From positions 1 through 35,157 of the forward strand of contig RQOU01000074.1 of NCBI GenBank assembly GCA_008373165.1: DNA of 35,157 nt. The letters are read 5' to 3'. The position numbers and the translations under genes are program-made. The notes beneath the pieces are model-generated. The model searched no databases and was not told where the DNA came from. It saw nothing but the letters and a program-made list of their open reading frames with translations. Shown piece after piece: positions 1-35,157 of this stretch. Origin of the DNA: SAR202 cluster bacterium (lineage in GTDB: Bacteria; Chloroflexota; Dehalococcoidia; Lucifugimonadales; Lucifugimonadaceae). Each line of letters opens with the position of its first letter. Position 1 is the first letter of the stretch.

Positions 1-1387
1 GGTTCCCAGATGAACTTGACTTCATACCGCCGAATGGCACCTGAGGTTCAACTCCCGCGGTTTCACCGTTGATCTTGACAATGCCAGCTTCAATGCGGTC
101 AGCAAAGTCCAGAACTGAGTTCAGGTTGCGTGTAAAGATTCCTGCGCTCAGCCCGTATTCGACTGAATTAGCGATCTCCAGTGCGTCCTCTGCATCGGAA
201 GAAGGAATTATTGATAGAACCGGTCCGAAGATCTCCTCGCAGGCTATAAATGAGTCCGCAGCGACTTTTGTCATTACTGTAGGTTCTACGAACGTACCAT
301 TGTCGAATGGAGATCCTGTTGGAACCCCACCTCCTGTCAAAACGTTCCCGCCGTCTTTAACACCGCGCTCCACCATCGCTTTTATGTTGTCTTTTGAGGC
401 TTTATCGATAACCGGGACGACTATTGAGTCTGGGTCTGATCCCGGTCCAATTTTTAGCGCTTTGGTTTTTTCCACAACGAGGCTTGTGAATTCTTCCATC
501 ACGTTTCCAACTACGATAGCCCGAGAAGTTGCCGTACATTTTTGGCCTGAGTATTTCATCGCTCCGGAAACAGTAATCTCAGCAGCCTGTTCTAAGTCTG
601 CATCTGGGAGGACGATTATGGGGTTTTTCCCGCCCATTTCGAGTTGATACCGGTTTCCACGCTTGGCGCATTCAGCTGCTATCTGCATGCCAATTTTGGT
701 TGAGCCCGTAAATGAAACGGCACTAACATTTCGATTGGTAATCAATTCGTCACCTATCGCTCCACCTGACCCAGTGATCAGGTTGAATACTCCAGAAGGT
801 AGGTCGACGGACTCCCACATACGTGCGATCAAGGTTGCCACGTGTGGGGTTGCTGAGGCGGGCTTTAGGACTATCGTGTTCCCATAAACGAGTGCTGGTG
901 CCATTTTCCAAATAGGTATGGCAAGGGGAAAGTTCCATGGCGTTATAAGACTTATGACGCCCAAGGGCATGCGATCAGTGTAAAGAAGAATATTTGGGTT
1001 TACTGATGGGACCACAGTGCCCACTGGATTTGAGCCTTCGACTCCGTAATATTGGAGCAATGCAACAGCCCGACCAACTTCACCGCGCGATTCAAGGATC
1101 GCTTTACCGGATTCTCTGGTTATTGCCTGAGCGTATTCCTCGAGATTTGCCTCAAGGTATGTAGCCGCTTTTAGTAAATATCCACCACGCGCAAGTGAGG
1201 AGGTCTGTCGCCAGCTCTCTTTGACGTTGGAGGCTGCTGAAATAGCCGAGTGCGCATCGATCGGTTCGGACGCTTGGAACTCGCCAATCACATCCAAGTG
1301 GTCTGCTGGATTTTTGCTGATTGTAAATTTGCTGGATGCTGAATCAACCCAAGCACCGTCAATATAGTTTTGATACCGCTCGGCCAT
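1..1387 (-). CDS. Aldehyde dehydrogenase family protein (C-terminus cut by window edge)
   Basis: Manual minus-strand translation is open from ATG at 1387 (MAERYQNYIDGAWVDS...) to the window edge. It contains ALDH hallmarks TPWNFPLAIPIWKMAPALVYGNTIVLKPA, SFTGSTKIG, LEMGGKNP, GQKCTATSR and EEIFGPVL. SD-like ggagg lies upstream. The ORF track misses it because it runs off the edge. Confidence 0.95.
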   Translation of the reverse strand, partial: MAERYQNYIDGAWVDSASSKFTISKNPADHLDVIGEFQASEPIDAHSAISAASNVKESWRQTSSLARGGYLLKAATYLEANLEEYAQAITRESGKAILESRGEVGRAVALLQYYGVEGSNPVGTVVPSVNPNILLYTDRMPLGVISLITPWNFPLAIPIWKMAPALVYGNTIVLKPASATPHVATLIARMWESVDLPSGVFNLITGSGGAIGDELITNRNVSAVSFTGSTKIGMQIAAECAKRGNRYQLEMGGKNPIIVLPDADLEQAAEITVSGAMKYSGQKCTATSRAIVVGNVMEEFTSLVVEKTKALKIGPGSDPDSIVVPVIDKASKDNIKAMVERGVKDGGNVLTGGGVPTGSPFDNGTFVEPTVMTKVAADSFIACEEIFGPVLSIIPSSDAEDALEIANSVEYGLSAGIFTRNLNSVLDFADRIEAGIVKINGETAGVEPQVPFGGMKSSSSGN

Positions 1388-1593
1388 AATGTTTCCTCCG
1401 GGATTTCTATAGGTTGAACACTTCCGAATCCTCGACTCGGCCTCGGCGAGTGATGTGATCAGCCAGAGATTGCCCAATGCTGGCATTAGAGATCATCAGT
1501 GTCAACGATCAGTTTACGATTGTCAGGAAAACCTTCTTGTAATTCTGTTTAATATTTATCGTACTTGTGACTGAATTTTTTTCATGATTTGCA

Positions 1594-2358
1594 TCAGCGG
1601 TATGCCTGTACTTGTTCTATAAATGCTTCGCCATATTTTTTAATCCACAATGGCCATGCAACTCCTACGCATCTCACGCCCATGGATAGGAATGATTCCA
1701 CGTTATCGTCATTAACCAGTGTCCCTGCTATACCTCCTCCATTGATAATCAGGTCAATCGCTCGCTTAATAGCGTCTTGGACCTCTGGGTGGTCCGGGTT
1801 GCCTACGTGGCCCATGGACGCGGCCATGTCTGACGGTGCTACATAAAAGATATCGATCCCTTCGACTTTAGTGAGTTCAGGGAGATTTTCTATTGCTTCA
1901 AAATCTTCAATGAGTGGGATGCACTGGGCTTGCTCATTGGCATGTAGAAAATAGTCATCCACTCCATAAGCACGCCGGCTTCCCGCAACTCCACGAATAC
2001 CGCTAGGAGGATATTTGCATGCACTGGCAGCTAGCTTGGCATCTTCCAAAGTGATTACGTGGGGGACCATCACAGTACTGGCTCCCTGGTCGAGAGCTCT
2101 CAATATTTGTGCTTCATCCAGTTTATTTACTCGAACTAAGCTAGACATCCCCCACAATTCACATGCGCGAGTTATGTCGGCCAACTCAGACCATGAAACA
2201 CTGCCATGCTCGAAATCGATAAAAGCAGCATCGAATCCAACGTGCCCGAGAAAGTCGCATATTTCTGCGTTGTTCAGGCCATTCGCAATGACACCTATAC
2301 CGCCTTTCTCGATCTTATTTTTGAGCTGGTTGGGGTTATATTCTCGTTCGCGCGCCAT
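1594..2358 (-). CDS. HpcH/HpaI aldolase/citrate lyase family protein
   Basis: 254-aa ORF with FIDFEHGS, RVNKLDEAQILRALDQGASTVMVPHV and DIFYVAPSDMAASMG motifs typical of HpaI-type aldolases. Confidence 0.9.
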   Translation of the reverse strand: MAREREYNPNQLKNKIEKGGIGVIANGLNNAEICDFLGHVGFDAAFIDFEHGSVSWSELADITRACELWGMSSLVRVNKLDEAQILRALDQGASTVMVPHVITLEDAKLAASACKYPPSGIRGVAGSRRAYGVDDYFLHANEQAQCIPLIEDFEAIENLPELTKVEGIDIFYVAPSDMAASMGHVGNPDHPEVQDAIKRAIDLIINGGGIAGTLVNDDNVESFLSMGVRCVGVAWPLWIKKYGEAFIEQVQAYR

Positions 2359-2511
2359 ATGAGTTTCCTTGTGAAGGTTGTAGCACTTATATAAATGCCT
2401 GTGTTGATATCGTATTGTTTAGATGAAACGTACACTGGTTTGTTACAAATTGCTTGTGATTTTTATGCGATATTTTGGCAAGGAGACGTATTGAGATTGT
2501 TCGGGTAAAAA

Positions 2512-3285
2512 ATGTCGAGATTCTCTAGAGCGAAAAAAGTTCATGGTCAGACGGTAGAAGGCAGGCGTGCTGTTCTTGAATCGCTGCGCGTAAAACGTGA
2601 TATCGAACGTTTGATCATGCTTGAAGATTCTGAATTGGGGCCACAGCTTCGTGAGATAGTTTTTTTAGCCACTGAAGCGGGCATTCGTATAGATGCTGTT
2701 TCCAGACGGGAACTCGAATCTCAATCCCAGACGAAAAAACATCAGGGTGTTATAGCAGTCGTACCAGATCCCAGATATCACCAACCTGATGATTTATTAT
2801 CTGCGGCTGGGCTCAAAGGTGAACATCCCTTGTTGGTGATGCTCGACGGGATTCAGGATCCCCATAATTTGGGAGCGATCGCTCGTACTGCTGAAGCTGC
2901 TGGTGTACATGGTTTGATAATTGCTGAGCGAAGGGCGGTTGGTGTTACGCCTGGTGCTATGCGAGCTTCGGCAGGTGCATTGGAACACATCAAGGTCTCC
3001 AGAGTGGGTAACCTCAATCGGACGGTTGAGAAGCTTAAAGAAAATGGCTTAACTATTGTCGGTCTCGATGCCGCAGGCGATTCGGAGTATACCCAGATTG
3101 ATTTTACAGGTCCCGTTTTGGTCGTTGTAGGATCTGAAGGTAAAGGCCTGTCGCGACTGATGCGTGATAATTGCGATCAGGTCGCGTCAATTCCTATGGC
3201 TGGGCAAATTTCATCGTTGAACGTTTCGGTAAGCGCCGCGATTGTTCTCTATGAAGCATTCAACCAGCGCTCTAAAGCTGGTTAG
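2512..3285 (+). CDS. rlmB: 23S rRNA (guanosine-2'-O-)-methyltransferase, SpoU/TrmH family
   Basis: HGQTVEGRRAVLESL N-terminus; LDGIQDPHNLGAIARTAEAAGVHGLI, VVVGSEGKGLSRLMRDNCD and IPMAGQISSLNVSVSAAIVLYE motifs of SpoU methyltransferases. Confidence 0.95.
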   Translation: MSRFSRAKKVHGQTVEGRRAVLESLRVKRDIERLIMLEDSELGPQLREIVFLATEAGIRIDAVSRRELESQSQTKKHQGVIAVVPDPRYHQPDDLLSAAGLKGEHPLLVMLDGIQDPHNLGAIARTAEAAGVHGLIIAERRAVGVTPGAMRASAGALEHIKVSRVGNLNRTVEKLKENGLTIVGLDAAGDSEYTQIDFTGPVLVVVGSEGKGLSRLMRDNCDQVASIPMAGQISSLNVSVSAAIVLYEAFNQRSKAG

Positions 3286-3314
3286 ACAACTCGTTTATCG
3301 TGAAAAAACTCAGA

Positions 3315-4337
3315 CTATCCTGTTTTGAAGTCAGGGATCACGTTTATCAACGGTTCACCTCTGGATAGCCGATCGATATTTGATGCTACGGTTTCTGCTC
3401 GGCGATTGAGCGTGCCAATTGTTGCCCCCGAGTGGTGGGGTGTCATGATTATGTTTTCTAGCTCCCAGAAGGGATACTTCGAAGGTCGTGGCGAATCGTC
3501 GCTATTGATCGGGTATTCATACCACGTGTCTATTGCGGCGCCGGCAATAGAATTACTTGCAAGGGCATCGAAGAGTGCTTTTTCATTCACGATGTGGCCT
3601 CGTGCGGGATTTATTAGATAGGCGTTTGGGCGCATCAAACCTAATTCTCGTTCACCTATCAGGCTTTGTGTTGAGTCAATTAACGGTGTGGAAATCAGTA
3701 CGAAGTCTGATTCGCGCAGCACCCAATCCATAGCTTCTATTCCAGAACCATACTCGACGTCATCTGCTTGCGCCTCATTTAACGTTTCTGCTCTTCGTCC
3801 TGCCGCAATCACTCTCATTTCGTACGCGTTCGCAAGACGTGCCGTGCGTTTGCCAATCGCTCCGTAACCTATGATCCCGAAAGTGCGTCCGTACAATTCT
3901 CGATATGCACCGTGGCGTCCAGGCCATTGTGACCAATCTCCATTGCGAAAAGACCTGTCACTTAGAAATAGTTCGTGATCTAACGCTAATGCTACTGCCA
4001 TAACCCATTCAGCGATCGGTGCTTCATGATGGTATGCGTTGGCTACTATCACGTTTTTTGGTACGGCGTCTGGATCTATTCGATCATAGCCGGCTGCTGG
4101 AATTAAAATCGCTTTTAACGATTTTGCAGCTTTGCCCATAGCGACGTTGAAATCGGTCCCGATATAGATATCTGCATCAGCTAAAACCGATGGTTCGGGT
4201 TTATTGTTGACATATTCAGTGACGATCCAGTCGACGTCAACGGTCACGGGCCATCGGTCATTTATTTGCTCTCCTGGTGGTACTGGTGAAATCACCACCT
4301 TAAGTGGTCGTTTCACATCACTTGAATTATTTGGCAT
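3315..4337 (-). CDS. D-isomer specific 2-hydroxyacid dehydrogenase family protein
   Basis: 340 aa; NAD-binding GIIGYGAIGKRTARLANA; LMRPNAYLINPARGHIVNEKALFDAL; MTPHHSGAT. Confidence 0.9.
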   Translation of the reverse strand: MPNNSSDVKRPLKVVISPVPPGEQINDRWPVTVDVDWIVTEYVNNKPEPSVLADADIYIGTDFNVAMGKAAKSLKAILIPAAGYDRIDPDAVPKNVIVANAYHHEAPIAEWVMAVALALDHELFLSDRSFRNGDWSQWPGRHGAYRELYGRTFGIIGYGAIGKRTARLANAYEMRVIAAGRRAETLNEAQADDVEYGSGIEAMDWVLRESDFVLISTPLIDSTQSLIGERELGLMRPNAYLINPARGHIVNEKALFDALASNSIAGAAIDTWYEYPINSDDSPRPSKYPFWELENIIMTPHHSGATIGTLNRRAETVASNIDRLSRGEPLINVIPDFKTG

Positions 4338-4514
4338 AGTCCGTTCCGATCCAATAGCAATAAACGAAGCTAGGTTTGATTTTTATAATCAGACTAAGAT
4401 CGGAGAGATTATCACGATAGTGGAGAAAACATTACTACTGTCAGGCATCCCCCGGTCTATAATTTATCTTCGTTTCCACATTCCTATTTTGACTATTTAG
4501 AACAGTCGCGCCCA

Positions 4515-5993
4515 TTGACAATTGAAATAACTGATCCTAACCGTAACGTGACTGGTAACTACCATTGGAAAGTGTTTTGGACCGTAGCAATAGCTTTGTT
4601 TGCGATGGTCATGGATTTTTCAATTGTTTTCCTTGCACTCTCGTCTATTGCTGATGAATTTGATGTCACTTTACGGGCGGTTACATGGGTTGCAATTGCC
4701 AGCTCTTTGACTATGAGTGCATTCATGCTTCCACTGGGACGTGTGTCGGATATCACCGGCCGTAAGCGCTTTCACATCGTGGGCATGATGCTTTTCGTAG
4801 TTGGGGCACTACTCGCATATTCCGCATCAAATCTTCAAATGCTTATCTTGGCTCGTGTGGTGATGTCGCTTGGAAGTGCAATGGGTCAGGCTGTGGTGTT
4901 CGCAATAATTGTCGGTGTTTTTCCGGGTAGCGAGCGTGGGAAAGCTCTTGGGATGATCACCACAACTGTCGCTATTGGCGCTGCTGCAGGTCCTATCGTG
5001 GCAGGCCCTGTTATCCAGGAATGGGGATGGCGATCAATATTTCTGGTAACAGCGTTGCCCACTATTGCGGGAATTGTTGCTGCGTTTGTTGTACTAGAGG
5101 ACTCAAAAATCGGATCTGAAACCCGATCACTTGATGCGCGATTTGACTGGCTCGGGAGCATACTTTCAGCAGCAGCTTTATCCTTGTTGATTTTGACCAT
5201 TTCGAATCCATTCGCGTTCGAATGGATTTCGCTACAAACAATCGCAGGATTTTTGGTAAGCCTGGTGTTGCTAGTGGCGCTAGTGCGATGGGAGTTGCGG
5301 ACACCTGAACCCATGCTGAACCTGCGGTTTTTCAAAAATTCGACTTTTTCGTGGTCGACATCCACTAGGTTCCTAGGCTTTATCGGTGGTTCTGCAACCT
5401 TTTTTCTTATGCCCATATTTGTTCAAAGTTTTATGGGTTATGGCCAGAGATCTGCTGGGATGATTATGTTCGTAGGTGCATTAGGCATGGGGTTGGCATC
5501 ACAGTTTTCTGGCCGATTGTCAGATAAATATGGATTCCGTAAATTCACGTTTATTGGTCTTGGGTTTTTGGTTATGACTAACGTATGGTTCTCATTTTTC
5601 GTTAAGGATTCGTCGCTAGTGATTGTGATGTCTGTTTTATTTCTTAATGGCCTTGGGATGGGACTTTGGATGGCCCCTAATATGAGTGCTACGCTTTCTA
5701 CAGTGAGCCGTGTTGATTATGGTTCGATGAGTGCATTTCTCAACCTGGTACGGAATGTTGGCAGCGTGATTGGTCAGGCGTTGACAGCAGCCATAATCGC
5801 GGGAATCATGCTTAGTCGTGGTGCAGAGGTTCAGTTAGATCAGTTGTCTGAGTCGGATAATCCTGCTGTTACTGATGCCTTTCTCGCAGGTTGGAGTTTA
5901 ACTTTCAGAGTTCTAGCTATAGTCACATTTATAGCGCTTTTGTGTGCTATTCAGACTAGAGTGTTTGTTAGTGACCGTGATGACAGTAATTAG
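4515..5993 (+). CDS. MFS transporter, DHA2-like (14-TM) drug/solute exporter family
   Basis: 492 aa, highly hydrophobic, LGRVSDITGRKR loop motif, ALGMITTTVAIGAAAGPIVAGPVIQEWGWRSIFLV motif. TTG start proposed by the ORF track; the exact start is uncertain. Confidence 0.9.
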   Translation: MTIEITDPNRNVTGNYHWKVFWTVAIALFAMVMDFSIVFLALSSIADEFDVTLRAVTWVAIASSLTMSAFMLPLGRVSDITGRKRFHIVGMMLFVVGALLAYSASNLQMLILARVVMSLGSAMGQAVVFAIIVGVFPGSERGKALGMITTTVAIGAAAGPIVAGPVIQEWGWRSIFLVTALPTIAGIVAAFVVLEDSKIGSETRSLDARFDWLGSILSAAALSLLILTISNPFAFEWISLQTIAGFLVSLVLLVALVRWELRTPEPMLNLRFFKNSTFSWSTSTRFLGFIGGSATFFLMPIFVQSFMGYGQRSAGMIMFVGALGMGLASQFSGRLSDKYGFRKFTFIGLGFLVMTNVWFSFFVKDSSLVIVMSVLFLNGLGMGLWMAPNMSATLSTVSRVDYGSMSAFLNLVRNVGSVIGQALTAAIIAGIMLSRGAEVQLDQLSESDNPAVTDAFLAGWSLTFRVLAIVTFIALLCAIQTRVFVSDRDDSN

Positions 5994-6045
5994 TTCTAAT
6001 AATCTTCTACCTGTAAATATGACCTAGCGGTCAATAGGAGGCAAA

Positions 6046-6789
6046 ATGGGTCAACTAGATGGAAAAGTAGCAATTGTCACTGGGGGTGGATCGGGGATTG
6101 GTAAGGGAATTGCAAAAGCCTTCGTTGATGAGGGCTGTTCTGTAGTGATTGCGGCTCGTGATAGTCAAAGGCTCGATGATGCGGTGGATGACCTTAAGAG
6201 TTCGCCAGGAACCATTACTTCTATCCCGACCGATGTTACTGATGAAGAGCAAATGGTTAGCCTTTTTTCTAAGACTATGAACCAGTTTGGTAGGTTGGAT
6301 ATTCTTGTGAACAATTCTGGGGCATTCGATGGAGGCCCGGTAGAAGACCTGACTATGGAACAATGGCAAAGGGTGATGCAGGTTAATGTGACGGGCCCTT
6401 TCCTCGGGGCGCGAGAAGCCTTCAAGATTATGAAAAAACAAGGAGGTGGCAGGATTATAAATATCGGAAGTATTGCCGCACAAAAACCTCGTCATAGCTC
6501 ATCTCCCTACACGACGAGTAAACATGCAGTCTGGGGACTGACCCAGTCATTGGCACTAGAAGGCCGTGATCACGGTATTGCGGTGAGTGCGCTCCATCCC
6601 GGAAATGTGATGGTTGAACGGCGAGGAGATGGTAAATCGGCGACAGGTCGCGATGAGGGTCCGGAACCGCTTATTTCAACAGAGGATATGGGGCGCACGG
6701 CTCTTTTGATGGCTACTCTCCCTGCGGATGCGAACATGCTTGAAGCCATAGTATTGCCGGTTAATCAACAATACTTGGGACGCGGTTAA
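6046..6789 (+). CDS. Short-chain dehydrogenase/reductase (SDR) family oxidoreductase
   Basis: VTGGGSGIGKGIA, LVNNSG, catalytic YTTSKHA; SD aggaggc directly upstream of ATG. Confidence 0.95.
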   Translation: MGQLDGKVAIVTGGGSGIGKGIAKAFVDEGCSVVIAARDSQRLDDAVDDLKSSPGTITSIPTDVTDEEQMVSLFSKTMNQFGRLDILVNNSGAFDGGPVEDLTMEQWQRVMQVNVTGPFLGAREAFKIMKKQGGGRIINIGSIAAQKPRHSSSPYTTSKHAVWGLTQSLALEGRDHGIAVSALHPGNVMVERRGDGKSATGRDEGPEPLISTEDMGRTALLMATLPADANMLEAIVLPVNQQYLGRG

Positions 6790-6897
6790 TCGACAATTTG
6801 ATAGTGCCAAAAGGATTCGAGATTCTAGGTATCGAGGGGTCAGATTTTCCTTCGTTGTTGTTAAGTTCCCGGGATAAGAACATTTTCACGGAGATCC

Positions 6898-8904
6898 ATG
6901 ATGCGTAATTTTCTGGCATTGGTGTTTTCAGCTGGATTAGTAGTTTTACTTTTCCTGGTCGTAACGGCTAATCACGCTCTGAATACGATTTCAGAACCAG
7001 ATGTAATTATCTCCGTCTTGAATGATGCAGAGGCATATGATTACTTGTACGACGAGATTATTGGCAATTTGGTGTATGACGTTGTCGAAAAAGGAGTTGA
7101 GGTCAATTCGGGGATAGGTGAGTCATCAAGTCCTACGATTCTTGAGTTTGATGATCCTGTGACTGCCGCTGCTGCCATAACGTCATTTGTAGAAAAGTTG
7201 GTGCCGCGTGAATATCTCAGGGAGAAAATCGAGGAAGGCCTACATGGAGTTGTGCCATACGCCGCTGGCCAAACTGATGAATTCAAGATCGACTTAGAAG
7301 TTCAAGATCGCGTGCGTGAACTCCCTGATTCGGTACGGACCCTAGTTACAGAACTCCGACTGGTTCAGCAACTGACTGATGACCTGATCGTACCTCAGAT
7401 GTCGGAGTTTAACTCCCAGATATCCGGTAGTGGACTCGGTATCGAATTTACGCAAAAAGAAAACGAGACAAATGCCCGTTTGATACTTCCACCGGAATGG
7501 GTTGAAGAGCAGTTATTCCACACGGTTGATGAGTTAACTACGTATTTTGTAGGAGATTCGGATGGGTTTAGCGTCCTAATAAAGCTGGAAGACCGCGTTG
7601 TAATTATTGGGGAGATTCTTAAGGACAAAATTTCCAGTGATAACACGCTCTATAAACTCGTGTTTGCGAAGGTAATCGATCCGGCTATTCAGCGAACCGT
7701 TGATCAATCGACATCTGTTGGATTCGGGGTTTCACTGACAGAGCAAGAAGTCACAGATGCGGTTGAATTAATAGCACCTCCTGAATGGGTGCGTGGCCAT
7801 GGTGACGGTGTCATCGACGCGTTGGTGGACTATTTGCTTGGGGATGAGGATGATCTGAATTACTCTGTAGATATGACAGCTAGAAAAGCTGCAGCTGCTA
7901 AGGAGTTGCAGGCACTTGCACGCATAAAGTTGGTCTCAACTCTGGAGTCCACACCTGCATGTACTTCATCTGCTGCAGCATTCGCCGCAACAAAGGCCGT
8001 TGCTTCCGGTAAGGTGCCGCCTTGTTTATCAGGGGGGCCGATGATTAATCTTGCGTTAGAGGCGTTTGTACCAAAAATGGATCAACAAGTTGAGAGTTTT
8101 GTCATGAGGCAAATTCCTGGTGAAATTTCTTATTCACTGTCAGATTTTGCTGGGCAGGGTGATGGGGTCGATCAGCAGCTTAGCGACATCCGTGAAAAGG
8201 TGATTGAGGGGATAAGTTTTACTGAAAAAGATCTGATCGGACTTATTGCTGGGGGAGATGATCCAGAGGCTCTGGACGGAGCAGAAGAACAGCTTACGAT
8301 ACTGGCTGCGGGAGTAGTGATCACGGAGGTGGATATCGTCAAAAGCCTGGGTTCTGATGAACTTCAACAAATGGAGGATTTGCGTGCCCAAGCAAGGAAT
8401 TGGTTGTCTTTGAAATGGTTACTTTGGTTTCTTGTTTTAATTCCCATAGGGATTATCGCTTTTACTGGAGGTAGAGGATGGCCAGGTAGATTGAGATGGG
8501 CGGGAGGCGCGGTCGTGATTTCAGCCTTAATTGTTTACCTGGGGATATCACTCATATGGTCAGTTGGGAAAAATCAATTACCGATGGAAATTCCAGTGAG
8601 TGAGGAAATGCGAGTTGATTATCCACGTTTATCTGATGAACTAGGGAGTGAATCCCCTGCGGAATTAGTTCAGTCTGCGCTAGGATCGTGGCAATCTGGA
8701 TGGCGAAATCAGACGTTACCATGGATTGTCTTTGGGTTGCTTTCGTTCACAGTTGGAACTCTATGGTCTCGGGTCTATAAGGGAACGGGGCAGGTAGTGG
8801 CTGCAGGGCCCGAAGTTGATACAGTTTTTGAGCCGGAATCGGGCAATACTAATGGGTTGCCATCAGAACCTGAAACGCAATCACCAGACAGAAAAGGTGT
8901 TTAG
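6898..8904 (+). CDS. Uncharacterised membrane protein: N-terminal TM, large repeat-containing extracytoplasmic region, two or more C-terminal TMs
   Basis: 668 aa ORF; hydrophobic N-terminus (FLALVFSAGLVVLLFLVV), C-terminal hydrophobic stretches (WLLWFLVLIPIGIIAF, AVVISALIVYLGISLIW, WIVFGLLSFTVGTLW). Three degenerate internal repeats around VPREYL / LPPEWV / APPEWV. Confidence 0.85.
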   Translation: MMRNFLALVFSAGLVVLLFLVVTANHALNTISEPDVIISVLNDAEAYDYLYDEIIGNLVYDVVEKGVEVNSGIGESSSPTILEFDDPVTAAAAITSFVEKLVPREYLREKIEEGLHGVVPYAAGQTDEFKIDLEVQDRVRELPDSVRTLVTELRLVQQLTDDLIVPQMSEFNSQISGSGLGIEFTQKENETNARLILPPEWVEEQLFHTVDELTTYFVGDSDGFSVLIKLEDRVVIIGEILKDKISSDNTLYKLVFAKVIDPAIQRTVDQSTSVGFGVSLTEQEVTDAVELIAPPEWVRGHGDGVIDALVDYLLGDEDDLNYSVDMTARKAAAAKELQALARIKLVSTLESTPACTSSAAAFAATKAVASGKVPPCLSGGPMINLALEAFVPKMDQQVESFVMRQIPGEISYSLSDFAGQGDGVDQQLSDIREKVIEGISFTEKDLIGLIAGGDDPEALDGAEEQLTILAAGVVITEVDIVKSLGSDELQQMEDLRAQARNWLSLKWLLWFLVLIPIGIIAFTGGRGWPGRLRWAGGAVVISALIVYLGISLIWSVGKNQLPMEIPVSEEMRVDYPRLSDELGSESPAELVQSALGSWQSGWRNQTLPWIVFGLLSFTVGTLWSRVYKGTGQVVAAGPEVDTVFEPESGNTNGLPSEPETQSPDRKGV

Positions 8905-9824
8905 ATCAAGTCCGATGTAATCGCAGCGATCACCATTTGTGATGCTTTTTTTATCAAAAGTAGATCTAGGGTTTCAGGTGTATCGGTTGCTTGGTGGTAA
9001 TGAGGGTTTCGGAAGTTCGCTGTATCACTGATCATAACGGCCGGAATATTGGCCGACCAAAAAGGTGCATGATCACTTCTCCTTGTGTGTTTGATTGCTG
9101 GCATCCATCCAGGAATTTTGAGCGGTAATACAGGTAGTAAAATCTCTGGATGAGTTGCCGCATGTTCCAGATGATCTGATAGTTCTCTTTCTTTCCGTCG
9201 TGAAAGTATTAACAAAGAATTCCCCGCAAAACCTTGATCTTTCAGAGACCTGTACGCGTCAGGAAATAAAAATCTAAACACGCCAGGTAATCGTTGCTTT
9301 ATAGTTTGTGAGCTGAAACCGATAGATTCGAAAATAATTGCCGATGATGGGAATTTTTCCATTGGTAAATTAGATACGAAATGTGTCGAGCCGTGCAACC
9401 CACCCGAATGTGGTTGTGCCTCTTCCGCGTCAAATGCTACAAACGTAATCTGCGTGAAGATTTTGGATTCTTTAAGTACTCTTGCGCATTCAAGTAACGC
9501 TGCTATGCCGCTAGCGTTGTCATCCGCCCCGGGTGAGCCTGACACTGTGTCGTAATGGGCGCCAATGATTATGTTTTTTGTTGTAGAAACGCTCGCAGAA
9601 TTATGTAATGTGCCAATAACGTTCGTTCCCTTACGTTCTGGCTTTTGTCCAGGGATATTAAAAACTTGGCGGTTCACATCCAGTCCTATTTGATCGAACT
9701 CGGAGCTAATCCATCTTGAAACTGCAGCATGTCGATGTGGATTATCAACACCATTTCTTGGCGATGAAGCCAGGTGTTCAATGATTCTTTGTATTCGCAG
9801 TTCGGATACTGAAGGCTTGCTCAT
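8901..9824 (-). CDS. M28 family metallopeptidase
   Basis: GAHYDTVSGSPGADDNASGIAALLE, FVAFDAEEAQ and SDHAPFW are M28 zinc-ligand motifs. Confidence 0.93.
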   Translation of the reverse strand: MSKPSVSELRIQRIIEHLASSPRNGVDNPHRHAAVSRWISSEFDQIGLDVNRQVFNIPGQKPERKGTNVIGTLHNSASVSTTKNIIIGAHYDTVSGSPGADDNASGIAALLECARVLKESKIFTQITFVAFDAEEAQPHSGGLHGSTHFVSNLPMEKFPSSAIIFESIGFSSQTIKQRLPGVFRFLFPDAYRSLKDQGFAGNSLLILSRRKERELSDHLEHAATHPEILLPVLPLKIPGWMPAIKHTRRSDHAPFWSANIPAVMISDTANFRNPHYHQATDTPETLDLLLIKKASQMVIAAITSDLI

Positions 9825-9977
9825 GTAAGTTAGGTGGAAGCTAGTGGGTGTTAATACTCATCAAAACTATGTTCACAGGGTGGTCAGTAGCGCGTATACT
9901 CCGCCCGCCGACGTATTAAATGTTGTTAGATAATGACAGATGTGGCTGATTAGTAAGATTGATTATTTGGAGTTGTC

Positions 9978-10673
9978 ATGTACATCCTCATGGTGCGACT
10001 GAAGGTCAAAGAAGATCGTATCGACGATTTCATTGCTGCGTCTATTGGTGATGCAAGAGGATCGGTCTTGAATGAACCCGGTTGTAGACGATTCGATATT
10101 ATTCAGGCTGCAGACGATCCTACCTCTTTTGCTTTTTGCGAGGTTTATAACGACGAAGATGCTTTTGCTGCCCACACTACCTACCCGCATTTCAAAGAGT
10201 GGGATGCGGCGGTTAAAGGTATGTTTGATGGAGATCCAGAAGTTTCGTTCTGTAAGCCTGTCTTCCCAAGAGGTGATGCTAATTGGGACTCGCATCGGAC
10301 CAACATTGTGGAGGATCCTTACTTCGCGTCTAGCCTCCATGTCATACACGCTCCGAAATTTGTCCTGGAAGATAAAGTGGATGCATTCATAGATGCAGTG
10401 TCACTTGACGGGGTTGGGTCTACTCATGAAGAGCCAGGTTGCTTGCGATTTGACGTATACCAGAATGTTAAAGATCCAACTGAAATTTATCTTTATGAGG
10501 TTTATGCGAACCCCGATGCCTTTGAGTATCACAAAGGTACGCCGCACATTAAACAGTGGGTCGAGACGGTTAAGGATATGTACGACACTAGCCGTGACGG
10601 TGGCAGCAGAGTCGGGCGCAACGTGTGGCCACCGGACAATTGGGCGTGGAGTTCTGGTAAGCCCACTTGGTAG
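9978..10673 (+). CDS. Tandem two-domain antibiotic biosynthesis monooxygenase (ABM)-like protein
   Basis: Two homologous halves: EPGCRRFDIIQAADDPTSFAFCEVYNDEDAFAAHTTYPHFKEW and EPGCLRFDVYQNVKDPTEIYLYEVYANPDAFEYHKGTPHIKQW. Confidence 0.88.
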   Translation: MYILMVRLKVKEDRIDDFIAASIGDARGSVLNEPGCRRFDIIQAADDPTSFAFCEVYNDEDAFAAHTTYPHFKEWDAAVKGMFDGDPEVSFCKPVFPRGDANWDSHRTNIVEDPYFASSLHVIHAPKFVLEDKVDAFIDAVSLDGVGSTHEEPGCLRFDVYQNVKDPTEIYLYEVYANPDAFEYHKGTPHIKQWVETVKDMYDTSRDGGSRVGRNVWPPDNWAWSSGKPTW

Positions 10674-10707
10674 GCCGGGGATATTCTAGAAACTTCTAAT
10701 CTTGGGT

Positions 10708-11550
10708 TTATATGTTGAGACTGTAGAAGCGTTTGGCGGTGTTGCCGAATATATCCGTTTGGACTGCTGGCAGTTGGGTAGATAGTATTTCTTTGGCAGC
10801 ATCAATGATTCTACTGTAATCGCCCGCCAGCGTACATACAGGCCAGTCAGAGCCGAACATAAGCCGATCTGAACCAAACATTCCCAGGATATGGTGTACG
10901 TAAGGTCTTAAATCGTCCACTGTCCAGTTTTGGTGGTCGGCTTCGGTAACCATTCCGGAAATTTTGCAGTGTATTCCGTTGATGCTCGCGACCTTACGCA
11001 TGTCGGAGAGCCAAGGTTCGATGATAGCGTCAGCGATCATCGGCTTGGCTATGTGGTCAACAACTGCCTTCAAGTTAGGAACTAGGTCCATAACAACCGG
11101 TATAAATGGAAGGTTCACGGGTTTTGCGAGGAAGTCAAAGGTAAGGTTCCGCCTGGATAGTTCTTTTAACCCGTTGATCGCTCCCGAGTTTACAATCCAT
11201 GCAGGGTCTTTTTCACCTTCCCATATATGTCGAACTCCTTTGAAGTAGGCGCTCTGCTGTAATTCATCTAGGGTGTTCCCAACTTTAGGGTCTGTGAGAT
11301 CAACCCATCCAACTACTCCTGCGATGAAATCATGTTCATCCGCTAACTCCAAGAGCCATCTTGCCTCGTCGGGTGAAGAAACTGCTTGAACGATGACCGT
11401 GTGGGTAACTGAAGGTGACTTCAGAAGTGGTTTTAAATCTTCCGGGCCGTAATCAGTTGCCAAAGGACTACCCGGGGGCATCCACGAGTAGTCGAATCGT
11501 TCGATTTCCCAGAAATGATGGTGACTGTCTACGATCGGGTGATTAGTCAA
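10708..11550 (-). CDS. Amidohydrolase family (TIM-barrel, L-fuconolactonase-like) protein
   Basis: VDSHHHFWE N-terminus, GVRHIWEG, VVDHIAKP, LMFGSDWPVC C-terminal motif. Confidence 0.92.
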   Translation of the reverse strand: MTNHPIVDSHHHFWEIERFDYSWMPPGSPLATDYGPEDLKPLLKSPSVTHTVIVQAVSSPDEARWLLELADEHDFIAGVVGWVDLTDPKVGNTLDELQQSAYFKGVRHIWEGEKDPAWIVNSGAINGLKELSRRNLTFDFLAKPVNLPFIPVVMDLVPNLKAVVDHIAKPMIADAIIEPWLSDMRKVASINGIHCKISGMVTEADHQNWTVDDLRPYVHHILGMFGSDRLMFGSDWPVCTLAGDYSRIIDAAKEILSTQLPAVQTDIFGNTAKRFYSLNI

Positions 11551-11597
11551 TATGCGTGTCCTTAAAATCCAATATTTAGTGCCGGTATCTGGGTTGC

Positions 11598-12290
11598 TTA
11601 TACGACGATCTTCCCTATTTCAGGTTGCCCTTTAGTTGCTGTATTGTGCTTTCCTGCAAAATTTGCGTCGCCATACCAGAGTTCACCGTCCTTGATAGAA
11701 AGGCCGTGAACATAGGCGTCTTCAGGATCCATCGTTATTCGGTCTTTTTCGGCTCCGGTGTCGACGTCATACTTCACGATGACGTTATCGGTTGTGTGCG
11801 CGCACCAGATCCCATCTTCTACTCTGGCCAGTCCATGTAGCCTTGGTAGTTGCACTGGAAATTTGTGAACTATCTTGTATTTGTCTGAAGGGTCGACGAG
11901 AAAAATAGCGAGGGGATTGAAAGCGGTGATCCATATTTTCCCATCGTCCCATTCGATACCGTGAATGCCCCCACCATCCGGGGTGCGAAAACGATCTATT
12001 GCTTCTCCAGTCTGTAAATCTAGTTTGTAGACATACCCTAACCCAGTGTCGGTAGAGCGTCTGGGACGTGAGGCGGACTCTCCATTCGAAGCTGTCCATA
12101 AGAATCCGCCACCAACCGTGATTCCTGATCCGTTGGCGGTCGGCGTGTAGATGACTCGCAATACTTCGCCACTTTCGTTTACGACGTAAACGTTGTCTGT
12201 TTTTTGGTCCATTACGAACAAACCTTCGTCTGTCCATTGCAGCCCATTTGGCATTTCACAAGGTGGATTTATTTGTTTGATAGCTTTCAT
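11598..12290 (-). CDS. SMP-30/NHL-like beta-propeller protein
   Basis: Repeated blade-like segments (GLQWTDEGLFVMDQKTDNVYVVNESG, GIHGIEWDDGKIWITAF, LHGLARVEDGIWCAHTTDNVIVKYDVDTG, VHGLSIKDGELWYGD). Confidence 0.75.
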   Translation of the reverse strand: MKAIKQINPPCEMPNGLQWTDEGLFVMDQKTDNVYVVNESGEVLRVIYTPTANGSGITVGGGFLWTASNGESASRPRRSTDTGLGYVYKLDLQTGEAIDRFRTPDGGGIHGIEWDDGKIWITAFNPLAIFLVDPSDKYKIVHKFPVQLPRLHGLARVEDGIWCAHTTDNVIVKYDVDTGAEKDRITMDPEDAYVHGLSIKDGELWYGDANFAGKHNTATKGQPEIGKIVV

Positions 12291-12629
12291 TTTGGTTCCC
12301 TGTGTTTTGTAAGCGGTGGTTCTTAAGATTATTTAGAGTGCTTAAGTTGCTGAGCATATAAAGAGGTTACGCAATAATCTTTGCCTATAGCGTAAGAGTC
12401 AATACGGTCTTAGCTGCTGTATTCATCAATACACGTTACGAATTCGAATTATCAGGCTGACTCAATTCGGAGGTACAATTAGAAGAAGTGGTTGGCTTGG
12501 CGATCGCTATTATTTTATTTTGTTATACATTTCCCGCCTTCCCATTGCCAATCCACTATGAAAATAGGCGCCTAAACGGGCAGCTTTCGTGTTGCGCGTT
12601 TGGGTATGAATTATAGATGGAGGTTTGAT

Positions 12630-13640
12630 ATGCCCTCAAAGTCTTCTAAATCGTCAGTAGTACGTGAAAACGATCGCGTGATGGTGTTCATAGACGGGAG
12701 CAACCTGTATCACGTTTTGACTCAGAGCTGCGGGAGACATGATCTCCAGTTCGACAAATTCGCTATGAAATTAGCGAACGGGCGAGATCTTAAAAGAACT
12801 TATTACTACAACATTCGTCAGGAATCCGATACCAATCCTGTAGTGGGCGCGGAGCAGCAGAAATTTCTTGATTCAATGTATGACACCCCCTACGTAGAAG
12901 TCCGACTTGGTATCTGGAAGCAGCGTGGTGAAATAATGGTCGAAAAAGGTGTAGACGTGATGTTGGCGACCGATCTGATAACACACGCTTATAAAAACCA
13001 TTATGACACTGCGATTGTTGTCAGCGGTGATGCGGATTTTTATCCCGCTTTACAGGCGGTAAAAGATGTAGGGAAGCATATAGAAGTTGCGGCATTTGAT
13101 ATGAATCTGTCGGCAGAATCTGGCAGGGTTGCTGACGTGACAATCAAATTTAATAAAACCTATTTCACGGGCCTTTGGATGACTCGCGCTCAGGCTCGTT
13201 CTCGTGCTGCTGCATCGGCCAAACCAGAGGTTTCGGATGAAGCAGCCTCTCCAAATGGCGAGAATAAAGCTGCGACCAAAGCATCAACAGGGCGACGTTC
13301 AAATGGTCGTAGGGCAACTACGGCAACTACTAAAACTCGTCGAGCATCTACGTCTCGTGCCCGAAAACCCTCTACCAGGCGGGCAGGGACATCCACCGAT
13401 AATTCAGTCGAGGAGAACGGTTCAAAAATGCGTCGGACACCCACACGTCGACGTGTAGGTGGAACGTCTTCACAGTCTGCAGATAGGGGTGCTAATGGGC
13501 GTTCAACTCCCAGGCCACCTGCTTTACGAAAAAGTGTTGAGCCTGATACGAAGCCTTCAGAATCCGAAAAACTTGAAAGCTCCACGCCACGTCGTAGCTG
13601 GCGAGGTCGTCTTGGGTTGACTCAGACTAAGGAAAAATAA
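12630..13640 (+). CDS. NYN (PIN-like, LabA/DUF88) domain protein with long basic low-complexity C-terminal tail
   Basis: VMVFIDGSNLYHVL ... KGVDVMLATDLITHAYKNHYDTAIVVSGDADFYPALQAVKDVGKHIEVAAF is a NYN signature. The R/K/S/T-rich tail follows about residue 185. ATG at 12630 is preferred over 12600 because tggaggtttgat lies just upstream. Confidence 0.92.
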   Translation: MPSKSSKSSVVRENDRVMVFIDGSNLYHVLTQSCGRHDLQFDKFAMKLANGRDLKRTYYYNIRQESDTNPVVGAEQQKFLDSMYDTPYVEVRLGIWKQRGEIMVEKGVDVMLATDLITHAYKNHYDTAIVVSGDADFYPALQAVKDVGKHIEVAAFDMNLSAESGRVADVTIKFNKTYFTGLWMTRAQARSRAAASAKPEVSDEAASPNGENKAATKASTGRRSNGRRATTATTKTRRASTSRARKPSTRRAGTSTDNSVEENGSKMRRTPTRRRVGGTSSQSADRGANGRSTPRPPALRKSVEPDTKPSESEKLESSTPRRSWRGRLGLTQTKEK

Positions 13641-13662
13641 TACTTATGTTGAATGACTAGAA

Positions 13663-14700
13663 TTACCAATCTGCATTAATAATTCTGTCGGACTTCGAAG
13701 TCATTCTTTTTTGTTGATCACCGTTTTTATCCATAGAGTAGAGATCAAATGTGCCGTCTTTTCCTGAAAGAAAAAGGATGGATGAGCCGTTAGAGCTCCA
13801 ACGGGGAAGGGTATCGGTAACTCTGTTAGATGTGAGTTGTTGAATGGTTTTGCCGTCAGGTGTAGCTGTGTAAATTTCGGCGTTGCCCGACGATTCACTT
13901 GAGAACACTATATTCTTGCTGTTTGGGGCCCATTCAAAATTGGTCTCATCGAATTCATCTGCGTTTATGGTAAGAACATTTTCTGCATTATTGTCAGTGA
14001 TGATCAGATTCGATGCACCTTGCTCGGATTCTTGGCTGAATGCGATCCAACGTCCATCTGGTGACCAAACCGGATTAGTGTGTAACCCTGAGGTGATCGT
14101 TATCTCATCAACTCCGTTAGGGTTTCTCTTTCTGAGTCCATCAGAATCGCTATTTACCATGGCGTAAACTAGCCACTGAGCATCCGGAGACCACCCACCG
14201 ATTCTCACATCTTCTTTTGTTGATGTGAGAGGTGTAATTTCACTTGATTCGATTTCAATAATTGCAATCCAACGGGAATCTGTTTCGGCGATTTCTATGG
14301 CAATTACCTTTGAATCAGGCGCCCAACGAAAAGCGGTAATGGTTTTACCTGGTCCTGATAATTGGCGTTTTGATTCTCCGTTCCAATCCATCAGCCAGAG
14401 TTCATTTGAGCCATTTCTATCGGTGAGGAAGGCAATAATGTCTCGTTTTGGCGACCACGCGGGAGAGTGATCTTTTCCCTGAGCGTTGGTTAGACGAGAT
14501 ATTTCACCTGAAGCACCTCTAAGTTTGTAAATGTCGATATTGCCTTCTCGGTCAGCTGAAAAAATAACGTCATCGCTCGGTGCTGTTGATTTACCATTTC
14601 CACAGGCTGCCATAGCGATTGTCATCGCAAATAATAGTGATGCCACATTAAACATTTTGCGGGTGAATGGTGATGGATATTTTTTGAAGAGTCTTTTCAT
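13663..14700 (-). CDS. TolB-like/PD40 beta-propeller lipoprotein
   Basis: Repeats such as NAQGKDHSPAWSPKRDIIAFLTDRNGSNELWLMD and HTNPVWSPDGRWIAFSQES; signal with lipobox-like MAAC|GNG. ATG at 14700 (MKRLFKK) gives a typical signal peptide; the ORF track start 14760 is upstream. Confidence 0.88.
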   Translation of the reverse strand: MKRLFKKYPSPFTRKMFNVASLLFAMTIAMAACGNGKSTAPSDDVIFSADREGNIDIYKLRGASGEISRLTNAQGKDHSPAWSPKRDIIAFLTDRNGSNELWLMDWNGESKRQLSGPGKTITAFRWAPDSKVIAIEIAETDSRWIAIIEIESSEITPLTSTKEDVRIGGWSPDAQWLVYAMVNSDSDGLRKRNPNGVDEITITSGLHTNPVWSPDGRWIAFSQESEQGASNLIITDNNAENVLTINADEFDETNFEWAPNSKNIVFSSESSGNAEIYTATPDGKTIQQLTSNRVTDTLPRWSSNGSSILFLSGKDGTFDLYSMDKNGDQQKRMTSKSDRIINADW

Positions 14701-14922
14701 TTCATGCTGTGTGGTACGAGGATATTGTAGGACCAACCCTTGCGAATCTAAGCCTACCAATAGAGGGGAAATGGATGTAGTCGACGGCTATTGCGAGTTT
14801 GAGAAATTTTCACGCGGTTTCGCAAGTACAGTTATTACAAACTTCCCAGTATGTTGACGGCCATGTTTCCGAATGCTAGCGTCCGGTGCACACTATAGAG
14901 CCGACTAATTTAGGATCATAAA

Positions 14923-16281
14923 ATGCCATCATTACAAAGCCTGTTGGATCAGGTTGAATCGTCAACTAATGAAATAGTTGAATTAGAGCAGGCGTTGGTT
15001 AGAATTCCATCCGTGAATACCGGCTTCATGCCGACCGGTAACGAGACTGCCGTCGCCGAGTTCACCCGAGATTGGATTGCCCAAGATGGACTGGACTCAG
15101 AGATTCTTTCAAGGGATCCAGATCGCGGGAATATTATTTCTATTTATCCCGGTGATGACGATAAAACTCGATTGATGTTGATGTCTCATACTGATGTAGT
15201 TCCAGTGGAAGATGAAACCAAGTGGAATTACGATCCTTTTGCTGCTGAGATATCAGGAGGACGTGTTTACGGTCGCGGGGCATCCGATTGTAAGGCTTTA
15301 CTCACATGTCAGTTGATGGCATTGGCAATTATGAAACGATCTGGCGTGAGACTCTCTCATGGGCTCCGATTGGTCAGTGGGGCTGATGAAGAACACGGTG
15401 GGCGTTGGGGATTTGGTTGGCTTGCCGATACCCATCCTGAATCTTTGAGTTCTGAATTTGCCGTTAACGAGGGTGGTGGAACTCCTGTAGAGATAGGTAA
15501 TTCACTGACTTATCTTCTTGGTACAGGGGAAAAAGGTCGTATGGAGTTGCATATTACATTGAGGGGAGAAAGTGCTCATGCCTCAGTGCCGTGGACCGGG
15601 GTGAACGCTAGTTATCGTCTTTCACGTGCATTAAGCGCAATCGAAGCGTACCAACCAGAACTCGACACTTCTTTGGAAATTTTCGATCACGTGGGTTCTT
15701 TCGGTATAGAAGAAAAGCCTTCACCGGAGAATATTGATCGCTTGGTTGCTGAGATTAACGAAACTTCTCCGCGCTTAGGTTCTTTGCTCAAGGCTTTGTC
15801 GCGTTTGGTTCTTACACCGACGATGGTTTCGGGTGGTATTAAATCGAACAGCGTTCCCGAAGAGATTAAGTTAACCTGCGACATTCGTACCTTGCCGTTC
15901 CAGGATGAAACCTATGTTCGACGTCAACTTGACCAGGCTTTTGATGGGATCGAAGGTCTTGAGTATGATATCGATTACATGTCTGTACCGAATTCTTCGG
16001 ATTTTGAGACTGAGTTAACTGACTCGATTAAAAATGCTCAAAGGGCTGCTATTGGCCGTGATGATATTCGTTGGATTCCGGCAATCAGTAATGGTTTTAC
16101 TGACTCGCGATTCACACGTGACTTAGGCATTATTACATATGGATTCACGGGGTCACATCCTGACGATGACCCGATGTTGGCTCGTGTGCATGGTACCGAT
16201 GAATCTGTAGGGATAGCATCACTGATTAGTGGAACTCGCAGTATGCTAGCACTTGCTTACGACCTGTGTGGCGCTAAATGA
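14923..16281 (+). CDS. M20/M25/M40 family metallopeptidase
   Basis: LMLMSHTDVVPVEDETKWNYDPFAAEISGGRVYGRGASDCKALL and SGADEEHGG zinc/active-site motifs. Confidence 0.94.
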   Translation: MPSLQSLLDQVESSTNEIVELEQALVRIPSVNTGFMPTGNETAVAEFTRDWIAQDGLDSEILSRDPDRGNIISIYPGDDDKTRLMLMSHTDVVPVEDETKWNYDPFAAEISGGRVYGRGASDCKALLTCQLMALAIMKRSGVRLSHGLRLVSGADEEHGGRWGFGWLADTHPESLSSEFAVNEGGGTPVEIGNSLTYLLGTGEKGRMELHITLRGESAHASVPWTGVNASYRLSRALSAIEAYQPELDTSLEIFDHVGSFGIEEKPSPENIDRLVAEINETSPRLGSLLKALSRLVLTPTMVSGGIKSNSVPEEIKLTCDIRTLPFQDETYVRRQLDQAFDGIEGLEYDIDYMSVPNSSDFETELTDSIKNAQRAAIGRDDIRWIPAISNGFTDSRFTRDLGIITYGFTGSHPDDDPMLARVHGTDESVGIASLISGTRSMLALAYDLCGAK

Positions 16282-16392
16282 ACAGGCACAACATTTACGT
16301 AGGAATGCTTATTCTAAGATGACTAATTTTGCACGACAATGCAGCCTAATTTTTAAGTGCACGAAGCATTTATTTGAGTGTGTGGATGATCA

Positions 16393-18060
16393 ATGAACAA
16401 TAAGCGACCACCGAACGTTCTTTTCATAATGGCCGATCAAATGAAAGCATCTATTTTAAAGATGTATTCGGATATAGGAATTGATGCTCCAGGACTTGAG
16501 CGTTTAACTGCCGAAGGCGTTCGTTTTGAAAATGCGATCACGCCTCATCCCCTTTGCGTCCCAGCGCGGACATCGATTATGACTGGTCGCTATCCCCATT
16601 CAACGGGTTGTAGGCGCAATGAAACATTGATGCCAGAAAATCAACAGCATGCATTCAGAATCTGGAAGGAAAACGGGTTCGTCACGGGATTGATTGGTAA
16701 GAATCACTGCTTTATTGAGCCCAGTGATCTCAAATTATTTGATGTGCGTTGTGAAATTTCCCATGGCGGTCTACCACAAGGTACCTACAAAGGTGAAAAC
16801 GTGGGCAACACCGGAATGGAATGGGTGGTTTCAGAAAAAGATATAAACACCGCACACGAAGATCGCGCAACACTCCGTTCGAATGCACAAAGTCCTCGTA
16901 TTGCTTATAAGGTTTCTGATAGGCCAGAAGAACATTTTGGCACTTCGGTTATTACCTCTCAGACGGAAGAGTTTCTTGACCGATATGTTGATGGGATGTT
17001 CTCGCAATCGAGTGATGCGTCAGAGCACTCGCCATTTGCCTTATTGGTTTCATTTCCGGATCCTCACGAACCTTTTGAAGCTCCCCGTCGTTACGTAGAT
17101 ATGTTCCCGCCGGAAGATGTTGAAATGCCACCTCAACGTACGGATGAATACACAGATGGCACTGCTCCAGAGCGAAACCGTGTTTTGGCTCGCATGATGC
17201 GTCAAACAGAAGATAGTGAAGCCCATCGGCGAGGTGTGATCAGTGTTTATCAGGCAATGACTCGATTTGTTGATGATGGTATTTCACGAATTCTCAATAA
17301 GTTAGATGCCCTGAATTTACGTGAGAACACAATTGTAGTTTTTACTGCAGATCATGGGGATTTTATGGGTGAACATGGGATGGCAGTAAAAGGCGGGGTA
17401 TTTTACGACGCATTAGTTAAGGTGCCGATGATAGTTTCGTGGCCTCATGGTGGTGTACCGGAGGGTGAGGTGGATGACTCCATGGCAAATACTGTTGATA
17501 TTGTGCCGACCCTGCTTGAACTGCAGGGCTTGGCTTCTTTTTCCGACATAGGTGCTGGTTGGAATCGGAAATCAGAACGTCAATCTATGCCATTGAATGA
17601 ATTGCAAACTCGATATATGCAAGGCCGACCTTTACCTACAGTGACATCTTTTCCTGCACGTGTTGCTGCTTTTTCTGAATATGGTGCGGGCGGACCTCCT
17701 GTAACCATGGCGCATTTAGAGAAATTTACCGAGCCATTTGGGTACCACACGATCATTGAGACGTTGTGGGCAAGAGAAGCTGAAGGACGCCGCAAAATGG
17801 TTCGGACACGCGATTGGAAATACGTGACTGATCCAATGTCGGTCGGTGCGACTTTAACTTCTGGTACCGATGGTGGCCCGGGTGAAATCGACGAACTGTA
17901 TGACCTTGGCAAAGACCCATGGGAACTGACGAACGTGGCTCATTTACCCGAGAATAGTGCGGTCATTTCACATATGCGTTCTCTGCTAGCAGGGTGGATG
18001 ATTGAAACCGAAGATCCAAATCCGGTTGATATTCCAGAAACTGTTGGCCGGGCTATTTAG
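16393..18060 (+). CDS. Sulfatase (alkaline-phosphatase superfamily)
   Basis: NVLFIMADQMK, formylglycine-type LCVPARTSIMTGRYPHSTG, FTADHGDFMGEHGMAVKGG. Confidence 0.94.
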   Translation: MNNKRPPNVLFIMADQMKASILKMYSDIGIDAPGLERLTAEGVRFENAITPHPLCVPARTSIMTGRYPHSTGCRRNETLMPENQQHAFRIWKENGFVTGLIGKNHCFIEPSDLKLFDVRCEISHGGLPQGTYKGENVGNTGMEWVVSEKDINTAHEDRATLRSNAQSPRIAYKVSDRPEEHFGTSVITSQTEEFLDRYVDGMFSQSSDASEHSPFALLVSFPDPHEPFEAPRRYVDMFPPEDVEMPPQRTDEYTDGTAPERNRVLARMMRQTEDSEAHRRGVISVYQAMTRFVDDGISRILNKLDALNLRENTIVVFTADHGDFMGEHGMAVKGGVFYDALVKVPMIVSWPHGGVPEGEVDDSMANTVDIVPTLLELQGLASFSDIGAGWNRKSERQSMPLNELQTRYMQGRPLPTVTSFPARVAAFSEYGAGGPPVTMAHLEKFTEPFGYHTIIETLWAREAEGRRKMVRTRDWKYVTDPMSVGATLTSGTDGGPGEIDELYDLGKDPWELTNVAHLPENSAVISHMRSLLAGWMIETEDPNPVDIPETVGRAI

Positions 18061-18070
18061 GTCCATTCAG

Positions 18071-18105
18071 CCCGAAAGTTCATGAATTCGGGTACTATTT
18101 TTGTA
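18071..18105 (+). terminator. Possible intrinsic terminator after the sulfatase gene
   Basis: cccgaa-agttcatgaa-ttcggg hairpin followed by tactatttttg. Six base-pair stem only. Confidence 0.35.
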
Positions 18106-18162
18106 CTTATTTTTTCCATGTGATTAAATGCATGCTTTTAGCTCTTGCAGAGGTTAACGTTT

Positions 18163-18816
18163 ATGAAACGAGTTCGAGAAACATCGAGTCTTAAATTACT
18201 TCCCTTGTCTGTTCTGTTGATTGTGGTCGTATTGATGGCTTGTGGATCTGATGATTCGGTAGTTTCCAGCGGGGACGGTGACGGGGATATGCCGAAAGTA
18301 ATCCGTCTGATACCTTCAGAAACCATATTTACTGCAGACGACCTCAAAGCTATCGGGTGGAAGCCTCAGAAAGACCTTTTCTATGATTACGAAGGAACTG
18401 AAGTTTCAAAATGGGGTTTTCTCAACTCAAAAGAAGTCGGCGTGCTCATCTATGCCACCGCGGATCAGGCGAATACACTTGGCGTGACTGCGGCGGATGC
18501 CCAGACTTTTCGTAGAGACGAAGATGGCCAAGCTCCGGATGATGGCATCGATCGTATCTCCTGCCGAGATGCTGCAGGGCAGTCTGCTGTTCAAGTGGTC
18601 ACACCAGCAACTGCCAAGGCCTTTTCAGCTTCATATCTCGAACCGGAGCCAAGGTATTTTTCTGATGTTTCTGGACGTTCGTGCTCAAACCGGTTTCCCA
18701 CTTATAACGACTACACAGTTATAGGAAACGTTGTAATGATGTGTGAAGGGGATGGGCGTAATCTACTCGAACCGTCAACAAACTGTCGAGAATTAGAGAA
18801 ATGGCTTACGAAATAA
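18163..18816 (+). CDS. Hypothetical lipoprotein
   Basis: MKRVRETSSLKLLPLSVLLIVVVLMACGSDDS: signal peptide with lipobox LMAC. No recognisable domain. Confidence 0.75.
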   Translation: MKRVRETSSLKLLPLSVLLIVVVLMACGSDDSVVSSGDGDGDMPKVIRLIPSETIFTADDLKAIGWKPQKDLFYDYEGTEVSKWGFLNSKEVGVLIYATADQANTLGVTAADAQTFRRDEDGQAPDDGIDRISCRDAAGQSAVQVVTPATAKAFSASYLEPEPRYFSDVSGRSCSNRFPTYNDYTVIGNVVMMCEGDGRNLLEPSTNCRELEKWLTK

Positions 18817-18825
18817 GGGTCGGAT

Positions 18826-20205
18826 CTAAAATCTGAAGTAGATAAACTCCGATCCGTTATTGGCACCGAACAACAAGATACCTATAAAACACATAAGTGT
18901 AATAGTGGTCTGTGCGCTGGTCCGTACAAGGTCATTTTCCTGCAGAATTGTTCCAATGTACGATCGACTGGCGAATGCATGTAGCCAGATAGGTAACGAA
19001 TAAATTAACGTCGTTATAGCAAAGAAGGCTGCCAGTCGAATGCTGCCTGTAAATGCCATCAGATTACTGGTTATATAGGTTAAGTCGTTTTCCCTAAACA
19101 AAATCCAACTGATTCCGATTGTCATGAACGTAAGAGATGTTGAAACTATCGTACCTAAGCGGAAGGTTCCCAAATTTGTTGAATGCCAGATCATGATTAG
19201 ACCTGCATGGAATAGCCCCCAAAGGATGAAATTCCACCCTGCACCATGCCATATTCCGGCCAATACAAAGGTAATTAGGATACTGCCAACAGTTCGGTAA
19301 TTCCCGCGTCTGTTTCCGCCTAATGGGATATATACGTAATCGCGAAGCCATGATGAAAGTGATATATGCCAGCGCCTCCAGAAATCTCTAGGTGAGGAGG
19401 ACAGCCATGGGTGTCGGAAGTTGGCGGAAAGATGTATGCCAAGCAGACGTGCAGACCCACGGGCGATATCAGTGTAACCAGAGAAGTCGGCGAGTATTTG
19501 AACACCGAAAGCGAATGTTCCTACCCATAACATTGCCGCTCCTGGGGATGAAGTTGAAAAAATAGTATCCACGATCATTCCGACGTTGTCTGCGATGACT
19601 AATTTTTTAAATAAACCCCAAACGATGAGTGATAGACCCTCGCTTGTTTGGTTTACAGAGAATTTTCTTTTATTTTCAATTTGGGGTAATAAATGCTTTG
19701 CCCGCTCGATCGGCCCAGATACTAATTGGGGGAAGAAACTGATAAATAGGGCCACATCGAGGAAGTTACGACGTGCGTGGGTTCGACCCATGTAGACATC
19801 TATGACATATCCGATTGATTGAAAAGTGTAGAACGAGATGCCTGCCGGAAGGAGTATCCGTAAAGTTGACCCTGATCCAGCTAGGCCGACACCTTCCAAT
19901 ACACTGATGAAACTTTCGACGAAGAAACTGGCATATTTGAAGATTCCAAGTACACCTAGAGAACTGGTGCAGGCCATGGCCAGATATAAACGGGCATGTC
20001 TCTTATTTACCTCGATCTTTCGTGCAGCAAAATAAGTGACTAGGGTGTATCCGACCAGTAACAGTCCCACCCATTGATCTACATATGAGTAGAACAAGTA
20101 ACTGGCCCCAAGTAGGAGGAGGTTCTGCAATCTTCTTGGAAGAAACCAGTAAACGATAAAAATGACTACGAGGAATAGTCCGTAATCAAATGTCTGGAAC
20201 CTCAT
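18826..20205 (-). CDS. MBOAT family O-acyltransferase (AlgI-like)
   Basis: MRFQTFDYGLFLVVIFIVYWFLP start, LPAGISFYTFQSIGYVIDVYMG, DFWRRWHISLSSWLRDYVYIPLGGNRRG, LAGIWHGAGWNFILWGLFHA. ATG at 20205 overlaps the stop of the upstream gene by 1 nt (TGATG). Confidence 0.95.
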   Translation of the reverse strand: MRFQTFDYGLFLVVIFIVYWFLPRRLQNLLLLGASYLFYSYVDQWVGLLLVGYTLVTYFAARKIEVNKRHARLYLAMACTSSLGVLGIFKYASFFVESFISVLEGVGLAGSGSTLRILLPAGISFYTFQSIGYVIDVYMGRTHARRNFLDVALFISFFPQLVSGPIERAKHLLPQIENKRKFSVNQTSEGLSLIVWGLFKKLVIADNVGMIVDTIFSTSSPGAAMLWVGTFAFGVQILADFSGYTDIARGSARLLGIHLSANFRHPWLSSSPRDFWRRWHISLSSWLRDYVYIPLGGNRRGNYRTVGSILITFVLAGIWHGAGWNFILWGLFHAGLIMIWHSTNLGTFRLGTIVSTSLTFMTIGISWILFRENDLTYITSNLMAFTGSIRLAAFFAITTLIYSLPIWLHAFASRSYIGTILQENDLVRTSAQTTITLMCFIGILLFGANNGSEFIYFRF

Positions 20206-21209
20206 CAGTCGGAGCCTCCGAGGGTGTGAACCCACTCGGCAAACAATTCTGTGTAGTACGGGCGGAATCGGTGTCTCAGGTGGTATCCGTCGTAGTACAT
20301 TGCAGCGTCTACGCTGGGATGGCCTGTCATGTCTATGTAGCCTACCTCTTGGGCTATGAGGTATTGTTTGAGATCAGATGAGTACTTGGCCAGATCATAA
20401 GGCTCGTTTGGGGAACCGTCGTGATTCGGCCTGGCGGCGGTTCGTATCAGTACGAGGTCGACGTCGTACTCCATAGCTGTCTGTATCAAAGCGAGAAGGT
20501 ATGAGTTGTGCAATTTGGACTCGAAGGTTCCGTGGAACTTCGGTTGTTGAATAATTGCAGCCTGTTCCCGTTTATTGGCCAGAGCGGATAATTGATCGAT
20601 TTCAAGTTGGATCTCGTTTGGATCCATTCCAACAACTCTGGCTACAGTAAAGTTAATGAAGTTCTGTCGGAATGCATAACCGGCTACGGGGTAAATTACA
20701 GCTAATTTCTCGGTGAACCACTTTGCAAAATTTTGATCAGTTGTTCTCACGGAACGTTTAAGAGGCGTGTCTGGGTTTGTGAGGCGTTCAATAAGGCCCG
20801 GATCTTTGCTGCCGGTAAATGAAATTTGGCGAGTGATTAAATCATCATGGAAGAAGATGAATACGGTATCGGGCTTACTTGTCATCGCACCGACAATGTT
20901 TCTTAGTTGCAGGTACCAAACGCCTGGCCCTGTGCCGTCAATTGCCAGTGAGATCGATTTATAACCTGTGATCTGTGATATATATTCTGGATCGATACGG
21001 CTATAGAGCAATGAATTTCCCAAAAAAATTATTTCCGGATTGGCGATGTTCAGTGCATCTATCGGTGATCGATCGAATTCCTCGGATGTGCTTGAACGCC
21101 CCAGAAGTGCCGGGATAACCAACACCACAATTATCATTGCTGCCAACAGCACCACAGACCTAGGGGTAATCCTTTCCGTTTCTGTTTTTCCGTTTGTTGT
21201 AAGGCTCAT
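20205..21209 (-). CDS. SGNH-hydrolase-like protein (AlgJ/AlgX type) partnering the MBOAT gene
   Basis: N-terminal TM, FLGNSLLYSRIDP (block I Ser) and YYDGYHLRHRFRPYY (D-x-x-H). Start at 21209 (MSLTTNG) or 21218 is more likely than the ORF track start 21398, which lengthens it with unlikely sequence. Confidence 0.75.
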   Translation of the reverse strand: MSLTTNGKTETERITPRSVVLLAAMIIVVLVIPALLGRSSTSEEFDRSPIDALNIANPEIIFLGNSLLYSRIDPEYISQITGYKSISLAIDGTGPGVWYLQLRNIVGAMTSKPDTVFIFFHDDLITRQISFTGSKDPGLIERLTNPDTPLKRSVRTTDQNFAKWFTEKLAVIYPVAGYAFRQNFINFTVARVVGMDPNEIQLEIDQLSALANKREQAAIIQQPKFHGTFESKLHNSYLLALIQTAMEYDVDLVLIRTAARPNHDGSPNEPYDLAKYSSDLKQYLIAQEVGYIDMTGHPSVDAAMYYDGYHLRHRFRPYYTELFAEWVHTLGGSD

Positions 21210-21416
21210 GTAACCCATCAATCGAGAGTTTATTACGTGTGGGATATCGCTTGTCTCGAAGGTATTATGCACTGGAGAATTGCGAGCGAACGGGAGACCA
21301 ATCATCGGGAACGCAAAAAATATCCAAGTTGTCGAAGCGTGGCGCAGGGCTGTCAACAGCCGGGACCGTGATTCTAATAATGCCATCTGATAACACATTC
21401 ATGAGCGAACGATAGA

Positions 21417-22319
21417 GTGGGTGAATCGTTAGCACTCCTGAATGCCGTTATTTGGGCACTAACTGGAGTCGTCACTAAAGGCGTCGGCAGGGATGTTAAG
21501 CCGATCCATATCGTAACTACTCAGGTGTGGGTCGGATTTCTGTTTCTAATTGGGATTGGATTAGTCACCGGGTATCTTGATGACTTGGCTGAGGTCCAAA
21601 TACGTTCAGCACTTTATTTAGCCGGGGGAGCACTTGTAAACACTGCAGGATCACTTGTGTTCTGGCAGGCTATTACACGTAGTACTGTGAGTAAGGTTTA
21701 CCCAACCACCCAGAGCATCTTCATCAGCATTTCAGTTTTGGCAGGCTGGCTCTTTCTTGGTGACTCTCCGCAGATCGGTGTGGTCGGCGGAGCGATCCTT
21801 ATCATCGGTGGGGTGATCTTACTTAATAGAAAACCCGACGCCGTAGTGCAAAAAAGCGCCAATCCGTCACTAGCTTCGGAACGTGGATCTAGAGGCGACT
21901 ATATTGGTCTTGGACTCGCAGGACTGACTTCGATTTTATGGGCAGTTGGATTCCTCTCTACTGTGGTAGGACTGCAAGATACACCGCCAGTGTTGGCCGC
22001 AACCATCCGCAATTTTGTTCCAGCGATTTTGTTTATTCCAATCGTTTTTGTCATCCCATCGAGTCGAGTTTCACGGGTGTTTAAACGAAACGGCACCCGA
22101 CTCATATTAGGAGCAGTTTTGTTCGTGGGAAGCTCGTTGACGTTTGTATTAGCTCTGGACAACGCCCCGCCCGGCGTAGTGGTGGTACTGATTAATACGT
22201 CGCCCATGTGGGCTGTTGTTCTCGCGATGGTATTACTTAAAGAACGTCTAGACCGTTATGGATTGGCCGGTGCAGTCCTCAGCGTGGCTGGCATTTTTGT
22301 AACTCTGGCTTTTCGATAA
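21417..22319 (+). CDS. EamA/DMT superfamily transporter
   Basis: Two homologous 5-TM-like halves, VYPTTQSIFISISVLAGWLFLGDSP and VVVLINTSPMWAVVLAMVLLKERLDRYGLAGAVLSVAGI. GTG start. Confidence 0.92.
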   Translation: MGESLALLNAVIWALTGVVTKGVGRDVKPIHIVTTQVWVGFLFLIGIGLVTGYLDDLAEVQIRSALYLAGGALVNTAGSLVFWQAITRSTVSKVYPTTQSIFISISVLAGWLFLGDSPQIGVVGGAILIIGGVILLNRKPDAVVQKSANPSLASERGSRGDYIGLGLAGLTSILWAVGFLSTVVGLQDTPPVLAATIRNFVPAILFIPIVFVIPSSRVSRVFKRNGTRLILGAVLFVGSSLTFVLALDNAPPGVVVVLINTSPMWAVVLAMVLLKERLDRYGLAGAVLSVAGIFVTLAFR

Positions 22320-22371
22320 TTAGTGAATATTGGAGATTGCTTGTCAGTTAACTGGTTATGAATGGGGTTTA

Positions 22372-23403
22372 CTAACCATTTCCTACCAAAATCCGATAGA
22401 CGTTTTTATTTGGTCTTAACATGCGTTCAAAACCATCTTCTATTCCGCGATCCAACGGAACTAAAGCAGATATTAAAGGCTTCACATTGACAGCGCCCTG
22501 TGCAATTAGATCAACAGCTTTTCGGTATCCACCTGTGGAAGTTGCTGATGATGCGATCACCGTTTTTTCACCCTGATGCGCTCGTCCAAAATTCAAGGTT
22601 TGATCCTGGTGGCTGAATCCGACGATGACTGCCCTGCCTCCTTTTCGTACCCACTGCGCTGCATTCAGTGCAGTTCCGGGCGCACCGGCTGTTTCGATTA
22701 TGACGTCGGGACCGTGACCGTTCGTGATCTCAGGCAATGCCAATGCCGGATCGGTTTTAGTGGGGTTTAACACTTCTGTTGCTCCGACTTGTTTGGCGAT
22801 AGCCAGTGATTGTTCTCGTGGATCTATCGCAATGACCGTAGCACCTGCGTTTCTCAAAACCTGTAACGTGGCGAGTCCGACTACTCCACATCCAATAATT
22901 GCTGCACTTGAGTCTGTGGTGATATTAGCGTTCTCCACAGCATGCACTGCTACGCTTGTTGGTTCGGCAAGAGGGGCTTCTTCGTTGGTTACATTAGCTG
23001 GTAGTGGTATACACAGATCAGCTGGCCATACTCCGTATTCAGCCAGTCCTCCATCATCTGTGAATCCGAAATTCCGGCCGTTATCACACAGTTGTGATGT
23101 GTCTTTGCGGCAGAAGAAGCAGGCTCCACAGGTACGGACGTTTTCTATGGCAACCCTTGTTCCAACCTGAATACTCGATACACCTTTACCGAGGGCTTCA
23201 ATGATGCCTGCTGCTTCGTGTCCTAGGATCCTGGGCTCGCGGTTTTTCGTGAATATCATCCCATGCTGCCACATTTCAATATCTGTCTGACAGATCGATG
23301 AGTAGGTTATTCGCAGCAACACCTCGCCAGGACCTGGTTTGGGTGTGCGGTGATTCGGGTTGAAGCGTAAATCTTGTTTGCCATGTAGAACGATTGCTTG
23401 CAT
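22372..23403 (-). CDS. Zinc-dependent alcohol dehydrogenase family (MDR) protein
   Basis: GHEAAGIIEALGKGV, structural-Zn region CGACFFCRKDTSQLC, nucleotide-binding IIGCGVVGLATLQVLRNAGATVIAID. Confidence 0.94.
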   Translation of the reverse strand: MQAIVLHGKQDLRFNPNHRTPKPGPGEVLLRITYSSICQTDIEMWQHGMIFTKNREPRILGHEAAGIIEALGKGVSSIQVGTRVAIENVRTCGACFFCRKDTSQLCDNGRNFGFTDDGGLAEYGVWPADLCIPLPANVTNEEAPLAEPTSVAVHAVENANITTDSSAAIIGCGVVGLATLQVLRNAGATVIAIDPREQSLAIAKQVGATEVLNPTKTDPALALPEITNGHGPDVIIETAGAPGTALNAAQWVRKGGRAVIVGFSHQDQTLNFGRAHQGEKTVIASSATSTGGYRKAVDLIAQGAVNVKPLISALVPLDRGIEDGFERMLRPNKNVYRILVGNG

Positions 23404-23480
23404 GTGAATAATGTGTTGTTGAATGACGGGTTGATTAGTCGATTTAGAATGTTATGTCGAGACGCAGTATGTTGGATGCC

Positions 23481-23993
23481 TTATCCACTGACATGTCGAA
23501 TTGCGGCTAAGCCTAATTTGAGAACGTCTTCGGGTGGCGTTCGTAATTCTCCTTTGGGTGTTTTGAAGGGAATTTCTAATTGCAGATCGGTGACCGATGC
23601 CCAAAGCCAGGAAGGAGCTTTCTCATCTTGGCGTGAAAGCTCCCCGGTCGGCGATGATATATCGCTAATAAGTCGTGTGAAGTAGATGTGATCGATATGT
23701 TGATGCTCACCGTATTCGGAATCGATCACATCTTCGATCATGATGCTGTGTGGGGCATAGATTTGATCGAGATTACTTATCTTCAGCGTTTTTTGGGTTG
23801 GCACGATCTCAACATCAAAGCCGGTCTCTTCTTTAATTTCACGAAGCGTAGTCTGCACAGGGTCTTCGTTAGGATCGATATGTCCACCTGGGGGTAGCCA
23901 TTCCTGAACCTTTTTATGCCAATGTAGTAACGTGGCATTGCCGTTAACTACAAAACCGGTTGCCGTGAAATGTCGGATTTTAGGGGTTGGCAC
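23481..23993 (-). CDS. NUDIX hydrolase
   Basis: Nudix box GGHIDPNEDPVQTTLREIKEETGFDV. Confidence 0.94.
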   Translation of the reverse strand: MPTPKIRHFTATGFVVNGNATLLHWHKKVQEWLPPGGHIDPNEDPVQTTLREIKEETGFDVEIVPTQKTLKISNLDQIYAPHSIMIEDVIDSEYGEHQHIDHIYFTRLISDISSPTGELSRQDEKAPSWLWASVTDLQLEIPFKTPKGELRTPPEDVLKLGLAAIRHVSG

Positions 23994-24039
23994 GTGAGAT
24001 ACCTATCGCAATAGTCTGGGCTGTAAAGATCTTAGGCGC

Positions 24040-24099
24040 GAGTAGGGCCACCGGATCAGAATAGCCATTATGACATTTGCTGATCGGGTGGCCCTACTC
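24040..24099. repeat. Imperfect 20-bp inverted repeat (gagtagggccaccggatcag ... ctgatcgggtggccctactc) with 20-nt loop
   Basis: Arms 24040-24059 and 24080-24099 are complementary at 19/20 positions. Confidence 0.9.
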
Positions 24100-24101
24100 T
24101 T

Positions 24102-24147
24102 GAGGTGCCCTACTTGTAGGGCGCCCTACATCAACGTAGGACACCTC
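24102..24147. repeat. Nested inverted repeat with central 16-bp palindrome
   Basis: Outer arms gaggtgccctac (24102-24113) and gtaggacacctc (24136-24147), 11/12 complementary; inner perfect palindrome tgtagggcgccctaca (24115-24130). Confidence 0.9.
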
Positions 24148-24163
24148 GTTTGGTACTAGACAT
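24131..24163 (-). promoter_or_regulatory. Leader-peptide-like mini-ORF (MSSTKRGVLR-stop) with strong Shine-Dalgarno, upstream of the NUDIX gene
   Basis: Minus strand: aaggaggtgg, then a 9-nt spacer and ATG (24163); 10 codons then TGA, ending inside the inverted-repeat cluster. Confidence 0.35.
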
Positions 24164-24431
24164 TAAAACAGACCACCTCCTTCTTGGAATCGTAACTCCG
24201 GGTAGTAAAGTTTTTCTACCCACGATCGCTCATTCAGAGTCAAGACCGATGCTGGAATTATACGTAAATGTTTTAGAGTTGGGGATATTCGACTGTCTTT
24301 AAAACACTATTGCTCGACATCAATATTTAGAAATACCTTACTTGGCGTCAGTGGTCTCTTGTGGTGGGATTGGTTTGATCTAATTCGATCGGCAAAACGG
24401 GATGGAAACCTGGGATATGGGAGCACGTGAT

Positions 24432-25403
24432 TTAGAACCAGGTTGCTTTATCTACTTCATTGCGTAATGGTTTACCTGCGGAAAAATTGCGGAAATTTTC
24501 GAGGACGATTTCATATCGGCGTTCAGTGAGGTGGCGTCCGCCTTGTGCTGCGATATGTGGGGTAAGTATCGTGTTAGGCGCGTCCCAAAGTGGGTGGTCG
24601 CTAGGGAGTGGCTCGATTTCGTATACGTCTAAAGCTGCCCCGGCTATAGATCCCGATCGTAAAGCGGAGTTAAGGTCGTCCAGCTTCGTCGTCATTCCAC
24701 GACCGATGTTAATGAAAAGGGCGGTGTTTTTCATCAAACTGAATTTTTGTGAGTCCATTAATCCTTCCGTCTCCGGGGTATGTGGGATAGTCAAGACTAC
24801 AAAGTCGGCTTTCGGTAGTTGATTTTCAATGGATTGGGGGCCAAACATATCGTCGACCCATTCGGGTTTGTCTTCTCGCCGGGCATCTATACCGATGACC
24901 TGCATCCCAATGGCTTTACACAGGCGTGCCGTTTCGCTGCCGATACCTCCGATTCCAATGATTAACACTGTTGATTCAGGCAGAAAAATCTCGTGGTGCG
25001 GTGTATCGAGCGGGCGCCATTCGTGCTTTTTTTGCAAATCTCTATACAAATGAGAGTGTTTTGTGAAGCTTAGGATATATGTGAGTATTTGAACTGATAT
25101 GTGGTCGTTATATATTTCTCGGAAATTAGTGACCTTGGTTTGGTGAGCGATGAGTTCATCGAAGTAATAACCAGCATCAGGTGCCGCCGCTGGGGCTTGG
25201 AGCCACTTTAGATTCGCAGCACATGCGATCAGGTCAGGAGTCATGGTGCCAAAAGCTGCATCTGCATCGACCAGTTCCAGTTTGGCATCTGCTTCTGTCT
25301 CCGGAGCTACGATTTTCCAGCCAGGGGCACTGTCGAGAAGTCTCGGAATCCATTCTGCAAAAAGGTCTGATTGCGGAGGCAGAAATACAAACTTGTTTAT
25401 CAT
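24432..25403 (-). CDS. D-isomer specific 2-hydroxyacid dehydrogenase family protein (second copy)
   Basis: LIIGIGGIGSETARLCKAIGMQVIGIDAR, FSLMKNTALFINIGRGMTTKLDDLNSAL, DVYEIEPLPSDHPLWDAPNTILTPHIAA. Confidence 0.93.
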   Translation of the reverse strand: MINKFVFLPPQSDLFAEWIPRLLDSAPGWKIVAPETEADAKLELVDADAAFGTMTPDLIACAANLKWLQAPAAAPDAGYYFDELIAHQTKVTNFREIYNDHISVQILTYILSFTKHSHLYRDLQKKHEWRPLDTPHHEIFLPESTVLIIGIGGIGSETARLCKAIGMQVIGIDARREDKPEWVDDMFGPQSIENQLPKADFVVLTIPHTPETEGLMDSQKFSLMKNTALFINIGRGMTTKLDDLNSALRSGSIAGAALDVYEIEPLPSDHPLWDAPNTILTPHIAAQGGRHLTERRYEIVLENFRNFSAGKPLRNEVDKATWF

Positions 25404-25554
25404 GGCACGACCCTATTTTTGTGAATTAGCAATTTGGAACTGCCACAAGCTTTATGGATGGGCATCACGGTAAATTCTAGCATCGTTAAAGAGTTCGAGA
25501 TTTATCGGTATAAACTTGGAAATACGCGTGTATGCTGGGCTTGGAATTATATTA

Positions 25555-26499
25555 ATGAAAATCGGTGACTTTGAAATAGATATGCCCGATCCTCCTCTGC
25601 AGGATCCGCATTGCATTGCGATTTTGAAGCCGTGGATTAATGTAGGCAACGTTGGGAAAATCGTCTTAGGCCGCCTCGGCAAAATGTATGGAGCCGAACA
25701 AATCGGGCAGCTTGATCGTCCCGGTAAGTTTTACGATTTCACCAGATATAGACCTGAGATTCGCCTTGCGGGTGGTGTTCGTTCGGTACGCGTGCCGAAC
25801 ACAAAAATTAGTTTCGCTCGTCGCCCAAGTTCCAACGATTTAGTCCTGTTGGAGTTACTCGAGCCGCATGCATTTGCCGAGGATTTTAACGATTCAGTTA
25901 TCGATCTGTTGAAGGCATTGAACGTGACTCGTTACTTGCAAATCGGTGGGATGTATGACTCCGTTCCCCACTCTCGTCAGTTACCTGTCACAGGGTCTGC
26001 TCGTGGATGGGAGACACTTCCTGAGTTGAAGGATGTCAAATTGGGGGGTTCTAAATATCAGGGTCCGACTTCTATGACTTCTCAAATTGCAGAGAGAATT
26101 CGAACAGATATGCGTTTAGAGACACTTTCGTTGATGGTTCATCTTCCGCTTTATCTAAAACTTGATGATGATTATGCTGGCAGCGCGCGGATATTAAAGA
26201 TTCTTGCAGGCCTGTACGGTTTTAGTCCTTTATTGCCCGAAATTGACATGGGTGCGAAGCAGTACGATCAAGTTACTCCAGCGATGACCGATAACCCGGC
26301 CCTTAAAGACATGGTAGAGCGTTTCGAGCGGGAGAGTGATAACGATATTTCAGGAGAATCTGATTCAAATACATCTGGTCCTGATTCCAGCTCAGATACC
26401 GCGGTTATGCTGTCCCCAGAAATTGAACAGTTCCTAAGCGATATCTCGCAAAGCGATTCAAATTCGGGGAGCGATGATCTGGAGGAACGAGGTAAATAG
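25555..26499 (+). CDS. PAC2 family protein (proteasome assembly chaperone-like, DUF75)
   Basis: AILKPWINVGNVGKIVLGRLGKMYGAEQIGQLDRPGKFYDFTRYRPEIRL N-terminus and IGGMYDSVPHSRQLPVTGSA are PAC2-like. Ser/Asp-rich C-terminal tail. Start 25555 (MKIGDFEI) preferred over 25516. Confidence 0.8.
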   Translation: MKIGDFEIDMPDPPLQDPHCIAILKPWINVGNVGKIVLGRLGKMYGAEQIGQLDRPGKFYDFTRYRPEIRLAGGVRSVRVPNTKISFARRPSSNDLVLLELLEPHAFAEDFNDSVIDLLKALNVTRYLQIGGMYDSVPHSRQLPVTGSARGWETLPELKDVKLGGSKYQGPTSMTSQIAERIRTDMRLETLSLMVHLPLYLKLDDDYAGSARILKILAGLYGFSPLLPEIDMGAKQYDQVTPAMTDNPALKDMVERFERESDNDISGESDSNTSGPDSSSDTAVMLSPEIEQFLSDISQSDSNSGSDDLEERGK

Positions 26500-26556
26500 T
26501 TGGAGCGGACCTTACATAAAATGCGTTGGCGTTAACTGCTAAATCCTGTGTCTATA

Positions 26557-27915
26557 TCAGTTGGCGGTTAAAGTCTTGGCAGTTTTGAATATTTTTAGAG
26601 TTCGCTCCCTCGCAGTTATATGATCGATGATGGGAGGGGGGTACATTGCAGTCTTCTTATGGTAGGACCATGGGCTATGGATGTATTTGTCAGGGATATT
26701 TACCAGTTCTGGTACCCACCGTCGAACATAGCTACCATGGGGGTCGCATTTCACGCCTTGGATTACAGGGTTGAATATCCGAAAGTACGGGGCGCTGAAA
26801 TAGGCAGTGCCCGCAATCCATTGCCAGTTACCTGAGTTTGCAGCCGTGTCATGATCAACTAGTGTCGATTGGAAGTGGAGCATTCCGAGTCTCCAGTCAA
26901 CCAGCAGATGCTTAACCAGAAAAGAAGCGACTATCATCCGTAGCCTGTTATGGATCCAACCTTCAGTTGAGAGTTGTCGCATGGCAGAGTCGACAATTGG
27001 GTATCCAGTTTCTCCGTTAACCCAGCGTGAATAATCATCCTCATGATTTTCCCAGGGAATGCTTAACAGTGATGCATCGAGAGTTCGTAATTCCATTTCT
27101 GGAGTTTTATAAAGGATGGCAGAAAAATAATCTCTCCATGCGATTTGCCTTTGATACTCTTTCGCAGATTCGCTCATGGTTGGGTTTTTCTCTACCGAAG
27201 CCTTTGCGGCTTTAAACAGGTCTGACTGAGAGAGGACTCCGTTTGATATAAATGGTGAAAGGCGTGAAGTGGTTGTTATGTCGACCCGATCTTTCTCCAA
27301 AGAATAGTTGGTTAACAATCCTCTGGTAGCAAAAAAGTCCCGTTTCAATATGGATAGGCTGTCGCGTTTGTTCGCTATTGCTATTGACTTTTTGTCGGGC
27401 TGGAGTGATCTGAATACGATGGACTTTGTAGCGACCGGATTGCTCTTTCCAAGTGGTATAGATTGCCAGGCATTGAAAAAAGACCGGAAATTACCTGTTG
27501 GCAGTGAGTCCGGGCATTTTGAATACCTGCGGCTTTCATCTTTGATGGGTAGTAGCTGAAATTTGGATTTGGCGCGTCGGAAAAGGTTTTTCGATTTGTC
27601 ATCATCTGGTCGAAGTGAGTAAACCACCGAGCTCTGTGTTGAAGCCAAAATGTCTGCTAATTCTTGGATGGGCTCACCCGCGCGAACTAGTACGCTTCCT
27701 CCGTATTTACGTACTTCCTCGATGAATCTTGCTAACGATTCTTGGAATATACGAGACCGAGGATCATTACCTGTAAACCACGAAGTGTCATCTGCAATCA
27801 CGACGGGTACTACAGTTAGATGATTCTTCTGCGCTCTGGTTATGACAGGGTTATCGTGGACACGAAAATCTCTGCGCACCCACCATATGGCCGATCTTTC
27901 TGCAGGGGTTCGCAA
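26557..27915 (-). CDS. phr: Deoxyribodipyrimidine photolyase (cryptochrome/photolyase family)
   Basis: WWVRRDFRVHDNPVI, W-R-D-Y/GYPIVDSAMRQLSTEGWIHNRLRMIVASFLVKHLLVDWRLG, NSGNWQWIAGT...YFRIFNPVIQGVKCDPHGSYVRRWVPEL. Confidence 0.95.
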   Translation of the reverse strand: MRTPAERSAIWWVRRDFRVHDNPVITRAQKNHLTVVPVVIADDTSWFTGNDPRSRIFQESLARFIEEVRKYGGSVLVRAGEPIQELADILASTQSSVVYSLRPDDDKSKNLFRRAKSKFQLLPIKDESRRYSKCPDSLPTGNFRSFFNAWQSIPLGKSNPVATKSIVFRSLQPDKKSIAIANKRDSLSILKRDFFATRGLLTNYSLEKDRVDITTTSRLSPFISNGVLSQSDLFKAAKASVEKNPTMSESAKEYQRQIAWRDYFSAILYKTPEMELRTLDASLLSIPWENHEDDYSRWVNGETGYPIVDSAMRQLSTEGWIHNRLRMIVASFLVKHLLVDWRLGMLHFQSTLVDHDTAANSGNWQWIAGTAYFSAPYFRIFNPVIQGVKCDPHGSYVRRWVPELVNIPDKYIHSPWSYHKKTAMYPPPIIDHITARERTLKIFKTAKTLTAN

Positions 27916-27923
27916 GATACTGC

Positions 27924-28520
27924 TTACTGAAGTTCGAGATTCGTGTTTTGAATCTGGCTCAGAAATTCAGAACGTAATGAGCGGTCGTTTTTGAACTGTC
28001 CGGTCATCGATCTGGTTGTCATACGCGATTTAGGCTTACGAACTCCACGAATCGCAGAACACATGTGGGTAGCAGTTGCCACAACCGCCACTCCAAGTGG
28101 CTCTACCAAAGTAGTGATTGTTTCAGCGATTTGCCTAGTCATACGTTCCTGGATTTGCAATCGACGTGCGTACATATCAACAATTCGTGGAATTTTCGAT
28201 AGTCCGACTACCTTTTGATCAGGGAGATACGCAACATGAGCTTCTCCTACAAAGGGCAGCATGTGATGTTCGCACATGCTATGGAATTCGATACCAGTTA
28301 TTATCACCATGTCTTCATGTTCGACATCGAACAGCGCTCCGTTCAGTAACTCCAAGGGATCGACGGAATAGCCGCTAAGTATCTCTTTGTACATGCGCGC
28401 CACTCTTGAAGGAGTTCCAATTAGGCCCTCTCGGGTTGGATCTTCTCCGACGGATTTCAGGACGTTAGTGACAGCTTCGGTGAGCGTGTTGTCGGATCGG
28501 GTCTGAGGTGATGTGATCAT
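27924..28520 (-). CDS. folE: GTP cyclohydrolase I
   Basis: [78 protein letters not shown], Zn-ligand Cys in [10 protein letters not shown]. Confidence 0.97.
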
Positions 28521-28564
28521 TTTGATTAGCTTTGATTCTCGGTTAGTGGTTCCAGAATAGAGTT

Positions 28565-28672
28565 TCAGCGACTTCGATTTGACTTCTCTAATTCGAGAAA
28601 ACTGAATGCTGCTCCCAGCATTAGTATCGCAACGATGATGAACACCGTTATTACGGCTGTTGCTGAACTCAT
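28565..28672 (-). CDS. 35-aa single-TM small membrane protein (not in ORF track)
   Basis: Manual translation: [35 protein letters not shown]. Start overlaps the upstream 58-aa ORF by ATGA. Confidence 0.65.
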
Positions 28673-28845
28673 CGCGTCCTACCCTCTAAAATTCCACCCA
28701 AGCTGAGGATAGAAGGGACCCATAATCCGACGAATATTGCAGAGTGTTCTGAATCTTCGAAGAAAAACCACATTGAAACTGACACGAGGAAAGAAAGAAA
28801 TGCGGCGATTAGATATAACCATGTAAATCGACTAAATGAAGGCAT
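28669..28845 (-). CDS. 58-aa two-TM small membrane protein (not in ORF track)
   Basis: Manual translation: [60 protein letters not shown]-like aggag upstream; ATGA overlap with the next small ORF. Confidence 0.7.
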
Positions 28846-28860
28846 GTAAATACTCCTAAG

Positions 28861-28910
28861 TTGTTTGCTATATAAATATCTTAGACTAAAATATCTTATA
28901 TATCAAACAA
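28861..28910. promoter_or_regulatory. AT-rich divergent regulatory region with inverted and direct repeats
   Basis: ttgtttgctatata (28861-28874) is the inverted complement of tatatatcaaacaa (28897-28910), 13/14. A direct repeat aaatatctta occurs at 28874-28883 and 28889-28898. Confidence 0.5.
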
Positions 28911-28957
28911 AAATAGTAAAATAACTACTAAATCCCACATTTATGTTAGGTGCGTTT

Positions 28958-29329
28958 ATGAAAACCAAGTACACCGTCGTGTATGACGCTCAATGTGTTG
29001 TTTGAAACCTGTTTCGTCGCTGGGTTCAGCGAAGAGATCATAGGCCTGTTCTATTTTTTTTGGGCAACACAGATTCTCGAGTCATAGAATTGTCGTTAAA
29101 ATCAGGTTTAGTCCAAAATACACTTGTGTGTATTTTCCCGAATGGTCAGGTCACTCATGGAGCTCGGGCGGTATTCTATGTTGTCAGCCAAACAGGCGGG
29201 AAAATCGGATTTTTGGCAAGTTTGTTACGAAATCGATTTGTGAGTTGGCTGTTTGAACCAGGATACAAAATATTTGCCCGTCACAGAGGGAGATTTGCAT
29301 GGTTGGCAAGGGTATTACTGGATCACTGA
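28958..29329 (+). CDS. Candidate selenoprotein: DCC-family (DUF393-like) thiol-disulfide oxidoreductase with CxxU motif (UGA at 29003-29005)
   Basis: In-frame reading: MKTKYTVVYDAQCVV-[TGA]-NLFRRWVQRRDHRPVLFFLGNTDSRVIELSLKSGLVQNTLVCIFPNGQVTHGARAVFYVVSQTGGKIGFLASLLRNRFVSWLFEPGYKIFARHRGRFAWLARVLLDH-stop. TGA is exactly where DCC proteins carry the second Cys of YDGxCxxC. Coding continues without a frameshift. Confidence 0.75.
29008..29044 (+). promoter_or_regulatory. Putative bacterial SECIS element
   Basis: CCU GUUUC G UCGCUG [GGUU] CAGCGA A GAGAU CAU AGG: perfect 6-bp upper stem (29017-29022/29027-29032), GGUU apical loop (29023-29026), 1x1 mismatch, lower 5-bp stem and outer 3 bp. There are 17 nt between UGA and the loop. 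Confidence 0.7.
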
Positions 29330-29400
29330 AACGTGAGTTAGTTTCAAGTCATCCCTACTTAGGCCTCCAGTCAGACATCTGTAAGGCTACATCCCTTTAG

Positions 29401-30294
29401 CTACTTGTTGCTAACTGTTACCCCTGAAAGTTTTTCAACATAGCTCAGGATTCCCGAATGGTCATTGCCACCTTCACCCCAACCTACGAGTGCTTTCATC
29501 ACCTGTTGTAAGTTCGCTGTAACCTGAAGGGGAAGTTCTAATTGGTCAGCGGTTTTTGCGGCATTGTTAATGTCTTTGTAATGTAGCTCGATTCTGAAGC
29601 CAGGTTTGAAATTTCGTTCGAACATCATTGGTCCTTTTGCATTCATTACATTGGAACCAGCGAGTCCACCTTTTATAGCGTCAAAAACAGTTTCAGGATT
29701 TACACCCGCTTTGGTTGCGAGTACAAGGGCTTCCGCAAGACCGTGAATGTTCGCTCCAACGACGATCTGGTTTGCGAGTTTTGTAACATTGCCAGCACCA
29801 CTTTGTCCGCAAAGTACCGCAGATTTGCCAATCACGTTGAACAAAGGTTCAGCGCGCTTGAAATCACTCGGATCACCACCAACCATTATTGCCAGGTCAC
29901 CCGATATAGCAAACGGCTCTCCACCCGAAACTGGGGCATCAATAAAATTGACTTGCTTTTCGTTGCAGCGATCATGGATTTCCCGAGATACACCTGGCTC
30001 AATCGATGACATATCGATAATCAAGTCACCACTTGCAGCACCTTCAAGCAGACCGTTTTCCCCAAGAACTACGGCTTTAGAATCAGGGCTGTCAGGAACC
30101 ATGAGGATTGTAATGTCTGACTTGGATGCAACATCGGCAGATGACACACCGGCCTTTGCACCTTGTTGCACCAATTCGGCTACTGCCTTGGAGGATCGGT
30201 TGTAAACCGTCAAATCGTACCCTGCTTCGACCAAGTTTTTGGCCATAGGCTTACCCATGATTCCGAGTCCTACGAATCCGATTCGTTCCGACAT
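29401..30294 (-). CDS. 3-hydroxyisobutyrate dehydrogenase / tartronate semialdehyde reductase family NAD(P)-dependent oxidoreductase
   Basis: IGFVGLGIMGKPMAKNLVEAGYDLTVYNR, FIDAPVSGGEPFAISGDLAIMVGG, GAGNVTKLANQIVVGANIHGLAEAL. Confidence 0.95.
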   Translation of the reverse strand: MSERIGFVGLGIMGKPMAKNLVEAGYDLTVYNRSSKAVAELVQQGAKAGVSSADVASKSDITILMVPDSPDSKAVVLGENGLLEGAASGDLIIDMSSIEPGVSREIHDRCNEKQVNFIDAPVSGGEPFAISGDLAIMVGGDPSDFKRAEPLFNVIGKSAVLCGQSGAGNVTKLANQIVVGANIHGLAEALVLATKAGVNPETVFDAIKGGLAGSNVMNAKGPMMFERNFKPGFRIELHYKDINNAAKTADQLELPLQVTANLQQVMKALVGWGEGGNDHSGILSYVEKLSGVTVSNK

Positions 30295-30429
30295 ATTTAA
30301 ATCCTTCTATCTATTTAATTTAGTGGATTGTGCTGTTGAGTGTATTTTTCATAGATTTCAGCATGACAGTGACTGGCGGTTATTTATGTATGCCAAGTTA
30401 ATCTTATTGGTCCAAGGTCATGTTGATCC

Positions 30430-31215
30430 TTATTCGTCTTCTTTCCAGAATCGCTCTTCTATAAAGGTGTAATCGGTATTAGCGAATCTGCGCCCGACGT
30501 CCTCAATCATTTGAGGGTGGCCACACGCGTAGATGCATGTTTCCTTGGGGTCAAATCCGAGTTGGGAAACGTAGTCTTCAACCAGAGTATTAATTCTACC
30601 TTCTGCCCCCGTCCATGGATCATTACGTGCTTCTGCTGGTCTGGAAACCGAGGGGTAAAACTTCACGAAATCGTGTTTGCTCGCTATTTGTGTTAGCTCG
30701 TCATCATAGCCAAACTCGTCTAAATAACTTGCGCCTTCTAGCACGTCGAACGTGTAGTCATTTCGTTCTATTCCTTCTTGCGGCTCGGGCCACTCAGGAT
30801 CGTTGAGGAATTTTCTAAGAATTGAAAGGTAAGGAACGACTCCGGTTACGGTACCGACAAAAATGTGATGTTTAAATTGTGCTTGTAGTACAAAAATACC
30901 CTTTGCGCGAGGTCGTAGTGTCATTTCAGCTCCGACCTCGAGATGGTCAAGTAAAGGAGTTAAATGCCCACCTTCAGCAACAGGTACCACTTCAATGAAT
31001 AGTTCAATCTCTTTTTCATCAGGAGAAGAGACGATCGAATACGGACGTTCGATGCCATCCACTCCTATTGTGCAATATTGACCAGGTTTGAATGAAAATG
31101 GCTGCGCCGGCTTGATCCAAAATTTGATCAAGTCTTCGGTTAGTTCTTCTCGTCTCACAAGTTCACATGTTGTGAAGCGGCCTCGAATTGTTCGACTCGT
31201 ATCGTCTGCCATCAT
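30430..31215 (-). CDS. Ferredoxin--NADP reductase-like FAD/NAD(P)-binding oxidoreductase
   Basis: FKPGQYCTIGVDGIERPYSIVSSP, HIFVGTVTGVVPYLSIL, YACGHPQMIEDVGRRF. Confidence 0.92.
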   Translation of the reverse strand: MMADDTSRTIRGRFTTCELVRREELTEDLIKFWIKPAQPFSFKPGQYCTIGVDGIERPYSIVSSPDEKEIELFIEVVPVAEGGHLTPLLDHLEVGAEMTLRPRAKGIFVLQAQFKHHIFVGTVTGVVPYLSILRKFLNDPEWPEPQEGIERNDYTFDVLEGASYLDEFGYDDELTQIASKHDFVKFYPSVSRPAEARNDPWTGAEGRINTLVEDYVSQLGFDPKETCIYACGHPQMIEDVGRRFANTDYTFIEERFWKEDE

Positions 31216-31595
31216 GTTCTCCGTACACGTATGAAAATTTCAACAACCAGAATACCCGAAGAGTAGTGTCTCTGAGAAAGCTGATACGACCTGTTGTGCG
31301 GTTGTTTTTATATCTCGCCAGATCTATCGTATTTACGCGGGACGATGCAAGCCGATGCGATGTTAGACTTCAAATCAATTCGAACCGAGATAAATCAACT
31401 CATATCTGTCTGAATTGTGATGGTGGTATTTAGTCATTCACGTCTGTGATGGAGCAGGAAATATGGTAGTACGAATATCGGACGTTGTGCTGAACTGTTC
31501 TTATTTTGGCGACCAGGATCAAATAGTGATGAGGTTCCATAGTTAATAGCTTGGCTGTTGCATACATTGAACAATTTTAAGGCTAACCACTAACT

Positions 31596-32696
31596 ATGAA
31601 AATTTTAATTATTGGTGGCGGTATTGCTGGATGTTCTGCAGCGTACTACCTATCAAGAGATGGCCATGATGTATCTCTATTTGAACGTGATTCTGTTGCG
31701 TCTCACGCATCAGGTTTTGCACTCGGAGGAATAACCCCATCCTTTGGGGATTCGCCAAAAGATTCTTATGATGTGTTATCAGACTATTCGATTGGATTGC
31801 ATCGAGACTTGGCAGAGGAATTGAGTGGGGGCAACACAGAGAAGCTTAATTTATTGAACAAAGCTTCGGTTAAGTTGACAACAGAATACTCCTATATGGA
31901 GCATATGCTGAAGACATATGAATCCTATGCCACGGATTACGCCAAAGATATTCGCTGGTTGAGTGTGGGTGAGCTAAGCCATGTGGACGCTAGGATTTCA
32001 CCTGATGTGTTGGGAGGTCTTTATGTTGGTGAAGCTTATGAAACCGATCCCTATAAATTGACACTAAACCTATGGCAAGCTGCTGAGCAGTGCGGTGCTA
32101 AATTAATAAACCGAGGTGTAACGGATATTGTTGTGCAAGGTGGGCGAGTATCTGGATTGGTGGCAGGTGGAGATGAATTTGAAGCAGATTCAATTGTTGT
32201 AGCGGCGGGTCCATGGAGTTCATCACTACTTTTGAATCTTGGTATTAACGCTCCCGTAACTCCATTAAAGGGTCAGATCCTACGACTTGACGCTCCAGGT
32301 CCGCCATTGAAGGTCTCTCTCTGGTGGGATACAGATTACGCAACTACTAAACCTGATGGTCTTTTATGGGTTGGGACGACAGAAGAAAAGGTTGGATACG
32401 ATGACCGCACGACATCTGCAGCGCGTGACCGTATTATTCGATCTGCTGTAGAAATTCTTCCGTATCTGGATGACGCTGAATTAGTTCAACAGACAGCCTG
32501 CTTGAGGCCCATGACATTGGATCGGTTGCCGATTATTGAAGCTGTATCTGAACCTCAAGGTTTGATAATAATTACCGGTGGTGGGCGAAATGGGATACTG
32601 CTGGGACCATCAATGGGATTGGCAGCAGCTAATTTTGTTGCTGGCTCTGAGTTTCCTGTAGATATAAGCGCTTTCTCGTTGTCAAGATTCTCGTGA
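31596..32696 (+). CDS. NAD(P)/FAD-dependent oxidoreductase (DAO family)
   Basis: MKILIIGGGIAGCSAAYYLSRDGHDVSLFERD; VVAAGPWSSSLL; LRPMTLDRLPIIEAV; ITGGGRNGILLGPSMG. Confidence 0.94.
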   Translation: MKILIIGGGIAGCSAAYYLSRDGHDVSLFERDSVASHASGFALGGITPSFGDSPKDSYDVLSDYSIGLHRDLAEELSGGNTEKLNLLNKASVKLTTEYSYMEHMLKTYESYATDYAKDIRWLSVGELSHVDARISPDVLGGLYVGEAYETDPYKLTLNLWQAAEQCGAKLINRGVTDIVVQGGRVSGLVAGGDEFEADSIVVAAGPWSSSLLLNLGINAPVTPLKGQILRLDAPGPPLKVSLWWDTDYATTKPDGLLWVGTTEEKVGYDDRTTSAARDRIIRSAVEILPYLDDAELVQQTACLRPMTLDRLPIIEAVSEPQGLIIITGGGRNGILLGPSMGLAAANFVAGSEFPVDISAFSLSRFS

Positions 32697-32825
32697 AAAT
32701 CAGAAAAATGTCTGAGTAATAAACGGGGAAATCCACATACTCCGTATGTCTCGAATTTCTCAAAATAGCTTCGGGGGCACAGTATTTACTCTTTGAAATC
32801 GCAGGGCGTCAGGCGTGGGGTTTAT

Positions 32826-33419
32826 ATGGCAGCAAAGATTGCTCTCGAATTTTCGAAGTTATCTTTTAGATTCCGTCAATATGCATTCGATATAGAGCAG
32901 AAGGTAATAGAGAAACCTAAATCACGGTTTGTTGATTTAATGATTGATGAAATTCTCAAAATTCATCAGCCAAAACTTCAATTACCACAGGTTCGGGTGT
33001 CTCGCCGTATGCGTTCAACTTTGGGCTCTTATATGCCGTCTCGGAAGCAAATTGCTATATCTTCAAGATTACTTGCAATGGGTGATGATGAGGACGTCCG
33101 TGAAGTAGTTTTGCATGAGGTTGCTCACGCGATCGTTCATGCTCGTTTCGGGAATAAGCCGAGGGCACACGGACGAGAATTTAAAGCTGTCTGCAAGGAA
33201 TTGGATATCGAGCCAAAAAGATATGTCGATGTTTCAACTGAAAAGTGGCAAATGCGAATTCGTTACGCTGCACGGTGTAACTTTTGTAATTTGCTTATCG
33301 TCAGAAAACGACGCATGCCATTTGCTCGATGTATTTGTGGGTCAAAGATTTACCCCAAATCGTGGCAAGCGATATCAGAGACAGAGCGACGTCAAGATTT
33401 CGATTGGGTAATGATCTAA
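32826..33419 (+). CDS. SprT-like zinc metalloprotease-fold protein
   Basis: HEVAHAIVHARFGNKPRAHGREFKAVCKELDI (HExxH) and C-terminal zinc ribbon CNFCNLLIVRKRRMPFARCICG. Start at 32826 or at 32793. Confidence 0.9.
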   Translation: MAAKIALEFSKLSFRFRQYAFDIEQKVIEKPKSRFVDLMIDEILKIHQPKLQLPQVRVSRRMRSTLGSYMPSRKQIAISSRLLAMGDDEDVREVVLHEVAHAIVHARFGNKPRAHGREFKAVCKELDIEPKRYVDVSTEKWQMRIRYAARCNFCNLLIVRKRRMPFARCICGSKIYPKSWQAISETERRQDFDWVMI

Positions 33420-33500
33420 CGTGATTGGGTTATCAACTTCTTGTAATTGTAGAATTTCTATTTGAGTGGTAGTCTGAATACTAGAAAAATGAATATTAGG

Positions 33501-33540
33501 GGCCTTTAAATCCAGTCCAGTGAGGCTGGCAAGGGAACTT
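33501..33540 (+). promoter_or_regulatory. PyrR-binding leader RNA element upstream of pyrR-pyrB
   Basis: cctttaaatccagtccagtgaggctggcaagg closely resembles the known PyrR anti-antiterminator loop consensus (UCCAG..GUGAGGCU). Confidence 0.85.
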
Positions 33541-33608
33541 GACTAGACATGTGCTTATCGGCGGTTTGCTGTTTCGATGCACGTGCCGGTTGTCACCAGA
33601 GTGATTCT

Positions 33609-33639
33609 AAATCCTTGCCTGCGCTGCAAGGATTTTTTT
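33609..33639 (+). terminator. Intrinsic terminator (attenuator) of the pyr operon leader
   Basis: Perfect 10-bp stem aaatccttgc / gcaaggattt with loop ctgcgct followed by a T-tract. 5' arm ccttgcc (33613-33619) can alternatively pair with ggcaagg (33528-33534) as the antiterminator. Confidence 0.9.
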
Positions 33640-34216
33640 GTGCCACGTTACCGATGGTAAAAGCGGTGTCAATTTGGCGATCGGCGATAATAAAGTTCTT
33701 CTAACTGGGGATGGTGTCCGCAGAGCGTTGACGAGGATTTCACACGAAATACTCGAGCAGAATGCTGTATCTGATCATCCTGTTTTGGTTGGGTTGCAAA
33801 CTCGCGGAGTTCATTTAGCACGTCGTATAGCGGAAAATATTCAAAATATAGAAGACTATAAGCCCATAGTTGGATCTCTTGATCCTAGATTATGGCGGGA
33901 CGACCCTCAGGTTGCTTCAGGTCAACCTCTTATGCCTTCTGACATCCCTACGAATGTAGATGGTCGATTGGTAGTTATAGTTGATGATGTTTTATATACA
34001 GGGCGAACCATTCGCGCTGCTATGGAGGCATTGCTAGATTTTGGACGGGCAAGTCGAATTCAACTAGCAGTTTTGGTTGACAGGGGTCACCGTGAACTCC
34101 CGATTCGTCCTGATTTTATTGGGAAGAATATTCCCACATCCCGTGGAGAACGTGTGCAAGTTCGAATGCTCGAAATTGATGGGGAAGATGCTGTCTTGAT
34201 TGGGGAGGAGCATTAA
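33638..34216 (+). CDS. pyrR: Bifunctional pyr operon regulator / uracil phosphoribosyltransferase PyrR (start uncertain)
   Basis: GVRRALTRISHEILEQN, LVGLQTRGVHLARRIAENI, PRPP motif VVIVDDVLYTGRTIRAAMEAL. TTG 33638 lies in the terminator T-tract; TTG 33674 is an alternative start. Confidence 0.93.
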   Translation: MCHVTDGKSGVNLAIGDNKVLLTGDGVRRALTRISHEILEQNAVSDHPVLVGLQTRGVHLARRIAENIQNIEDYKPIVGSLDPRLWRDDPQVASGQPLMPSDIPTNVDGRLVVIVDDVLYTGRTIRAAMEALLDFGRASRIQLAVLVDRGHRELPIRPDFIGKNIPTSRGERVQVRMLEIDGEDAVLIGEEH

Positions 34217-35157
34217 TGGCACAACCATCTACCGTGTCGCCCAGTCATTTAGAGCAAGATACGATTGCATTCCAACCTCGTAGGCATCTTCTGGATGTTG
34301 ATGATCTCAGCGCTTCTGAAATTTCGAATTTGTTAGATACAGCTGAAGGTATGTTGGAAATTACGGCTAGAGATATCCGTAAGACACCTGCATTGCGTGG
34401 TAAGACGATAATTACGATGTTTTTTGAGAACAGTACCCGTACTCGTGTTTCATTCGAGCAGGCTGGGAAAATACTTGGCGCTGATGTCATTAACATCACG
34501 GCATCTGCTAGTAGTGTTTCTAAGGGTGAGTCTTTGTTGAACACAGTGAAGACCCTAGAAGCGATGCAGATTGACGCATTGGTTGTACGCCATCCTCATT
34601 CTGGGGCTCCTTATTTCATTTCAAATCACATTGATGCTTCAGTAATAAATGCCGGTGATGGAACCCATGCGCATCCGACGCAGTCAATACTCGATCTCTT
34701 CACTGTGCGTGCTCATCTAGGAAACCTATCAGGAAAAAGGATAGCGATAATCGGCGATATCTTGTACAGCCGGGTGGCGCGGTCAGACATCATAGCGTTT
34801 CAAAAGATGGGAGCTGAAGTCGTTGTTTCTTGTCCCAATACGTTACTACCTGATGAATGGGAATTAGGCTCTATATTGGCGAGTGAGTCAGGGTTTGGAG
34901 GATTACGCCTTGTGAAATCGGTTGAGGAAGCGGTTGATGGAGCTGATGTGGTAATGCCATTGAGAATTCAAAAAGAACGGCAAGATGCTGGGCACCTGCC
35001 AAGTCTGCGCGAATACTCGGTGCGTTGGGGTATCAATTCTCAGAAAATGGCTCTAGCGAACGACTCTGTATTGTTGTTGCATCCTGGTCCGATGAATGAA
35101 GGCGTGGAAATTTCAAGTGAAGTTGCGCATGGAGAACAGAGTGTTATTGAAGAGCAA
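34216..35157 (+). CDS. pyrB: Aspartate carbamoyltransferase catalytic subunit (C-terminus cut by window edge)
   Basis: Manual translation from ATG 34216 (overlaps pyrR TAA): MFFENSTRTRVSFEQAGKILGADVINI, NAGDGTHAHPTQSILDLFT, LLLHPGPMNEGVEI. Confidence 0.97.
   Translation, partial: MAQPSTVSPSHLEQDTIAFQPRRHLLDVDDLSASEISNLLDTAEGMLEITARDIRKTPALRGKTIITMFFENSTRTRVSFEQAGKILGADVINITASASSVSKGESLLNTVKTLEAMQIDALVVRHPHSGAPYFISNHIDASVINAGDGTHAHPTQSILDLFTVRAHLGNLSGKRIAIIGDILYSRVARSDIIAFQKMGAEVVVSCPNTLLPDEWELGSILASESGFGGLRLVKSVEEAVDGADVVMPLRIQKERQDAGHLPSLREYSVRWGINSQKMALANDSVLLLHPGPMNEGVEISSEVAHGEQSVIEEQ

Follow-up and report, generated by a model that had tools for sequence, protein, structure and literature searches.

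A probable selenocysteine form of the DCC (PF04134) family in SAR202 bacteria and other Chloroflexota

The whole stretch of DNA analyzed here, referred to as the window, is 35,157 nucleotides long and is a contig of a 1.94-Mb MAG (SAR202, Chloroflexota). From sequence evidence, and with a probability that we put at roughly 94%, we conclude that a locus in this window is an intact selenoprotein gene of the DCC (PF04134) family, here named dccU, whose UGA at position 29003 would be decoded as selenocysteine (Sec). Our analysis went beyond the first-pass annotation of the locus in revealing a phylum-wide family, motifs of the UxxU and UxxC forms, and a folE/photolyase neighborhood. We consider it likely, with somewhat less assurance than for the locus itself, that Sec-DCC proteins are an unrecognized, phylum-wide group in which each Cys of the CxxC motif was swapped to Sec and back independently and in which the two UGAs of the UxxU form, nine nucleotides apart, share one SECIS.

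The dccU frame (positions 28958 to 29329, forward strand) starts at ATG 28958, continues through MKTKYTVVYDAQCVV to an in-frame TGA at 29003 to 29005, and then stays open to the TGA at 29327 to 29329. An AGGTG ribosome-binding-like site, read from the sequence, is found at 28948 to 28952 on the same strand, 5 nt before the ATG. Translation with TGA as U yields a 123-aa product with Sec at residue 16, in a CVVU motif. The match to PF04134, the DCC1-like thiol-disulfide oxidoreductase domain, spans the TGA (residues 7 to 113, E = 5.7e-14) and scores 53.8 bits versus a gathering cutoff of 27.8. The motif YDAQCVVU fits (Y/F)D-x-x-C-x-x-C, with UGA/Sec replacing the second Cys; readthrough translation and the domain match thus confirm the initial claim that the TGA (forward strand) sits on the second Cys of a DCC-type motif, YDxxCxxC. 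This column is aligned with the Cys of homologs, its flanks are conserved on both sides, and it is C or U in 110 of the 110 homologs compared. No NCBIfam model scored above its cutoff in a scan of dccU, a tblastn search of a plasmid collection gave no match, and promoter-like sites near the gene were not above chance. The family profile, run against PDB sequences, returned only calmodulin (E ∼0.6), a chance hit.

The Sec machinery that the first-pass annotation had said to look for is all present in the genome that carries dccU: tRNA-Sec with the anticodon TCA (67.7 bits), selA (337.8 bits), selB (337.7 bits over the frame), and selD (374.4 bits), which itself carries a TGA in frame, within a CAGU motif. 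The host selD (L025, G000:C94) is a selenoprotein gene itself, with a CCCAGG-TCC-TGGG-type hairpin downstream. Sequence comparison gave two sorts of named relatives: MAGs of the Chloroflexota/Dehalococcoidia and the closed PacBio chromosome (CP046147) of "Candidatus Lucifugimonas marina" JH1073, a SAR202 bacterium that is in culture. The JH1073 homolog reads YDASCAVURAFIRWVQRND, and both tRNA-Sec and selB are present in that genome. Because this cultured relative has the same TGA in its closed genome, it is very unlikely that the codon reflects an error of assembly.

The presence of selB follows that of Sec-DCC genes. In the GTDB family of the window, all 12 genomes with the TGA have selB over the cutoff; among the Cys-only genera, selB is missing in 4 of 4 genomes tested for g6 and in 2 of 3 for g7. 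Across the larger data set, selB was over the cutoff in 35 of 37 Sec-DCC genomes versus 47 of 66 Cys-DCC genomes (Fisher P = 0.005, with related genes treated as independent). Two Sec-DCC MAGs, G585 and G787, have no detectable selB, and three of the 12 same-family genomes (G001, G016, and G029) have selB and no clear tRNA-Sec match. Most genomes in the comparison are MAGs, and these gaps are most simply explained by MAG incompleteness or assembly gaps.

A bSECIS hairpin, TCGCTG-GGTT-CAGCGA, is located within the coding sequence at 29017 to 29032 (forward strand) and is supported by its fold, covariation, enrichment in Sec genes, and pattern specificity. The stem pairs 29017 to 29022 with 29027 to 29032 (TCGCTG/CAGCGA), and the apical loop, GGTT, occupies 29023 to 29026, 17 nt after the UGA. 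The published bSECIS limits are a loop of 3 to 9 nt, a stem of 4 to 16 bp, G as the first or second loop nucleotide, a distance of 16 to 37 nt from the UGA, and an MFE of at most −7.5 kcal/mol (PMC13188914, Fig. 2). With its GGTT loop, 6-bp stem, and 17-nt spacing, the window hairpin is within these limits; the folding energy is −8.6 kcal/mol for the hairpin alone and −15.1 kcal/mol for the 50-nt region. The hairpin originally noted, with G at the start of a loop 17 nt after the UGA, was borne out by the fold. An Rfam scan for a SECIS family gave no match.

The pattern of substitutions suggests that the hairpin is maintained as RNA. In all 12 genes from the window's family, the stem aligns without gaps as (N)CGYTG-GGTN-CARCG(N) and lies 17 nt downstream of the UGA. 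Four CxxU genes of family f141 have the same stem core, and their outer pair is G-C. Among 15 distinct sequences, 90 of 90 pair cells are paired (100%). Pair 15-30 is found in the states CG (7), GC (4), UA (3), and UG (1), and pair 18-27 is found as CG (13), UA (1), and UG (1). Both sides change at these two pairs and each of the four columns involved is a third codon position, indicating that selection acts on the RNA. The covariation score was reached by 0 of 500 shuffles, and slid structures pair just 26 to 63%. Other lineages have a different stem sequence in the same place, e.g., CGCGCTGG-GTCCG-CCGGCGCG and CCGCCTG-GGT-CAGGCGG.

Regional MFE compared with synonymous shuffles has little power in GC-rich genomes, so we used a position-specific hairpin test, which called for a stem of 6 bp or more, G as the first or second loop nucleotide, and 16 to 18 nt from the second motif codon to the start of the loop. 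Such a hairpin is present in 30 of 37 Sec genes (4.4 expected from synonymous shuffles) versus 3 of 73 Cys genes (3.3 expected), a difference with a Fisher P value of 5e-17 between related genes that are not independent; the strict hairpin is missing in 7 of the 37 Sec genes. Among the three Cys genes that carry such a hairpin, that of G683 (L162) is nested in a UxxU/UxxC clade and has kept a strong SECIS-like hairpin, which may be what is left of a SECIS after a reversion from Sec to Cys. A search of 296 genomes for exact matches to TGA-N12-CGYTGGGTNCARCG gave 14, 12 of which are in DCC genes. The other two, which are not in any DCC gene known here (G887:C1:1551667-1551695 and G920:C1:132352-132380), are probably due to chance. 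Where genes of the window's family are UxxU, the same hairpin is 26 nt from one UGA and 17 nt from the other; both distances are inside the 16- to 37-nt rule, so a single SECIS could serve both.

An alternative to be weighed is that the UGA is read as Trp or Cys, either by a suppressor or because the code has changed throughout the genome. Nothing but Cys or UGA occurs at the column, and Cys insertion would fit the alignment, but UGA is a normal stop in the host genome: within the window, frames of at least 190 codons end in TAA (13), TAG (10), or TGA (6). Other genes of this genome use TGA as an ordinary stop, so its general reassignment does not explain dccU. Neither does another residue account for the way in which Sec-DCC tracks selB, nor for a hairpin that meets the bSECIS criteria and is nearly missing from Cys homologs. 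We regard this alternative as highly improbable and favor decoding as Sec.

To describe the family, we searched 149 related genomes for same-family homologs and then assembled a phylum-wide set by searching at class level and by scanning 399 Chloroflexota genomes with PF04134. In the same-family search, 12 genomes of the GTDB family, including that of the window, have TGA at the dccU column; the motif is CxxU in nine of them and UxxU in three (G047, G054, and G064). The comparison with homologs proposed at the outset therefore returned Cys or TGA at this column with both flanks conserved, the TGA form being found in 11 other same-family genomes. Among the 110 Chloroflexota homologs inspected, 73 are CxxC, 19 UxxU, 13 CxxU, and 5 UxxC; every TGA-containing gene seen was taken and Cys genes were only sampled, so these counts are not frequencies. 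The 37 Sec-DCC genes come from at least nine family-level groups, and UxxU is the commonest Sec form found here. On a family tree inferred with the motif columns masked, in which many forks are weak, the Sec/Cys state requires 10 changes or more, at least 6 of which are forced by well-supported branches. On the same masked tree, with the same weak forks, the four-state motif required 14 changes.

Several observations concern individual homologs. G843 has two DCC paralogs in one genome, UxxU and CxxC (L150 and L163), showing that Sec and Cys forms can share a genome. Many proteins of families f141, f64, and f159 (L138 to L157, L110, and L116) end in a conserved Cys pair, TPEC-x-x-P-x-x-x-C, which is not found in the window's family and might act as a further redox pair or bind metal. 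The C-terminal in-frame TGAs of f73 and some f141 homologs were considered as Sec codons and rejected; they are the ordinary stops of these genes.

Could dccU be a pseudogene, a DCC gene killed by a nonsense mutation whose lesion was inherited by relatives? A single UGA in an otherwise intact frame and the Cys found at that column in many DCC homologs would both be expected of it. Yet in the 37 Sec-DCC genes, from at least nine family-level groups, stops occur at the two redox columns only; the domains contain no in-frame stop outside these columns, no TAA or TAG, and no frameshift. Purifying selection persists downstream of the UGA, with dN/dS of ∼0.1 to 0.33 in 9 of 10 pairs (changes are too few for G009/G014, the tenth), and the hairpin is kept by compensatory synonymous changes. 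The only decayed copy seen, a separate one in G545, has TAA elsewhere and neither Sec nor a SECIS. Thus, the pseudogene test set by the first-pass annotation, which looked to sister genomes for other nonsense codons or relaxed dN/dS, found neither at this locus, and we strongly disfavor decay, giving it a very small chance, relative to an intact selenoprotein gene.

The remaining alternative is that the UGA is a true stop and that translation restarts at TTG 29060 to give an 89-aa protein without the redox motif. The mechanical ORF list contains exactly this product (29060 to 29329, forward strand), from the one ordinary ORF at the locus, and a standard gene caller would give it in place of dccU, a possibility that the first-pass annotation had named. 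A restart is nonetheless most unlikely: upstream of the UGA, YDxxC is conserved in all homologs; between the UGA and the TTG, RWVQR is invariant in the Sec forms of the window's family; and beta-1 and helix 1 of the modeled fold would be lost. The earlier proposal of a Sec-containing DCC protein overlooked by annotation is instead supported by the machinery, the conserved UGA column, the hairpin, and purifying selection, all of them read from genomes.

An AlphaFold model of the dccU product (pLDDT 81) has a beta-alpha-beta start with the motif at a helix N terminus. Foldseek matches to Trx, Grx, QSOX, and DsbD in the PDB are weak (best E values ∼0.01 to 0.03 and above, low TM-scores). We envisage that SelB and tRNA-Sec would decode UGA 29003 as Sec under the direction of the coding-sequence hairpin at 29017 to 29032 and that CVVU, at the N terminus of the first helix, would form a selenenylsulfide. 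With both redox positions Sec, a diselenide is possible, and UxxU homologs may form one at the N terminus of helix 1. The product is most likely a thioredoxin- or glutaredoxin-like selenol/thiol-disulfide reductase, presumably cytosolic, which would reduce disulfides or oxidized thiols; its predicted function is selenol/thiol-disulfide exchange.

In the window, dccU adjoins folE, encoding GTP cyclohydrolase I (27924 to 28520, reverse strand; PF01227, E = 5e-75), and a DNA photolyase gene (26557 to 27915, reverse strand; PF03441, E = 2.2e-75, and PF00875). A photolyase gene lies directly beside Cys-DCC genes in two other lineages (f19 and G716), in an operon in one and adjacent in the other. 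In the f19 relatives L052 and L053 (G093 and G127), the Cys-DCC and photolyase genes belong to a tight same-strand run, which in L053, the one scanned for domains, reads DUF1365-SDR-polyketide_cyc2-DCC-photolyase. In G716 (L133, 829 to 1893), the DCC domain is fused in frame after a polyketide_cyc2-like stretch, recognized by eye, and is followed by photolyase. Light-induced clusters of Pseudomonas include photolyase, folE, and SDR genes (PMC9758184), and light inhibits the growth of L. marina (PMC10444878). The folE/photolyase context, and this context only, suggests a role in photo-oxidative defense or in the repair of light- or oxygen-damaged thiols, a role that we hold to be possible if rather doubtful.

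If Sec-DCC is accepted, the catalog of about 119 selenoprotein families gains one in SAR202, a globally abundant ocean clade with a cultured member in which Sec-DCC can be tested. Conventional annotation would shorten or miss such genes. The series CxxC, CxxU, UxxC, and UxxU in one small domain offers a direct test of the contribution of each selenium atom, and double-UGA genes offer a test of one SECIS serving two nearby Sec codons. Cys homologs without the hairpin, together with the hairpin-keeping G683, provide snapshots of Sec gain and loss.

PF04134/DCC is not among the 119 prokaryotic selenoprotein families of a 2026 review (PMC13188914), and in the open-access literature we found no paper linking DUF393, DCC, or PF04134 to selenoproteins or selenocysteine. 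As judged from these comparisons, Sec-DCC would be an unlisted selenoprotein family that rests on a known Cys family and is unusual in the motif states it combines. The gene surroundings recall the Pseudomonas LitR clusters, which contain phrB, folE, SDR, and furan fatty acid synthase genes (PMC9758184): the likeness, one of gene content, consists of photolyase and FolE beside dccU and also of the DUF1365-to-photolyase run of G127. Unlike the LitR clusters, most Sec-DCC genes lack a conserved neighbor; no neighbor is conserved among Sec-DCC genes across lineages, and most loci are without any. The DCC1-like oxidoreductases (PF04134/DUF393), such as the YuxK type of Bacillus subtilis and Arabidopsis DCC1, share with Sec-DCC the domain, the YDGxCxxC motif, and the overall length, and may share a predicted thioredoxin-like fold. 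Arabidopsis DCC1 is reported to function as a thioredoxin and to limit mitochondrial ROS (PMC6603150). Unlike these known proteins, Sec-DCC would have Sec, specified by UGA and an internal SECIS, in place of one or both motif Cys residues. Sec at the C-terminal position of CxxC is likewise found in SelW-like proteins (PF10262) and in Sargasso Sea hypothetical protein 1 (PMC1088965, PMC13188914), now the AhpD-related NF041238 (PMC13188914); both belong to domain families other than DCC. Both redox positions are Sec, as in the UxxU form of DCC, in Prx-like proteins, SelL-type diselenide proteins, the metal-binding NF041115, and FmdB (PMC13188914, PMC2398784), the SelL diselenide paper being taken here as cited in PMC13188914 (its reference 40). 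Unlike these other UxxU selenoproteins, DCC displays CxxC, CxxU, UxxC, and UxxU within one phylum, with apparent repeated switching among them.
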